Assembly (NCBI RefSeq): GCF_900114745.1
Contig: NZ_FOUB01000002.1
Span: 62,001 to 126,000 of the forward strand
From: Nitrosomonas communis
GTDB taxonomy: Bacteria; Pseudomonadota; Gammaproteobacteria; Burkholderiales; Nitrosomonadaceae
Length of the DNA: 64,000 nucleotides
Direction: 5' to 3'
In this document: positions 1 through 64,000 of the stretch, in pieces
Numbering within the stretch: position 1 is the stretch's first letter
Layout: each line of letters opens with the position of its first letter
Program-made: the position numbers and the translations under genes
The notes under the pieces: generated by a model
The model's database searches: none
What the model was told of the DNA's origin: nothing
Seen by the model: the letters and a program-made list of their open reading frames with translations, nothing else

Positions 1-478
1 CATCATGGAAGGGCTGTTTTTCTATGTCGGATTCACACAAATTCTGGCACTGGGCAGGCAGAATAAAATGACAGGTGCTGCTGAACAATATCAGTATATT
101 TTGCGTGATGAATCCATGCATTGCAATTTTGGCATTGATGTCATCAATCAGATCAAGCTGGAAAATCCTCATCTCTGGACGAAAGCGTTCCGCGAAGAAA
201 TCAGTACTTTGATGCGGAGGGCAGTAGAGCTTGAATACCGCTATGCAGAAGACACGATGCCCCGTGGTGTACTGGGACTCAATGCATCCATGTTCAAAGA
301 ATATTTGCGTTTCATAGCAAACCGTCGATGCCAGCAAATTGGCCTCGATACTCTTTTTTCAGACGCGAGCAATCCATTTCCATGGATGTCAGAAATGGTT
401 GATCTAAAGAAAGAAAAGAATTTTTTTGAGACACGCGTCATTGAATATCAAACTGGTGGTGTATTGAGCTGGGATTAG
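1..478 (+). CDS. nrdB: Ribonucleoside-diphosphate reductase beta subunit, 3' part
   Basis: This is the C-terminal part (about 158 codons visible) of the class Ia ribonucleotide reductase small subunit. That subunit holds the diiron-tyrosyl radical cofactor and works with NrdA to make deoxyribonucleotides. The frame is open from the window edge to TAG at 476-478. Visible features are the RDESMH segment, which gives the last Glu and His iron ligands of the family (E-x-x-H), and a C-terminal tail ending TGGVLSWD, which in this family docks onto the alpha subunit. The 5' half and any upstream nrdA lie outside the window. Identification is confident; the gene is cut by the window, not broken. Confidence 0.93.
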
Positions 479-744
479 CGTTGACAGCAAATAAAAGTAA
501 ATTTGCTGGATAGCGTTTTTGGAAGTTAAAGCTCTATAAGTTATAGATTCATTAACCATTTAGGATTAATAATTTAGGAGTAAGCGCAAAAAGCAATGAT
601 GTAGCCACTTGTCTGCAAAGCACAAACAACTCTGAGTTATTCGAAAGAAATCTCAGAGAATAAGGCTCCGTGTGATGTAGGCATGATCGAATCTGAATTT
701 TCAGAGATATTGATTATTTTGAAAATTAAGGATGCACGACACTC

Positions 745-1956
745 ATGCTAAGAAAAAAAATATTACCAAATCTCATACTTATACTTATAGTCAGTACAGC
801 ACTGGCTTTCTTACCATCTACGACACAAGCACAGGAAACTTTAGAAAATAATAAAAAAGGCTATACCTCGGCAATAAAGAAGACTTTAGCTACTTCAAAT
901 AAACGTTCAAATGATTTATGGGCACGCATCCGCAATGGATTTTCCCTTGCAACTATGCCAAGCCAGGAAGTACGCCATAACGAGAATCGTTTTGCCCGCC
1001 ACCAAAAGTATATCGATCAAATCGTTGAGCGAAGCAGGCGCTATCTATTCCATATTGTGGAAGAAGTGGAGCGGCGAGGCATGCCAATGGAAGTTGCACT
1101 GATTCCTATAATCGAAAGCGCTTTTGATCCATTAGCCTACTCTCCTAAGCATGCTTCGGGCCTTTGGCAGATTATTCCTTCTACTGGAAAAGCATTCGGT
1201 CTTGAACAAAACTGGTGGCATGATGAACGACGCGATGTCGTGGCCGCTACACGCGCTGCCTTGGACTATCTGCAGAGGCTTTATAAAATGTTTGGTGACT
1301 GGAAATTGACTTTAGCCGCATATAATTGTGGAGAGGGCATGCTGAAAAGATATATTGATGAAAATTATAAAGAAAAGGAACACATTAATTTTCGTGATCT
1401 TCAGTTACCCACTGAAACCAAAAACCATGTTGCTAAAATATTGGCTGTAAAGAATATTATTGCTAATCCAGAAAGTTTTGGTATCAAGCTAAAACCGCTT
1501 CCTAATCGACCCTATTTCGAACAAGTTGAATTTAATCAACAAATCGATGTGAAGTTGGTAGCCGAGCTGGCGGATGTAACGGAAAATGAATTTACTGCAC
1601 TTAATCCCGCATACCATCGACCCATTATCAAAATTGACGATTCGCCTCGTAAGCTTTTATTGCCAGTGAATAAGGCGAAAACTTTTGTGAATAATCTAGA
1701 AAATTACGATAAATCGCTCGTTTCATGGCGAATTTATCGGGTTAAGGAAGCGGAAAAAATGGCGGATTTATCTAATCGGTACGTCATTGATGTGGCTGAA
1801 CTTGCAGAGATCAATGGAATTGCTGAAAATGGCATTGTGAGGAAAGGGCAAATTTTATTAGTTCCTCGCAGCAAAAAGAGAAGTGAAGAAAAAAATTATC
1901 TGGTACAAAATAACGAGAATGGTAATAAGCATAATACCTTCTCACCATTGAATTAA
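745..1956 (+). CDS. mltD: Membrane-bound lytic murein transglycosylase D-like protein
   Basis: A 403-residue exported enzyme predicted to cleave peptidoglycan glycan strands to 1,6-anhydro-muropeptides. Residues 1-30 form a signal peptide (KK, then a long hydrophobic run, then TQAQ). The SLT domain spans about residues 105-215, with the catalytic Glu at residue 124 in IPIIESAFDP, followed by SGLWQIIPSTG and the AAYNCGEG signature. A single weak LysM-like peptidoglycan-binding segment is visible at about residues 330-378 (YRVKEAEKMADLSNRY). It is shorter than E. coli MltD, which has two LysM modules. An AAGGATG stretch 12-18 bases before the ATG is a weak ribosome site. It stands alone, with a MITE remnant immediately downstream. 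Confidence 0.85.
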   Translation: MLRKKILPNLILILIVSTALAFLPSTTQAQETLENNKKGYTSAIKKTLATSNKRSNDLWARIRNGFSLATMPSQEVRHNENRFARHQKYIDQIVERSRRYLFHIVEEVERRGMPMEVALIPIIESAFDPLAYSPKHASGLWQIIPSTGKAFGLEQNWWHDERRDVVAATRAALDYLQRLYKMFGDWKLTLAAYNCGEGMLKRYIDENYKEKEHINFRDLQLPTETKNHVAKILAVKNIIANPESFGIKLKPLPNRPYFEQVEFNQQIDVKLVAELADVTENEFTALNPAYHRPIIKIDDSPRKLLLPVNKAKTFVNNLENYDKSLVSWRIYRVKEAEKMADLSNRYVIDVAELAEINGIAENGIVRKGQILLVPRSKKRSEEKNYLVQNNENGNKHNTFSPLN

Positions 1957-1968
1957 TCAGATTACTTA

Positions 1969-2039
1969 TTCTATTTCCAAATCAAAAAGCATTACGGCAA
2001 GGTGGAGTCGATAAACTTAGTGTTGATTTGGAAATGGAA
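1969..2039 (+). mobile_element. Internally deleted copy of the 101-bp MITE family
   Basis: This 71-bp element has the family's ends (TTCTATTTCCAAATCAAAA at the left, GTTGATTTGGAAATGGAA at the right) and is flanked on both sides by TTA (1966-1968 and 2040-2042). It keeps the ATTACGGCAAGGTGGAGTCG part of the core but lacks the left core (the GACGCGAAGGCGAG section). It is best read as a deletion derivative that kept both termini and its target duplication. Confidence 0.75.
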
Positions 2040-2203
2040 TTAGGTAGCCAGTCAAGAAAAGTGAGCCATGATACGATACTGACGGGCAGGCGTGGTGGAA
2101 GGGCAAATAGCAAACGCCTTTTTATCGATCAGGAACTCATCTTGGGATGAATCATCCCAATAAGATGCATTTAAATGGAAATTCTTAGAAGAATGAGCTC
2201 CCA

Positions 2204-3667
2204 TTAATTGGTAAGAAATTTTTGCAGAAAGGCGATCGACCAAGCAACGCCAAAGCCAGTGATATCGGTTCCAACAGCGCCCAGGCCGCCTTTGTGATTA
2301 TAAGCGGAAAGATCTATGTGGAGCCAGGGTACATCGTTGATAAATCGACTGAGGAAGCGGGCTGCCAGGATATGGTCATAATCGCTTTCCAGCGTGCATT
2401 GTTTGATATCAGCGATTTTGCTTTCCAGATCAGCTTCGTAATCAGCATCCATAGGAAAAGCGCAAACGCGTTCACCACTTGATTTTCCAACAGCAAGCGC
2501 TTTCTGAATCAGATGTTCGCGATTACTAAGGATGCCACTATAACGTGACCCCAACGCAGTATAAAGGCTACCCGTTAAGGTTGCAAAATCAATAATCAAA
2601 TCAGGTTTTTGTTTTTCTGCCAAAGTCAAAGTATCAGCAAGCACCAAGCGGCCTTCCGCGTCAGTATGGATAATTTCTATTGTGGTACCATTTAACGCTG
2701 TAATGACGTCATTTTGCTTATAAGCACGTGGACTAATATGATTTTGTGCAATTGCCAGCCAACAATCGATATTGATGGGTAAATCAGCTCGCGTTGCTGC
2801 CAGTAACACGCCGAGTGCAACCGCCGATCCGTTCATATCCTCATGCATGCCATGCATGAAACGTGCGGGTTTCAGATTATGCCCACCGGTATCGTAGCAA
2901 ATGCCTTTCCCGACCAGCGCGACGGTATTGCCTGATTTTTTTCCATTGCTTCGTTGTAAATGCACGATGGCAGCATCTTCGGTGTCACTTCCCTGGGCTA
3001 CCGCAACAAAAGCGCCTGCACCCAGCTTGCGTAGAGTGGCGAGGTCATATTCTTCATATTTCCAATTTTCATTATGCGCAAGCTTTTCGATTTGCTCGCG
3101 AAAGGTTTTAGGCGTTAGCTCATTTGGCGGCAATCCAGTCAATCCGCGTGCGAGCAAGTTCCCTTCAGCCTGAGCGTGTAACAGTAAAAAATGGTCAGGG
3201 TCTTCGTGTCCATGCAAAATGATCGACTCGAGCGGTTTTCTCTCAGCCCTAAGTTTGCGCACCGGTAAAACGGCACCATTAATCCAAGTGACATAGACTG
3301 CTAATTTTGCCAAGAGCTGTTTTTGATGCGCATTGCCATGAACCGATAGATGAATCTGAGTGGGCCCCTCTTCCAATAGCAATTGCAGAGCTTTGCGAAT
3401 CACGGTGTGCTGTTCAAAAACAGATTTATTAAAATCCACCATCACCCAGGTGCAGAGCGCCCCATTTTGCAAATTGGCACAGACAGGTATTTCGCTAATT
3501 TGACCTAACTGCATCTCGCGCCGAAGCAGTAATGCCTTGAGTGCATATTCGCCAGGCAGACTCATTTTGCTGGGCAGTTTTTCCAGCTTGGGAAGGAGCA
3601 CCAGAATATGCGTGGCTTTAACAGATTCATCAATCGGTAAGTTATTTTGTAAAAGTGTTGCGAGCAT
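2204..3667 (-). CDS. M17 leucyl aminopeptidase family protein
   Basis: A cytosolic dimetal aminopeptidase of the M17 family that removes N-terminal residues from peptides. The C-terminal catalytic half shows the family motifs in slightly unusual form: VGKGICYDTGG (family VGKGxxFDSGG) followed by LKP and the HEDMNGSA segment, then HTDAEGRLVLADTL (family NTDAEGRLVLADAL). These supply the Lys, Asp and Glu metal and catalytic residues. The start at 3667 was chosen because AGGAA lies just upstream of its ATG. The frame can extend to an ATG at 3727, but no ribosome site is visible there. The protein is about 487 residues, normal for the family. It is not close enough to E. coli PepA or PepB to name. 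Confidence 0.85.
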   Translation of the reverse strand: MLATLLQNNLPIDESVKATHILVLLPKLEKLPSKMSLPGEYALKALLLRREMQLGQISEIPVCANLQNGALCTWVMVDFNKSVFEQHTVIRKALQLLLEEGPTQIHLSVHGNAHQKQLLAKLAVYVTWINGAVLPVRKLRAERKPLESIILHGHEDPDHFLLLHAQAEGNLLARGLTGLPPNELTPKTFREQIEKLAHNENWKYEEYDLATLRKLGAGAFVAVAQGSDTEDAAIVHLQRSNGKKSGNTVALVGKGICYDTGGHNLKPARFMHGMHEDMNGSAVALGVLLAATRADLPINIDCWLAIAQNHISPRAYKQNDVITALNGTTIEIIHTDAEGRLVLADTLTLAEKQKPDLIIDFATLTGSLYTALGSRYSGILSNREHLIQKALAVGKSSGERVCAFPMDADYEADLESKIADIKQCTLESDYDHILAARFLSRFINDVPWLHIDLSAYNHKGGLGAVGTDITGFGVAWSIAFLQKFLTN

Positions 3668-3727
3668 CAGAATTCCTGCCAATATAGTTTGCGCTATTAT
3701 ATCTGCTATCCTAGCGATATCTAGCAT

Positions 3728-4677
3728 GGTTTTTTATTACAGGGTTATTTGCTAATTTTGCTGATTAAATAAATAAAAACGTGAAAAAAATAGATCGGAT
3801 AAAATTTTTGGCTAATTAAATTAGCTACTGAAATAATTGCATAATCAATATCATAATGATGATCTGATAAATGTAAGCATAACTTTAGAAATGCAGGAGG
3901 ACCTACTGGAATAAATTAAATATGACGTGATAGCTTTAAACTTAAAAACCAAAAATATTCCATATGCGTATTGCTTATGGAGTTAATATCTTGATTAACA
4001 TCAAGATTGAAAAGGAAAGGCTGCAGTGCTTGGCGGCAGAAAACAGCCTTCCCTAATTTGATACGACTAGGCTTAATAAAGAGTTAGGCCATTATTTATA
4101 GGAGTATAAATTGTTAGTAATTTTATTACATGCAAAATTTACAACACCTACGAAGGCATTATGCGATAAAGAGGAGGTCAATTGCAATAATAAACACTTG
4201 ATTATTTTGTTTTATTTAATCTATCTTGGCACCGATAGTTATAAATTAGGTTATAAGCCCGCTATTCATCTGACTTGGATAACCCCTATCAGACTTTGGC
4301 TTATTTTTAGTGGAATCAAAAATAAAGATAGGTTTTTGTTTCTAATGTTATGAAGTCTTTAATTTAATAAAAGTTTTTAGGAAAGCAATAAACCAAACTA
4401 ACTTTGTTAGAAAAAGAATTGGTTTAGCAATTACTTTGTTGATTGCGACAAAAGTAAAGATTAATCAGTTAACTTTCCTTAGAGGGGCTGTTCCGCCAAA
4501 TTTGGCGGAACAGCAGCGTGATCAGATTATCAACGATCTTAAAAATCCTCAGTCAGAGATCAAAGCTTTACTACATAAATCTTTAAATAAGTCCGCTCCT
4601 TATGAGATACTTTTTAATTTCCTTGATCAAAAACTGTATATAACTTGGAGTTTCGTACAGTTAATTATTAACTGCTA
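3728..4677. other. AT-rich intergenic region with inverted repeats, no convincing gene
   Basis: About 950 bases between the M17 peptidase and thyA. Short open frames exist at 4111-4353 (TTG start with an AGGAG-like site) and 4436-4678 (TTG start, runs into thyA), but neither resembles a known protein and their composition is non-coding-like. It contains an 8-bp inverted repeat ATCTTGAT/ATCAAGAT at 3988-4007, a second dyad around GGAAAGGCTG...CAGCCTTCC at about 4013-4055, and the 26-bp palindrome listed separately. Confidence 0.5.
4488..4513. repeat. Perfect 26-bp palindrome upstream of thyA
   Basis: CTGTTCCGCCAAA is followed directly by its exact reverse complement, with no loop. It lies 165 bases before the thyA start in AT-rich DNA. 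As RNA it could form a 13-bp stem only with a small loop opened at the AAATTT centre. As DNA it is a perfect two-fold site, suited to a dimeric DNA-binding protein. No T-run follows on either side, so it is not a typical terminator. Confidence 0.7.
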
Positions 4678-5472
4678 ATGCATCAATATCTTGAACTTAT
4701 GCGGCATGTACTCGAGCACGGTCATCAAAAATCGGATCGTACTGGTACCGGCACGCTTTCTATTTTTGGCTATCAGATGCGTTTTGATCTGGCACGGGGT
4801 TTTCCGCTAGTCACGACTAAGAAGTGCCATGTCAAATCGATTATCCACGAATTATTATGGTTTCTACGGGGTGATACCAACATAGCTTATCTAAAAGAAA
4901 ATGGCGTCTCCATATGGGATGAATGGGCTGATGCAGAGGGTAATCTTGGCCCTATTTATGGCCATCAATGGCGCTCCTGGTCAAGTCCCGGGGTGGATTC
5001 AATTGATCAAATATCCGAGGTGATCGAGCAAATCAGAGCAACTCCTGATTCCAGGCGCATGATTGTTTCTGCCTGGAATGTGAATGATCTGGATAAAATG
5101 AAGCTGGCGCCCTGTCATGTGCTGTTTCAGTTTTATGTTGCCGATGACAGGCTCTCCTGCCAGCTTTATCAGCGCAGCGCAGATATTTTTCTCGGGGTGC
5201 CGTTTAATATTGCTTCTTATGCGTTGCTCACTATGATGATTGCGCAAGTTTGCGATTTAAGGCCGGGTGATTTTGTGCACTCGTTTGGCGATGCGCATCT
5301 TTACCTGAATCATCTTGAGCAGGCGCGAGAACAATTAGGGCGTGAACCAAGAAAACTTCCCACCATGCGACTCAATCCATTGGTCAAAGATATTTTTGCT
5401 TTTAATTATGATGATTTTACGTTGGATAATTACGATCCCCATCCAGCCATTAAAGCCTTGGTGGCAGTATGA
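4678..5472 (+). CDS. thyA: Thymidylate synthase
   Basis: Makes dTMP from dUMP using 5,10-methylene-tetrahydrofolate, which leaves dihydrofolate. At 264 residues it matches the length of E. coli ThyA. The nucleophilic Cys is residue 146 in [10 protein letters not shown]. The dUMP-binding [18 protein letters not shown] and the C-terminal [12 protein letters not shown] (folate closure) are intact. The stop codon overlaps the folA start (ATGA-type, 4 bases), so the two are translationally coupled. This fits the chemistry, because FolA recycles the dihydrofolate ThyA makes. Confidence 0.98.
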
Positions 5473-5978
5473 CAGCACAGCGTTTATCCATTCTGGTAGC
5501 CATGGCCACTAACCGCGTCATCGGTCGAAATAATGCGCTTCCCTGGCATCTGTCAGCCGACCTCAAACGCTTTAAAGCGCTTACCATGGGGCAAATCCTC
5601 ATCATGGGACGAAAAACCTATGAATCCATCGGCAGGCCGCTACCAGGGCGTATCAATATCATCGTCACCAGGCAGCCAGCCTTTTCAGTCGTGGGTGCGG
5701 TGGTAACCGGCTCGGTTGAAGAAGCTTTAGCAGCCAGTTTGCCTTATCAGGATAAGGAAATCTTCATCATTGGCGGCGCAGAACTTTACCAGCAGACACT
5801 GGCACATTGCCAGCGACTCTATCTTACCGAGGTGCAGCAGGATTTTGAGGGAGATACTTTTTTTCCGGAATTCGATCGGGATGAATGGTATGAATCGTCA
5901 CGTGAAATTCATACGTTAGAAGATGGGAGCAAACTGGAATATCATTTTGTAGTGCTGGAGCGGAAAACGGCTTTATAA
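5469..5978 (+). CDS. folA: Dihydrofolate reductase
   Basis: Reduces dihydrofolate to tetrahydrofolate with NADPH. The 169-residue protein has the family landmarks: [18 protein letters not shown] with the active-site Asp at residue 31, the NADPH-binding [10 protein letters not shown], and IIGGAELY. It starts inside the end of thyA (positions 5469-5472), so both genes form one operon. Nothing unusual is visible. Confidence 0.97.
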
Positions 5979-5979
5979 A

Positions 5980-6159
5980 ATGAAAATTGGGAGCTTGAGT
6001 AATTTAACGATGGTGGAAGAGGCGTCCGACAAGTTCCTGCCCGTCGTGCCGTTTCTGGAGGAGGTAAATCCGGTCTGGCTGAATTCCGATACGTTTTTGC
6101 TGCACCCCAACTTTGTGCAATGGATCAATCCTATTATCTCACTAGTTGATGGAGACTAA
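5980..6159 (+). CDS. Small open frame of unknown function after folA
   Basis: A 59-codon frame that begins at the ATG one base after the folA stop and ends TAA. The residues look protein-like (LPVVPFLEEVNPVWLNSDTF), and codon use resembles folA more than the AT-rich DNA beyond. I do not recognise it. It could be a third gene of the operon or the 5' stub of a longer gene cut off by rearrangement. A second frame at 6146-6394 overlaps its end and is less convincing. Confidence 0.3.
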   Translation: MKIGSLSNLTMVEEASDKFLPVVPFLEEVNPVWLNSDTFLLHPNFVQWINPIISLVDGD

Positions 6160-6405
6160 GATCGAGATAGTTATAAAATTACTTATTTGCAGTTTCTTGA
6201 GTAGCACGTGGCAACTATTCCACCATTCTAAGGTGCGCAAGGCAGGTGAATATACTCACGATGTGTTCTCTAGCCGGAATGAAAAGTGGCCAAGACTAAC
6301 AAGAGAGATGCCTAACGAGGCACTAGAGGGGGACGCCACAGAAAATATGGCGCTCCTCAGCTTTTACGTTAGAATCTATGGCATAACTGCTTGATAATTA
6401 CAAAG

Positions 6406-7415
6406 ATGTCCATGCACTACATGATGCTTGATACCTGCGTGTTATTAGATATCTCTACTCGGAAAACAGATCTCCCTATAGTGTTCGCCTTAGAGGAGCT
6501 GGTGTCGACCGGAAATGTCAGGCTTGTTATCCCGGACCTCGTTGTGTCCGAGTTTAACAGAAACAAAGATGATGTTGCGGAGAAAACATGGAGGCGGCTA
6601 TCGCTGGAATTTAAACAAGTTAGAAGCGTTATCGAGGAATTTGGTGGCGATGATAAAGAAAATGCTATAGAAGTTCTTAAAGAAGTGGGCTCTAGATTGC
6701 CGCTACTGTCAGAAGCTAACTATGCAACCATCTCGAGGGTTGAGCATCTGATAGAAAAATCGTTGAAGGTCGAGGCAACAGATAGTGCCAAGTTAGCGGC
6801 TGTCGCAAGAGCGCTTGATAAGCGAGCGCCCTTCCATATCAGTAAGAACTCCATGGCAGATGCAGTACTCATTGAGTTGTTTAGGGAGTTTGTTACTAAT
6901 AACCAATCTGGCGGTGACACGTTTGCCTTTGTTACGCACAATCGCAACGATTTCTCTTCCAAAGATCATCGCGAGCCCCATCAGGATTTTTCTGAGATCT
7001 TTTCTAGCAACCACGTTCAGTACTTCAGCACCATATCATCCGCCATTAACTTTCTGGATGAAGGTATACTAGAGGATGCTCAGTTTGAATATGACTTCGC
7101 ACAAACTCGTAGTCTCCAAGAAATTCTTTCTGCTATGGATGAGCTGGTAGATAAAGTATGGTACACCGTCATTGCAACCTGGCTTATCATATAAAAAATG
7201 GTAATATCCGCATCATTCCTGATGGTGATAAAAGATACGGAAATAACGTAATTCATGAGAGCATATGGAGAGGCGCTCTCGAAGCAGCTCGGAAGGTGGT
7301 AGAGAAATATGATGACACCGGCCCATGGGATGACTTTGAATGGGTGATGCTAAACGGGAAGCTGTCAGCACTTCGCTGGGTCTTGGGTGAGGAGTGGGAT
7401 ATGCTAGACATCTGA
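6406..7415 (+). pseudogene. PIN-like (DUF4935-type) ribonuclease-domain protein, frameshifted
   Basis: The first frame (ATG at 6406; a TTG at 6391 is possible) encodes a PIN-fold domain: LDTCVLLDI near the N-terminus, a central helical part, then SMADAVLIELF and FVTHNRNDFSS, giving the acidic residues of PIN nucleases. After LVDKVWY the reading frame is lost near 7160 and ends in a spurious tail at 7194. The next frame (from about 7158) continues as RHCNLAYHIKNG and ends WVLGEEWDMLDI, which reads as the natural C-terminus. A one-base deletion explains the break. Full length would be about 335 residues. It may be inactive, or the break may be a sequencing error. As a PIN protein it could act as a toxin or defence nuclease; this is inference. 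Confidence 0.7.
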
Positions 7416-7435
7416 TGCACTTGCCTTAAGCTCGT

Positions 7436-7465
7436 GTAGGGCGTAATAGCGAAGCGTATTGCGCC
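7436..7465. repeat. Short hairpin repeat (GTAGGGCG...TTGCGCC type)
   Basis: GGCGTAATA and TATTGCGCC form 9-base arms with one mismatch around AGCGAAGCG. From memory, similar GTAGGGCG(T/C)AATA... hairpins are scattered between genes in many proteobacteria. A more degenerate relative begins at about 9904 (GTAGGGCGCGAC...ATTGCGCC). Confidence 0.55.
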
Positions 7466-7611
7466 GAATGTTAAAACTTGATTATGGCGCCGCATATGGC
7501 TTCGCCTTCTATATCCTACGGCACTAATCGGAGTGATCTTGACATAGTCTGTAGTGTAACTTATTTTTATTGATTCGATACTTGGCCACATTCATTATAT
7601 CTAGTTATAAG

Positions 7612-8618
7612 TTAGCCCCCGGCAATTGATAAGCACATTTTTATACTCAATAACAACGACGTAACCGCGAATATTTTTTTCAAATACGCTGCTGGCAAAT
7701 TGTGTGATAAACGCACGCCAACAGGAGCAGCAATGATACTAGTGATAGATATAGTGATAAATGCGGGGGCGTAAACGTAGCCAGCTGTGTAAGGGATATC
7801 CAATGTTGCGGACCAGCCGCTTATCACATAGCCAGCCGCGCCCGCAATAGCAATCGGAAAACCAATGGCTGCTGAAGTGCCAATGGCTTTTTTAAACTCA
7901 ATATTTTTGTAGCTCAGATAAAGAATGGTAAGCAAGCTGCCGCCCACTGCAGCCAGTGCGGAAATATAGCAAAACCAGCTAGAAATGATTCAAAGAGTAT
8001 TCTCATTGTCTCATCTAGCACAAATGGGCATACGCCAAAGTACTGCGTAAACAACAAAACCAAACCGTTGAGATGCTCTTCAAATTCTATATATTCTGAA
8101 TCATTCTTAACTGGTTACGCTATAGCACCAATACTCATGCCGACGCTTATCAATGTATGATGCCTCATTGGTTTATTGCTGGGCTTAGGTTGCCATCTAA
8201 TAAATATTTGTACTGCCACAAGCCCCACAAAAAACGCAAAAAACAGCGCCATATAAGCCATATTGACTTTGGCGGCAATGTGAGTAGCCGCACAAGCGCC
8301 CACAATAATTCCCAATGTCATGCCGCCAACTACTCTCCACTCTACGGCTCCCCTTGCATTGTGTGCCCAGGTGCTTACTGCTGAGGTGATAATCATACAT
8401 GTCAACGCTGTACCCAGCGCCAAATGGACAGTGTGGCCTGTACCAATCTCCTGGTAAGCAAACAAAGATGCCAGCAGTGGAACCAGAATTCCGCCACCGC
8501 CAACACCTAATAACCCCGCCATAAAGCCAACTAAGACGCCCAAGGCGGCGTATAACAGAAGCCATTCAATGCTCAGCATATGAACTGCGGTCATGGCTTC
8601 CTCCTCTGAAGAAGCCAT
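7612..8618 (-). pseudogene. TauE/SafE-family sulfite/sulfonate exporter, split by an insertion
   Basis: Two same-strand frames together make one TauE/SafE permease. 8115-8618 encodes the N-terminal half with GLLGVGGGGILVPLL and several membrane segments, ending GMSIGAIA then a stop. 7612-7947, read back to about 7970, encodes the second half, beginning ISALAAVGGSLL and continuing KKAIGTSAAIGFPIA. Between them lies a 144-bp inverted-repeat insertion (7973-8116) that brings in the stop and shifts the frame. The gene overlaps the end of tpm by 28 bases, so both were probably transcribed from the MerR-type promoter at 9312-9342. The family exports sulfite or organosulfonates. Confidence 0.75.
7973..8116. 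mobile_element. 144-bp inverted-repeat insertion inside the TauE gene
   Basis: The ends are AACCAGCTAGAAATGATTC (7973-7991) and GAATCATTCTTAACTGGTT (8098-8116), which match as inverted repeats at 16 of 19 bases. Each side is bordered by a degenerate copy of the host sequence (TGCTATA when read on the minus strand), compatible with an old target duplication. The inside stays open in one frame on the minus strand but shows no known protein. It is unrelated in sequence to the 101-bp MITE family. Confidence 0.6.
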
Positions 8619-9235
8619 ATAACGGTTGCTGCTTCCACTTTTCCCTTGAGGCCACCTGCGATTTGATCTTGCGCCACCTGTTTCAGCTGATACGTTTCAC
8701 CATAATGTTGCTTCAATTCTTCTTCCGGAACTGAAAATGGCGGACCATCATATAAGCGTTGGTCATATTCATAGGTGATCAGCAACTGCGGAGCTGCATG
8801 AGTAAGCGTTATCAGATGTGCCGCATATCGGTTGCGCATGTGCTCTGGCAGTGCCACTAAAGCCGCTCTGTCATAGATGGCATCGACTGCGCCGAGCATG
8901 CTGCTAGATAAATCAAATATGTCACCGCCCCAGATATCGATATTTGTTGAGCTGTAACGAGTCAGCGTTCCGACGGGGGTGATTTCCGGCACTAAATCCA
9001 GCGCTGCAAACAGTTCGTTTATTGCAAGCGCACTCAGCTCTGCCCCGACAATTCGATAGCCCTGTGCAAGCAACCAGGCAATGTCAAGCGTTTTACCGCA
9101 CAAAGGCAGGAAGAGTCTTGCTCCCTTTGCCAGGTTCGGCCTATTCAAATGCTCAACCAACGCCGGATTGACCTGGTTTTCATGAAAACCAATTTCACCC
9201 CGTTCCCATCTTTGACGCCAGTAATTTGCTTCCAT
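8591..9235 (-). CDS. tpm: Thiopurine S-methyltransferase
   Basis: A 214-residue SAM-dependent methyltransferase of the TPMT family, in bacteria linked to methylation of selenium, tellurium or thiol compounds. The N-terminus ANYWRQRWERGEIGFHENQVNP is the family signature, split here by good conservation. LFLPLCGKTLDIAWLLAQG is the SAM-binding loop, and GAELSALAINELF follows. It is expressed away from the MerR gene, with the TauE-type exporter frame overlapping its 3' end. The pairing of a chalcogen-methylating enzyme with a sulfur-anion exporter under a MerR-type promoter suggests response to a toxic sulfur, selenium or tellurium species; this is inference. Confidence 0.9.
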   Translation of the reverse strand: MEANYWRQRWERGEIGFHENQVNPALVEHLNRPNLAKGARLFLPLCGKTLDIAWLLAQGYRIVGAELSALAINELFAALDLVPEITPVGTLTRYSSTNIDIWGGDIFDLSSSMLGAVDAIYDRAALVALPEHMRNRYAAHLITLTHAAPQLLITYEYDQRLYDGPPFSVPEEELKQHYGETYQLKQVAQDQIAGGLKGKVEAATVIWLLQRRKP

Positions 9236-9311
9236 ATTATCTCCTCATCATTTCAATTTATTCGTTACCAGAAATCTAATTTGAATGTTGTTTTAAGTGG
9301 TGTTCTAAAGT

Positions 9312-9342
9312 AGGATACAAGTTCAAGTTGACTTTAAGTCAA
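9312..9342 (-). promoter_or_regulatory. MerR-type promoter with 19-bp spacer for tpm-tauE
   Basis: Read on the minus strand, TTGACT (9342-9337) and TATCCT (9317-9312) are separated by exactly 19 bases, the over-long spacing typical of MerR-activated promoters. The TTGACTT/AAGTCAA dyad (9328-9342) overlaps the -35, and repeated AAGTTCAAG-like half sites fill the spacer. It lies between the divergent tpm and merR-type genes, about 77 bases before tpm. Family knowledge: such regulators twist the operator to realign the two boxes. Confidence 0.65.
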
Positions 9343-9362
9343 GTGGTTTAATAGGAGTCCTC

Positions 9363-9803
9363 ATGGACATTTCCGAGATCGCTAAGGCATCGGGGTTACC
9401 GGCCTCGACATTACGATATTACGAAGAGAAAGGGCTTATTCAGTCTTATGGCCGCAGTGGTTTGCGGCGGCTATTTCATGCTGATGTTCTGCAGAGGCTG
9501 GCGCTGATTTCATTGGCACGTAGCGCTGGATTCTCACTTGAAGAGATTTTGGAAATGTTTACCCCTCAGGGGCCTGAAATTAATAGGAAACTGCTTTTAA
9601 TAAAAGCTGATGAATTAGACAGAAAAATAAGAGAATTAACTTCTATGCGTGACAATCTCCGTCATGCAGCGGTGTGTAGCGCCCCCAGTCATTTCGAGTG
9701 CCCAAAGTTCCTTCGTCTTCTAAAGGTTGCTGGGAAAAATCGCTTCAGACCATTAAATAAATTATCGAAGAATAAACCTACGGGTAAAGCACAGAAAACT
9801 TGA
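9363..9803 (+). CDS. MerR-family transcriptional regulator
   Basis: A 146-residue regulator. Residues 1-70 are a standard MerR winged helix (DISEIAKASGLPASTLRYYEEKGLI), followed by a dimerisation helix at about residues 75-105. Two cysteines (AAVCSAPSHFECPKF, about residues 107-117) could form a metal or thiol sensing site, but the spacing is not one I can assign to a known effector. It is divergent from tpm-tauE and next to a 19-bp-spacer promoter, so control of that operon is the simple reading. TAGGAGTCC precedes the ATG. Confidence 0.85.
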   Translation: MDISEIAKASGLPASTLRYYEEKGLIQSYGRSGLRRLFHADVLQRLALISLARSAGFSLEEILEMFTPQGPEINRKLLLIKADELDRKIRELTSMRDNLRHAAVCSAPSHFECPKFLRLLKVAGKNRFRPLNKLSKNKPTGKAQKT

Positions 9804-10219
9804 AGCAGGAAACTGTAATGACTTACCTTATATTTCATGAGTCTCACCAGATAATGCTATTTGAATGAAAAGCTATCTACCATTGAATAGTGCATGAAGT
9901 ATTGTAGGGCGCGACAACTATCAGGCATTGCGCCACATGATGTATGCACCCATCCAGCATCCGGTGCAATGCGCTACCACTTATGGCACCCTACCTGATT
10001 TGACCTTTCAGATATTGCTCGACCACATCAAGGATGGTGTCGCCATCGGCATCGAAGATGCCGATGAACGTGCGGACGGAAATATCGCTCTTCAAATGAG
10101 GGAACAGCCCCTGGTTACGCCAAACTGCTGTATGGCTGCATAGACCGTGGGGCTACTCAGTTCCAGCAAATTTGGGATCAGGTAGCGAATTAAGAATCAT
10201 CTTTGGGATTTTGAGAAAT
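9804..10219. other. Gap with possible gene remnant
   Basis: No complete gene was found in this 416-base gap. On the minus strand a frame ending TAG at 9991-9993 reads as protein-like for about 45 codons (SDISVRTFIGIFDADGDTIL then DVVEQYLKGQIR) but has no proper start. It looks like the 3' end of a lost gene. The plus-strand frame at 9928-10143 is its shadow. A degenerate hairpin repeat begins at about 9904. Confidence 0.35.
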
Positions 10220-10894
10220 TTATTTGCCCTCATGCTTGCTTTCGGTAAGCGGCGCAGCCACAAGACCGGTTTCAGTAGCGCTAGCGTTTGTCATTCCAAA
10301 GAATCTGCCTATTCTAAGTAACACCCCTCTAATAAATTTCCACAATTTGGGCAATAGCCAGATGGCTAGACCAATAAAAATAATGAACAGGATCAGAAAT
10401 AATATGGGGTGATTCAGTGCAGTCCATAAGCCGCCTAAAACCAACAAATCTTCACTAATGGAGGCAGACCAGTTTGTGACCGGTTCGGGTGTGGTATTGA
10501 GCATCAAGCGTGTGCCCGTCTTGGTGGCGTGACTGGTAGCGGCCACGCCGCCGCCCAGAATGCCTGCAGCAATTTCCATTGCGGGGGACACATCGCCCAC
10601 CGTACCGGCTGCCAGCATGGCGCCTGCAGGGATGCGGACAAAAGTGTGCAAGGTGTCCCAGGCGCTATCCAGACCGGGTATTTTATCGATAAAAAACTGG
10701 ACCACATACATTACCGCTGCTGTACCGATCACTAGTGGATTTTCTAACACGCTGAGTTCGGCTGGTAAGTTGATATTGTCTGTGGCGCCACCAAGGCCCA
10801 GCACCAGCATGACGGCGTATAAATTAATGCCACTTGCCCACGATGCACCCATGGTGAGCGCCAAAGTGGCCATTAATGCTTCATAACTACTCAT
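10220..10894 (-). CDS. DUF4126 family membrane protein
   Basis: A 224-residue integral membrane protein matching DUF4126: the N-terminal ALTMGASWASGINLYAVML, a central IDKIPGLDSAWDTLHTFVRI with AGAMLAAG after it, and an Ala/Gly-rich segment SHATKTGTRLMLNTTPEPVTN, all as I recall for the family. Four or five hydrophobic segments are visible. No function is established for the family. It stands alone, about 125 bases from glk. Confidence 0.8.
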   Translation of the reverse strand: MSSYEALMATLALTMGASWASGINLYAVMLVLGLGGATDNINLPAELSVLENPLVIGTAAVMYVVQFFIDKIPGLDSAWDTLHTFVRIPAGAMLAAGTVGDVSPAMEIAAGILGGGVAATSHATKTGTRLMLNTTPEPVTNWSASISEDLLVLGGLWTALNHPILFLILFIIFIGLAIWLLPKLWKFIRGVLLRIGRFFGMTNASATETGLVAAPLTESKHEGK

Positions 10895-11020
10895 ATTGCC
10901 ATACCTTTATAATCATATTATTTCTTTTCCAAACCAAATCTGACTTTTGGTCGGTCTGCCTTCGCGTCTGTTGACTCGAATTTGTTTTTCCATACCTGTT
11001 AAAGCGACCGACTTGATTAA

Positions 11021-12028
11021 TCAAACGCTAGCCTGCATCAACCGCTGTGCTTCGAGACCAGCGCCCAATAAGCCCACTTGCGGGTTCATGATGACATGGA
11101 CCGGGATCTCGCTCATCATTTCTGAGTACCGCCCTTTGTGGCGGAAAGCCTGCATGAAATTGCCCGTCAATAAGGTGTCGATGATTTTGGGGGCAATTCC
11201 GCCAGCGATATAGACGCCACCCCGGCATAATCCCAACAGCGCCAGATTGCCGGCATAGGCGCCATAAATTTCAACAAACAACTCCAGTGCTTGTAGGGCG
11301 ATCGGGTGCTTTAGCTCATAGGCCAGCTTAGTGATGATGGCGCCGCTGTCTTCCTTTAATTCCTCGGCGAGGATACCGGGAAATCTGGTTGGGTTGCTTT
11401 GCAGGAAATTGAAGATATTGGTCAACCCTGGTCCTGAAAGAACCCGTTCGACCGAGACATGCTCAAATTTCTTCATCAGGTAACCCAGTAATTCCATCTG
11501 CAAGGAGGTGGCAGGGGCGAACTCAATGTGCCCTCCTTCTGTGGATAACGGAATATAGCGATCGCCTTGCCAATGAAGCCAGGCAACGCCCATACCGGTA
11601 CCCGCGCCTAACACTACCCGCATTGCTTGCCTCTCTGCTACCCCCCATTGCAGCGCTGCCAGATCATTCAGAGATAACTTTTCAATACCCGTTGCTAACG
11701 CTTCGAAATCGTTGATCAGCTTTACCTTGGGAATAGAAAACCTGGTCGCAAGGGCTGATGCATCCATTATCCATGGCAGATTGGTCAGTTTTGCTCGTTG
11801 CGACACGATCGGGCCTGCTATCCCAAAACAAGCTGATATTGGATAGTGGCCGGCTTTATTCAGCTCTGCTTTGTCCAGAAAATCCGCGAGTATCGTGTCG
11901 AAATCAGGATAAGCCCGGCTGTCATAGCGCCGTTCGTAACATAAATCCGTTTTATTACCGTCAGCTACTTCTGCACGCAATAGTGTCTTGGTGCCACCGA
12001 TATCACCATAAATAAAATAGTTGTTCAC
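11021..12028 (-). CDS. glk: Glucokinase
   Basis: Phosphorylates glucose with ATP to glucose-6-phosphate. The 335-residue protein has the N-terminal phosphate-binding motif GDIGGTKTLLR, the ACFGIAGPI loop, LINDFEA with the catalytic Asp, GAGTGMGVAWL, and the TEGGHIEFAP glucose-contact segment of proteobacterial Glk. Its start overlaps the end of mtfA by four bases, so the two genes are co-translated. This pairing is notable because MtfA controls glucose uptake regulation in E. coli. Confidence 0.93.
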   Translation of the reverse strand: MNNYFIYGDIGGTKTLLRAEVADGNKTDLCYERRYDSRAYPDFDTILADFLDKAELNKAGHYPISACFGIAGPIVSQRAKLTNLPWIMDASALATRFSIPKVKLINDFEALATGIEKLSLNDLAALQWGVAERQAMRVVLGAGTGMGVAWLHWQGDRYIPLSTEGGHIEFAPATSLQMELLGYLMKKFEHVSVERVLSGPGLTNIFNFLQSNPTRFPGILAEELKEDSGAIITKLAYELKHPIALQALELFVEIYGAYAGNLALLGLCRGGVYIAGGIAPKIIDTLLTGNFMQAFRHKGRYSEMMSEIPVHVIMNPQVGLLGAGLEAQRLMQASV

Positions 12029-12810
12029 AAGTTAACTCCTGTTGGCCATCGCATCGCTGGGTTCTGGCGATAGAAGGCAGACAATTGCTGATAGACTTGA
12101 GGAAAATATTGTTGTATTGCACATGGCTTGACAAAAAAAGCTTCACTCATGACTGCAAAGAATTCTGCTGGACTGGTAGCGGCATAAGGATCGATAACCA
12201 GCTCATCTCCTTTATCGAGCTGGTTACAGCAAGCCTCAAAAGCTTGCTTAAAGGCCGCAGTCCAGGCGCGTGGATCCATATTTCTATGCAGTGGAGGACA
12301 ACCATTGGCCGTCCCATTCAACATATCCAGCTTATGTGCAAACTCATGTATTACCACATTATATCCCTGTTTATTATTAGTAGTATCGTTGACATCTTCC
12401 CACGAAAGTATGACGGGTCCAGCAAGCCATGATTCACCCGATGCGGCCATGTGTACAGCGTGAACGATGCCCATTTCATCAGTATATTCATAATCAAGAA
12501 TGAATTCTCCTGGATAGACGATGATTTCTAGCCAGTTGCGATAATAGTCCAGATCAAGTTCCAAAATCAGCATACAGGCCTGGAGCGAGATCATTACGCG
12601 CATTTCTTCCGTGACGATGAGACCCTGTGCGCCATTTATTTTCTTGTCGTGCAAGAAAATGGTTGTCCATTGCCGCAACTGTAGGGTTTCAGGCTGGGTC
12701 AATCCTTGCAGAAAGTGCACGCGTGCTAGCACATCCTGCCAGATGGCTTCAGCGATCGGTTCATGCTGGAAGATATAGTTTCGCCACCACTTTTTCAGTT
12801 TCCATATCAT
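12025..12810 (-). CDS. mtfA: Zinc-dependent peptidase of the MtfA family
   Basis: A 261-residue soluble M90-family metallopeptidase. HEFAH at residues 155-159 is the zinc site and the following KLDMLNG is typical; the downstream SPAEFFAVMSEAFF gives the third ligand region. In E. coli, MtfA binds the repressor Mlc and so affects ptsG glucose uptake. Here it is directly upstream of, and overlaps, glk, tying the family again to glucose metabolism. Length and start agree with known members. Confidence 0.9.
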   Translation of the reverse strand: MIWKLKKWWRNYIFQHEPIAEAIWQDVLARVHFLQGLTQPETLQLRQWTTIFLHDKKINGAQGLIVTEEMRVMISLQACMLILELDLDYYRNWLEIIVYPGEFILDYEYTDEMGIVHAVHMAASGESWLAGPVILSWEDVNDTTNNKQGYNVVIHEFAHKLDMLNGTANGCPPLHRNMDPRAWTAAFKQAFEACCNQLDKGDELVIDPYAATSPAEFFAVMSEAFFVKPCAIQQYFPQVYQQLSAFYRQNPAMRWPTGVNL

Positions 12811-13043
12811 AAGCTATCAAGAGGTTCAGGAATAAGGTTATAGTTATTTATATTAAGCATGAACTGATTATACGAGCGAGCTGGTTCAAGCAATATTTTT
12901 ATATGAAGAACTTGAAACTGATCTCTGATTCGTTTAAGGTCTAGACTCATCGTCAATAAATTGGCTGAAAAGTTATGAACAAATCTGTTAGCGAAGCTTC
13001 GTTTTAGCGGAGTTTCATTCTTCGCAGATGCTGAGTCGGACAT
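12807..13043 (-). CDS. Possible small gene overlapping mtfA start
   Basis: A 78-codon frame whose TGA overlaps the mtfA ATG (ATGA arrangement), as expected for translational coupling. I do not recognise the product, and no good ribosome site precedes the ATG. Only 27 bases separate its start from the divergent SRPBCC gene, which leaves no room for promoters. It may simply be open leader DNA. Confidence 0.25.
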   Translation of the reverse strand: MSDSASAKNETPLKRSFANRFVHNFSANLLTMSLDLKRIRDQFQVLHIKILLEPARSYNQFMLNINNYNLIPEPLDSL

Positions 13044-13070
13044 CAACTAGGCAGAAGGAACTCTTGTAAC

Positions 13071-13580
13071 ATGTTCAATTTAGGCAACATGCTCAACTTG
13101 GGCTCTACAGAACCGATCATAGGAAGAGCTTCCACTTTAGTGGAATGTTCGACGAAAGATCTCTTCAAATATCTGGGTGAGGATCTGTTCCAGAATTACC
13201 CAAAATGGTCGCCGGAGGTTCAAGAGCTTGAGCAGCTCACACCAGGTCCAGTACATCTGGGGACGATTGGGCGGCAAGTGCGTCTTGATATGGGGCGCCG
13301 TAGCGAATCACGCTTCAAAATTTTTACTTTTGAACCGGCTGTACGCTTGGTATTGGCCGGTGTGTCTGATCCCTTTCGCTGTACCTATGAATTGCAGGAT
13401 ATGAATCTGGAGAAATCTACTAAACTGACGTTTTCTTTTGAGTTGCTGGAATTATTAGTTGTCATGCGGCCTTTCGAGGGATTAGTTCGTTCTGCTATAA
13501 AAGATGGGGCTGAACGTACCGTTCAGAATATCAAGCGCCTAGTAGAGGCAGAAAAATCAATAGAAAGTTCTGCAACCTGA
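13071..13580 (+). CDS. SRPBCC-fold (polyketide cyclase/START-like) protein
   Basis: A 169-residue protein that reads as a helix-grip fold: an N-terminal strand region (RASTLVECSTKDLFKYLG), then NYPKWSPEVQELEQLTPGPV, which matches the W-S-P-E-V pattern of SRPBCC proteins, alternating strands, and a long C-terminal helix (VRSAIKDGAERTVQNIKRLV). Such proteins bind lipids or other hydrophobic ligands; the ligand here is unknown. AGAAGGA precedes the ATG by about a dozen bases. The next gene, an O-methyltransferase, follows after 99 bases and could be functionally linked. Confidence 0.65.
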   Translation: MFNLGNMLNLGSTEPIIGRASTLVECSTKDLFKYLGEDLFQNYPKWSPEVQELEQLTPGPVHLGTIGRQVRLDMGRRSESRFKIFTFEPAVRLVLAGVSDPFRCTYELQDMNLEKSTKLTFSFELLELLVVMRPFEGLVRSAIKDGAERTVQNIKRLVEAEKSIESSAT

Positions 13581-13679
13581 GCAGTATAGAAGCACAACGA
13601 TTGGTTAATTATTGATAAAAAATACATCCTGACTATTGACCCGTTCTGTCAGTCACTTGTAGTCATAAAAGGAGAATTC

Positions 13680-14714
13680 ATGGCGCGAGATATTTTGTCC
13701 AGTATTCAGGTACCGCAGGTGGATGACCGTCCACTCTGGGATGTGGTCTTTGCGGTTTATGGCTATCCAGCTTTGCTCCTAGCGCATCGGCTGAAAGTTT
13801 TTCCTTTGTTAGCTCAAAATTCCCATACTTTGCCGGAAATTTGCAAGGCACTGAACATAGCGCAGCGTCCGGCCGAAGCAATATTGACGACAGCAACTGC
13901 ATTAGGCTTCTTATCCTTACAAGAGGGGCGCTATTCGCTGACCCCGGTTAGTAAGGAATATCTGCTCGAAGACAGTCCTAATTACTTCGGATTTTTTTGG
14001 GATCTGATGATCGACAATTACCAAGTATCTACCTATGCGGGTCTGGAGAAAGCTGCCCTTACCGATTCTGCCCAGGCATACGGAGGAGGCGATATTTTCA
14101 AATCTCATGAGGAGCAGATCGAATTGCTCCGACGCTTCACCTGCGGCATGCACAGTATCAGCATGACACCAGCGCTCGTTTGGCCACAAGTCATGGATTT
14201 ATCCCAGCACCGGATGATGCTAGATATTGGGGGAGGTTCTGGCGCGCATTCGATTGGTGCGGCCTTGCGTTGGCCAGATTTACAGGCACATATCCTGGAT
14301 TTCTCCCAGGTGTGTGAGATTGCGCAGAACTATATTACCCGGTACAAGCTGCAGGATCGCGTTAAAACGTGTGAGATCAATATCTGGCGCGACCACTGGC
14401 CTGCTGCGGATCTTCACTTTTTCTCAAATATATTTCACGATTGGTTGCCAGAAAAATGTCACTTTTTGATGGCGAAAAGTTTCGATAGTCTTGAATCGGG
14501 CGGACGGATCGTTATTCATGAGATGCTCTATAATGATGAAAAAACGGGCCCTTTCGCTGCCGCAGCATTCAGCATGATGATGCTGGGCTGGACTGAAGGC
14601 AAGCAATATTCCGGTCAGGAATTGTCAGCGATGTTGCGGGAAATCGGATTTGAGGAAATTCAAATACATAAAGCTTTTGGCTATTATAGTATCGTGACTG
14701 GCCGCAAACCTTAA
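13680..14714 (+). CDS. SAM-dependent O-methyltransferase (Methyltransf_2 type)
   Basis: A 344-residue enzyme with an N-terminal winged-helix dimerisation domain (about residues 10-100) and a C-terminal Rossmann methyltransferase domain. The SAM loop is MLDIGGGSGAHS (about residues 180-191). FFSNIFHDWLPEKC carries the His-Asp motif that serves as general base in hydroxyneurosporene and small-molecule O-methyltransferases, and IVIHEMLYNDEKTGP follows. AAAGGAG precedes the ATG. The substrate cannot be told from sequence. It is followed by a 101-bp MITE. Confidence 0.85.
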   Translation: MARDILSSIQVPQVDDRPLWDVVFAVYGYPALLLAHRLKVFPLLAQNSHTLPEICKALNIAQRPAEAILTTATALGFLSLQEGRYSLTPVSKEYLLEDSPNYFGFFWDLMIDNYQVSTYAGLEKAALTDSAQAYGGGDIFKSHEEQIELLRRFTCGMHSISMTPALVWPQVMDLSQHRMMLDIGGGSGAHSIGAALRWPDLQAHILDFSQVCEIAQNYITRYKLQDRVKTCEINIWRDHWPAADLHFFSNIFHDWLPEKCHFLMAKSFDSLESGGRIVIHEMLYNDEKTGPFAAAAFSMMMLGWTEGKQYSGQELSAMLREIGFEEIQIHKAFGYYSIVTGRKP

Positions 14715-14798
14715 GCATCGTCGTTAAATTTCAAAAAGAGAGCTGAGCATAAGTCATGCTTCTGGAGGCACTCTCTTATCTTTAAGATCAGCCAGTTA

Positions 14799-14899
14799 TT
14801 CCATTTCCACATCAAAGATGACGCGAAGGCGAGCCGCAGACAGTATCAATAATACGGCAAAGTGAAACCGACAAAGTCAGTTTTGATTTAGAAATGGAA
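14799..14899 (+). mobile_element. 101-bp MITE, copy 2
   Basis: The inverted-repeat ends are TTCCATTTCCACATCAAAG and TTTTGATTTAGAAATGGAA, flanked on both sides by TTA. The core matches the family consensus (GACGCGAAGGCGAGCCGCAG, then a TATCAATAATACGG centre). Confidence 0.9.
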
Positions 14900-15038
14900 T
14901 TAACCGTGAGGTACCATAACTGATCGCAATTTCTTAGAATTAGCCAGCTTGGATTGGCTATCGGTCGATTCATTACCGCATCCAATTCGCTACAATAGTT
15001 GCTAGAGAGACGACTCGTAAAAAAACAAAAAGGAGCTC

Positions 15039-15623
15039 ATGATGAGTGCAAAGAAAATCTTGATGCTGGTAGGTGACTATGTAGAAGACTATGAGGTTAT
15101 GGTGCCTTTCCAGGTACTGTTGATGGTGGGACATACCGTTCATGCTGTCTGCCCTAAAAAGAAAGCAGGTGAGACTGTGCGCACGGCCGTACACGACTTT
15201 GAGGGAGACCAGACTTATAGTGAAAAACCAGGCCACAACTTTACGCTGAATGCAACTTTTGCCAAGGTTAAGGCAGAAGATTATGACGCGCTGGTCATTC
15301 CTGGCGGGCGCGCGCCGGAGTATATTCGTCTGAACGAGAAAGTCATCAAAATGGTACAACATTTTTCAGAAGCGAACAAACCCATTGCGGCCATTTGCCA
15401 TGGCGCGCAACTCCTGGTGGCAGCCGGAGTCATCGAGGATAAGATGTGTTCTGCTTACCCGGCAGTAGGACCGGATGTCACACGCTCAGGTGGCAAGTAT
15501 ATGGATATTCCAATGGATCAGGCCTGTGTCGATGGCAAGCTGATTACTGCCCCGGGTTGGCCGGCGCATCCTGATTGGCTCGCCAAATTCCTGCAAGTGC
15601 TGGGGACGAAGATTAAGCCTTAG
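15039..15623 (+). CDS. DJ-1/PfpI family protein
   Basis: A 194-residue class I glutamine-amidotransferase-like protein. VGDYVEDYEVMVPFQVL holds the conserved acidic residue and AAICHGAQLLVAAG the nucleophile-elbow Cys. LVIPGGRAPEYIR is the usual glycine-rich strand-turn. Family members act as stress proteins, glyoxalases or deglycases; the exact activity is open. GGAGCTC precedes the double ATG. It ends 117 bases before the RtcA operon on the same strand and could share transcription with it. Confidence 0.85.
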   Translation: MMSAKKILMLVGDYVEDYEVMVPFQVLLMVGHTVHAVCPKKKAGETVRTAVHDFEGDQTYSEKPGHNFTLNATFAKVKAEDYDALVIPGGRAPEYIRLNEKVIKMVQHFSEANKPIAAICHGAQLLVAAGVIEDKMCSAYPAVGPDVTRSGGKYMDIPMDQACVDGKLITAPGWPAHPDWLAKFLQVLGTKIKP

Positions 15624-15740
15624 GGAACACACCTATTATTGATTGCACTTGATGTAAAAAGAGAGGTCGAATAGGAAAATAACCAGAAAATTAAACAGCT
15701 CAGAGAGCACTTTTCCTGGAAAGGTACGGAGGGAAGACTC

Positions 15741-16622
15741 ATGGCGAAGCTTAACGTTGCGGTCATCGGCTTTGGGCGAGTAGGGCGTGCTTGTGCAATG
15801 GCATTACGCAATACCGACTATCTTGCATTGGCTGGTGTTGTTCGGCGCCCAACTTCACCAATGAAATTGCCCGATCCACTTGGCAAGATTCAGGTAGTTA
15901 CACACATTCGTGACCTGAAGCGTGTTGATGTAGCATTGATTTGTGTGCCTGCAGAGATCGTCCTTGGCGTAGCACGCGAATTGCTACAAGCAGAAATCCC
16001 GATCGTTGAGAATGCGGTGCTTGAAGGACATGCACTTGAAGCGCATTACGATGCAGTCGGCAATATAGCGCGCCATCATAGTACGCGCGCTATTGTTGGG
16101 GCAGGATGGAACCCGGGCATGCTGCCGCTTTTCGAGCGCGCGTTTATCACCTTAATTCCTGATGGTCACACCAAGCGCACCAGCCGGCCAGGTGCGAGCC
16201 TTCATCATACCGAAATGGTGGAAAGCATCGAAGGTATAAAAGGTGCGCTTGCCACCGAGATGCGAGATGTGCAGGGGCAACTGAGCCGCTATGTCTACGT
16301 CGAGTTCACAAAAGATGCAAAGGACGCAAAAGGCTCAGGGGTTACCTCGGTCGATAGGATTGAGGCTATCCTCGCTGCTGATCCACTTTTCGTGGGTGAA
16401 AAAACTCATGTGTTCGAAGTTGAAAGCATTGCTGCCCTGGAGGAGGAAGGTCGCGGCATACTGCTCGAGCGCACCGGTGCTGAGCGAACAGGTGCGCATG
16501 CTACTTTGCTGCTGGAGGGACGGTTTGATGTTTCGACATTTGCCGCACGGGTGATGCTTGATGCCGCTCAACGTATTCCGAGCCTCAAGCCAGGCGCGTA
16601 TCGCTATTCTCTCTGGGGATAA
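15741..16622 (+). CDS. Diaminopimelate-dehydrogenase-like NAD(P)-dependent oxidoreductase
   Basis: A 293-residue two-domain dehydrogenase. The N-terminal Rossmann fold starts VAVIGFGRVGRACAMALR (about residues 6-23). The C-terminal part has VGAGWNPGMLPLFERAF and the RPGASLHHT segment, as in meso-diaminopimelate dehydrogenases, including the Trp-Asn-Pro-Gly loop. The true substrate is not certain because it heads an operon of RNA-repair-type genes instead of lysine genes. Only 3 bases separate its stop from rtcA. Codon use is visibly GC-richer than flanking genes, suggesting that the operon was acquired as a block. Confidence 0.7.
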   Translation: MAKLNVAVIGFGRVGRACAMALRNTDYLALAGVVRRPTSPMKLPDPLGKIQVVTHIRDLKRVDVALICVPAEIVLGVARELLQAEIPIVENAVLEGHALEAHYDAVGNIARHHSTRAIVGAGWNPGMLPLFERAFITLIPDGHTKRTSRPGASLHHTEMVESIEGIKGALATEMRDVQGQLSRYVYVEFTKDAKDAKGSGVTSVDRIEAILAADPLFVGEKTHVFEVESIAALEEEGRGILLERTGAERTGAHATLLLEGRFDVSTFAARVMLDAAQRIPSLKPGAYRYSLWG

Positions 16623-16625
16623 CTT

Positions 16626-17660
16626 ATGCTTGAGATTGATGGCAGTTACGGCGAAGGCGGCGGTCAGCTTCTACGACTTGCCGTCGCATTGTCTGCCATT
16701 ACCGGCATCGAGGTGCGCATCACGGATATTCGTGCACGGCGCGACAAACCTGGCCTTGCCGCACAGCACCTCGCGGGGGTGCGCGCCGTGGGCAAGCTCT
16801 GCGGTGCGAGAATCGAAGGCCTCGCCTTGCGATCAGACCAAATTGTTTTCGAACCGGCAACGCTTCAGGGTGGCGATTATCACTTTGATGTAGGCACTGC
16901 GGGCAGCATTACGCTGGTGCTGCAAGCCTTGCTGCCAGTCATGCTGGCGACCCGCCTGCCTTGCAAGGTGCATATCACCGGCGGCACCGACGTGCGGCAG
17001 GCACCTGCTGCAGATTATTTGCGCGCAGTGCTTATTCCGTTGATCAAACGCCTCGGTGCGCAGGTAACCATGCACGTGCTGCGTCGTGGCTATTATCCAC
17101 GGGGTGGTGGCGAAATCGAGCTCGTAGTAAGACCGGCAATGCTCTCATCCGCAGTATTCGATGCGTCTGGAGACAGCAAGACCATCTGCGGGCTTGCGCA
17201 CGTAACTAACCTTCCTGAGCATATTGCGCTCCGAATGAAGCAGGCGGTACTTAACAGGCTTGGCACTTACGGTATACAGGCGAGTATCGAGACGCAGGTT
17301 TTGGGTCGCGAAGCAGCTTTCGGTGCAGGCGGCGCCATCGTCTGCTGGCTCGAGAGTGAGCACACTGTGCTGGGTGCAGCACGGGTCGCAGAGCGGGGCG
17401 TCTCCGCGGAGACGTTGGGTGAGGCTGTGGGGGAGGAGCTTGCCACAGATATTGCAGCGGGTGCTGCGCTCGATACTCACGCAGCTGATCAAATACTTGT
17501 TTATCTCGCGCTTTTAGGTGATGGATCATTCAGCACGCGCCATGTCTCACTGCATGCGCGCACAGCGATGTGGCTGATCGAACAGTTTCTGCCGGTAACG
17601 TTCGAGGTAACTGAATCGTCAGATCTTGCTTACATTACTGTGAGAGTACGTGGAGAATAA
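16626..17660 (+). CDS. rtcA: RNA 3'-terminal phosphate cyclase
   Basis: Converts RNA 3'-phosphates to 2',3'-cyclic phosphates with ATP through a covalent His-AMP. The 344-residue protein opens with IDGSYGEGGGQLLRLAVALS, the RtcA signature, and has RARRDKPGLAAQHLAGV, GTAGSITLVLQALLP and RGYYPRGGGEI. The adenylated His is residue 285 in LDTHAADQILVYLAL, with the C-terminal TRHVSLHARTAMWLIEQFLP also typical. No rtcB or rtcR is present next to it. Instead it is followed after 2 bases by an MJ1316-domain gene, which in the literature is proposed to recognise cyclic-phosphate RNA ends. Confidence 0.93.
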   Translation: MLEIDGSYGEGGGQLLRLAVALSAITGIEVRITDIRARRDKPGLAAQHLAGVRAVGKLCGARIEGLALRSDQIVFEPATLQGGDYHFDVGTAGSITLVLQALLPVMLATRLPCKVHITGGTDVRQAPAADYLRAVLIPLIKRLGAQVTMHVLRRGYYPRGGGEIELVVRPAMLSSAVFDASGDSKTICGLAHVTNLPEHIALRMKQAVLNRLGTYGIQASIETQVLGREAAFGAGGAIVCWLESEHTVLGAARVAERGVSAETLGEAVGEELATDIAAGAALDTHAADQILVYLALLGDGSFSTRHVSLHARTAMWLIEQFLPVTFEVTESSDLAYITVRVRGE

Positions 17661-17662
17661 CC

Positions 17663-17932
17663 ATGATCCCGATTCACGAACTGCTCGCGCGTATCCGCTG
17701 GGATCCAGAATTCGGGAAGGGAAAATTTGAGCTTGCCTACGAGGATAAAATCGAGCACCAGCACAAGCGTGTACCACTCGAACGAATAGTCATCGAACCA
17801 GGTCAGCACTTTACATTTGAGGCGGAAGAGGAAGATGGCACATTGCATACTGTACCGTTTCATCGGGTGCGAAAAGTTTGGCGAGATGGGGTGATTATCT
17901 GGGAACGATATCCAGGGAGTAAAACAAAATGA
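17663..17932 (+). CDS. MJ1316/DUF504 domain protein (proposed cyclic-phosphate RNA-end binder)
   Basis: An 89-residue single-domain protein with the family pattern I-x-E-L-L-x-R-I-R-W-D at the N-terminus (HELLARIRWDPEF), a central RVPLERIV, and the C-terminal VPFHRVRKVWRDGVIIWER. This is DUF504, renamed MJ1316 in comparative work on RNA repair, where it is predicted to recognise cyclic groups at RNA ends. The family is commoner in archaea. It sits between rtcA (2-base gap) and the M28 peptidase (4-base overlap), so it is translated as part of the operon. Confidence 0.85.
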   Translation: MIPIHELLARIRWDPEFGKGKFELAYEDKIEHQHKRVPLERIVIEPGQHFTFEAEEEDGTLHTVPFHRVRKVWRDGVIIWERYPGSKTK

Positions 17933-18798
17933 AATCACTACTTGAACAACGGCTGCAGCTGCATGTTGAGAAGCTTGCTAGTGAGATCGGCGAGCGTAAC
18001 GTGTGGCAGCCGAAAGCGCTGTACGCCGCTGCCGACTATATCCGTGATACCTGGAGCCAGTTGGGCTATGAAGTTCACGCTCAGGGCTATGATGCAGGCG
18101 GTGTATGGAGCGAAAATATCGAGATCGAGATCCGCGGTAGGGAGCGGGCCAATGAGATTATGCTCGCTGGTGCACACTACGACAGCGTGACGGGCAGCCC
18201 GGGCGCAGATGACAACGCTTCCGGCGTCGCAGCGCTGCTCGAGATCGCACGACTTCTCCTCGAAATCAAACCCGAGCGCACGCTGAGGCTAGTTGCGTTC
18301 GTGAATGAAGAATCGCCATTCTTCTATTTTGGTGAAATGGGAAGCAAGATTTATGCGCAGGCTGCACGTGAGCGGCATGATGACATCCGTATCATGCTCT
18401 CGTTCGAGATGCTCGGCTACTACAGCGAAGAGCCGGGCAGCCAGAGCTATCCTCCCATTTTGCGCTGGCTCTATCCTGATCGCGGCAATTTCATCGGTTT
18501 CGTGTCCAACCTCAACTCACGCCGTGCGCTTAAACAATTCGCGGCAGCATTCGCTGCCAGCTCGGATTTTCCGTACGAGACGCTCGCCAGCCCCACCATC
18601 GTGCCGGGCGTTTCCTGGAGCGATCAGCTCTCGTTCTGGCGGCAAGGCTACCAGGCAGTGATGGTCACCGATACAGCATTCTATCGCAACCCGCACTATC
18701 ATCGTGCCAGTGATATCCCTGGAGAGCTCAACTATGCCGAGATGGCGCGTGTAGTCGAGGGATTAGCCGGCGCACTGACGGTGCTGGTAAAAGCATAA
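17929..18798 (+). CDS. M28-family zinc aminopeptidase-like protein
   Basis: A 289-residue dizinc peptidase domain without signal peptide, so probably cytosolic. Metal ligands are visible: His83/Asp85 in AGAHYDSV, Asp94-Asp95 in GADDNASGV, Glu127-Glu128 in VNEESPFF, and a late His in NPHYHRASDIP. The start overlaps the MJ1316 gene by four bases. A peptidase in an RtcA operon is unexpected; it could process a partner protein or a conjugate made by the dehydrogenase. That is inference only. M28 family assignment is firm. Confidence 0.85.
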   Translation: MKSLLEQRLQLHVEKLASEIGERNVWQPKALYAAADYIRDTWSQLGYEVHAQGYDAGGVWSENIEIEIRGRERANEIMLAGAHYDSVTGSPGADDNASGVAALLEIARLLLEIKPERTLRLVAFVNEESPFFYFGEMGSKIYAQAARERHDDIRIMLSFEMLGYYSEEPGSQSYPPILRWLYPDRGNFIGFVSNLNSRRALKQFAAAFAASSDFPYETLASPTIVPGVSWSDQLSFWRQGYQAVMVTDTAFYRNPHYHRASDIPGELNYAEMARVVEGLAGALTVLVKA

Positions 18799-18903
18799 TC
18801 ATTGCCTTCAAGTGATAATAATCGCGGCTAATATTCTCGTTATTCCTGCTAACTTGACGTAACATACCATAACAATGACTAAAGTTTCTGAAGGAGTCAT
18901 TTA

Positions 18904-19335
18904 GTGTCGCTGAACGTTGACCCTTTTCTGCGCACCATCGCTACGCTTGAGCAAGCGTTGATTGCGCTGCAACGTCTCGAGAATGACGACATACTCTATG
19001 ATCTCTACCGCAATGCAGCGATCAAAAGTCTGGAATTGTCGCTTGAAGCTATCGGCAAGTTGTTGCGTAAGACACTCAAATCTTATAGCGGTAATCCACG
19101 TGCTGTGGACGGGTTAATGTTTAACGATGTGCTGCGTATGGCAGGAAGGCATGGGCTTCTGGATATGGATGGCGTCGAGCGCTGGCTCGCGTACCGCGCT
19201 AACCGCAATACTGTTGCGCACGACTATGGGGAGGGTTTTACCAATCAAACTCTTAAACTGCTGCCACAATTTATTAACGATGCGAGAGAGCTGGCTGATA
19301 CCCTGAAGCATCTTCCCAATGAGCAAGCAGATTGA
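18904..19335 (+). CDS. HEPN-domain toxin of HepT type
   Basis: A 143-residue all-helical protein of the HEPN/nucleotidyltransferase-substrate-binding family. The motif R101-x4-H106-x-Y108 (RNTVAHDY) is the RX4HXY ribonuclease motif of HepT toxins. Start is GTG at 18904, preceded by GAAGGAG. Its end overlaps the next gene by 17 bases, with the nucleotidyltransferase second, as in HepT/MntA pairs. Family knowledge: HepT cleaves RNA and MntA silences it by AMPylation of the Tyr. Alternatively it is an HI0074-type substrate-binding partner without toxicity. Confidence 0.8.
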   Translation: MSLNVDPFLRTIATLEQALIALQRLENDDILYDLYRNAAIKSLELSLEAIGKLLRKTLKSYSGNPRAVDGLMFNDVLRMAGRHGLLDMDGVERWLAYRANRNTVAHDYGEGFTNQTLKLLPQFINDARELADTLKHLPNEQAD

Positions 19336-19639
19336 GCTGATAGATCGTCACCTGGCACAACTGAAGCGCTTGCTGGCAATACATGTGCCCGAAGCCGAAA
19401 TCTGGGTTTTTGGCAGTCGCATCCATGGTTCGGCACATGAAGGCAGCGATCTGGATCTCGTATTGCGTAACCCCAACGATCTGACTACTGAAGTTGCTGG
19501 TTGGGGTGATTTGATTGAAGCATTACAAGAAAGCAGCTTGCCGATACTAATAGAAGTCCATGACTGGGCGCATTTGCCAGTAGCCTTCCGGGACGAGATT
19601 ATGCGGGATTACGTGGTATTGCAGTCTGTCACCAAGTGA
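19319..19639 (+). CDS. MNT-family minimal nucleotidyltransferase (MntA-type antitoxin)
   Basis: A 106-residue minimal nucleotidyltransferase. GSRIHGSAHEGSDLDLVL contains the GSX10DXD active-site motif (Gly32-Ser33, Asp44, Asp46) of MntA enzymes. It overlaps the upstream HEPN gene, which carries an intact RX4HXY motif, so the pair is predicted to be a toxin-antitoxin module in which this protein adenylylates the toxin. The last Asp of the triad is probably in ILIEVHDWAHL. Confidence 0.85.
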   Translation: MSKQIELIDRHLAQLKRLLAIHVPEAEIWVFGSRIHGSAHEGSDLDLVLRNPNDLTTEVAGWGDLIEALQESSLPILIEVHDWAHLPVAFRDEIMRDYVVLQSVTK

Positions 19640-20117
19640 ACGAACGCTACTCAGAAAGAATCTGGATAGAGTAAATAAGTTATAGGGTTCCTTGCGATAC
19701 TTTGTTTCAGAGGGATGAATTTGTCCTTAATCAAATACTGTCTTCACGCACTTCCATTTCCAAATCAAAAATAACATAAAGGAATGACACAAAGGCGAAC
19801 CGTAGGCAGTGTAAATAATACAGCAAGGAGAAGCCGACAAAGCCGGGTTTGATTTAGAAATGGAATAAGATGAGTAGAATCGCACAATTACTAGGATGCT
19901 TACAATGATTGGGACGTAGGTGGCTGGAATTGCGAAAAAAATAGCAGGAGGGACGGGATACCGTCGTGATCATGGATCCCTCACTCACTATTATCGGCCA
20001 ACCGTGGCGCGAATCTGCGTCATTCAATCAATGTCATTACAAAGATCCGAAGAGTAGATTCAGGCGCTATTTGAGCTGTATACTGCTGGTACAAGAGTTC
20101 GAGGAGCATCGCACGCT
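19640..20117. other. Gap holding a MITE, otherwise no feature
   Basis: The gap between mntA and the pentapeptide-repeat gene has no credible open frame. It holds the MITE copy at 19752-19865. Confidence 0.5.
19752..19865 (+). mobile_element. MITE family member, copy 3, longer variant
   Basis: Same ends as the 101-bp family (TTCCATTTCCAAATCAAAA and TTTGATTTAGAAATGGAA), but 114 bp long because of about 13 extra bases after the left end, and more diverged in the core. The right side has TAA; the left flank is CAC, so no target duplication is preserved. Confidence 0.8.
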
Positions 20118-20876
20118 TTAGGGGCAACTCTTGCATCCACTCGTACGTGCCATGTTAAAAATAGTCTGATCGAGATTCGCTCCACTCAGATCTGCGTCAG
20201 TCAGATCGGCACCAGTAAAATTTACCCCTTGCAAATTAGCGTTAACTAAAGATGCTCCGCGCAAATGGGCTGCGCGCATGTTAGCACGCTGGATATCGGC
20301 ATTATCGAGTATGGCATTACCAAGCTTTGCGTTGGTGAGATCGGCGTTGGTCAGCAAGGCTCCTGTTAAATTAGCGCCACTCAGATCCGCATTTTGTAGA
20401 ATGGCACTTTGCAGATTCGCGTTTACCAGTTGGGCATCATTGAAACGTGCGCCCCGGGCATTCGTTTTCACCAGCGAGGCCTGGTTCAAATTGGCTTCGC
20501 GTAGTTGAGCACTCGATAGATTCGCTTCGTTCAGATTGGCTCCAGTCAGATTCGCTTTGGAAAGTATCGATCGGGTGAACTGGGAATTTGCCAGATTCAC
20601 ATTTTGAAGATCGCTCCCATACAGGTTCATATCCACGCAAAACGTGCCTCGTCGGATACTGCATCCCTCTATGTTGCGCGCTCCTTGGGCAAGCGCTTCA
20701 ACACAAACAAACAAAAGCAGCAAGAGAGAGCATCGAAAATGATTAGCGAGCAATCGGAAAGCAGGGGGCATAGGGCGTAATTCGAGATGTATATCAAATG
20801 AATGCATAATGAGTCTAGCCCCGTATAATCGATTTTTAACGGTGGCCGATAGTGATACGATTTTTCTTCTGGACAT
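20118..20876 (-). CDS. Exported pentapeptide-repeat protein
   Basis: A protein of up to 252 residues. The last 170 or so residues are tandem pentapeptide repeats of the A(D/N)LXX type (ANLTGANLNEANLSSAQLRE and so on), which fold as a right-handed quadrilateral beta helix. Before them is a hydrophobic segment (CSLLLLLFVCVEALAQG) that reads as a signal peptide. Three ATGs are possible (20876, 20807, 20771); the last gives the shortest lead into the signal peptide, but none has a strong ribosome site. Two Cys pairs flank the repeats (CSIRRGTFC and CKSC). Function unknown; probably periplasmic. Confidence 0.75.
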   Translation of the reverse strand: MSRRKIVSLSATVKNRLYGARLIMHSFDIHLELRPMPPAFRLLANHFRCSLLLLLFVCVEALAQGARNIEGCSIRRGTFCVDMNLYGSDLQNVNLANSQFTRSILSKANLTGANLNEANLSSAQLREANLNQASLVKTNARGARFNDAQLVNANLQSAILQNADLSGANLTGALLTNADLTNAKLGNAILDNADIQRANMRAAHLRGASLVNANLQGVNFTGADLTDADLSGANLDQTIFNMARTSGCKSCP

Positions 20877-21324
20877 AAGTATCAGTGTAACTCCCTTGGA
20901 AACGCACGATTTAGGTAAGATTCAGAAAAAAGTTTAATCCATGACTCATGCGCCAAGGCACTCAAGACTGCAACATCGAGTGACGCTTTCCGTAGTTACA
21001 GCACTGATCGGCAGCTTCCCATGTCACTTCGAGTTCAGCCCGGAGCCACATATCGTGAGTTCGAGGGAAGTCTTGATATTTTACTCCGATCATCTTCGAA
21101 CGCATGCATTCGAGAAGCGTGTTACCCTTAATATAATTGCATTTGGAGGAGAGTTAAGATAAATATCTTTTTTAATTTAGCCGGAATGTACCGAGAATCC
21201 TATATGTTGTCAAACATGTTGAAGAATGGTCCAGAAAGTAATTTGGCTAACTCAAAAATTTAGCTAACTCAAATTGAAAAATTTTCTGATAATTTTTATA
21301 TATTGCATCAATGTTATCGGTCGA
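20877..21324. other. Intergenic, no gene seen
   Basis: The only frame of any length (20941-21162) shows no protein-like character. The part from 21160 on is strongly AT-rich. No repeat or terminator was recognised. Confidence 0.4.
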
Positions 21325-23509
21325 TTACTCAAGAAAAATGAGCCGTAATCTCAAAGCATTGGTAATAACACTAATTGAAGAAAGTGACATGGCGGCAGCA
21401 GCGAATATCGGCGAGAGCAGGATGCCAAAAAAGGGATAGAGCATACCTGCTGCCACGGGTACTCCGGCAGCATTGTAAACAAACGCGAAGACCAGGTTTT
21501 GTCGAATATTACGCATGGTTGCCATGGATAGCTTGCGAGCGAGAATGATACCGGACAGGTCACCTTTGAGCAGCGTAATGCCCGCGCTTTCTATGGCGAT
21601 ATCAGTACCTGTTCCCATGGCAATGCCTACATTGGCCGCAGCCAATGTGGTTCATTGTTGATGCCGTCGCTGGCCATGGCAACAATTCTCCCTGCCTCCC
21701 GTAGTTTTCTGACTATTTTGCCTTTGTCTTCCGGCAGAATCTCTGATTTGACTTCGGTGATCGCAAGCTTCGCGGCGACAGCCTCGGCAGTGCGACGGTT
21801 ATCACCAGTTAGCATCACAATATGGATACCCTGTTGCTGCAACACCTTGATCGCCGCCGCTGCCGTCGTCTTGATCGGGTCGGCTATGGCCAGCAATCCG
21901 GCGAGTCTGTTATCTATAGCTATAAAAATGACAGTAGCACCCTCGGCCCGAAGAGCATTGGCCTCCATACTGAGTGAGAAACATCGATGGCCTGTTCTTC
22001 CATTAGCAGGGTATTGCCTAGGGTAATGTTTTGCCCCTTTACTCTTCCGATAATGCCTTTGCCAGTACGTGAATCAAATTGATCTGCCGCAGATAGATCG
22101 AGTTTCTTTGCTTTCGCTGCCGTGATAATGGCATGCGCTAGCGGGTGTTCTCTGCTTTGCTCTAGCGAAGCAGCTAGCGCGAGTAGCGTGTCTTCAGTAA
22201 ATCCTTCAGTCGTAACCATCTTGGTTATTGTTGGCTTGCCTTCAGTAAGTGTTCCGGTCTTATCGATGATCAGCGTATCTACTTTTTCCATATGCTCTAG
22301 CGCTTCGGCATTTTTAATGAGCACGCTCACTTGTGCGCCTTTGCCAATGCCGACTATGATCGACATGGGCGTGGCTAACCCTAACGCACAGGGGCAAGCG
22401 ATAATCAGCACACTGACAGCGGCAATAATGGCATAGCTTAAAGCAGGTGCAGGGCCGTATGCAGTCCACCCGATAAACGTCAGAAAAGCGATGAGGATAA
22501 CTGCAGGTACAAAAAAGGAAGAAACAACATCGGCCAGTCTTTGAATTGGGGCACGGCTGTGCTGTGCTTCAGCAACCATGTGAACAATTTGTGCGAATAT
22601 TGTATCTTTACCGACGCGCTCGGCTTTCATCACAAAACTGCCGGTCTGATTGATTGTGCCCCCGATTACCTTGCTGTTGGGTTCCTTCTTCACTGCCATC
22701 GATTCGCCTGTCACCATCGATTCATCCACAGCGCTGTGACCTTCGGTAACGATGCCGTCCAAAGGAACTTTTTCACCAGGTCGAACGCGCAGCAGATCAT
22801 CCACCTGAATGTGTTGTAGTGGCACATCTTCTTCTCCTGTTATGCTAATCTGGCGAGCTGTTTTGGGTGCTAGATCGAGCAGAGCACGGAGTGCGCCACC
22901 TGTCTGCTCGTGTGCTTTGAGTTCCAGCACCTGTCCCAACAAGACCAGTACCGTAATTACTGCGGCAGCCTCGAAATATACGGCCACAGCGCCGTTCGCC
23001 TGCTGAAAGTCGGCGGGGAAGATATCAGGTGCGAGTGTTGCCACCAGACTGTATAGCCAAGCCACCCCTGTACCCATGGCAATCAGGGTAAACATGTTCA
23101 GTTTGCGCGTTTTCAATGAAGTCCAGCCGCGAGTGAAGAAGGGTTTTCCTGCCTAAAGCACTACTGGTGTGGCCAGTACCAGCTGGATCCAATTAGTTAA
23201 GTTGGTACTGAAGTAATGGTGCAGATTCATAAAATGGGTGCTCATTTCCAATAAGAAAACGGGGAGAGTTAGCACCAAGCCGAGCCAGAACCTTTTACGC
23301 ATATCGATCAGTTCCAGGTTTTTACCTTCTTCTCCAGTCATCATTTCCGGTTCCAGCGCCATGCCGCAGATCGGGCAATTTCCCGGTGCTTTTTGCCGGA
23401 TTTCTGGATGCATGGGGCAGGTGTAGATCCCTTCGCTTCCAGCAGCTGGAAAGGATCGCTTTGTGTTCTTGCCTGGTTTATGCTCATGGTGATTACTTTG
23501 TACATCCAT
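21325..23509 (-). pseudogene. copA: Copper-type P1B ATPase, decayed
   Basis: Four consecutive minus-strand pieces make one heavy-metal ATPase of about 725 codons. The N-terminus (23509, with AAGGAGG before ATG) has the metal-binding YTCPMHPEI...CPICGM module. The middle piece has TGES, the CPC membrane motif (IIACPCALG) and DKTGTLTEG; the last has MLTGDNRRTAEAV. Three lesions are visible: an amber TAG in place of an expected Trp between TPVVL and AGKPFF (23154-23156), a frameshift near 21960, and another near 21640. The hinge GDGIND is also changed to SDGINN. It must be inactive as a single protein. A 14-bp palindrome AGCAATATATTGCT lies upstream at 23624-23637. Confidence 0.85.
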
Positions 23510-23804
23510 ATAGCCTCCTTGTTATGAACCTTCCGCAACCGTGTTTGCACTCAGAGCATTCTCAGCAATTATTTTTCGCTGTTAAATACCCAGTCTGTTC
23601 TTCTCAGGGCACAGTGAGAGATAAGCAATATATTGCTGATAATTTCCTTTCTTACCTGCATGATGGAATTTGCTGCTTACACTGTATTCTAATTCTAATG
23701 ATAGGCTGAAAAATATGATTGATAAATTTTAATCATGGCATTGCGGGAAATACTCGTTCTAATCATTAGGAAATATTCAAAAAACCTTTTTGCAGGAGAA
23801 GACT

Positions 23805-24125
23805 ATGGCTATTGATGTTAATCTGGTACAGGCAGTCTGGGAAAAAGGAAGAGGTACGCAGGAGCAAGATATATCCGAGTGGCGCAAGGACCAATGTGGT
23901 GCATGGATAAACCGACAAAATTATAATAATGCAAAGTCAGAATATGGCTGGAAGATAGTAAATGTTAAACCAGGTAGTCCGGATCACCTGGAAAACCTGC
24001 AGCCATTTCATTTACAAAATGATTTCGATATTGCTAATGATAAGCCACACTGCAGGGTTACAGCTGACCGATCTGGCTTGATGCCCACCCAAAATGTCGA
24101 TACGCCACACAATACTGACGCTTGA
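23805..24125 (+). CDS. Small HNH-fold-like protein lacking the catalytic His
   Basis: A 106-residue protein starting at the ATG at 23805 (GGAGAAG just upstream; an ATG at 23790 is also in frame). The layout WRKDQCGAWINRQNYNNAKSE...YGW...NLQPFHLQND matches, from memory, small HNH-type proteins in which YGWEIDHIxPVS follows. Here the expected Asp-His pair is replaced (GWKIVNVKPGS), so nuclease activity is unlikely. It is divergent from the copA remnant. Function unknown. Confidence 0.55.
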   Translation: MAIDVNLVQAVWEKGRGTQEQDISEWRKDQCGAWINRQNYNNAKSEYGWKIVNVKPGSPDHLENLQPFHLQNDFDIANDKPHCRVTADRSGLMPTQNVDTPHNTDA

Positions 24126-24471
24126 TCTGTTGTCTATGAATTATTTTCTCACTGTCAGGGAAATGTGTACATGTTGGCGGCATGCCGAGGCTAAATCAAA
24201 GCAAAACAAATGAGTTATTTATTGATTACGCCTAGACATAGAAAATGGTACTGCTAGCAGTCAAGATCTGATTACTCTACTTGAATGATCGATTGAATTG
24301 GTTGAACGAGGAAGCTCCAGAACTTTGTTGGATATTTTGAATGGACTCTACTCTCAGCTAATTGGCTTGCAACCTAATACTTTGTTATGTTGATGCTTTT
24401 TTGGGTGTTGAGTGGAGTGGGTGCTCTTTTCAGGTTCAGGACAAAATTTAGGAGATATACCGGAGTAGCTG
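24126..24471. other. Intergenic, no gene seen
   Basis: 346 bases without a credible frame, repeat or clear terminator. The promoter of the downstream Cys-rich repeat gene presumably lies here, but no strong boxes were recognised. Confidence 0.35.
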
Positions 24472-25038
24472 ATGATAAGTATCTGGCGATTCATGCTATT
24501 GTTTCTGCTTCTGAATCTGCTCAGCGGATATACATTTTCTACTGAGCCACCAGAATATTGTAAAAGTACTACAAATGCTGATGCCAGAGCATGTTTTGCC
24601 TCGCATCCCTCCTATTGTGATAGCACAAGCTTTGCCAACTCAGGAGCATGTTTCCTGATGAATGCATTTTACTGTGAAAGCGATAGCTATGCGAATTCGG
24701 GTGGGTGCTTTATTTCACACCCAATATATTGCAGTAGCTCGAGCTACGCCAACTCAGGTGCCTGCTTCCTAGCTAATGGAGCCTATTGCGAAAGCGATAG
24801 CTACGCCAATTCCGGTGCATGTTTCGCATCGCACCCATCTTATTGCAGCAGTTCTAGCTATGCCAATACGTCTGCCTGCTCGGGTGCAAGGCCGGCTTAC
24901 TGTCAAGACAGCATTTACGCAAACTCGAAAGCATGTTCTCGTTTAGTCAAGCCCAGGCCTGGCCAAATTTTAGAGGTTGCTCGCCGCTTGGAGGCGCCGG
25001 TAGATGTGAACAGTCTCATGCGTGAGTTGATGAAATAA
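24472..25038 (+). CDS. Secreted Cys-rich protein with seven 19-residue tandem repeats
   Basis: A 188-residue protein with a signal peptide (residues 1-23) and seven contiguous units of 19 residues, about residues 29-161. The consensus is YCxSxSYANSGACF followed by five variable residues. Each unit has two Cys eleven residues apart, giving 14 Cys in total, an even number suited to disulphide bonds in the periplasm or outside. Odd and even units alternate at position 3 (E-S-D versus S-S-S), suggesting that a two-unit block duplicated. A short non-repeat C-terminus (PRPGQILEVARRLEAPVDV) follows. GGAG lies a few bases upstream. I do not recognise the family. Confidence 0.75.
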   Translation: MISIWRFMLLFLLLNLLSGYTFSTEPPEYCKSTTNADARACFASHPSYCDSTSFANSGACFLMNAFYCESDSYANSGGCFISHPIYCSSSSYANSGACFLANGAYCESDSYANSGACFASHPSYCSSSSYANTSACSGARPAYCQDSIYANSKACSRLVKPRPGQILEVARRLEAPVDVNSLMRELMK

Positions 25039-25094
25039 GTAGCAATGTTGGAATGGTAACGATTAGTAAGGGCTAGCTCAAAGCCATGATCTAA

Positions 25095-25195
25095 TTCCAT
25101 TTCTAAATCAAAACTGACTTTGTCGGCTTCACCTTGCCGTATTATTTATACTGTCTGCGGCTCGCCTTCGCCTCATTTTTGATTTGGAAATGGAA
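25095..25195 (-). mobile_element. 101-bp MITE, copy 4, reverse orientation
   Basis: Ends TTCCATTTCTAAATCAAAA and TTTTTGATTTGGAAATGGAA, flanked on both sides by TAA (25092-25094 and 25196-25198). The core is the reverse complement of the copies at 14799 and 29023. It lies between the Cys-rich repeat gene and the DUF1207 gene. Confidence 0.9.
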
Positions 25196-25265
25196 TAATA
25201 TAGTCTCAATGTGCCTGCCTCGCTGATTTATATCCCTTTGCTCCATACGCTTACTGTTTTTTAAG

Positions 25266-26405
25266 TTAAAAGTGGTAATGCGCACCGATTCCGAGATACT
25301 CAGCTTTCTCTTTGTAAAACTGACCAGTGGGAGAGTTACCGTTAAAATACTCTATCATAAACTGCAGTTTGCGACCAAACACCTGGTGGTTGTCGAACTG
25401 AAATCCGGCTCTGGCGGATACATCCACGTTCCAATCGTTTTGTTGGTGATTCTTTAAGTCAACAGCCAGTATGGGTCTCATTGCGGCAAAATCGAGACGC
25501 CAAGGGCTTCTGAATTCAAGCCCATACTGAATTGACCAGGGTTTAATGGTTGAGGGATGTTTATGAAAAATACCCCCTCCTCCACCATAAACTCGGAATC
25601 CGTATGGCAGCTCATATGAGAGCTTGAGATCAGCGCCTTCATAACTGAGATTGACGCGCTCCAACCGAGTTCTTAGTAAAAACTCATCGCCAAGATGCGA
25701 GCTTTGATGGAAAACACGGGCAAAAGCGGAAAGTTGACCCATTCGCATGCTTGAGTAAACTGAAGCAATAAAATCAGTATTGATCAGATCAGAAGATTTT
25801 GCATCGAGATTGAAGTCGCTAAAAACACCAGCCTGCAGTCCTGCTTCCCATTGGATAGTGGTTTGGCCAAGATTGGCGCGGTAGAAGGGGATAGTTTCGC
25901 CGAAGCTGACTGCACCATTATTTTCTCCATCAATATCGGCACCAACATAATTGCGATAACTGGCAGAGAAATGTGCCCAGCGTGGGTCAGCCAGTAATGG
26001 CATAAATAAATGGCCGGTTGGTAAAAAACCCGTAGGAAAAACTTCCGCGACTTTCCCAGAGGGAGTTACCGGTACTTCCTGTTTGGCTGGCGGTGGAGAA
26101 ACCGCCAGCTCTTGTTGAGGAACGCCCTCCACTAATTCAACACCCATTACTCCCGGGATTTCAGATAACATTTGCTGAACTTGAGCACGATCTTCCGGTG
26201 GCAGATGAGGTACTGGCAAGGTAATGACACCGTTGCGTACTACCAAGGAAGAGAGATCAAGTTGAAAATCACGTTTTAGAATTCCTGTGGCATAGCCTGC
26301 AATATAAGAGTCATCTGGGATCACATCGCTGTAGATGGGGAATGATAGGAACAAAGTCATTCCAAGAAGAATAAAGAACCGTACAGCACGCATCATTTTT
26401 GTCAT
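25266..26405 (-). CDS. DUF1207-type outer-membrane beta-barrel protein
   Basis: A 379-residue exported protein. A signal peptide (about residues 1-26) is followed by a BON-like or linker part (PPEDRAQVQQMLSEIPGVMG), a Pro-rich stretch, then the DUF1207 section with FLPTGHLFMPLLADPRWAHF and YRNYVGADID. The rest is alternating strands, ending in Phe (GIGAHYHF), the usual C-terminal residue of Omp barrels. No function is known for the family. Its 3' end faces the MITE at 25095. Confidence 0.75.
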   Translation of the reverse strand: MTKMMRAVRFFILLGMTLFLSFPIYSDVIPDDSYIAGYATGILKRDFQLDLSSLVVRNGVITLPVPHLPPEDRAQVQQMLSEIPGVMGVELVEGVPQQELAVSPPPAKQEVPVTPSGKVAEVFPTGFLPTGHLFMPLLADPRWAHFSASYRNYVGADIDGENNGAVSFGETIPFYRANLGQTTIQWEAGLQAGVFSDFNLDAKSSDLINTDFIASVYSSMRMGQLSAFARVFHQSSHLGDEFLLRTRLERVNLSYEGADLKLSYELPYGFRVYGGGGGIFHKHPSTIKPWSIQYGLEFRSPWRLDFAAMRPILAVDLKNHQQNDWNVDVSARAGFQFDNHQVFGRKLQFMIEYFNGNSPTGQFYKEKAEYLGIGAHYHF

Positions 26406-26501
26406 GATATTTTTTGTCGGTATTTATCGTCATGTAAAGATAGCAGTTTTTCCGTCATTATGCACTTGTGGTTAACCGATCAAAAATAGTCAAATTTGTT
26501 A

Positions 26502-27356
26502 GGGTCTGTTGACATTTTACATAGGTAACCATAGATATCCACATGCTATAGCTACCATACTCTCGTAATTTCGCTTCAGTTTGTCGTATCGTGTCGCTAT
26601 TGCCCGATACTGTTTTAGCCGGGCAAAAGCATTCTCCACCCAATGCCGGTATTGATATAAACCCCAATCCATATCTGCATTACCCTTCAACGAGTTGCGC
26701 TTTCTCGGTATCACAGCCTGAACCCCCTTCTTCGTTATCTGTTCCCGTAACCATCGCTGTCATAGCCCTTGTCCGCAACTATTGTTTTTGCGTCAGGCAA
26801 CCTGGCAATCAAATCAGGTGCGGCACAACAGTCATTGACTTCTCCACCGGTGATTTCAAACTCAACTGGCAAGCCATAACCATCGACCACTAAATGGATC
26901 TTGGTGGTATTGCCTGCACGGCTTTTGCCAATTGCTTGCGATTCTTGACTCGCTGCTCCCGCACTATGTTGATGCGCTTTAACATAACTGCCATCCATAA
27001 ATCTCCATTCCCAATCCGGATCAACAGCCAATGCTTTGAAAACATTCAGCCATTTCCTGCTCAATGACCATGCATTGAATCTTTTATAGATGGAATTCCA
27101 GCAGCCGAACACCCTGGGCAGATCGCGCCACGGACAGCCAACCCGCATTCGATACAGTATGCCTTCTACCGTCATGCGCAGATTGCGCTTGTTATAAATC
27201 GATTCTTGAAGCAGAATCTTCTCCAGCTTCGACCAGTACTCATCATTGAGCATCATTGGGGGCATCGCAAACTCGTTTTGTTGGTGGTATGGGAACCCCA
27301 ATATTACGAGTTTGTTTCTATCTATGAAATACTTATCTTAAAACGTCAACAGACCC
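26502..27356. mobile_element. IS5-family (IS427-like) insertion sequence, 855 bp
   Basis: Terminal inverted repeats begin GGGTCTGTTGACATTTTA at 26502 and end TTAAAACGTCAACAGACCC at 27356 (13 of the outermost 14 bases agree). Both sides carry TA (26500-26501 and 27357-27358), a 2-bp target duplication as in the IS427 group. The transposase is on the minus strand and frameshifted. The element lies between the DUF1207 gene and the cupin gene and breaks neither. Confidence 0.9.
26517..27265 (-). pseudogene. IS5-family DDE transposase, frameshifted
   Basis: The upstream frame (natural start probably ATG at 27265, MPPMMLND) runs through the first Asp region (FMDGSYVKAHQH) and the second (VADKGYDSD), then ends at 26735. 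The next frame resumes LREQITKKGVQAVIPRKRNS and includes the Glu region (YRHWVENAFARLKQYRAIATR). A single missing base at about 26747 (GATGGTTA where GATTGGTTA is expected, D-W-L) accounts for the shift. It falls inside the catalytic core, not at a known slippery site, so damage is more likely than programmed frameshifting. Confidence 0.8.
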
Positions 27357-27401
27357 TAGTCAGATTCCGTTTTTTGTTAAAAAATAGCAACCAGCTCTTT
27401 T

Positions 27402-28601
27402 TCAGTAGAGTGTAGTTTCCTGCTCGTTGTGGTCAGTGTCTTTGGCTAGATCGCCGATATTGCCGCGTATGCTACCACTGATAACTTCAACGCAGCTTTT
27501 CCAGAAGCCAGCGGAGAGCAGCTGCAGGCCACGGAAATACCTGTTCGACATCACTGTAGGCGCGCTGTATCGACAAGTAACACCTAACCCTTCCTCATCG
27601 AGATTGATGGTCTTGTGCCACATCCATGCTGGAAAAAATAAAACATCTCCCGGGTGCAGATCAAATTCATAGCGCGGTGCGTATCCCACCAGTGCATAGG
27701 CATCACGATCGCTTGGTTCGCCTTGCTCATCAGCTCGAAAAGCTGCAAAACGTCGCATACCATTGCCACGTGCAGCTGGATATAACAACCAGGAATATTC
27801 GGCTTCAATCAACGTCCAGTGTTTGGATCCTGATACAGCTTGATACCAGTTGAGACCTTCCTCGCAGTGGTAATTGGCGTTTAACCCTTTACCCAAACCA
27901 AGTATAAGAAAACTTAGAATAGGTTTGGATGGGCGGCCCATCACAGGGAAATAAGCATGTGACCGCGGAATACCGAAATATTGGTAAAAGGCTGGGTTTT
28001 GGTCGAGCAATAATTGTTGTGGAATGAAATTACGGCGGCGATCGATGGCGACTTGGTTGATTGATGTATTAATTATCTTCTTGGCGCTCTTGTCCAGAGC
28101 CTGCACTATGGTGTCTGGAAATCGCTCCGCTAAGCTTGTAAGTGTCCAGTCATGGGGTGCATTTTCAACAAAGCCACGTAAAATGCATGGAATGGCGCGT
28201 TTAACGTGTTCATGGTAAAACTGGTGTGGCTCAATCTCACCAGGATGATATTCCGCAATATTTAAAACTATTCGGCGCGGTAGATTATAGTTTTGCAATC
28301 TTTTTAGCACTCGCTGCTCTGTTCGTCGACGCATCTTTTGCAACAGGTTGGGATTATTAGTGAGATGTTGACACAACATGATGCTCTTTAGCGCCAACAC
28401 ATTCCCATAACCCAACGGTAGTTTCACTACGCCGCGTTTACCCATTCGCTCCACAAATAACATGCGCAAGAAAAATTGCTGCTCTACCACCAATTGCCAC
28501 GTAGCATATAAAAATGTCGCTATTCCAGCTAACGGGGTAGCCAGTATATTTTTCGCAGACGCCAGAGTTATTCTTTTCAGTGTTTTGTCAGCAATCTCCA
28601 T
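27402..28601 (-). CDS. Cupin/JmjC-like domain protein
   Basis: A 399-residue protein starting at the ATG at 28601, which is preceded by AAGGGGA (an upstream in-frame start at 28628 is weaker). The C-terminal two thirds match cupin_8/JmjC-like hydroxylases: RAIPCILRGFVENAP, then YHCEEGLNWYQAVSGSKHW with a potential metal His, and FDLHPGDVLFFPAWMWHKTIN with the second His. Family members are Fe(II)/2-oxoglutarate-dependent hydroxylases of proteins or RNA. The N-terminal 150 residues are basic and have no known domain. The usual HxD is not plain, so activity is uncertain. Confidence 0.75.
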   Translation of the reverse strand: MEIADKTLKRITLASAKNILATPLAGIATFLYATWQLVVEQQFFLRMLFVERMGKRGVVKLPLGYGNVLALKSIMLCQHLTNNPNLLQKMRRRTEQRVLKRLQNYNLPRRIVLNIAEYHPGEIEPHQFYHEHVKRAIPCILRGFVENAPHDWTLTSLAERFPDTIVQALDKSAKKIINTSINQVAIDRRRNFIPQQLLLDQNPAFYQYFGIPRSHAYFPVMGRPSKPILSFLILGLGKGLNANYHCEEGLNWYQAVSGSKHWTLIEAEYSWLLYPAARGNGMRRFAAFRADEQGEPSDRDAYALVGYAPRYEFDLHPGDVLFFPAWMWHKTINLDEEGLGVTCRYSAPTVMSNRYFRGLQLLSAGFWKSCVEVISGSIRGNIGDLAKDTDHNEQETTLY

Positions 28602-28698
28602 TGAATTCCCCTTTCGGTTTTTTCTCAATATTTAATTTCAGCTTGAGAATTGATTCCTGCAAAAAACTTCATCATCCGATTAGCCATCCTGGCGTCAG

Positions 28699-28734
28699 AG
28701 CCATACTGAACCAAATAATTGGTTCAGTATGGCT
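28699..28734. repeat. Perfect 16-bp-arm inverted repeat
   Basis: AGCCATACTGAACCAA and its exact reverse complement are separated by 4 bases (ATAA). The stem is very stable for this AT-rich gap, but there is no T-run on either side, so it is either an unusual terminator-like structure or an operator or mobile-element end. Confidence 0.65.
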
Positions 28735-29022
28735 TAATGTTTGTGCCGGTTTTATGATTGACACTTGAAGCAGAGCAGAAGCAATGAATCAAACTGTTTC
28801 AGTTTTATTTCATATTGATGCTAAAGAATAATAAAGAGGCAAGCAATAATGCATAAGCCTACAATTTTTATTCCTTGGGAATACAATAATTACATTGAAG
28901 AAAAGAGTAAGCGATCTGACCGGGGCGTTATTAACCCAGCCAGATAAAATTTTAACAATTCGATTAAATCACTTGCAATAAACTGGATGCAAGAGCATTT
29001 TTTTTATAAAGAGTGGTGGTAA

Positions 29023-29123
29023 TTCCATTTCCAGGTCAAAAATGACGCGAAGGCGAGCCACAGACAGTATAAATAATACGGCAAGGTGAAGCCGACAAAG
29101 TCATTTTTGACCTGGAAATGGAA
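29023..29123 (+). mobile_element. 101-bp MITE, copy 5
   Basis: Ends TTCCATTTCCAGGTCAAAA and TTTTTGACCTGGAAATGGAA pair perfectly over 19 bases, including the CAGGTC variant present in both arms. TAA flanks both sides. Compensating change in both arms suggests that this copy comes from a subfamily in which the arms are kept complementary. Confidence 0.92.
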
Positions 29124-29170
29124 TAAAACAATAACAGGAAAGGGAAGACAGTATTAAATAGGTAACACTT

Positions 29171-29986
29171 ATGAAAGATGAAGTCTGTATTCACTTCTTG
29201 CAGTGGGTCCTACCGCAGATGCAGCTGCGGTGGCAAGGTTTTCGTCGGGTTAGAAAACAAGTATGTAAACGTATAGGTCAGCGTATTGACCAGTTAGGTC
29301 TTGTGGATGAATTGGCTTATCGTGATTATTTGCTTAATCATGTGTCTGAATGGCAAATCCTGGCCACCTTGTGTCATGTTACTATCTCGCGTTTTTATCG
29401 CGATAAAGTCGTTTTTAATCGACTTGAAGATGAATTAATACCCCGATTATGTGCTCAGCTGCAACTACGAGGTGAAAAATACTTATATTGCTGGTGTGCA
29501 GGTTGTGCCAGAGGTGAAGAGGCTTATAGCCTGGTGTTACTCTGGACTTTTGTTTTGCAAGATCGCTACCCAGAAATGGTAATTTCGATTACTGCAACAG
29601 ATATTGAGCCACTCATGATTCAACAGGCACACAAAGCGTGCTATCCATTTAGTAGTTTGAAGAATTTAGCACCTGAATGGCGTCAAAAAGCGTTCAGACA
29701 AATCAATGATCGATATTGTCTGTCTCCCATTTATCAGCATCCAGTCACTTTCGCGGTAAGCGATGTAGAACAAGTTATAGCCATGCGATCTTATCATTTG
29801 GTGCTATGCCGCAACCTGGTGTTTACCTATTTTAGCTTGGAAAGACAAGTGCAATTTCTACATAAATTACAAACACGACTATTAGAAGGAAGTGTATTAG
29901 TGCTGGGTGCGCATGAGCGTTTGCCTGAAGGGGTAAGCGGGTGGAACCAGTGGCAGCCACGATTGCCGATCTATGTGCGTGAATAG
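29171..29986 (+). CDS. CheR-type methyltransferase domain protein
   Basis: A 271-residue protein with the CheR layout: an N-terminal helical part (FRRVRKQVCKRIGQRIDQLG), TISRFYRDKVVFNRLEDELIP (family V-x-x-F-F-R-D), the SAM-binding segment YCWCAGCARGEEAYSLVLL (family WSAGCSTGEEPYS), ATDIEPLMIQQA, and CRNLVFTYF (family CRNVLIYF). It is predicted to methylate protein carboxyls as in chemoreceptors, but no chemotaxis genes are adjacent and it lacks the extra domains of hybrid CheRs. A MITE lies 47 bases before its start and may carry or separate its promoter. Confidence 0.85.
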   Translation: MKDEVCIHFLQWVLPQMQLRWQGFRRVRKQVCKRIGQRIDQLGLVDELAYRDYLLNHVSEWQILATLCHVTISRFYRDKVVFNRLEDELIPRLCAQLQLRGEKYLYCWCAGCARGEEAYSLVLLWTFVLQDRYPEMVISITATDIEPLMIQQAHKACYPFSSLKNLAPEWRQKAFRQINDRYCLSPIYQHPVTFAVSDVEQVIAMRSYHLVLCRNLVFTYFSLERQVQFLHKLQTRLLEGSVLVLGAHERLPEGVSGWNQWQPRLPIYVRE

Positions 29987-30105
29987 AGAATCCTCATATT
30001 TTCAGTTTAAAGATAAGCATTACCAATCAGCCATTTATCGGCTGGATGCCGTATTTCTTATTGGTATAGAGGATGGTTCTGATAATTGTCGCCATATTGA
30101 CGAGG

Positions 30106-31227
30106 CTAACGACCAGTATCAATGTGTAATTGCAAAATCTTCAGTATATGTTCGCGATCGATCCAACCAACAATTTTCCCCTCATCTAACACAGGCACTT
30201 GGTTGATGCCATTCTCATTCATGATTTGTAATACCTCAAGGATGCTGTTAGTAGGTTGTGCGATATTAAGACGTTTGAGCGGAGTCATAATCTCGCGTAC
30301 TGGCGTGTTGGACCATTGCTCACGTGGACACTTAACCACATCACTTAGTGATATTAGGCCGATAGTCTGGTTATCTTTAATCACTAGGCACGCACGGTGG
30401 CCGGTTAACAACATTTTTTCATCTATCCAAGATAGTATGCTCATGTCTGCAGCTATCATCGGTACTTCTTTTTGTATGACATCACCAACAGATACATGGC
30501 CAGCCAGGTGTTCCCTGAAATAAGCACGCTTGCTGTCCTCTGCCACGGCAAGCAAGAACCAGCTTATCCCCATTAACCATAGACCATTGACCAGCATGGC
30601 TGGCTGCAAGGCGATCAGCATTCCTGTAATCATTAAACCATAGGCGACTATCTTGCCACTCATTACAGCCCATTGCATTCCTTTAACAGCATTTCCAGTC
30701 ATTTTCCATATTAGGGCACGGAAAATACGACCACCATCCATTGGAAAACCAGGTATTAGATTAAAGATTGCTACAACGAGGTTAATGGTTGTTAACCACT
30801 CGAGTACTGCCGTGGCGGTTTCGCTATAGGGCATTAGCCAAAGCTTAAGCAAATAGAAGAGACCCGCGAGAGCAAAGCTTACCAAAGGACCTGCAATCGC
30901 AATGAAGAATTCAGTTGCGGCAGTATCTGCATCCTTCCCAATTTGTGCCACACCCCCAAAAATAAAGAGTGTAATGGCACGCACCTTGATCCCACGAGCG
31001 ATTGCAACTAGACTGTGGCCCAACTCATGCAGGATGATGCTGACAAAAAATAGCAGTGTGGCCAGCAAAGCGGTCAGAAATGTGTCATGACTGCTCCACT
31101 CTGGATGGGCATTTCTAAATACAACGAAAAGTGAGCTGACTAGCAAAAAGAAGACGATAAGCCACGTATAGTGCACTCCGATACGTATACCAAAAACAGT
31201 GCCGAGACGAAAAGAAGATTCCAGCAT
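30106..31227 (-). CDS. Site-2 protease (M50) with tandem CBS domains
   Basis: An intramembrane metalloprotease of about 373 residues. The start at 31227 is chosen because AAGGAG lies 7-8 bases before its ATG; the frame also extends to 31284. Membrane segments surround IILHELGHSLVAI (zinc HExxH) and FNLIPGFPMDGGRIFRALI (the third ligand Asp). The C-terminal 130 residues are two CBS modules (SVGDVIQKEVPMI and VREIMTPLKRLNI), which bind adenine nucleotides. Such proteins cleave membrane-bound regulators. No obvious substrate is encoded nearby. Confidence 0.9.
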   Translation of the reverse strand: MLESSFRLGTVFGIRIGVHYTWLIVFFLLVSSLFVVFRNAHPEWSSHDTFLTALLATLLFFVSIILHELGHSLVAIARGIKVRAITLFIFGGVAQIGKDADTAATEFFIAIAGPLVSFALAGLFYLLKLWLMPYSETATAVLEWLTTINLVVAIFNLIPGFPMDGGRIFRALIWKMTGNAVKGMQWAVMSGKIVAYGLMITGMLIALQPAMLVNGLWLMGISWFLLAVAEDSKRAYFREHLAGHVSVGDVIQKEVPMIAADMSILSWIDEKMLLTGHRACLVIKDNQTIGLISLSDVVKCPREQWSNTPVREIMTPLKRLNIAQPTNSILEVLQIMNENGINQVPVLDEGKIVGWIDREHILKILQLHIDTGR

Positions 31228-31893
31228 CCCATTCTCCTTCGATGAAATGGTAACAGACACACTATACTCCTTAAATCCTTCCACAGAGAATCAGTGCAAA
31301 CCAATTAGATGTATTGATAGCCTGCAAAATCAGGTATGGCGTTTAACAGCAATTCGGATAAAATCACGGCTATTACATTGACCTGACTTTTAATTACCAT
31401 GGGTAAATAAACATGGGTGAATAATTCGCTGTACTTATGCAGCCATGGTTGACAACCAATTAGATCGTGGAGTATGGGAAAAAATCAATGCATGGAGCAA
31501 TCTGCTCAGTAGGTGGTAAAGGGGCATAGCTTTTGAAATATTGCAAATAAGCAGGATGGGGAAAAAGCTCAGGTTATTTGATGATCATGCAAGGGACGGA
31601 TGATATCCATCATTTAAGTTTGCCACTTGTATGTGATTTGTTCAGCAGCAATTGAAGACTGATGGGATATCAAGTTCGGTCCTATGATTTACGTTGTTCC
31701 TAAATCCTAGTCTGTTTTGAGACATTGCGATTGCGGTGTAGGTGACGACCATGGATAAGTTAATTTATAGGCTATTCATTAGCAGCGTGTTTCATTTTGG
31801 CTATTGACAGGGCAGGCTGATGGGTGGGTTCATCGATACATAACTTCATTGATTGATAAATTTATTTGCATTATTGCAGAAAGGATAGGTTCC
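31228..31893. other. Divergent intergenic region, no gene seen
   Basis: About 670 bases between the site-2 protease and the D,D-carboxypeptidase, which diverge. The 60-codon frames here are not protein-like. It must hold both promoters, but no strong boxes can be assigned. Confidence 0.4.
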
Positions 31894-33129
31894 ATGTTTG
31901 CTGTGAAAGGTGCAAGGAGAGAAGGATTTTTTGCCCTTGCTGTATGGTTGTTACTCTCCCTGGTAAGCCAGGTACAGGCGAATCCTCGCCATGCCTCCAT
32001 CGTGATCGATGTGGATACGGCTCAAGTGCTGCACGAGTCACATGCTGATGCCAGTCGTTACCCAGCTTCTCTAACCAAGATGATGACGCTCTACATGTTA
32101 TTCGAGGCGATGGAGAAAAGGAAGATGAGTCTTGATACTTCCATGCGAGTATCGACTCATGCAGCAGCCATGCCACCGACCAATATCAGGTTGCGATCGG
32201 GTGATACCCTTAGCGTGCGTGATGCGATTCCAGCGTTGATCGTACGCTCCGCCAACGATGTGGCAGCGGTAGTAGCCGAGGCGTTGGGTGGTACTGAAGC
32301 TAATTTTGGCCGCATGATGACGGAGAAAGCACGCAAACTTGGCATGCACTCCACCATCTTCCGCAATGCCTCCGGTCTGCCGCACAGTGAGCAGCGAACT
32401 ACGGCCCGGGATATGGCAATCTTATCTACGCGGTTGATGAAGGATTTCCCTCAGTACTACCATTATTTTTCGACCCAATCGTTTCGTTACAAAGGTATGA
32501 TCTATAATAGTCACAACCGTATGGTACGTAACATACCCGGTGTAGACGGCCTGAAAACTGGCTTTATCCGGGCTTCTGGCTTCAATGTGGCTACTTCTGC
32601 CAAGCGAGGTAATCGACGAGTGGTTGGGGTGGTAATGGGAGGACAAAGTGCCGCCTCGCGCGATCAGCATATGGCCCAGTTGCTGGATCGCAGCTTTACG
32701 CAATCAGTTATGACCAAGTCAGTCCGTAATGTCAGCAATATGGATGCAGCGCCAGCCGTAGCCATGAAAGTCAGTATGTCGGTTCCTGTCTCCAAACCTG
32801 CTTCCTCGTCGCAAAGAACGCTCGAGCCGGCCATGATGCAACGACCTACTCAGGCAAAAGCCACTGTTGCGTCCCAGAGGGCTGCCGGGGTGGATAGCAA
32901 CAACAGCTGGGGAATTCAAATCGGTTCCTATCAACTGTATGACCGAGCCCAGGCCCAGGCGCAAGCTGTTACCCGCTGGGTAGCAGGTGAAGTGGTGGTC
33001 ACTGAGGTTGAGGTCCGCAATCGCAAGCTCTATCGAGCCCAGTTGGTTGGTTTGCAGAGAAACGAAGCACATACTGCCTGCCAGAGTCTGGTCCGGCAGG
33101 GAATAGGATGCCTCGTGGTACGATCTTAA
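31894..33129 (+). CDS. D-alanyl-D-alanine carboxypeptidase (S11) with C-terminal SPOR domain
   Basis: A 411-residue exported penicillin-binding enzyme that trims the D-Ala from peptidoglycan stems. The ATG at 31894 is preferred over the in-frame start at 31804 because AGGATAGG precedes it and it begins the signal peptide (MFAVKGARREGFFALAVWLL). The three active-site motifs are Ser59-x-x-Lys62 (SLTK), Ser119-Ala-Asn121, and Lys221-Thr-Gly223. After a Pro/Ser/Met-rich linker, the last 75 residues (WGIQIGSYQLYDRAQAQAQA) form a SPOR domain that binds denuded glycan at septa. Confidence 0.93.
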   Translation: MFAVKGARREGFFALAVWLLLSLVSQVQANPRHASIVIDVDTAQVLHESHADASRYPASLTKMMTLYMLFEAMEKRKMSLDTSMRVSTHAAAMPPTNIRLRSGDTLSVRDAIPALIVRSANDVAAVVAEALGGTEANFGRMMTEKARKLGMHSTIFRNASGLPHSEQRTTARDMAILSTRLMKDFPQYYHYFSTQSFRYKGMIYNSHNRMVRNIPGVDGLKTGFIRASGFNVATSAKRGNRRVVGVVMGGQSAASRDQHMAQLLDRSFTQSVMTKSVRNVSNMDAAPAVAMKVSMSVPVSKPASSSQRTLEPAMMQRPTQAKATVASQRAAGVDSNNSWGIQIGSYQLYDRAQAQAQAVTRWVAGEVVVTEVEVRNRKLYRAQLVGLQRNEAHTACQSLVRQGIGCLVVRS

Positions 33130-33453
33130 TTTAGCGGCATGACTGTACTCGTTAACAAAAAGCACAGTTTAATTTTCTTGCCTACTTTGACGCCAGAGAG
33201 CGTTGTTCTTGCTAGTGGTGGCATCAAGCTAGGTAGCTGCTAAATAATAGTTGATAAGTCTTCATGCAAAAAATAAGGATGGGGTGCAAGGAAAACGGGA
33301 GCATAAAAGATGAAACCTGGAAATCGCAGTTGACGACTTAATGGGAGAGTTAAGCTCATGACATATGAGGCATTTTCGAATTTTTCTCATCGTCGCGCAG
33401 ACGCTAACGATTGCCCAGTTTCTACTGACGCAGCTAAGCTAGGGTTGGTATTG
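33130..33453. other. Convergent intergenic region, no feature seen
   Basis: 324 bases between the 3' ends of the carboxypeptidase and the kinase/RNase Z fusion. No repeat, clear terminator or gene was recognised. Confidence 0.35.
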
Positions 33454-35439
33454 CTAGGATAATTCATCCTGCTTGTTACTACTCCTAATGGGCTGCAAAG
33501 CAGCCGGCATGACAACACATGAGCAGACAGCATGTATCTCATCATAAACCTGCTGTAGCTTGTCAGCATAGCGCTGGGAAAAATGAAAGGGCACCAGTCT
33601 GGCAACTTCAGCAGCTGTTGCGATTTCGCCACAAGCGCGTGTAGTTAAATGACCAGTCTGCGTGGCTTGGTTGGCATCTGCTTCCATAAAACAAGCTTCG
33701 CAGAAAAGGGTATGGGCGTATCGAGCTAAAGCCTGTAGACGCAGGCGATTATCTACGGTATCAGCAAAATCGGTGGCATAAACTAATTTCTTACCTGGCT
33801 TGATCAGGACCAGGTCAGTTGCAATAACAGTCACACTGGTCATCGTCCCGTCAGGCAGAGTAATGATTGCTTTGTCATTTTCAGCCAGCAGGTGTTTTTT
33901 CACCTGGGCCAACCAAGGCCCTGGCTTCAGGTTATGTGCTTGCAGGTAATCTTTGCGGATATTGATTTCCTTCGTCGGTTCAAAGGCGTAGGCCAGCACT
34001 GGTGTATGATGATCTAGCAGTTGTGCTCGAATACGGAAATCCGGATCTTGCAGGATCACGCCTGCTTCCAACTTGATCTCGTCTAATTGCACACATGCTT
34101 GCTGGCCTGCTTGAAGGCGAAAGCGCAATAAACGGTCGGTATGCACTTCAGCTACCTCAAAGCGGGGTGCGCGCCCACCGATCCGATCCCATAGAATACC
34201 CTGCAGGAAACCTTTGATGTGTTGAGCCAATCCTGGCGGCCCATACAGGTGGCAAGGCGGAAACTCTCCAATGCGTGAGCGCAATAACATTATGAAGCCA
34301 CCAATATGGTCGATATGAGTATGACTGATAAAAACATCCGTTACCTGATGGGCAATGCGTGCTGGCAGACGTACACCCTCTCCCAAATCGAACAGCAGAC
34401 TTCGCCTTTGCTGCCGCAAGCGTATGTGTAATAGTGGATCGCCAAGAATCCCATTGACCAGACAGAAATCGATTTGCCCGACTCGCCCCATCACTTGCAT
34501 CCCACTATTTTGCAGGGCTAAGCCGCTCATATTGGAGGCTGGTAGGTATGTTAGCGGTTCTGACGCAAACGGTACCGCTGTTTCCACTAGACCGCTGAGC
34601 GAACGCTGCGTATCTCGGACCAATACACAATCGAAAGCATGCGGTAGGTATGGCAACCTGACAGTTAATTGCTTTCCGTGCAAATGCTTCACTTCAGCTA
34701 TGACCTGTGTCTGATTGCGTTTCAATAGTGCGACCTGTCTTCCAGCCCAGGCGCTGGATTCACCTAAAGGAGGTGGGGTACCGATAATATTTACTTGCGT
34801 AAGATCGACCGTTTGTTCAATACCCTGCTTAAGGTAGTTATTCCATAGCTTTGTACGCTGGTGAGCGCGACTACGTTTTCCGGGCCGCCTGGCCTCCACG
34901 CTGGTTTGGACTATGAAGAGCTGGTTCGTTAAGCTACGCAGTTCATCTAGCAGCGCCGGAGGTCGATCAGGCGCAGTAAGCATGAGCACAGCATCGACAG
35001 CTACCACCTCAAACATACCTTGTAACAATTCGCTGCCAGCAACGCCACGGGTTACGCCAGGGGCATCAATTAACAGTACGTCGTAATCAAACAATGGTAT
35101 AAGGTGTCGTATCGCTAAAACCAGCGGCAGGCGGAAACGACCGGCATTGAGACTGCAGATAGCTTCATAACTGCAAATCTGCCAATCATCCGATTGCCAT
35201 CTAGCGAGAGAAACAGCGCCTGGAAAACCAAAGGCGGGTGAACCAGGATCGGCACAGATACAATAACAGCTTCGACCAGCCTTGTTGAGTTCGTGCGCCA
35301 ACTGCGATGCCAATGTCGATTTGCCGACTCCAGGTGGGCCATGCAACAATATGCGCCGATTGTGCGTTAATACGGTGGTAGCGATATCAGCCGCACGATA
35401 CGCTAAAACAGGCAAGTGGTGTTTAGTATCGTTATACAT
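33454..35439 (-). CDS. Fusion of Clp1/Grc3-like polynucleotide kinase and RNase Z-like nuclease
   Basis: A 661-residue two-enzyme protein. Start is the ATG at 35439, after GGAGGGAGGGG. Residues 20-300 read as a P-loop kinase of the Clp1/Grc3 type: Walker A GPPGVGKST (34-42), CADPGSPAFGFPGAVSLA (61-79, matching the DxGQxxxxxPGxxSL strand of Grc3/NOL9) and LIDAPGVTRGVAGSELLQ (Walker-B-side loop). Residues 320-650 are an RNase Z-type metallo-beta-lactamase domain: HTHIDHIGG (373-381), DHHTPVLAYAFEP, YATDFADT, GHLTTRACGEIA and HFSQRY. Members of the first family phosphorylate RNA 5'-OH ends; the second cuts pre-tRNA 3' trailers. Together they suggest an RNA end-processing enzyme. Confidence 0.8.
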   Translation of the reverse strand: MYNDTKHHLPVLAYRAADIATTVLTHNRRILLHGPPGVGKSTLASQLAHELNKAGRSCYCICADPGSPAFGFPGAVSLARWQSDDWQICSYEAICSLNAGRFRLPLVLAIRHLIPLFDYDVLLIDAPGVTRGVAGSELLQGMFEVVAVDAVLMLTAPDRPPALLDELRSLTNQLFIVQTSVEARRPGKRSRAHQRTKLWNNYLKQGIEQTVDLTQVNIIGTPPPLGESSAWAGRQVALLKRNQTQVIAEVKHLHGKQLTVRLPYLPHAFDCVLVRDTQRSLSGLVETAVPFASEPLTYLPASNMSGLALQNSGMQVMGRVGQIDFCLVNGILGDPLLHIRLRQQRRSLLFDLGEGVRLPARIAHQVTDVFISHTHIDHIGGFIMLLRSRIGEFPPCHLYGPPGLAQHIKGFLQGILWDRIGGRAPRFEVAEVHTDRLLRFRLQAGQQACVQLDEIKLEAGVILQDPDFRIRAQLLDHHTPVLAYAFEPTKEINIRKDYLQAHNLKPGPWLAQVKKHLLAENDKAIITLPDGTMTSVTVIATDLVLIKPGKKLVYATDFADTVDNRLRLQALARYAHTLFCEACFMEADANQATQTGHLTTRACGEIATAAEVARLVPFHFSQRYADKLQQVYDEIHAVCSCVVMPAALQPIRSSNKQDELS

Positions 35440-35909
35440 GCATTTCCCCTCCCTCCGTACAAAAAGCTTGATGACTTTTGATCTTGATTTGATCACAAAA
35501 GTTTTTTAACTGAGGCAGTTTCCAATCATTTCCAAAGGTAGAAAAAGCTAAGTTGGATTTTGTTAAACACAGCATTACGTCGCTTCAAGGTTGATGATGC
35601 GCAGTATCATGAGTAATATTGCTTATCTGCTAAAGCTGAGTGGGTAGTTATTTGTTCTCAAAGCTCTCGTCCTAGACTTTAGCTGAAACGACCCAGTAGG
35701 TGGACAAAGAGAAAGCTGCAGCAGCTAGCCATTGAGGTGGTAATTCCATTTTTAGGTCAAAAATGACACGTAGGCGAGCCGCAGACAGTATAAATTAATA
35801 CGGCAAGGCGAAGCCGACAAAGTCATTTTTGATCTGGAAATGGAATAAAAAAAGTAAAGCGGTGAAGGGATATAAATTTACTCTAACCCAATAATGGGAG
35901 ATGTAATTT
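35440..35909. other. Intergenic with MITE
   Basis: Region between the divergent kinase/RNase Z fusion and the macrodomain gene. Apart from the MITE at 35744-35845 no gene or terminator is seen. Confidence 0.4.
35744..35845 (+). mobile_element. MITE, copy 6 (102 bp)
   Basis: Ends TTCCATTTTTAGGTCAAAA and TTTTTGATCTGGAAATGGAA, flanked by TAA on both sides. One extra T in the central TATAAATTAATACGG makes it 102 bp. It lies 64 bases before the macrodomain gene. Confidence 0.9.
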
Positions 35910-36449
35910 ATGACTAAGCGTGAATTCTTCGGCGTAACGATTGAGTGTGTTCAGGGAAATATTGCAGCTCAAGCTGATATGGATGCCATTGTTAACGCGG
36001 CTAACGCCATGTTGCGAATGGGCGGGGGTGTGGCAGGCGCGATTCATCGGGGAGCAGGCCCTGGCCTCGAAGAGGAATGCCGCAAGCTCGCACCTATTCA
36101 GCCTGGCCAGACGGTCATAACCGGAGCACATAATCTGCCAAATCGTTATGTTATTCATTGTCTTGGGCCGGTCTACGGTAAAGATGAGCCTTCTGATCAG
36201 TTGCTCTCCTCTTGTTATCGTAATGCGTTGCAATTGGCCGAGAACAATCGCATCAGATCCATTGCTTTTCCGGCAATCTCGACGGGCTTTTTTGGCTATC
36301 CCTTGGAATTAGCTACCAGGATCGCCTTTCAGACAATTTTCGATATACTTCCCAGCCTTTTGATTGTTAAACATATTCGCTTTGTTTTGTTAAGTGATGC
36401 TGATCGGCAGTTATACGAGCAAATTCTTGACGAGTTCGAAAAAACATGA
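35910..36449 (+). CDS. Macrodomain protein (MacroD-type ADP-ribosyl hydrolase)
   Basis: A 179-residue single macrodomain. The ADP-ribose-binding loops are intact: GNIAAQADMDAIVNAANAML with GGGVAGAIHRGAGPGLEEEC (MacroD loop 1), and FPAISTGFFGYPLELATRIA (loop 2). The family removes ADP-ribose from proteins or nucleic-acid ends or deacetylates O-acetyl-ADP-ribose. Its neighbour on the other strand is a kinase/RNase Z fusion, which makes a role in nucleic-acid end chemistry possible, but they do not share an operon. GGGAG precedes the ATG. Confidence 0.9.
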   Translation: MTKREFFGVTIECVQGNIAAQADMDAIVNAANAMLRMGGGVAGAIHRGAGPGLEEECRKLAPIQPGQTVITGAHNLPNRYVIHCLGPVYGKDEPSDQLLSSCYRNALQLAENNRIRSIAFPAISTGFFGYPLELATRIAFQTIFDILPSLLIVKHIRFVLLSDADRQLYEQILDEFEKT

Positions 36450-36776
36450 TTAGGTATAAAAACATCAGTGCTAATGGTGCGATTTAGAATTTATGAATTC
36501 AGAGTGAACAGGTAAAAATAACGCAGTGTAGAGATACATTTATGCCAATTGCGATTTGCAACTACACGCATACTGGTCATTTTCTAAAAACTATTCACCC
36601 GAGATAACGAACTGTATCAAAATATCAAAGTATTACTGGATTGAAATGAGAGACAATTTTTCTGGAGAAGTTTAAACCTAAAATTGCGGCTTATGAACCG
36701 TTAATTCATTCTATTTTTAGAAGATTGTCATTTTTTTTATCCCTTGGTGGGAATTCCATTTTTAAGGAGGACAGAT
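36450..36776. other. Intergenic, no gene seen
   Basis: 327 bases with no credible frame. Just before the cytochrome gene, GAATTCCATTTTTA resembles a MITE end and merges into the AAGGAGG ribosome site, but no second end is present. Confidence 0.4.
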
Positions 36777-38342
36777 ATGAAAAAAATGCTATCAACTATT
36801 ACAACGTACTTCATTACGTTCCTTGTTATTGGGACATGTTTTGCAGAAAACAATCAAGATGTGGCCGAGGGGCGCGACGTTTGGTTCAAGAGCACTTTCG
36901 GTGGTGAGCATTTTTTCAGTATTATTTTGCCTAACCCGCCTTTCAGTCTCCGCCTTGGTTTTGATCAAATGTTAACCACGCCACGAGATAGCCGTTTTGA
37001 CGAGTATGGGGTTATCAATGACCCAGATTGTACTCCAGGCGATGCATCGACCAGTTACTTTGATAAATGTGCTGATCCTGAGTCTGCCGGTATCATTGGC
37101 GTACGCAAATTTCCCAATCCTTCCGGAGGGGCTCCACTCATTGGTATTACTTGTGCTGCTTGTCACGCGGGGTTTGATCCTGTGCGTCCTCCTGCAAACC
37201 CGAACCGTCCACAGCAGGAAAATATTCACCCCACTGTGGGCAATCAGTTTCTACAGATCGGGAAGATCTTCAAGGGCCACCTTTCACCGCACGATCCTCG
37301 CTACCAGATTTTCTCCAGCTGGGCGCCAGGCACCGTAGACACCACCTTATTAGAAAACGATCACATCAATAATCCTGGCATGATTACGCCGATCTGGTCC
37401 GTACCGGACCGTCCATTTTTCGATGTGACTATGAATGGCGAGCCTGTTCGTGCTCATCGCGGCGGGCAGGGAGGAGAGGATGATATCGGTTGTGAGCAGG
37501 CAACAATTCGTGTTTATTTCAACATAGGCATGTGTGCGGCAGAGTGCATGGTTGGGCATCTTGCCAATGGTCCTGGAGGAAGTCAGACACCCATCGATCT
37601 TGCTGAGTGTAGACAGGTATGTCCTGAGCTGCTGAAGGCAGAAGAGTCGGTAGGGAAACTCTGCGCCTTCCTGCAAACGCCTCGTCCTCCAAGTCTGGTG
37701 AATACTCAGGAGGGTGCTAACTTTATCGACTGGAAGGTCGTTGGCATAGGCAAGAAAGTCTTCTCGCGCGCGTGTGCATCCTGCCACTCAGATGGAGACC
37801 GTTCTATCAAGCACAACGTGCTCTCCGATGATTTGATTCACCCATTCTCGGAAATTGGTACGAACAGTTGCCGCGCCCGTACGACCAACTGGATGGCTGG
37901 ACATATCTGGGCCGCTTTTTCCTCGGGCCAATACAAGGAGCGGCCTACTGGCGGACCAGGTTTCTACCGCGACATGCCCCTGGTTGGCATCTAGGCAACA
38001 GCCCCGTTCTTCCACAATAATCGATTGGGCCGTCACCCTGGTGATCCGTCAGTCGCCAGCCTTATCGCAGCTTATCAGGACGCGATGGATCTGTTGTTAA
38101 ACCCTGACAAACGGGACGAACCCGGGTCGATCCAGCGGACTAGCGACTTAGTGCAATTGCCAACTCCATCCGGTGTTGTGACGCTTCCTGTCGGGACACC
38201 TATCGCCCAGTTCGCCAGTATCGATCCCAACAGTGGTGTTAATCTCTGCCCGGATTTCATTGAAAACCAAGGGCACTATTTTGAAGTAGAGCTTTCCAGC
38301 GAAGAGAAGTATGCTCTGACGGAGTTCTTAAAGACACGTTGA
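36777..38342 (+). pseudogene. Dihaem c-type cytochrome interrupted by an in-frame amber codon
   Basis: The ATG at 36777 follows AAGGAGG. A signal peptide (to about residue 23) leads into a periplasmic protein with two haem c sites, CAACH (Cys126-His130) and CASCH. The frame stops at TAG 37992-37994 after RDMPLVGI, then continues in the same frame as ATAPFFHNNRLGRHPGD to a stop at 38340-38342. IWATAPFFHNNR is expected, so TGG to TAG (Trp to stop) is the likely change. Joined, the protein has about 520 residues, similar in build to dihaem oxidoreductases. The truncated product keeps both haem sites and might be made, so loss of function is likely but not proven. Confidence 0.8.
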
Positions 38343-38539
38343 CATGGCGAAGCATTGCTTATAACGAGTAAATGGGTTCAGGGCTGCATTGCAGCCCTGC
38401 CTGATACAAAAGGCAGGGTCAAAATGGTCAGCGTGATACCTTACGATCTTTATGAGACCACAGGGCAGTTCTCTGCAACCAAGGCACAACGCTGCATTTG
38501 TGCTTGTAGTGACATAGAATATACCTCGTAATGGCCTTA

Positions 38540-38640
38540 TTCCATTTCTAAATCTAACATGACGCGAAGGCGAGCCGCAGACAGTATAAATAATACGGCA
38601 AGGTGAAGCCGACAAAGTCAGTTTTGATTTAGAAATGGAA
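38540..38640 (+). mobile_element. 101-bp MITE, copy 8
   Basis: Ends TTCCATTTCTAAATCTAAC and TTTTGATTTAGAAATGGAA, with TTA on both sides (38537-38539 and 38641-38643). The core equals the consensus. The remaining parts of the 418-base gap (38343-38760) between the cytochrome and the isoaspartyl peptidase show nothing else. Confidence 0.92.
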
Positions 38641-38760
38641 TTACCATTCTGCAGAATGAGAAAATTTCGAAGATACTTCCATAATCAAGCGGTCAATTGT
38701 GGTTGTAGGATTATTCATAAATATTAAAAACAAGATCAATATACTTATTGTGGGAGAAAA

Positions 38761-39762
38761 ATGGGGGTTAACTCCATAATGGCGGATATCTCATCGATAC
38801 GGTTGGTCATTCACGGTGGCGCTGGTGCTATCAAGCGTTGCAAATTGACAGCAGAACTCGAGCATGCTTACACACAGGCGCTCGCTCAATCCTTGATGGC
38901 GGGCTATGCAGTACTTGCAGCAGGCGGCAGCAGCATTGATGCTGTGATTGCGGCAATTGTAGTGATGGAAGATTCGTCCTTGTTTAATGCTGGCAAAGGC
39001 TCGGTGTTCAGCCATACTGGCCGCAACGAACTGGAGGCATCAATTATGGAGGGTTCCACACTCATGGCTGGGGCCGTTGCTGCGGTCACAACCATCCGCA
39101 ATCCGATCCTCGCTGCTCATGCCGTGATGACGAAAAGCACGCATGTGATGCTGATGGGCGAGGGTGCTGAAACCTTCGCTGCTGAACAGGGGCTTGCGAT
39201 CGTAGATCCGTCTTACTTTTATACGCAATACCGCTGGGATCAGTTGCAAAAAGCGATGGCCAAAGAACGTGTGCTGCGCGATCACGATGCTGGTCCGGCT
39301 ACACCGTTGCCAGGTGAGAATGAAAAGCGCGGCACGGTGGGTGCCGTGGCGCTGGATAGTCACGGCAATCTCGCTGCTGGCACATCAACGGGCGGACTCA
39401 CGAACAAGCGCTTCGGACGCGTGGGAGATTCGCCGATCATAGGCGCCGGCACTTATGCCGACAATCGCTCGGTTGCGGTATCTGCCACCGGCACGGGGGA
39501 AATGTTCATCCGAGCTGCAGCTGCGTTCAATACGGCAGCACAGGTGCGCTTGCAGCATAAACCGATTGCCGAAGCGGCCAATAATGTGCTAGCAGAAATT
39601 GCCGCCATTGGCGGTGACGGTGGCTTGATTGTATTGGATGCAAAAGGCAATTATGCCATGTGCTTCAATACCACAGGAATGTACCGTGGCGTCATCAGTA
39701 ATGATGGTATCGCTCAGGTGGGCATTTTCTCGGAAGCTGAAACGTCTGCCTCGGAAAAGTAG
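38761..39762 (+). CDS. iaaA: Isoaspartyl peptidase / plant-type L-asparaginase
   Basis: A 333-residue Ntn-hydrolase precursor. VIHGGAGAIKR opens the alpha chain and RGTVGAVALDSHGNLAAGTS gives the autocleavage site, with Thr192 becoming the nucleophile of the beta chain. TSTGGLTNKRFGRVGDSPIIGAG is the substrate pocket. It hydrolyses isoaspartyl dipeptides and asparagine. GGGAGAAAA precedes the ATG; a second in-frame ATG lies at 38779. Confidence 0.92.
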   Translation: MGVNSIMADISSIRLVIHGGAGAIKRCKLTAELEHAYTQALAQSLMAGYAVLAAGGSSIDAVIAAIVVMEDSSLFNAGKGSVFSHTGRNELEASIMEGSTLMAGAVAAVTTIRNPILAAHAVMTKSTHVMLMGEGAETFAAEQGLAIVDPSYFYTQYRWDQLQKAMAKERVLRDHDAGPATPLPGENEKRGTVGAVALDSHGNLAAGTSTGGLTNKRFGRVGDSPIIGAGTYADNRSVAVSATGTGEMFIRAAAAFNTAAQVRLQHKPIAEAANNVLAEIAAIGGDGGLIVLDAKGNYAMCFNTTGMYRGVISNDGIAQVGIFSEAETSASEK

Positions 39763-40071
39763 TTATGTAGAGGTGAATTTCTTTGATTCTGCCTCATCAG
39801 GTTTAGAATTTTGCTCCCTTTCTTTTCTCACCTTCCACTTAATGGTTACATAGGTACCTAAATATGCGCCTAGAAAGGCAGCAGATATATAGATTTTGTT
39901 CTCGACATAATTAGTGACGGTAAATGCTGTGACCAGAATAATCATGGCTGACCAGAATGCAGCAGGGTGTGCTCTTCTTTCTTCTACATCAATGAAATAG
40001 AGTGTCCAGCACACATCTGCAAGCGCCATTGCGATCATGATTAATAAAAAAGTGACAATTGAAAATTCCAT
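39763..40071 (-). CDS. Small three-segment membrane protein, unknown
   Basis: A 102-residue protein with three hydrophobic segments (about residues 5-27, 36-55 and 62-80) and a charged C-terminus (KWKVRKEREQNSKPDEAESK). AAGGGTG precedes the ATG. The layout D(V)CWTLYFIDVEERRAHPAAFWS with NYVENKIYI is protein-like and consistent with a conserved uncharacterised family. It abuts the end of iaaA tail to tail. Confidence 0.6.
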   Translation of the reverse strand: MEFSIVTFLLIMIAMALADVCWTLYFIDVEERRAHPAAFWSAMIILVTAFTVTNYVENKIYISAAFLGAYLGTYVTIKWKVRKEREQNSKPDEAESKKFTST

Positions 40072-40118
40072 ACAATCACCCTTAAAAAATAACTCTACAT
40101 CGAATCAAACAACTGCAA

Positions 40119-40219
40119 TTCCATTTCTAAATCAAATCTGACTTTGTCGACTTTTCCTTGCCATATTATTTATATTATCTATGGCTTACCTTCGCGTCAT
40201 GATTGACTTGGAAATGGAA
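40119..40219 (-). mobile_element. 101-bp MITE, copy 9, reverse orientation, diverged
   Basis: Ends TTCCATTTCTAAATCAAAT and ATGATTGACTTGGAAATGGAA. The left flank is CAA and the right flank TAA, an imperfect duplication. The core shows more changes than the other reverse copy at 25095 (for example TATATTATCTATGGCTTACC), so it is an older insertion. Confidence 0.85.
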
Positions 40220-40428
40220 TAAGCGGTTGTGCGTTGTTTTGAAAATTACGATAGTAAAAACAGTATATTGCGTACAGAATGCGCCTATTATGATAATAGT
40301 ATCGTGCAGCATGGCTGCACGCAATGCCAAAACTTTAGTATTCTTCCTCGCGTTGCTATTCAAATTCGATATTTCGCTCTGAGGGCTAATATCTCATGCG
40401 GTGCTATCCAATTAAGATGAATAACCTT

Positions 40429-41265
40429 CTACATACTTAGCCAAGCATAGCCTCGCTGCCAGTGATTGATCGGTGTTGCTGATTTTGGATAGGTAGTATT
40501 TGCAAACCCGATGACCTTTCCTTGATAACGTGTCGGACCACAAATTGACAAATGCCCATTGTTTTCTCTGATTTGCAGGCTTCCTCCGATCGAATTTGTG
40601 ATGATCGGCAGCGTTATCCCAAAGACCTTAGCCGCTACGTAAGCACTTGCTGCGCTTCCTGTTCCGCAACTTTTGGTGATATCCTCGACACCCATCTCAT
40701 AGGTGCGTACCGAAATGCCTTCCTGGTCGCGCCAGATGAAATCAACGTTAACGCCTTCAGGGTATCCGACGAGTTCACATAGAGATTGTTCTTCCCGTAA
40801 GGATTTACCCCATACTCTTGCGGTTTCCACATCAAGCTCAGAACCAATCACTACCACATGCGGGACACCGGTAAAGACGAAATGAAGCTGATGATTGACC
40901 TGCCGGTAGTTTCGTGCTTCACCTAGATTGGCTTCGACAAGGTCATCGTGGACAAGCACTTCTTTCTTTCCGTCGCCGGTGATGATAGAAAACATATCGC
41001 TGGAAATATAGGTGTCACGCAAAAAACGTGTCGCGCATCGCAAGCCATTGCCACACATGGTCTCTTCAGTACCATCACAATCAAAAATCCTCATTGTCGG
41101 GAGCCCTTGCTGCCGATCCAGATAAATAACACCATCAGTCTCATGCTGCATTGCCAATGCGGTTGAAATCTGTGAGCGATCAAACCCGGCCAGAGGCGTT
41201 CTCATCTCATCAATTATCAAGAAAGAATTGCCACACCCATCCATTTTTGTTGCTTTGATTCTCAT
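40429..41265 (-). CDS. DapF-like amino-acid epimerase with altered substrate residues
   Basis: A 278-residue two-domain epimerase of the diaminopimelate epimerase fold with both catalytic Cys: Cys71 in MCGNGLRC and Cys200 in KSCGTGSAA. Compared with classic DapF from memory, several diaminopimelate contacts differ: FNADG is FDCDG (Asn to Asp), GNPHCV is GVPHVV (Asn to Val), and YERGxGET is YEMGVEDI (Arg to Met); VNxxF and the first GN are kept. This points to a substrate other than diaminopimelate. It is the last gene of an operon with a GNAT and an ATP-grasp ligase, not of a lysine operon. Confidence 0.85.
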   Translation of the reverse strand: MRIKATKMDGCGNSFLIIDEMRTPLAGFDRSQISTALAMQHETDGVIYLDRQQGLPTMRIFDCDGTEETMCGNGLRCATRFLRDTYISSDMFSIITGDGKKEVLVHDDLVEANLGEARNYRQVNHQLHFVFTGVPHVVVIGSELDVETARVWGKSLREEQSLCELVGYPEGVNVDFIWRDQEGISVRTYEMGVEDITKSCGTGSAASAYVAAKVFGITLPIITNSIGGSLQIRENNGHLSICGPTRYQGKVIGFANTTYPKSATPINHWQRGYAWLSM

Positions 41266-41336
41266 AGATCTATTTCCTTTATGAGCTGATTAATAAGTGT
41301 TGTGTGCAATTACAAAAGATGTAAATATCCCTGTGT

Positions 41337-41786
41337 TTAATACGGTTTAAACCCCATCCGTCTTGTAAGGTGTACTTGAGCAACACCTGAGATAAATTCA
41401 TCTTGAACCATGCCGGCCAGGACAAAGCCATTTTTAAGATAGAATCGCAAGCTTTCATTTGCATCGGCATCAGTAATGACATTGAGGATTCTTCCTCCTT
41501 GCTTCTCAATCTCAGCAAAGATGCCATCTAGCATCAGAGAGCCATATCCTTTGCCACGATGATGCTTGTCAACTGCAATGGTCAGCAGGTGATAGGTATC
41601 AACTGTCTTTTTAACAATTACATAGCCGACAGGATTGCCATTGTCCATTGCGCACAGCCCAAAGCATTTGCCAGAGGAGATGTCTTCCAGTTCATCATGA
41701 ATTGCAGATTGGTACATAGGACCAATATCCTGCAGGGCAATCTTCTCAAGGCCGGGATAGAATTCTTTCGTAATAGGTATAATCAT
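41337..41786 (-). CDS. GNAT-family N-acetyltransferase
   Basis: A 149-residue acetyltransferase. The acetyl-CoA loop is VDKHHRGKGYGSLML (R-x-x-G-x-G), preceded by the strand YHLLTIAV and followed by VITDADANESLRFYLKNGF, the usual motif B with Tyr. It lies 15 bases after the ATP-grasp gene and 71 before the DapF-like gene on the same strand. In this operon it may acetylate the amino acid or dipeptide made by its neighbours. Confidence 0.85.
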   Translation of the reverse strand: MIIPITKEFYPGLEKIALQDIGPMYQSAIHDELEDISSGKCFGLCAMDNGNPVGYVIVKKTVDTYHLLTIAVDKHHRGKGYGSLMLDGIFAEIEKQGGRILNVITDADANESLRFYLKNGFVLAGMVQDEFISGVAQVHLTRRMGFKPY

Positions 41787-41801
41787 GATTCGCTTATTTG
41801 T

Positions 41802-42890
41802 TTACAGTTTACCTAGAAGGGTATACTGCCGATCCCGATGGGTAATCGTGCCAGCTTTGGTTGCTTGTTCCATGGCGGAGCCCGCTAATTCCTCAAGCAA
41901 TTGGGTCTTTCCTTTGAATCGTTCCGAATACATTGGGGATAGTCGTTGTACGGCTGTATTGACGATCAGTGCAACCATATCATTGTGTGCAATGTTCGCG
42001 TGACGGCACATATTGGTGAGATCAGCTTCTGTGGGATGTATACCAGGAATTGTATTGGCTTCAAGGAAATAGAGCTGATCATCACGTACGCGAAAATCCA
42101 TGCGGTTATAGTCGCGCACTTCGAGAGCCTCGTGCGCTGCAATGGCGATCTTCGCGAAGCTTTTTGCTTTTTCAGTCCAGGTAAGATGTGAAATATAGGG
42201 ATTCTCGATGTCTTTTACGTGGGGATCGCGTACCTGCGGCTGCCCGGGAATCTTTGCGAAGTCGATTTCCAAGATTGGGAGCACATAGTTTCCGATAAGG
42301 CCCACTGTATACTCGTTTTCGGGCAGGAATTCTTCGACGAGCGCGGGTTGATTGAATTGTGTGTAGATCGCTTCGACGGCATCATTGAGTTCTAACAAAT
42401 TGTGCACTTTGCTTTTTTGGCTGATACCAATGCTGGTCCCTTCGCTATAGGGTTTTACCATCAAAGGGAAAGACAAATCTTTAAGTTGCTCTCCTGGTGC
42501 CATGAGCCGAAATCGTGCAGTCGGCACGCCGTCATACGCGACGATCCTTTTTGCCGTTGCTTTATCCATCTTGTTGATGAATGTTTTTGGGCTGCTGCCT
42601 GTATAAGGAATGCTTAGATGTTCACAGAAAAAGGGGACAATAGCTTCACGCAATTCCTTCTCATCGAGACCTTCTGCGTTATTGAAGACTAAATCGATAT
42701 GATTTTTGCGCTTTTCGAGTTGATGATAGATATCAGAACCAACATCAATCAATTCCACATTCGCACCAAGGCGCTCTAGCGCTGCTATTACAGCTTCGAT
42801 GGTAGCCGGGCTTTCAAATTCGCCATAACGTTCGTCTTCCATCTCCGGCTTTCTTACATTACAAGTATAAGCAATATTGATTTTATTCAT
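41802..42890 (-). CDS. ATP-grasp ligase related to D-alanine-D-alanine ligase
   Basis: A 362-residue ATP-grasp enzyme. YTGSSPKTFINKMDKATAKR is the N-terminal Ddl-like segment, FPLMVKPYSEGTSIGI the ATP-binding strand with glycine loop, and FLEANTIPGIHPTEADL the Mg-binding C-terminal strand. True Ddl usually has NVxRGxxGE near the N-terminus and (N)TxPGM(T/S) at the end; here the start NAEGLDEKELREAIVPFFCE differs, so the amino-acid substrates may not be D-Ala. It is the first gene of the ligase-GNAT-epimerase operon. Confidence 0.85.
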   Translation of the reverse strand: MNKINIAYTCNVRKPEMEDERYGEFESPATIEAVIAALERLGANVELIDVGSDIYHQLEKRKNHIDLVFNNAEGLDEKELREAIVPFFCEHLSIPYTGSSPKTFINKMDKATAKRIVAYDGVPTARFRLMAPGEQLKDLSFPLMVKPYSEGTSIGISQKSKVHNLLELNDAVEAIYTQFNQPALVEEFLPENEYTVGLIGNYVLPILEIDFAKIPGQPQVRDPHVKDIENPYISHLTWTEKAKSFAKIAIAAHEALEVRDYNRMDFRVRDDQLYFLEANTIPGIHPTEADLTNMCRHANIAHNDMVALIVNTAVQRLSPMYSERFKGKTQLLEELAGSAMEQATKAGTITHRDRQYTLLGKL

Positions 42891-43272
42891 ATTGAAGAGA
42901 AACGTTTAGTAAACAACACTCTTTTTATTAAAAGTTAACATCATTCAGGTGCAGTTCAGCAGTTCATCAGTTTGGCAGCATTCCTCCTAAGTTTTAGTCG
43001 CTCTACCCCTCCGTATTGATTGGTGTGAGAGGACGTATCATGAAGGCAATATTTTTTATACTTCCCTTTTCAGCAAGCCATTAACAGTTTGCTCACATCT
43101 ATTTTTGTTTATTAACGCAGCAAGAACGCGTTCCGTTGACATACAGATAAAGTTTCGGATGCTTCTTTAATAAAACTATATGAATGGCGCATCTAATGAT
43201 TGATAGAAATAGTTTGAGAGAGGAAAATTGGGATCGGAGGCTGAGGAATCCCTATTTTTGTAAAGGTGACTC
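42891..43272. other. Divergent intergenic region
   Basis: 382 bases between the ATP-grasp operon and the Nudix gene, which diverge. It must contain the promoters of both. No repeat, operator or small gene is evident. Confidence 0.4.
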
Positions 43273-43770
43273 ATGAGCGTTCATAGTGCAGGCATCATTT
43301 TGTACCGCTTTATTGAAAGTAAGCTTCAAGTCATGCTTGTTCATCTTGGTGGGCCTTTCTGGGCAAAAAAGGACGATGGGGCATGGTCAATCCCAAAAGG
43401 AATATACGAAAAAGATGAAGATCCGCTTGCTGCAGCCAAACGAGAATTTCGAGAAGAAACAGGACGCGAAGTAGACGGAATGTTTATTGACCTTGGGGAA
43501 GTAAAGCAGCCTAGTCGGAAAATAGTGCATGCGTGGGCTTTAAAGCATGATTTTGACACTTCAAAGATCGTAAGTAACCTGTTTCGCCTTGAATGGCCAC
43601 CCAAGAGCGGCAGCATTCAACAGTTTCCTGAAGCCGATAGAGCGCAATGGTTTGAAGTACAGGAAGCCAGGGAGAAAATCTTGAGAGGACAGCGAACATT
43701 TCTTGAAAGATTGATAGTGCAGCTTGGTTACACACCGGAGAATGCAGGAGCGTCGCATTATTTTGAGTAA
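43273..43770 (+). CDS. Nudix hydrolase
   Basis: A 165-residue Nudix pyrophosphatase. The Nudix box is GIYEKDEDPLAAAKREFREE followed by TGREVDG, matching GX5EX7REUXEEXGU. The start SAGIILYRF and WSIPKGIYEKDEDP resemble the diadenosine-polyphosphate-type bacterial Nudix proteins. AAAGGTG precedes the ATG. Substrate unknown. It is divergent from the ATP-grasp operon. Confidence 0.88.
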   Translation: MSVHSAGIILYRFIESKLQVMLVHLGGPFWAKKDDGAWSIPKGIYEKDEDPLAAAKREFREETGREVDGMFIDLGEVKQPSRKIVHAWALKHDFDTSKIVSNLFRLEWPPKSGSIQQFPEADRAQWFEVQEAREKILRGQRTFLERLIVQLGYTPENAGASHYFE

Positions 43771-43858
43771 TAAGATATTGAGATCAAGTAAAACAAACTA
43801 CTTTCTAAATTTTTAGCCATTAACTATCAAGGTGCTATGATTAACTAGCTAGCAGCGA

Positions 43859-44782
43859 GTGAGATCGTTAAAGAAATTGAAGGTGAAGCTGCCATCCTAT
43901 CAGCTCAGCATTGTCATAATCGTAGCTATTCTTGTATCGTTTCTCGGGGGGTGTGCTACTAAACTGATGCTTTATCCTGAGATGGCACGGAGAATAGAAG
44001 CTCGTTATTTGCCATCCTCATTATCAAACCAACATCGGGTGAAAAAGGTAAGGGTTAGAAACGATTCAGGGTATGAATTACATGGGCTTTTGTTCGAAGC
44101 TGAAGGCGATTCAGGTACAGTTATGGTTTCGGGTGGAAACGCGATGCCAAGAAGCCATACCTTAGAATATTACCGATTTCTGCTTGGTCATGGTTTCCGA
44201 GTATTGGTATTCAGTTTCCAGGGATATGACGAAAATCAAGGCCGCTCTGATCTCAATTCACTTGTTGGAGATGCCGCAGCCTACTATGCTTATTTAAAGT
44301 CTGAATATCCTGGCGAAGAAGTTGCCTACATGGGTCATTCCATCAGTAGCGCCGTGGCATTGTGCTTACCACTCAGGGTGGCTGCACTATCCGCAATTGT
44401 TGTAGAAGGTTCGCTCGATCCAAAGTCTATCGCGTATACTAAGCTAAAGCAACTTTGGTACCTGTTTCCGTTGTATCCAATTCTTTTACCCACTGCGGTA
44501 GTTGTGAGCATTACCGTACCTGACAAACTTGATGTGGCGGAATGTGTGACTGCATATAGTAATATCCCCATTACTTTTGTGCACCACCCTGATGATGTCG
44601 TTACTCCCTTCGAACAAGCGTTTGATCTTTTCAGTACCTATCAAGGCAATAAACAGTTTCTTATTCCACGATACTCGATGCCACCTCAATACCATACTAG
44701 CCTGCTGAACGATGTGACAATCCAAAACGAGATCGTTCGGTTCTTGCAAGATCATTTATCAACGCGGCCACGATCCAATTAA
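43859..44782 (+). CDS. Alpha/beta hydrolase, predicted lipoprotein
   Basis: A 307-residue protein with GTG start and a lipoprotein signal (hydrophobic LSIVIIVAILVSFLGGC, lipobox at Cys32). The body is an alpha/beta hydrolase: MVSGGNAMPRSHTLEYYRFL oxyanion region, FSFQGYDENQGRS, nucleophile elbow YMGHSISSAVAL (G-H-S-I-S), HHPDDVVTPFEQ acid region, and a His near QYHTSLLND. This is the BEM46/YghX-like layout. No good ribosome site is seen before the GTG. Probably acts at the membrane; substrate unknown. Confidence 0.75.
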   Translation: MRSLKKLKVKLPSYQLSIVIIVAILVSFLGGCATKLMLYPEMARRIEARYLPSSLSNQHRVKKVRVRNDSGYELHGLLFEAEGDSGTVMVSGGNAMPRSHTLEYYRFLLGHGFRVLVFSFQGYDENQGRSDLNSLVGDAAAYYAYLKSEYPGEEVAYMGHSISSAVALCLPLRVAALSAIVVEGSLDPKSIAYTKLKQLWYLFPLYPILLPTAVVVSITVPDKLDVAECVTAYSNIPITFVHHPDDVVTPFEQAFDLFSTYQGNKQFLIPRYSMPPQYHTSLLNDVTIQNEIVRFLQDHLSTRPRSN

Positions 44783-44930
44783 AAAGTTCACTTCTGACTA
44801 TCCTGCTGCAGGCAGAAGACATCAATCGTTGTTAAGGATCAATTGAACTGAACTAGAGATGGTCAACAATTTTGAACCATTTTTTTCAGAATTTATTTTT
44901 TTCGCGGAAGTTGTTTTTTGTTCTTCGATC

Positions 44931-45314
44931 TCATGATCGGTCGCTCAAAAATATCTTTTCTCCCACTAATCTGATTTCCGGATACTCACCATGTAATACA
45001 AGTATATTTTCATCAGCAAGCTGTAAATGTAATCGGCCATATCGCTTCTGCGGCAGTGGAAGAGGGATCGGCTCATAATATTTTCCGTCCAGCTCCAAAT
45101 ACCCCTCGACCACAGTATTAGGCAATATGGGTATAGGTACCTCAAGCTGGGCATGCTCCATCAGCATTATCACTTCCTGGCTCCAGGCGACATCCGGCTT
45201 ATGCTCCAAATACATGCAGGTATAGGAAAAATGTAGCTCCGCTTTTTCATCCTGGAAGTGAAGATTACTTACGCGAGAATCAAAAAGCTCCCAGACTCTA
45301 CCCATAACGGCCAC
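44931..45314 (-). CDS. Conserved-looking hypothetical protein
   Basis: A 127-residue soluble protein with alternating beta-type segments (LHFQDEKAELHFSYTCMYLE, VEGYLELDGKYYEPIPLPL). GTG start, or ATG three codons later. No domain recognised and no ribosome site of note. It reads as real protein and lies tail to tail with the lipoprotein hydrolase. Confidence 0.55.
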   Translation of the reverse strand: MAVMGRVWELFDSRVSNLHFQDEKAELHFSYTCMYLEHKPDVAWSQEVIMLMEHAQLEVPIPILPNTVVEGYLELDGKYYEPIPLPLPQKRYGRLHLQLADENILVLHGEYPEIRLVGEKIFLSDRS

Positions 45315-45464
45315 ATAATTTTGTGCATAAAAAATTAAACTTCTTCTTTTCTATAACGAATTTATAAAGCGTACCACGATTCCCCGCTTCGCAGGTAAGA
45401 CAGTCCTGTTTTAGCTCAAATCGCGCAAGCGACTCACTATGTTCATGATAAAGTTTTTGTCTTA

Positions 45465-46160
45465 TTACCAAGGTATTTCGCTGCCATCATAGCGTAAGAA
45501 ACGACCACTGTTTGCCAGGGTAAAAGCATCGACTAGGGTTCGCATACCCTCGACGCTTTCTCGGGGCGATAGCAGTCCATCTGGACCGCCCATCCGCGTT
45601 CGGACCCAACCAGGATGCAGCAATAATACTCCGATCTGCTGCGGTCTTAGTTCTAATGAGAACCCTTTCATGGTGGCATTCAATGCTGCTTTACTGGAAC
45701 GATAGTAATAACTACCGGAACTTTCGATCTCGGCAATGGAGCCCATGTGGCTACTGATAGCAACGATTAAACGTTTTTGGCTATGCCGCAAATGATCAAG
45801 GAACGCGCGGCTCACGCGCAATGCGCTCATCGTATTAACGCAGAAAGTGTGGGACCAGGCTTCATAGTCAATGGCTTGCTCTGGCTGAATATATTTCTCG
45901 AAATAGACCCCCGCATTGTTGATCAAGAGATCGATAGGGTGATCCGCAAGCTCTCTTGCCAAGGCGCCAATTTGATCGGAATCGGTCACATCCAGTCGAT
46001 GTATGGTTAAGGCACTGTGCTCGATTTTCAGTTGCTGCAGTTCTTCCGCTTGTGCAGGAAACCGGCAAGTGGCGAAAATACGCCAACCTGTCGCCGCATA
46101 TTGACGGCACCACTCCAAGCCGAGTCCGCGGTTACTACCGGTAATTAGAACGTTTGACAT
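45465..46160 (-). CDS. Short-chain dehydrogenase/reductase (C-factor-like)
   Basis: A 231-residue SDR. The NAD(P) loop is VLITGSNRGLGLEW, followed by LLINNAGVYFE and the active site with Ser in AISSHMGSIAEI and Tyr-x-x-x-Lys in YYYRSSKAALN. LLHPGWVRTRMGG follows. The ATG at 46160 is chosen over a TTG at 46181 because it directly precedes the first beta strand. It resembles CsgA/C-factor-type SDRs. Substrate unknown. Confidence 0.88.
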   Translation of the reverse strand: MSNVLITGSNRGLGLEWCRQYAATGWRIFATCRFPAQAEELQQLKIEHSALTIHRLDVTDSDQIGALARELADHPIDLLINNAGVYFEKYIQPEQAIDYEAWSHTFCVNTMSALRVSRAFLDHLRHSQKRLIVAISSHMGSIAEIESSGSYYYRSSKAALNATMKGFSLELRPQQIGVLLLHPGWVRTRMGGPDGLLSPRESVEGMRTLVDAFTLANSGRFLRYDGSEIPW

Positions 46161-46196
46161 AATAGGGATGACTTTCTGCAATTAAAGTAAAGTGCA

Positions 46197-46376
46197 TCAA
46201 ACAATTCCTTCTGGAGCGTTCCAATAGCGTTTCCGCTCGGTATATCTGTAAGCGCGTATAATCATAATAACTTTTCCGATCTTTTTGAGATTGTCAGGCT
46301 CGACGATATCGAAAATATTAAAGTTTGCTAATATGGCATAGCTTTCCTTTAACACCAGCTTGGTGCGTTGTGTCAT
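46197..46376 (-). CDS. Possible small protein, unknown
   Basis: A 59-residue frame, ATG to TGA, beginning MTQRTKLVLKESYAILANFN and ending RKRYWNAPEGIV. The residue mix is protein-like. The upstream region (AAATGGTAAACC) is a weak ribosome site. It could be a small gene or a remnant. I do not recognise it. Confidence 0.3.
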   Translation of the reverse strand: MTQRTKLVLKESYAILANFNIFDIVEPDNLKKIGKVIMIIRAYRYTERKRYWNAPEGIV

Positions 46377-46774
46377 GGTTTACCATTTCATACCTTCGAA
46401 ACAATGACAATCCTATTCCAGGATATCTTGTTTCATCGAGATCGACATGTGATTCACATTGCACGCCATAAGTGTTTTTGGCATCGAGTAATACTAAATT
46501 AGATATTCGAGAGGAAGTGAAGTTTCCTAATCGTGCTATGCAGGTTGAAGAATTAAGCAGATCATAGGGTCATGCTTCACATTTGACATTCTCTTTCTTT
46601 TCCGCTGATTTTATGTGCAGCTCACCAGCGCACGGCTCACACCAAAATGCTACTTAAGTAACATATAGTAATTATTGCCAGATCAAATATGTTTTAGTAA
46701 TTAAATTTCTTTCGATCCGAATATATGAAATATTCATATTCTATTGTTTTTTTTATTTGATTATAAAATATAAA

Positions 46775-46801
46775 AAAGCCCGCATATTTCTTGCGGGCTT
46801 T
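46775..46801 (-). terminator. Rho-independent terminator, works in both directions
   Basis: AAAGCCCGCA and TGCGGGCTTT pair perfectly over 10 bases around a 7-base loop, with A-rich DNA on the left (T-run on the minus strand). It lies 22 bases after the stop of the His-Gly-rich gene on the minus strand. Confidence 0.85.
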
Positions 46802-46822
46802 CTTGCACATATGTTAAATCAA

Positions 46823-47425
46823 TTAATGCAAATTGAATATTTCCATATGGGTAGTAATTTCGCTAGCAGACACACCAACTAGCGTAATCGATGATTCGCC
46901 ATCCGTGAATTCAAAGGTGAAGCTGTTATTGGTCTGGGAAACATGAGTAAAGGAAAGGTTCATATCTGCACCAGCAATAATATCACCGAGCTGGAAGGGT
47001 AGATGGCCATTGTCAATCTGAATAATGTGATCACCGAGATCACCGAGACCACCGAGATTGATAATGTCATTACCATGACCGCCAACTAGAGAATCGCTAC
47101 CATAGCTGCTATTTTCATACTGATGCGAAGCGGGAACTTCATAATTTTCCACATCGAGATTTAAATATTGAGAATGCTCTGAGCTTTCTGAATATTCTAA
47201 GTGTTCTGAATTTCCTGAGTATTCTAAATACTCAAAATTTTCCGAATGATTAAAATGTTCTAAATGTGCATCAACTGCATGAGCATGATCTGGAGTACGA
47301 TCCCTTAAAAGCTGATCTAATATTTCTTGAAGATTTAGAGCGTTTTGTTCATTATTCCCATGCCCATGTCCATGTCCATGTCCATGACCGTGACCGTGTC
47401 CACCACCTAATGAATCATGTGCCAT
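46823..47425 (-). CDS. His-Gly-rich, RTX-like secreted protein
   Basis: A 200-residue acidic protein. Residues 8-23 are a Gly-His alternating tract (HGHGHGHGHGHGHG), which is a potential metal-binding stretch. Residues 55-85 are a Ser/Glu/Tyr/His-rich degenerate repeat of about 6 residues (EYLEYSGNSEHLEYSESSEH). At about residue 112 LVGGHGNDIINLGG is a single hemolysin-type calcium-binding repeat, followed by a C-terminal strand-rich region ending EITTHMEIFNLH, like type I secretion signals. No Sec signal peptide. GAAGGAG lies 10 bases before the ATG. Secretion by a type I system is inferred; none is encoded here. Confidence 0.7.
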   Translation of the reverse strand: MAHDSLGGGHGHGHGHGHGHGHGNNEQNALNLQEILDQLLRDRTPDHAHAVDAHLEHFNHSENFEYLEYSGNSEHLEYSESSEHSQYLNLDVENYEVPASHQYENSSYGSDSLVGGHGNDIINLGGLGDLGDHIIQIDNGHLPFQLGDIIAGADMNLSFTHVSQTNNSFTFEFTDGESSITLVGVSASEITTHMEIFNLH

Positions 47426-48179
47426 TATTTAAAAACTCCTTCAATTGAATGGATAAATACGCATGAATGTTATTAATTAAAGCGATGCAGGTGGTATATG
47501 ATATTTACCTAAAGCTACTTGAAAATCATCATTAACTCGACCTGTCAGTTCAGCAAGTTTGCTTAGAACTGGAGTGATATTGCTGAAACGACTCCTTCGC
47601 ACTTAATTACATTCAATCATTCAGCGCTCTTCAGAATTTCATTGCATAAAACAGACGGTAACTTCTTTACTCGTTTAATTTTTGCAATTAAATCTGCTTT
47701 AGTTATCGGCACTTGGTGAAAAAACTTAATTGATTTTGCGGCTGCAGTGATTCATGAAAGTTATGCAAGCGGCCTCATCGCTTGGAAAATAAGAACAGTA
47801 AGACAGAGGCTTAAAAAACTTGAATCTGTTTAATATTCTGCTGGAGAGGAAAAATTGGATCTATTTTATTTTGTGAGAAGGTGGAGACTAAGTCATATAC
47901 TTGATTAAGAATTTCATATATGCAGCTGCAAAATGGATATTCATTTGACATCATATTTTGCGAAGTATAAAAAATGGTCAACTAATAATTCCATTTCCAA
48001 ATCGAAAACGACGCGAAGGCGAGCCGCAGACAGTATAAATAATACGGCAAGGTGAAGCCGACAAAGGCAGTTTTCATTTAGAAATGGAATGAGATCTTCG
48101 ATAGAATCATCCTGGATAAAGTTGCCACTTCATTTCGTCGAATCAGTAAATTACCGGGCACGAAATAGATAAAAAATCA
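47426..48179. other. Intergenic with MITE
   Basis: About 750 bases between the His-Gly-rich gene and the glycerate kinase. Apart from the MITE at 47989-48089 no gene or terminator was recognised. Confidence 0.4.
47989..48089 (+). mobile_element. 101-bp MITE, copy 10
   Basis: Ends TTCCATTTCCAAATCGAAA and TTTTCATTTAGAAATGGAA. The left flank is TAA, the right flank TGA. Core as consensus. Confidence 0.9.
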
Positions 48180-49451
48180 CTATAAAATCAAAATCACGCG
48201 ATAGTCATTCACATTAATGCGAGTAGGGCCAGTGATGAGCAGGTCATTGAGTTGTTCAAAAAAATTATAGGCATCGTTGTTATTTAGCAGGGCATTGGGA
48301 TTGAGACCAAGTTGATAAGCACGAATGAGCGAGTCGGGAGTGAGGATGGCTCCGGCGTTTTGTTCTGTGCCGTCGATGCCATCGGTGTCACAGGCGAGCG
48401 CATAGACTTGTTTCAGTCTATCCAAGGCAATGGCGAGCGATAGTAAAAATTCGGTATTACGTCCACCTCGGCCATGGCCTTTGACCGTCACAGTGGTTTC
48501 TCCACCCGAGATTAATGCTACGGGTGGTTTAAACGGATTATCGTAATGACAGATTTCTTTTGCCACGGCCGCATATACTTTGGCCACTTCCCTGGCTTCT
48601 CCGGTGACGGTATCGCCCAGCATCAGCGGCGTGATGTTGTGCGTGCGAAAGAAACACTCGGCGGCTGCGAGTGATTGGTGCCCCGTGGCAATGACGCAAT
48701 TTTTTACATTTCTAAAAATGGGATCACCCGGTTTTGGAGTTTCTGCTTCGCCATGCTGACTTTTATCCTGCAGAATATTCATGACATGAGGAGAAACGTG
48801 GACCGCATATTGCTTGATAACGGCGAGCGCGTCGGCATAAGTGGTGGGATCAGGCGCACAAGGGCCTGAGGCAATATGAGTCGGTTCGTCTCCAGTGACA
48901 TCAGAAATAATCAAGCAATGGATCGGCGCACGGCAAGCGGCAGCCAGTCTGCCACCAAGAACGGCGCATAGATGCTTGCGCACTGTATTGATTTCCTGGA
49001 TCGATGCACCGCAAAGCAGCAGTTGTCGAGTGATATCCTTAAGTTCACCCATTGAGACTCCTGTAATCGGCAACGATAACAAGCTGGAGCCACCACCACT
49101 GAACAAACCAAGCAGCAGATCGTTGGCGTTGAGTGCCTGCACGCTTGCCAGAATCGCCTGTGTGGCCAGTTCACCATGCTGGTCAGGTAACGGATGACCC
49201 GCTTCGATGACTTCTATTTTCCGGGTGGGCAGGCCGTGACCATAGCGTGTGATGACAATGCCTTCTAAATTCGCTTCTACGGGCCAATGTGCCTCTACTG
49301 CTTGCGCCATGGCTGCGGCAGCCTTGCCTGCCCCCACCACCAAAGTCTTTCCTTTGGGCGGACTCGGCAAATGAGCAGGGACGATTTTTAGCGGGTCAGC
49401 TGCATCTAGTGCTGCCTGGAAACTGTTAAGCAACAGTTCGCGTGGGCTCAA
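48180..49451 (-). CDS. Glycerate 2-kinase (MOFRL family)
   Basis: A 423-residue type II glycerate kinase that phosphorylates D-glycerate to 2-phosphoglycerate. [19 protein letters not shown] is the N-terminal signature, [16 protein letters not shown] the phosphate loop, [20 protein letters not shown] the substrate segment, and the MOFRL C-terminal part has [17 protein letters not shown] and [15 protein letters not shown]. Its start overlaps the uvrA stop by four bases, so both are one transcription unit. Fits autotrophic carbon metabolism handling photorespiratory-type glycerate, by inference. Confidence 0.93.
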
Positions 49452-52300
49452 GCGCTGACCTCTGTGCTTTTCTTTTTACTCGCTGCAACAAGCATGGGTT
49501 TCAAATATTCTCCGGTGACGCTTCCCGGATTTTGCGCGATATTTTCCGGTGTACCTTCGGCAATGATCTGGCCGCCGCCATGGCCACCTTCTGGCCCAAG
49601 ATCGATGATCCAATCGGCTGTCTTAATCACATCGAGGTTATGCTCAATCACGACAACGGTATTGCCATGGTCACGCAACCGGTGCAGCACCTTTAGCAAG
49701 AGATCAATATCCTGGAAATGAAGGCCGGTAGTAGGCTCATCGAGGATATAAAGCGTGCGGCCGGTATCACGCTTGGACAGTTCCAGCGACAGTTTTACAC
49801 GCTGCGCTTCCCCGCCGGAAAGCGTAGTAGCCGATTGTCCGAGTGTGATATAGCCCAATCCTACATCAAGTAAGGTTTGCAGTTTACGCGCGACCACCGG
49901 TACGGACTCAAAGAATGCAAAAGCATTTTCCACGGTCATTTGCAGGATCTCGTAGATGTTTTTGCCTTTGTATTGGATCTCCAGTGTTTCACGGTTATAA
50001 CGCTTACCATGACACACGTCGCAGGCGACATAGATATCTGGCAAGAAATGCATTTCTACCTTGATGACACCATCTCCCTGACAGGCTTCGCAACGTCCTC
50101 CTTTGACGTTGAACGAAAAACGCCCAGGATTATAGCCACGCTCACGTGCCTGCGGGACACCGGCAAATAGTTCACGAATCGGCGTAAACAAGCCAGTATA
50201 GGTAGCTGGATTAGAGCGTGGGGTGCGGCCAATCGGTGTCTGGTCCATATTGATCACCTTATCAAAAAAGGCCATGCCTTCAAGCTCTTGATAAGGCGCT
50301 GGCTCCGTGCTGCTGCCATAGAGATGGCGCGCCACAGCGCAATATAGCGTGTCATTGATCAGCGTGGATTTGCCTGAACCCGACACACCGGTAATACAGA
50401 CCAGCAAGCCAACAGGCAGGTTGAGATCGGCATTCTTTAGATTGTTGCCAGATGCGCCGGTGATTCTCAGCATACGTTCAGGATTGGGGGAAGTGCGCGT
50501 TGGCGGCACCTCGATAGCTAATTTGCCAGAAAGATAGCGACCAGTCAGCGAGGATGCATTTTGCTGAATGTCTGCTGGGGTGCCTTGCGCAATGACGTCG
50601 CCACCATGTTCACCAGCGCCAGGTCCCATATCGATCACATGATCGGCCAGCTGAATGGCATCCTGATCATGTTCTACCACGATCACGCTATTGCCGAGAT
50701 TGCGCAGATGCTGCAATGTTTCTAGCAAGCGGCCATTGTCGCGCTGATGCAGCCCAATCGAAGGTTCATCCAGCACATACATCACGCCTGTTAGACCAGA
50801 GCCAATTTGACTCGCCAGGCGGATACGTTGGGATTCTCCGCCCGATAGGGTGTCAGCAGAGCGATCGAGCGACAGATAATCGAGTCCGACATTGTTGAGA
50901 AATTGCAGGCGGCTGGCGATTTCCTGTATGATTCGTTCCGCAATTGCCTGTTTGTGTCCTGCCAGCGTTAGCTGATCGAAAAACAACTTGGCTTGCTTGA
51001 GCGGCCAGGCGCTGATTTCATAGATAGCTTTTCCATTGACCTGCACATGTCGTGCTTCACGGCACAAGCGCGTGCCTTCGCAATCCGGGCAAGTGCGCGA
51101 GTTGATGAATTTTGCCAATTCCTCGCGCACGGTTTGTGAATCGGTTTCCTTATAGCGGCGCGTCAGACTGGGAATGACGCCCTCAAAAGCATGTGTTTGC
51201 TGAGAAGGTCGACCACTTTCATTGAGGTAGGAGAATTTAATTTTTTCCTTGCCGGAACCATGCAGAATGATGTGCTGGATTTTTTCGTCCAATTGCTGGA
51301 AGGGCGTTTCCAGATCAAAATCATAATGCCTGGCCAGTGCCATCAGCATCTGGAAATAAAACTGGTTACGCCGATCCCAATGTTTGATTGCGCCGGAAGC
51401 AAGCGACAAATGCGGGAAGGCAACGATCCGCTCAGGATCAAAGAAGGTAATCTGCCCCAGCCCATCACATTTGGGACAGGCGCCGACCGGGTTATTGAAG
51501 GAGAACAAGCGGGGTTCCAGCTCTGATAAGGCATAGTTGCATACTGGGCAACTGAATTTGGCAGAAAACAGATGCTCCTTGCCGCTTTCCATTTCTACGG
51601 CCAAGGCGCGGCCATCAGCATGGCGCAAGGCGGTCTCAAACGATTCTGCCAATCGCTGCTTGGCATCAGGTGAGATCTTCAACCGGTCAATGACTACTTC
51701 GATGGTATGCTTCTTGTTTTTTTCCAGTTTTGGCAGATTGTCGATTTCATACGTTTCTCCATCGAGCCGCACGCGCACAAATCCTTGCGCACGCAGTTCG
51801 TCGAATAGATCGAGTTGCTCTCCTTTGCGTCCGACTACGCTCGGCGCCAGTATCATCAGTTTGGTGCCTTCCGGCAATAGCAGTGCCTGGTCCACCATTT
51901 GCGAGACACTCTGGGCGGACAGGGTAATGCCGTGCTCCGGGCACTGTGGCTCGCCCACGCGCGCAAATAGCAAGCGTAAGTAATCATGGATTTCGGTGAC
52001 GGTTCCGACCGTTGAGCGTGGATTATGTGAAGTGGCTTTCTGTTCGATGGCAATGGCAGGGGATAGTCCCTCGATCAGGTCGACATCGGGTTTTTCCATC
52101 AGTTGCAGAAACTGCCGGGCATAGGCGGATAGCGATTCGACATAGCGGCGCTGTCCTTCCGCATACAGTGTGTCAAATGCGAGCGAAGATTTACCTGAAC
52201 CAGATAAGCCGGTAATCACCACGAGTTTATTGCGTGGGATGTCGATATTGATATTTTTGAGATTATGGGTGCGTGCCCCGCGAATTTTAATCAGTTCCAT
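49448..52300 (-). CDS. uvrA: Excinuclease ABC subunit A
   Basis: The DNA-damage recognition ATPase of nucleotide excision repair, 950 residues, full length. Two ABC ATPase halves are visible: Walker [20 protein letters not shown] and [15 protein letters not shown], signatures [19 protein letters not shown] and [15 protein letters not shown]. The zinc modules [20 protein letters not shown] and [14 protein letters not shown] (with [10 protein letters not shown]) are intact. It is divergent from the MFS gene by 66 bases and co-translated with the glycerate kinase. Confidence 0.98.
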
Positions 52301-52366
52301 CAGCTACCTAAGTATGGGTCAACCTGCTAATATACCTAATTTTCCAGTTTTCTCACAATCTGATTC

Positions 52367-53752
52367 ATGTCTGCATTATCAACTTCCGAAAAAATGTCTC
52401 CGGTAGAAATGCGCGCCTCCATCGGCCTGGCCGGTGTTTATGGATTGCGCATGTTTGGATTATTCATTATTTTGCCCGTTTTTGCGCTATTTGCAGAACA
52501 TCTTCCCGGTGGTGATAACTTCACGCTGGTGGGGATCGCACTGGGTGCTTACGGACTGACCCAGGCGATCTTGCAAATCCCGTTTGGCTGGATGTCTGAC
52601 CGCATCGGACGTAAGCCTGTTATTTATATGGGGCTAGTGCTATTCGCCATCGGCAGTTTAATGGCCGCTACTGCCGTGGACATTTATTGGGTCATTGCCG
52701 GTCGCATCATTCAAGGTGCAGGCGCTATTTCTGCGGCAGTTATGGCGCTTGCCGCTGATCTGACTCGCGAAGAGCACCGTACCAAAGCCATGGCCATGAT
52801 CGGTATGACTATTGGTGCTACCTTTGCACTTTCACTGATGCTTGCGCCTTTGCTGAACCAATGGATCGGCGTACCGGGTATTTTCATCATGACAGGTATT
52901 TTGGCGATCGCGGCGATTGTTGTTGTTAACAAAATGGTCCCTGATCCTATCATCAGCCGTTTTCATTCCGATACGGAAGTATCCACCGGACGCTTTGCCG
53001 ATGTTCTGCATGATCCGCAATTACTGCGCCTGAACTATGGTATTTTTGCGTTACATGCAGTATTGATGGCGCTTTGGCTGGTTGTGCCACTATCACTACG
53101 TGATGCGGGGTTGGCGGCGGAGCAACATTGGCAGATTTATCTGCCGGTACTGATTTTATCGGTTGTACTGATGGTTCCTGCTATTATCTATGGAGAAAAG
53201 AAAGCCAAACTCAAACCCATCTTCGTTGCCGCAGTCGTTCTGCTACTGGCAGGGCAGATCTTACTGGCGCTCATGCATCAATCCTTATGGGGAACCGCAG
53301 TGGCGCTACTGGTGTTTTTTACTGCCTTTAACCTGCTGGAAGCCAGCTTGCCTTCGCTCATTTCAAAGATCGCACCAGTTGGCGCCAAAGGAACTGCCAT
53401 TGGAGTCTACAGCAGTACCCAGTTTCTGGGTGCATTTGTTGGCGCAAGCGTAGGTGGTTATTTTTATCAGCATTACGGCATATATGCGATTGCTGCCTTC
53501 TGCGCATTGTTGCTGATTACCTGGTTGTATCTGGCAGCTACCATGAAAGCACCTGCAGCAGTGCGCTCCAAAATGTATCATGTTGAACAGATGGATGCGG
53601 CTCAAGCCAGTGGACTGTCGCATGAACTGGCAGCATTGCCCGGCGTTTATGAAGCGCTGGTATTGGCCAATGAGCAGGTCGCCTATCTAAAAGTCGACCT
53701 CAAAGGGTTTGATGAAGAAAAAGTTGTCCAATTATTAAAGGGGAGTGCATAA
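52367..53752 (+). CDS. MFS transporter of YajR type
   Basis: A 461-residue major-facilitator exporter with 12 predicted membrane segments. Motif A is [16 protein letters not shown] (about residues 75-90), preceded by the start of helix 2. The last 70 residues ([20 protein letters not shown]...VVQLLKGSA) form a soluble ferredoxin-like domain as in YajR. The next gene, ssb, begins directly at the stop (TAA then ATG), so both are co-transcribed. Confidence 0.88.
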
Positions 53753-54217
53753 ATGGCATCAATTAATAAAGTTATCTTAATTGGAAACCTGGGACGGGAT
53801 CCGGAAGTACGATATATGCCAAGCGGTGACGCCATGGCCAATTTGAATATTGCCACCACCGATACCTGGAAAGATAAAGGTGGAGACAAGCAAGAGCGAA
53901 CCGAATGGCATCGTGTGGTGATGTTTGGCAAACAAGCTGAGATTGCGGGTGAATATCTCAAAAAGGGCTCTCAGGTTTATATCGAAGGTCGCTTGCAGAC
54001 ACGTAAATGGACGGATAAATCTAATATTGAGCGATATACCACTGAGATCGTCGCTGATCGTATGCAAATGTTGGGTGGTCGCGCAGCAGGTGCCAGCTTC
54101 GAATCTGCTGACAGAGAAGGTGAATACAATAACAGTGCGAGCTACGCTAATAAACCTGCCAACTATAATAAGACAGGTAGCGGTTTTGACGACCTGGAAG
54201 ACGATATTCCGTTTTAG
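53753..54217 (+). CDS. ssb: Single-stranded DNA-binding protein
   Basis: A 154-residue SSB. The OB fold starts [20 protein letters not shown] and includes [21 protein letters not shown]. After a flexible Asn/Gly/Tyr linker, the acidic tail DDLEDDIPF is present, the docking site for partner proteins. The ATG follows the MFS stop without a gap. The order uvrA / MFS / ssb with uvrA divergent is common in proteobacteria. Confidence 0.97.
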
Positions 54218-54244
54218 AATACACCAAAAGTATTTTAGTAACCC

Positions 54245-54276
54245 AAAAACCCAGAGTGTTTCTTATCTGGGTTTTT
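54245..54276 (+). terminator. Rho-independent terminator of the MFS-ssb operon
   Basis: AAAAACCCAGA and TCTGGGTTTTT pair perfectly around a 10-base loop and end in a run of seven T. It begins 28 bases after the ssb stop. Confidence 0.9.
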
Positions 54277-54318
54277 TTATTGTTGACATTTTATAGAGAT
54301 AAGTCATTACCCCTCTAA

Positions 54319-54419
54319 TTCCATTTCCAAATCAAAAATGACGCGAAGGCGAACCGCAGACAGTATAAATAATACGGCAAGGTGAAGCCGACAAAGTCAG
54401 TTTTGATTTAGAAATGGAA
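54319..54419 (+). mobile_element. 101-bp MITE, copy 11, at the hsdR 5' end
   Basis: Ends TTCCATTTCCAAATCAAAA and TTTTGATTTAGAAATGGAA. The left flank is TAA and the right flank TTA. Its last bases (ATGGAA) supply the start codon of the remaining hsdR frame at 54414. The native first codons of hsdR are not found to the left of the element, so this insertion or an associated deletion removed them. Confidence 0.92.
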
Positions 54420-57400
54420 TTACATTTAGTTCGTCTGGGTTACCCATACTTGTCGCTTAAAGACCAGCATTGGGACCTGGAAACCAATATATTTTCAGCA
54501 CTATTCAAAACCGCGATTGGCAAGATCAACCCTGACCTGGAAGAGACCAATATTGACCGCTTGCTGGAAGATGTGAAACTGGCGTTAGATAATGAGGATT
54601 TAGGCAGAGCTTTCCACGAGAAACTCACCGCCCGCTCAGGCATCAAGATGATCGACTTTGAGAATTTTAACAACAACAGCTTGCATGTCGTTACCGAACT
54701 CACTTACCAAAACGGCGACGAGGAGTTCAGACTCGATATTATCCTGCTCGTCAACGGCATGCCGCTGGTGTTTATCGAGGTTAAAAAGCCCCATAACCGC
54801 GAGGGCATGCTGGCGGAGCGCGACCGGATCAATAAACGTTTCCAAAATTCCAAATTCAGGCGTTTTGTAAACATCACCCAGTTCATGATCTTCTCCAACA
54901 ACATGGAGTACGATGATGGTGAAGTTCAGCCCATTCAAGGCGCATTCTATGCCAGCCCGTCTTACCAAGAACCCAAGCTCAACTATTTCCGCGAAGAAGA
55001 AATCTTGAATCTCACGGCCTTACTCAAGCCATTATCAGATGAAACCGAACTGAACGTGCTGAAAGATAACAACCTGGAAGTCATTCGCAGCAATCCCGAG
55101 TTCATCACCAATAAAGATCCCCACCGGCCGACCAACCGTATCAGCACCTCATTGTTGAGTCACGAGCGACTGGCTTTCGTTTTGCGTTATGCCTTGGCTT
55201 ACGTGTTTGAAACCGACGGCTTGCAAAAGCACATCATGCGGTATCCACAGTTATTCGCTACCAAAGCCATTGAACGCAAGCTGAACGACCGAGGCAGAAA
55301 AGTTATTATCTGGCCACACGCAGGGCAGCGACAAAACTGCGCTCGCCTACTATAACGTGCGCTTTTTAACCGATTACTTCCAGTACCGGCACATCATCGC
55401 CAAATTTTATTTCATCGTTGACCGGCTCGACCTGCTGATTCAGGCGAATCGCGAATTCACCAGCCGCGGCTTGACTGTGTACACGATTGACTCGCGTGAA
55501 ACACTCAGCCGGAACATCAAAGTCACGCAAGTCATCCACAACCACTCCGGCAAGCCGGAGATCACGGTGGTCAACATCCAAACATTCAAAGACGATCCTG
55601 ATGTCGTATCTACCAAAGACTACGATATCGCCATTCAGCGCGTTTACTTTCTGGATGAAGTGCACCGCAGCTACAATCCTAAAGGCAGCTTCCTGGCCAA
55701 TCTGGATCAATCAGATCGCAACGCGATCAAAATTGGCCTGACCGGTACGCCACTCCTAGGTGATGACTACAACTCACGCGTACTATTCGGCGACTATATC
55801 CACAAGTATTACTATAACGCGTCTATTGCCGACGGTTACACCTTACGGTTGATCCGGGAACAAATCGCGACCCATTACAAAATCACGCTACAACAGGCAC
55901 TGGCAGAAGTCGAAGTGCAACAAAGCGGCATCGACAAAAAATTGGTCTATGCTCATCCCACCTTTGTTGAGCCGATGCTTGATTACATCGTCGCTGACTT
56001 CGAAAAAAGCCGTGGCGCACTCAATGATGCCAGCATTGGTGGCATGGTAATCTGTGACAGCTCGGAACAAGCTAAACAGATGTTTGAAATTTTCAACGCG
56101 AAGTATGCCAAAGGCCCCATGCCGGCAGTAGAACAAGTTAATGACAATGACCTTCCCTATTCGAAAGCAGCCCAACCAGAAAGTGCTTATTGATTCCAGC
56201 GCAAACAGAGCAATCGAGTGACATCCGCGGCTTTGATTTTGCACGATGTCGGCGCCAAGGAGGCGCGCAAAGACTGGGTAGAGGAGTTCAAAGCAGGCAA
56301 AATCGACTTCCTGTTTGTCTACAATATGCTGCTCACCGGCTTTGATGCCAAGCGCTTGAAAAAGCTTTACCTGGGCCGCGTAATCCGCAAACACAATCTG
56401 CTGCAAGCCTTGACGCGGGTCAACAGCACCTATAAAGACTTCCACTATGGCTATGTAGTGGATTTTGCCGACATTCGCCAGGAGTTTGATGCGACCAATA
56501 AGGCTTATTTTGACGAACTGCAAGCCGAGCTTGGCGATGAGATGGAGCATTACTCCAAGCTGTTCAAATCGCAGGAGGAAATCTTCACTGAGATTGAACA
56601 TGTCAAGAACGTGCTGTTCCGTTTTAACATCGAAAACGCCGAAGTGTTTTCGCAGCAGCTCAGCGAACTACAAGACCGAGAGAGCGTACTGGCGCTGAAA
56701 AAAGTGTTGGCCGACGCCAAGAATCTGTACAATTTGATCCGCTTGCAGGGGGAATATGCTTATTTGGAACGGCTGGATTTCCAAAAACTCAATCTGCTGT
56801 ATCGGGAAACCAGTAACCATTTGGACTTGCTCAATCTTAAAGAAACCCTCGAGCAAGGCACCGATACCGCTAACTTATTGAATGTGGCGCTGGAAGAGGT
56901 GATCTTCAAGTTCACCAAAATCGGTGAAAAAGAACTGGTGCTGGCCGATAAGCTGAAGAACACCCAGCGCCGTACCCGCGAAACGCTGGCCAGCAATTTT
57001 GACCAGCAAGACCCCAAGTTCGTTACGTTGAAGGAAGAACTGGAACGCCTGTTCAAGAAAAAGAATTTGTCCGAAGTCACTCAAGAAGAGATGAATGCCA
57101 ACATCGATGCCCTGAATAAGATTCATGAGCGCATCAAAGAGCTTAATCGCCAGGACGACCAGCTGCGCCAGAAATATCAGGGCGACGCCAAATATACTCG
57201 CATTCATAAACGGCTAATCGAACATGGCAGTATTTCTGACTCGGAGCGCAAAATCTTCGAGGTTCTCAGCGGAGTGAAACAGGATGCTGACGAGCAAGTA
57301 TCGCAAAACACACAGATTCTCGGCAATGAAAGTTATTTCAAGCGGGTCATGATGCCGCTGGTCATCCACCGCTTTATGAAACACCAACAAATCAAACTCA

Positions 57401-57483
57401 ATCCCGACGCCTCGCGCTATATCAATCATTTGGTCGTCGCGGAATATTTGAAAGAATTTAATATCGGAGCAGGTGCGTGGTAG
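54414..57483 (+). pseudogene. hsdR: Type I restriction endonuclease subunit R, decayed
   Basis: The three main frames form one HsdR of about 1,020 codons. 54414-55355 is the nuclease part (DIILLVNGMPLVFIEVKKP is the D...E-x-K core). A one-base insertion near 55312 shifts the frame at the Walker A motif. In the second frame this reads HTQGSDKTALAYYN, where the family has GSGKT, so the loop is also mutated. 55357-56193 carries VYFLDEVHRS (DExH) and ends at TGA after PESAY, then the same frame continues to 57483 (YNMLLTGFDAKRL, NLLQALTRVN). The 5' end is replaced by the MITE. Not functional. Confidence 0.88.
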
Positions 57484-59117
57484 AACTGTAGTTCCAACAA
57501 AAAACCAAAACCCTGATCGACAGCCTGAAAAGTACCTGCGCCAACTATGGCCTGGGCAACGATGGCAACGAATTCAAAATCATCACCCAAACCTTTTTGT
57601 ACAAGTTTTTAAACGACAAATTCGCGTTTGAAGCCAAGTAAATCGACCCATCCATCGCCACAGCGAAGAAATGGGAAGAAGCCCTGGCTGCGCTGAGCGA
57701 GGGTGATCTAACAATGCTGCAATTGCAAATGGGAGCGGATATCGCGCGGTTGAAACCGACCCATTTCATCAGCTACCTGTTCAGCCAGCAGAACGCGCCG
57801 GATTTCGCCAAGCTGTTCGATGATACCTTGATGGATATCGCCATCAGTAACAACGACGTGTTCGCGGTCAAGACTGACGGCGGCGCCAAGGTGGTGCTGT
57901 TCGACCGGCTGAGCCAATACATCGCCGAGGAATTCAAACGCAATGCCTTCTGCCGCGCGATCATCAACAAACTAGTGGAGTTCAGGTTCGAGCGCATCTT
58001 CAACCAAAAATTCGACTTCTACGCCACGATTTTCGAATACCTGATCAAGGACTATAACAGCAACAGCGGCGGCAAATACGTGGAATACTATACGCCGCAT
58101 GCGGTCGCCCGCATCATGGCGGCAATTCTGGTACCCAAGGAACAGCAAGGCAAAATCAAAAACGTCAGTTGCTATGATCCGTCCGCCGGTTCCGGTACGC
58201 TATTGATGAACGTGGCCCATGCCATCGGCGAAAATCGTTGCAGCACATACACTCAGGACATTTCGCAAAAGTTGTCCAACTTGCTGCGCCTCAATCTGGT
58301 CCTGAACAACCTGGTGCACTCCATCCCCAACGTGATTCAGGGCAATACCCTGCTGTACCTGTACCATAAGGATGGCAACGAGCTGAAGCGTTTCGATTAA
58401 ATCGTTTCCAATCCACCATTCAAGATGGATTTCAGCGATTACCGCGATGAACTGGACACCAAGACCAGTAAGGAGCGATTCTTTGCTGGCATTCCGAAGG
58501 TCAAAGCCAAGGCCACGGACAAGATGGAAATCTACCAGTTGTTCCTGCAGCACATCATTACTTCGCTCAACGCTCAAGCCCGGCGGCAAGGCGGCGGTGG
58601 TGGTACCGACCGGATTTATCACCGCCCAGGCCGACATCGACAAAGGCATCCGCGAACACTTGGTCAAACACAAAATGCTGGCAGGGGTGGTGTCGATGCC
58701 GAGCAACATCTTCGCGACCACTGGCACCAATATGTCGATTCTGTTTATCGATGCCAGCAATAAGGCGATGTGGTGCTGATCGATGCATCTAGTCTCGGCG
58801 AAAAAATCAAGGACGGTAAAAACCAGAAAACGGTACTGACGATGGCAGAGGAGCAGCGCATTATCGATGTGTTCAACGGCCATCGGCAGGAAGCGGATTT
58901 TTCGGTGGTGGTCACTTATGAGCAAATCGCCGCCAAGAATTATTCGCTCAGCGCGGGTCAGTATTTCGATGTCAAGATTGAATATGTGGACATTACGCCG
59001 GAGCAGTTTGCCGAGAAAATAAAAATGTTTAATGACAATTTGGAGAGTTTATTTAGCCAGTCGCGGGAACTGGAAGCAAAGATTAAAAAGCAGTTGGCGG
59101 GGTTGAGGTATGACTAA
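57477..59117 (+). pseudogene. hsdM: Type I DNA methyltransferase subunit M, decayed
   Basis: A GTG at 57477 overlaps the hsdR end. Stops interrupt the frame at 57489 (TAG where CAG would read through), 57639 (TAA) and 58398 (TAA, just before IVSNPPFKMDFSDY, the N6-adenine NPPF motif). The SAM motif DPSAGSGTLLMN is intact. Near 58570 a 7-bp tandem duplication (CGCTCAA twice) shifts the frame inside SLKPGGKAAVVVP, and a one-base loss near 58765 shifts it again before DVVLIDASSLGEK. The C-terminus GLRYD ends at 59117. No active methylase can be made. Confidence 0.88.
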
Positions 59118-60334
59118 TTAGAGACGTCAAACCCTGGGTGAATTTCTTTCTCTGCAAAGAGAGTATGATTTAACTTCGGATGAACGTGAAGCAGGAAATG
59201 TTCCAGTAATAGGAGCTGCTGAATAGAATGGTTTCCATAATAAAGCGCTAGCTAATGCTCCGGGGATTGTTGTCGGTCGAAGTGGTGGCTCTTTTGGTCA
59301 AATTCACCTTGTGATGAAAGATGTCTGGCCACACAACACAGCAATGTTTGTGACGGATTTTAAAGACAATGATGCCTATTTTGCTTATTACCTTCTCGAG
59401 AACTTTAATTTTAATCAGTTTAATTCTGGTAGTGCGCAGCCCTCTCTTAACAGAAACTTTATTTATCCAACCAGTATTAATGTTCCCGTACCTAAGGAAC
59501 AAAAAAATTGCTTCCATACTTCTCGCTCTCGACACCAAAATCGAACTCAACAATCGCATCAACGCTGAACTGGAAGCAATGGTAAAGACCTTATACGACT
59601 ACTGGTTTGTGCAGTTTGACTTTCCCTTCGACTTCGCTCAGGGCAAGCCCTTCGACTTCGCTTCATGCCCTGAGCAGTGCCGAAGGAAGGGTAAGCCCGA
59701 TGCCAACGGCAAGCCCTACAAATCCTTTGGCGGCAAAATGGTCTACAACCCAACCCTAAAACGCGAAATACCGGCGGGGTGGTCGGCTAAGCCTTTGTCA
59801 TCGATTACCAATGTCAGCAATGACTCTCTCAATCCAGCCGATACTCCTGACAAGGCGTTTAAGTACTTTAGCATTCCTGTTTTCGATGAGACGAATATCT
59901 ATGGCATAGAACAAGGCAGAACGATTGGTAGCAATAAATTCAAAGTGAAAGAAACCGATCTTTTGGTTTCAAAGCTTAATCCGTGGTTTAACCGCGTCAT
60001 ATATGCAATGGATGAAGAAGATCAGATTTGCTCTACAGAATTTGTTGTCTGGAGAAGCCCCAGTACCGGAATAAATAATTTCTTGTATCATATTGCGACG
60101 TCCCCACAATTCATTGTGCATTGCACACAATCTGCCACTGGTACATCCAATAGCCACAAGCGCGTGAATCCAAATGTCATGATGCGATTTCTTCAGCCAT
60201 TTAATAGAGAAATTGTTGAATTATTCGGACAAATAGTAGAGCATGTATTGAAGCAAGTAATCGTAAATCAGCGTGCAAATACCGAATTGACATCTCTACG
60301 CGACTGGCTCCTTCCGATGCTTGTGAACGGCTAA
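59110..60334 (+). pseudogene. hsdS: Type I specificity subunit S, decayed
   Basis: The ATG at 59110 overlaps hsdM. The frame has TAG at codon 4 (M-T-N-stop, Trp expected) and TAG at 59224 (AAE-stop-NGFHN), then shifts near 59505 between PVPKEQ and KIASILLALDTKIELNNRIN. The second half runs open to 60334 and has a second target-recognition domain and conserved helix (EIVELFGQIVEHVLKQVIVN). About 72 in-frame bases at 59625-59697 are a foreign repeat. The visible target-recognition parts match type I S subunits. Confidence 0.85.
59625..59697. repeat. In-frame repeat insertion within hsdS
   Basis: CCCTTCGACTTCGCTCAGGG occurs, then a second CCCTTCGACTTCGCTTCATG, then CCCTGAGCAGTGCCGAAGG. The GCCCTGAG...CGAAGG part is nearly the reverse complement of CCTTCGAC...CTCAGGGC, forming an imperfect hairpin. 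The encoded residues (PFDFAQGKPFDFASCPEQCR) fall between FDF and PDANGKPYKS, which would otherwise join. This matches the widely scattered CTTCGAC/CTCAGG palindromic repeat type known to me in proteobacteria. Confidence 0.7.
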
Positions 60335-60357
60335 GTCACGGTTCAATCAGTAATGGA

Positions 60358-60498
60358 ATGAGCATTAGCTATCAGGCAGAGTTTATCGGCTGGCAAAATC
60401 TTACCCTCAAAGACCTAGTGGTGGCCTATCGCAAGCCGAGATTTGTATTGCAAGATTTTGTAACTGTTGTGACTGGATTCCGGCCTACGCCGGAATGA
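60358..60498 (+). pseudogene. 5' stub of an unknown gene after hsdS, cut by the GIY-YIG repeat array
   Basis: The ATG at 60358 opens SISYQAEFIGWQNLTLKDLV and VAYRK, then the frame runs at about 60433 into the 3' tail of a GIY-YIG gene copy and stops by chance. The first 26 residues look like a conserved N-terminus. From memory they resemble the start of reverse-transcriptase-type proteins sometimes found beside type I loci, but this is unverified. Confidence 0.5.
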
Positions 60499-61039
60499 CG
60501 GATGAGCGAAGAATTGGCGCTATACTGTGAATTCGATCTCGTTATTGATATTCTCCGGGCTGGTGACGCGACGAACCCGCTCACTCAAGAGACAGCCAAG
60601 ACTGATCGATAGCACCCACTTTTAAGAAGAAGTCTGTATAGCAAGATGACGAGAACGCGTGATATAAAGTCAACCAGCCAGATCAATTATACGATGCACG
60701 CTATAGATGCCGCCATTCCGGCGTAAGTCGGAATCCAGCGCAGTGACTGAACTTATGCAGCCTTGTGTTTACCTGTTGGCTATCCGTAGAAACGGCACCT
60801 TGTATGTGGGTGTGACATCCAACCTCGTCAAACGCATTTGGGAGCACAAGAATAATGTCGTCCAGGGATTTACCCAGAAATACGGTGTTCATATGCTCGT
60901 ATGGTTTGAACTGCATGAAACCATGGAGTCGGCAATCCGTCGCGAAAAAGCGATCAAGGAGTGGAAACGTGACTGGAAACTGAAGCTGATCGAACAACAA
61001 AACCCTGCATGGCGGGATTTGTATTCCGAGATTTTGTAA
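60464..61039 (+). repeat. GIY-YIG unit, first tandem copy (576 bp)
   Basis: Each unit starts after a GIY-YIG stop codon, with an ATTCCGGC/GCCGGAAT hairpin (60477-60496), about 220 bases of shared sequence, a second hairpin (60715-60734), then a GIY-YIG gene. The leading 300 bases match 61040-61327 closely with scattered changes. Before it, 60433-60463 matches the last 30 bases of a GIY-YIG gene, so this unit is at least the second of three. Confidence 0.8.
60755..61039 (+). CDS. GIY-YIG nuclease family protein
   Basis: A 94-residue single-domain protein of the YhbQ/UvrC-N-terminal superfamily. CVYLLAIRRNGTLYVGVTSN contains the two motif strands (VYLL for GIY, LYVGVT for YIG), followed by LVKRIWEHKNNV with Arg and His, and the family Glu in MESAIRREKAIKEWKRDWK. 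The start at 60755 is the first ATG after the hairpin, and no good ribosome site precedes it. It is flanked by hairpin repeats on both sides and duplicated in tandem, so it may be part of a mobile unit. Confidence 0.85.
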   Translation: MQPCVYLLAIRRNGTLYVGVTSNLVKRIWEHKNNVVQGFTQKYGVHMLVWFELHETMESAIRREKAIKEWKRDWKLKLIEQQNPAWRDLYSEIL

Positions 61040-61327
61040 TTGTTGCGACTGGATTCCAGCCTGCGCCGGAATGACGGATGAGCGAAGAATTGGCGCTATA
61101 CTGTGAATTCGATCTCATTATTGATCTTCTCCGGGTTGGTGACGCGATCCATCCGATCACTCAAGAGACGCCAAGACTGATCAATAGCACTCACTTTTAA
61201 GAAGAAGCCTGTATAGCAAATGACAAGGACACGTGATGTAAAATCAACCAACCGGTATCAATTGCACGATGCGCGCTATAGTGCCGTCATTCCGGCGTAT
61301 GCCGGAATCCAGCGCAGTGACTGAACT

Positions 61328-61661
61328 ATGCAACCTTGTGTCTACATATTATTCCATTTCCAAATCAAAAACGACGCGAAGGCGAACCGCAGACAGTATA
61401 AATAATACGGCAAGGTGAAGCCGACAAAGTCAGTTTTGATTTAGAAATGGAATTAGCTAGCCACAGAAATGGTACTTTGTATACTGATGTGACATCTAAC
61501 CTCATCAAACGTGTTTGGGAGCATAAGTACAATGTCGTCAAGGGGTTTACCAGAAATAGGGTATCCATACGCTCGTATGGGTTGAGCTACATGAAACCAT
61601 GGAGTTGGCAATATGCTGGTATCGATTACATAATATGCCATAGTATTGTCATGCCGGCGTA
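61328..61661 (+). pseudogene. GIY-YIG nuclease gene interrupted by a MITE
   Basis: ATG at 61328 gives MQPCVYIL, then the MITE (61352-61452) with TTA flanks, then ASHRNGTLYTDVTSNLIKRV and WEHKYNVVKGF. Removing the MITE and one TTA restores an in-frame CVYILASHRNGT, aligning with CVYLLAIRRNGT of the intact neighbour. Downstream, a missing C in ACCCAGAAA shifts the frame after GFTR, and TAC has become TAG. The end is lost. Confidence 0.85.
61352..61452 (+). mobile_element. 101-bp MITE, copy 12, inside a GIY-YIG gene
   Basis: Ends TTCCATTTCCAAATCAAAA and TTTTGATTTAGAAATGGAA, with TTA at 61349-61351 and 61453-61455. The adjacent intact paralogue shows the uninterrupted site, so the element boundaries and the 3-bp duplication are directly read. 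Confidence 0.95.
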
Positions 61662-61797
61662 GGTCGGAGGTTCGGGCCTTTATAAATCATGCTGTCGATT
61701 ACCAGGCACCATGCACCAGGCGGAGGCGCAGCTTGTAATATAATTCTAGCTTGAATAATAAGCTTTCTATAAAATTTCCTGTTAAAGGTAAATTCAT

Positions 61798-62001
61798 ATG
61801 AATGGTATTCAAAAAATTGCAAATCAAGTGGTAGATCATTTTAAGCAGGAGCTCACTGCTGAGGCTCTGAATTGCTTATCGCCTTCTGATTTCGACAGGC
61901 TTACCGTTCTGATCAGAGATGCGCTTTCGCGGGATAGGGAAGAGGTAACTGATCAGCTGAAAGCGTTAGCGCAAGATAAAAGAGGATATAGAGGAGTTTG
62001 A
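61798..62001 (+). CDS. Small hypothetical protein
   Basis: A 67-residue, helical, acidic protein (IQKIANQVVDHFKQELTAEA, LNCLSPSDFDRLTVLIRDAL). AAAGG lies 11 bases before the ATG. The coding character is good, and small helical proteins of this type occur widely, but no family name can be given. Confidence 0.55.
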   Translation: MNGIQKIANQVVDHFKQELTAEALNCLSPSDFDRLTVLIRDALSRDREEVTDQLKALAQDKRGYRGV

Positions 62002-62318
62002 TTTAGGGCTATAGTATTAGGCAAGCTGATGAAGAAATTTGCTAAGTGAGAAAAAACAGCATGCCTTTTTAACAGGTGTAGGTGCGGTAAAGTGCGCGTA
62101 ACCGTTTTCATTCATTGAACTTAGCTCATTTGAATGAAGCCAATCGACGGCGTTCTCGTTCGGTTTTATCAAATTTTGTTCAGCTAGCAGTTTTCACAAT
62201 CAGTTGTCTTCTTTTTAAGCATTTATAGATACATCTTTCGATGTGTTTGTCAAAAGAGCGTGTACAAGAAAATCAGTTAGTCCCAATAAATTAGGTATCT
62301 AAAGATATCATTTGCTGA
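62002..62318. other. Intergenic, no feature seen
   Basis: 317 bases between the small gene and the PEP-CTERM gene (converging). No clear terminator, repeat or frame. Confidence 0.35.
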
Positions 62319-62810
62319 TCAATAATAATCCCGGTGTCGTCCTATTCCAAGGAAACCGAGCAAACCGATACCAACAAGAGCGAGCACGCCAGGTTCAGGA
62401 CTAGTCGCTGCTGGAGTTGGTTTCTCGACTGCTGCGCCACTCGGGTTTAGAGTGAGGTGGTCATCAAAGGAAGAGCGACTAGAGAAAGCGCTAACATTCG
62501 CATTTGATAGGTTGAAATGATAAATTGTACTTAATCCCTTCGAACTGGAACTATTGAGGAAAGTAAAGAAATCATTATTATTTCCAGCTTCCAAATGGGC
62601 AAATTTAGTTGGATTAGCTGTTGAGATCGAAGTATCGCCACTCTCAGTGATAAGATTCAATTCGATACCTTCTCTCGGATTGGCATCACTCTGCAGTGTG
62701 TTGCCAATTGTTACACTTGTGGTGAGCGGGATTGCCTGCACACTAGGACTGGCAAATGTTAAAACCAAGGTGAGTGAAAAAGATTTAAGCAGGGTTTCTA
62801 GAGGTGCCAT
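62319..62810 (-). CDS. PEP-CTERM sorting-domain protein
   Basis: A 163-residue exported protein. A signal peptide (about 1-26, ending PSVQA) leads a Ser/Thr/Asn-rich low-complexity body. The C-terminus has the sorting signal SPEPGVLALVGIGLLGFLGI followed by GRHRDYY: a Pro-Glu-Pro motif, a hydrophobic helix and a basic tail. Such proteins are cut and anchored by exosortase (EpsH/XrtA type) and are usually linked to exopolysaccharide. The exosortase is not in this window. AAAGGAG lies 10 bases before the ATG. Confidence 0.85.
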   Translation of the reverse strand: MAPLETLLKSFSLTLVLTFASPSVQAIPLTTSVTIGNTLQSDANPREGIELNLITESGDTSISTANPTKFAHLEAGNNNDFFTFLNSSSSKGLSTIYHFNLSNANVSAFSSRSSFDDHLTLNPSGAAVEKPTPAATSPEPGVLALVGIGLLGFLGIGRHRDYY

Positions 62811-62973
62811 AGCTGAAATACTCCTTTGCGGTTATACGATTAAACAATGGGAGACATTGTGGCTAATTCCTCGTTATGCGACCATCGTACCGACGTACAT
62901 TGTACTTTGGTCTAAATCTGTCAGAAGAGTAGATGATAGGTAGCTTAACTTAAATCATGAGGTAGAACAAAAA

Positions 62974-63849
62974 ATGAGAAATCTTTGGGATTGCGGATTC
63001 ATGATTGTTGTTGTGTACGTGATGATAGGTTTAACCAACTCGGCATTTGCTCAAGGCAGTGCGATTAACACGAGGATTGAATTTAAAAACAAGGGCGAGA
63101 TCGTTCGAATCCTGGATTTGGAAGAATTCACAGCGATTGCATCTGAGCGCTTTCTCAAAATTTATGAGCCACATGAAAAAAGAATGCGTACTTATCAAGT
63201 TTATTCAGCACGGTCACTTTTTGATCATGTTTTTGGTAAAAACTGGAGAGAGGCAGAAGAGATTGTTTTTCTCTGTGCAGACGGTTACCAGCCAAGCATT
63301 CCCGTAGCAAAGTTTCTTGCATACGATGCCTATTTTGCTTTTGCTAGTGCAGATGATTCACCGTTTATGCTGGAAAACGTCTTGCAGAATAATGGAACGG
63401 TTGAATTGGGGCCGCTATACCTGGTATGGGATAATCTGAAGTCAACTGAATTACGCGAAGAAGGGGCAGTCGACATGCCTTACCAGATAAAAGAGGTTGA
63501 ACTGGCCTCTTTTTCTGACCGTTTTCCAGCGCTTTTTCCGCCAGCCAATGCATCTCAGCAAGTACAGCAAGGCTTTCTCCATTTTCGCAAGTACTGCATT
63601 GCCTGTCATACCATCAATGGTCAAGGTGGCGGCAAGGCGCCTGAATTAAATTATCCGCTTAGTGTGACCGAGTACATCAAGCCAGAATATCTGAAACGCT
63701 GGATTGATGATCCATCCAGTATTCGCTATAACGCGACCATGCTGCCATTGGCAGCTGAGATTCCAGCACGGGAAAAGGTGATAGAGGAGCTTATCGCTTA
63801 TCTGAAAGCGATAAGTACGGTAAAACACCTCCCCACCACAATCCCATAA
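62974..63849 (+). CDS. Exported c-type cytochrome with N-terminal molybdopterin-like strand region
   Basis: A 291-residue protein. Signal peptide about 1-26 (LTNSAFAQG). Residues 30-180 are a beta-rich domain (ARSLFDHVFGKNWREAEEIV, LCADGYQPSIPVAKFLAYDA) resembling the substrate-binding fold of sulfite-oxidase-type proteins, without the Cys ligand. Residues 190-285 are a class I cytochrome c with CIACH as the haem site and MLPLAAEIPAREKVIEELI as the Met ligand region. A periplasmic electron carrier, partner unknown. Confidence 0.8.
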   Translation: MRNLWDCGFMIVVVYVMIGLTNSAFAQGSAINTRIEFKNKGEIVRILDLEEFTAIASERFLKIYEPHEKRMRTYQVYSARSLFDHVFGKNWREAEEIVFLCADGYQPSIPVAKFLAYDAYFAFASADDSPFMLENVLQNNGTVELGPLYLVWDNLKSTELREEGAVDMPYQIKEVELASFSDRFPALFPPANASQQVQQGFLHFRKYCIACHTINGQGGGKAPELNYPLSVTEYIKPEYLKRWIDDPSSIRYNATMLPLAAEIPAREKVIEELIAYLKAISTVKHLPTTIP

Positions 63850-63915
63850 CTTGTCACTCCGGAACTCTCCAGTCAGCAGGTTAATCCAGCCGGTCAGTTT
63901 CCTTTCTGTGCTGAA

Positions 63916-64000
63916 TTATTGCCAATTTATGTAGGCAGAAATACCGAGGAAATTGACCCACTGGTTTTGATCCTGAATTAAGCGCGTGCCATCGGTATAA
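63916..64000 (-). CDS. 3' end of a gene running into the window from the right
   Basis: On the minus strand 27 codons are open from the window edge to TAA at 63916-63918, ending DQNQWVNFLGISAYINWQ. Alternating hydrophobic residues and a final aromatic strand suggest the last strand of an outer-membrane barrel. Too short to identify. It converges with the cytochrome c gene. Confidence 0.4.
   Translation of the reverse strand, partial: YTDGTRLIQDQNQWVNFLGISAYINWQ

Follow-up and report, generated by a model that had tools for sequence, protein, structure and literature searches.

Genes and features at the locus

The window (the whole stretch of DNA analysed, 64,000 nucleotides from Nitrosomonas communis) carries on its minus strand a gene whose predicted product joins a Clp1-type P-loop kinase domain to an RNase Z domain in a single chain. 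Its open reading frame, read directly from the sequence, starts with the ATG at 35439 and stops at 33454, encoding 661 amino acids; an alternative in-frame GTG lies farther upstream, and would give a protein of 680 amino acids. The features referred to below are as follows, with residue numbers those of the fusion protein.

33454..35439, minus strand: Clp1-RNase Z fusion gene (P0001), 661 aa (open reading frame, ATG with ribosome-binding sequence, Pfam/NCBIfam matches, homologues)
35446..35456, minus strand: purine-rich ribosome-binding sequence GGAGGGAGGGG, 5′ of the fusion ATG (direct reading)
34825..35412, minus strand: Clp1-type P-loop kinase domain, residues 10–205 (profile, alignment, predicted structure)
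Within the kinase domain, minus strand: Walker A GPPGVGKST, residues 34–42
Within the kinase domain, minus strand: Walker-B-like ADPGSPAFGFPG, residues 63–74
Within the kinase domain, minus strand: clasp-like DAPGVTRG, residues 125–132
Within the kinase domain, minus strand: lid-like RSRAHQRT, residues 189–196
34540..34824, minus strand: beta-rich domain matching the Clp1 C-terminal domain, residues 206–300 (structure alignment, model strands)
33505..34473, minus strand: RNase Z domain, residues 323–645 (profile, alignment, predicted structure)
Within the RNase Z half: HTHIDH at residues 373–378, H477, D557, H597 and H619
Within the RNase Z half: arm-region PGP motif, residues 506–508, aligned with the PPGP of RNase Z
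35910..36449, plus strand: macrodomain gene, divergent from the fusion (Pfam Macro, E 1e-42)
16626..17660, plus strand: RtcA, RNA 3′-terminal phosphate cyclase, ∼16 kb from the fusion on the same contig (TIGR03399, 391.7 bits against a cut-off of 250.05)

The sequence-only reading of this DNA had described one protein with two RNA-enzyme domains, and this description stands: the reading frame is real, both halves have Pfam or NCBIfam matches, the motifs it quoted are found in the protein, and the predicted structures of the two halves match the folds of Clp1 and RNase Z. With sequence, conservation and predicted structure in agreement, the family identity of both halves is confirmed at the level of sequence and model, as is the product as a conserved two-enzyme fusion of a Clp1-like kinase and an RNase Z, whose activities are predicted.

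A protein search, in which 7999 candidates were scored, returned 1337 homologues at E ≤ 0.001. The query and the best 120 of these 1337 yielded an alignment of 119 proteins of 600–760 residues. Two are excluded from it: P0045, whose 415 aa comprise just the RNase Z part, and P0094, with 878 aa. The latter, a metagenome homologue, has a HAD hydrolase as its third domain (PF00702, residues 678–847), after the RNase Z half. Among the matches listed, the named sources are Nitrosomonas species and metagenome-assembled genomes named Methylomarinum, Gammaproteobacteria or Pseudomonadota.

The kinase and RNase Z halves

The best Pfam family for the N-terminal half is CLP1_P (PF16575), with an E-value of 5e-13 and 49.7 bits against a cut-off of 26.6, and a match at E ≤ 0.001 was found in all 61 aligned family members (61/61). 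A MinD/ArsA-type P-loop protein was the main rival identity; CbiA, of the MinD/ParA family, matched in 9/61, with E-values worse than those of CLP1_P. The predicted structure has the kinase core and C-terminal domain fold of Clp1, with model residues 11–283 covered in the fold alignment to C. elegans Clp1 chains (VIA, predicted structure). The assignment of this half to Clp1/Grc3 therefore holds, since CLP1_P scores over its cut-off and the model has the Clp1 fold. A PDB sequence search with a Walker B to C-terminal piece, minus the P-loop, gave no match.

K40 of the P-loop, D64 of Walker B and the lid arginines R191 and R195 are present in 119/119 aligned proteins, query included. D64 aligns with the Asp of the human Clp1 LDVGQ (hhalign probability 75.6), while the equivalence of the lid arginines to those of Clp1 comes from the motif and the fold match, the lid lying outside the hhalign range. 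Two other positions differ from Clp1, in the motifs DxxQ and TxGW, whose letters are present in the alignments to human and worm Clp1: the Gln of DxxQ is Ser67 in the fusion (Ser in 114/119 aligned proteins), and the clasp Trp of TxGW is Val129 (Val in 110/119).

For the C-terminal half, Pfam identifies Lactamase_B_2 (E 1e-12). The best NCBIfam family is PRK02126 (NF002558, ‘ribonuclease Z’), which matches residues 325–641 with 268.6 bits against a cut-off of 315; TIGR02651 matches residues 340–636 with 115.8 bits against one of 292.95, and both scores thus fall short. The proposed check of both halves against profile models therefore bore out the Clp1 assignment over the cut-off, but the RNase Z models only below theirs. 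The full RNase Z motif set that had been read in this half is nonetheless there, and its metal and catalytic residues are invariant: H373, H375, D377, H378, H477, D557, H597 and H619 are each found in 119/119 aligned proteins, query included. The arm motif is well conserved (P506 in 112/119, G507 in 119/119, P508 in 106/119); in RNase Z, this glycine/proline motif serves in tRNA binding, and the predicted structure of this half shows a fold match to RNase Z-tRNA complexes. Catalytic residues are thus retained in both halves, where their loss had been named as a reason to abandon the assignment.

The fusion shares with RNase Z, ELAC1 and E. coli ZipD (RNase BN) the fold, the metal ligands, the HxHxDH motif and the arm PGP. 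It differs from these in scoring below the NCBIfam cut-offs, in having a kinase in front, and in serving no CCA-less tRNA in this genome. Stand-alone relatives of the PRK02126 family are ∼31–41% identical to its C-terminal half, but this fusion scores below the cut-off of that family, and the fusions form a clade of their own (support 100/100).

The near-fixed replacement of the DxxQ Gln by Ser and of the clasp Trp by Val favours the view that the Clp1 half is a non-kinase, ATP-binding module for RNA docking or switching, steering the cuts of the RNase Z half as yeast Clp1 acts in its complex. Yeast Clp1, which is listed as inactive in PMC10598085, also deviates in the clasp in our alignment, and mean column identity is a little higher in the nuclease half (0.763) than in the kinase half (0.714). 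However, the P-loop Lys, the Walker B Asp and both lid arginines are kept throughout the alignment, and since a pure docking module would hardly be expected to retain the lid arginines, their presence counts against this explanation, which I consider rather unlikely.

Distribution and origin of the fusion

Of 274 genomes sampled evenly across the class, 9 have the fusion, every one from another family; 13 more have a relative of its RNase Z half that stands alone, and 1 has a partial C-terminal piece. Among 398 genomes sampled evenly across the phylum, the fusion was found in the source genome and in G642, G409 and G320, as well as in G349, where it is divided across two contig ends. G409 and G320 lie outside the class, while the fusion is absent from G364, a complete genome from the genus of the source, in the same sample. 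A contig scan for the fusion returned two close Nitrosomonas relatives only, and an order-level search around G045 comprised 2 genomes in all. The in-frame stops within the matches of G036, G061 and G642 are ordinary stop codons, at residues 640/643, 615/617 and 634/639 respectively.

A tree was generated from 47 RNase Z halves. The database supplied 17 of these, drawn from its 119 fused proteins, and the genomes supplied 12 fusions (two with an RNase Z half identical to database rows) and 17 stand-alones; the remaining one is a Halomonas protein. G021 and G138, where the match is in two pieces, and G062, a C-terminal piece at a contig end, are not among them. All 29 fused rows (29/29) fall in one clade, with a support of 100/100, and the only unfused row within it is Halomonas P0270, beside the fused G349. 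Because all fused rows share a clade that holds P0270 alone as an unfused member, the apparent origin is a single fusion event, with one apparent later loss of the kinase, in Halomonas P0270.

Several proteins depart from the usual organization. P0270 (Halomonas aestuarii), P0165 (Zobellella) and P0123 (Nitrosomonas sp. ANs5) each possess one half alone, by apparent loss, truncation or splitting. In G236 (L088:7077-10094), the RNase Z relative ends a 1005-aa open frame whose remainder has no Pfam match at E ≤ 0.001, and it was for this reason scored as stand-alone; this frame may be a fusion to an unrecognised partner, or a chance open frame. In G461, G477 and G448 (L165, L170 and L169), the stand-alone RNase Z relative adjoins a gene that looks CapA-type by eye (‘FLCGDVMxGRGID’).

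Carriage of the fusion by phages or plasmids was considered, and no fusion was seen among phage, plasmid or viral-contig records. It was found in 0 of 50,697 phage records, with one weak match to the RNase Z half; 34 of 72,556 plasmid records had a match, none covering 80% of the query, and the 20 of these 34 that were listed match the RNase Z half only. In viral contigs, 29 stretches fit either of two peptide patterns, but a relative is encoded by none of them.

RtcB, archease and a possible role in RNA end processing

In the class sample, RtcB comprises a long type, scoring at least 540 bits, and shorter types; the dividing bit score, 540 in the class sample and 530 in the phylum sample, was chosen after a gap was seen in the lists. 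In the class sample, long RtcB is present in 8/9 fusion genomes versus 49/265 others (Fisher 1.7e-5), in 10/13 genomes with a stand-alone RNase Z relative, and in 19/23 genomes that carry the RNase Z half in whatever form versus 38/251 that do not (3e-11); 0/9 fusion genomes have short-type RtcB alone, and G067 has the fusion with no RtcB match. For these tests, G062 was scored as partial, and the fragment in G163 was not scored as a fusion. In the phylum sample, minus the source genome, long RtcB is present in 4/4 fusion genomes, which represent two families only, versus 7/393 others (3e-7), and the association is weaker for stand-alone relatives (2/6, p 0.004). The two samples overlap slightly (e.g., G013), and the four fusion genomes of the second are absent from the first. 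G364, the genus mate without the fusion, has short-type RtcB only.

Archease adjoins long RtcB in 22/24 loci read, and in 11/12 of the fusion genomes that have long RtcB, the exception being G349. RtcA, scored only above its cut-off (22/25 genomes with a match), is present in 5/9 fusion genomes of the class sample versus 17/265 others (Fisher 2e-4). In G045, RtcA is immediately upstream of the fusion on the same strand, with 34 bp between the open reading frames; in G052, an RtcA-archease-RtcB cluster lies ∼9 kb from the fusion, and in G163, the fragment of the fusion gene is ∼1.1 kb from RtcB. No rtc genes were seen next to the fusion in the remaining fusion loci compared, and in the source genome archease-RtcB is on a different contig from the fusion. 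Archease-RtcB operons and the activation of RtcB by archease are described in PMC3973293, where the substrates of RtcB are given as 5′-OH ends joined to 2′,3′-cyclic phosphate or 3′-phosphate ends.

Some further features of these loci were recorded. Besides the archease-linked long RtcB, the source genome (G000) has three more short-type RtcB genes (C64, C61, C88). Isochorismatase/nicotinamidase-like and nicotinate phosphoribosyltransferase genes lie near archease-RtcB in the source genome (C89, L111:4391-8658) and in G206 (L125), representing two families; between them is a universal stress protein gene in the former, and a 575-aa gene in the latter, where genes are named by cluster only. In G045, RtcA and the fusion are preceded by a PEP-utilising-enzyme-like gene (L078:6403-7674) of the same strand. 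In the window, a HEPN-like gene (NTase_sub_bind/HepT-like, 18904-19335) is ∼1.2 kb downstream of RtcA.

Because the fusion co-occurs with archease-RtcB and RtcA, a role around broken tRNAs is more likely. The earlier suggestion of tRNA repair gains from this co-occurrence, but phosphorylation of 5′-OH ends would block sealing by RtcB. I therefore propose, at a probability of roughly 0.4, that the fusion is an RNA end-processing enzyme for tRNA-like RNAs, serving as an alternative to, or a brake on, RtcB in archease-RtcB bacteria; the two activities, a tRNA substrate and the way in which RtcB is affected are all inferred. The RNase Z half has an intact metal site and an arm motif for tRNA binding; it would position a tRNA or tRNA fragment and act on its 3′ side, either cleaving extensions past the discriminator base or removing a 2′,3′-cyclic phosphate, after which the end would be restored by the CCA-adding enzyme. 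The Clp1 half would use ATP to phosphorylate 5′-OH ends left by endoribonucleases. Since a 5′-phosphate is not joinable by RtcB, broken tRNA pieces would be withdrawn from sealing, and would enter re-maturation or decay. ELAC1, the human short RNase Z, acts in tRNA repair by cyclic phosphate removal; this, and the consumption of the 5′-OH substrate of RtcB by the kinase, are why the fusion is read as a non-RtcB route for broken tRNAs.

A more specific version, which I regard as fairly doubtful, is that of a dedicated bacterial counter-enzyme to archease-RtcB, in which the RNase Z half finds tRNA ends and the Clp1 half phosphorylates the 5′-OH. If true, it would let the cell choose between RtcB sealing and discarding or re-maturing broken tRNA, and would be a bacterial one-protein version of the metazoan CLP1/ELAC1-versus-RTCB relationship.

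Instead, the fusion could be a plain housekeeping RNase Z to which an accessory kinase is attached, maturing the 3′ ends of tRNA or other RNAs as a matter of routine and having no particular connection with damage or RtcB. A survey for a separate rnz found the fusion to be the sole TIGR02651 match in its genome, making it the single RNase Z-model match there, and TIGR02651 matches at E ≤ 0.001 in 250/274 class genomes, although only 2 of these pass the cut-off, and many of the weak ones may be other metallo-beta-lactamase-fold proteins. However, all 41 distinct tRNA genes called in the source genome encode their CCA (41/41), so that trimming of CCA-less precursors is not needed, and the fusion is dispensable for CCA-less pre-tRNA there. 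With the strong archease-RtcB co-occurrence in two samples, the scores under the NCBIfam RNase Z cut-offs and the patchy presence, including its absence from the complete same-genus genome, a housekeeping role appears improbable.

Quite improbable, too, is the healing of both ends for a 5′-phosphate/3′-OH ATP-dependent RNA ligase, in the manner of T4 Pnkp-Rnl1 but with unrelated 3′-end chemistry: the predicted activities of both halves yield 5′-P and 3′-OH, an RNA-ligase family (PF09414, the only one searched for) is over its cut-off in 6 of 14 genomes, all of which have either the whole fusion or its C-terminal part, and P0094 carries the additional HAD hydrolase domain, but the source genome has no PF09414 match, 8/14 have none over the cut-off, and the consistent partner, RtcB, uses 5′-OH ends. 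In some fusion lineages, an ATP-dependent ligase could do the sealing.

The proposed alternative or brake on RtcB may be compared with known systems. In the eukaryotic Las1-Grc3 and TSEN-CLP1 complexes, a HEPN or TSEN nuclease generates the 5′-OH used by the kinase. RNase Z products have a 5′-P and 3′-OH, not the 5′-OH of the kinase, and for this reason the two halves of the fusion probably act on different ends. T4 Pnkp combines a 5′ kinase and a 3′-end enzyme in a single chain; this one-chain layout is common to the fusion, T4 Pnkp and C. thermocellum PNKP, but in the latter two the kinase is of another family and the 3′-end domain is unrelated. For the C. thermocellum enzyme, the layout is described in the main text of PMC6777427. 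A close known counterpart of the kinase half is Clp1, the human and C. elegans polyribonucleotide 5′-hydroxyl kinase. Within bacteria, the main text of the same survey reports Clp1 genes as extremely rare (14 of 1,543 species examined) and the 5′-RNA kinase activity of Thermus scotoductus Ts-Clp1 as demonstrated; Ts-Clp1 belongs to the bacterial Clp1 family, as does the fusion, but is a free-standing protein of ∼27 kDa.

The words ‘fused’, ‘fusion’, ‘RNase Z’ and ‘lactamase’ are all absent from that main text, and I found no published description of a Clp1-RNase Z fusion in a literature search that covered, for Clp1, mostly sources outside subscription journals. Annotation software has met both domains, as some database source names carry both; one homologue is named ‘ribonuclease BN (tRNA processing enzyme)/polynucleotide 5′-kinase involved in rRNA processing’. 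The fusions represent a conserved bacterial Clp1 lineage of at least 119 full-length members, in which Clp1 is physically joined to a tRNA enzyme and has a statistical association with archease-RtcB. This lineage offers a concrete, testable pathway for bacterial Clp1, and a simple system in which to test the competition between kinase and ligase that is discussed for metazoan tRNA splicing.

The divergent macrodomain gene that had been pointed out is indeed present, but a link to the fusion is not supported, among the loci compared, beyond Nitrosomonas: it was found at three Nitrosomonas loci and at 0/8 of the other fusion loci clustered, and BLASTP identified none at five loci of four further fusion genomes. 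It is probably not a functional part of the fusion system. The idea that the macrodomain clears the ADP-ribose product of the Tpt1 2′-phosphotransferase was dropped because Tpt1/KptA (PF01885) was found in just 1/23 genomes searched, and not in the source genome, and because this neighbour was seen at the three Nitrosomonas loci only. A defence-system link was likewise set aside: in PADLOC, the fusion had only weak P-loop matches, none better than E 5e-5, and the macrodomain matched DarG weakly. In G184, the fusion is followed after 11 bp by a CheR-type methyltransferase gene (L080:10280-11134), of which a homologue (29171-29986 in the window) is found a few genes from the fusion in all three Nitrosomonas loci.
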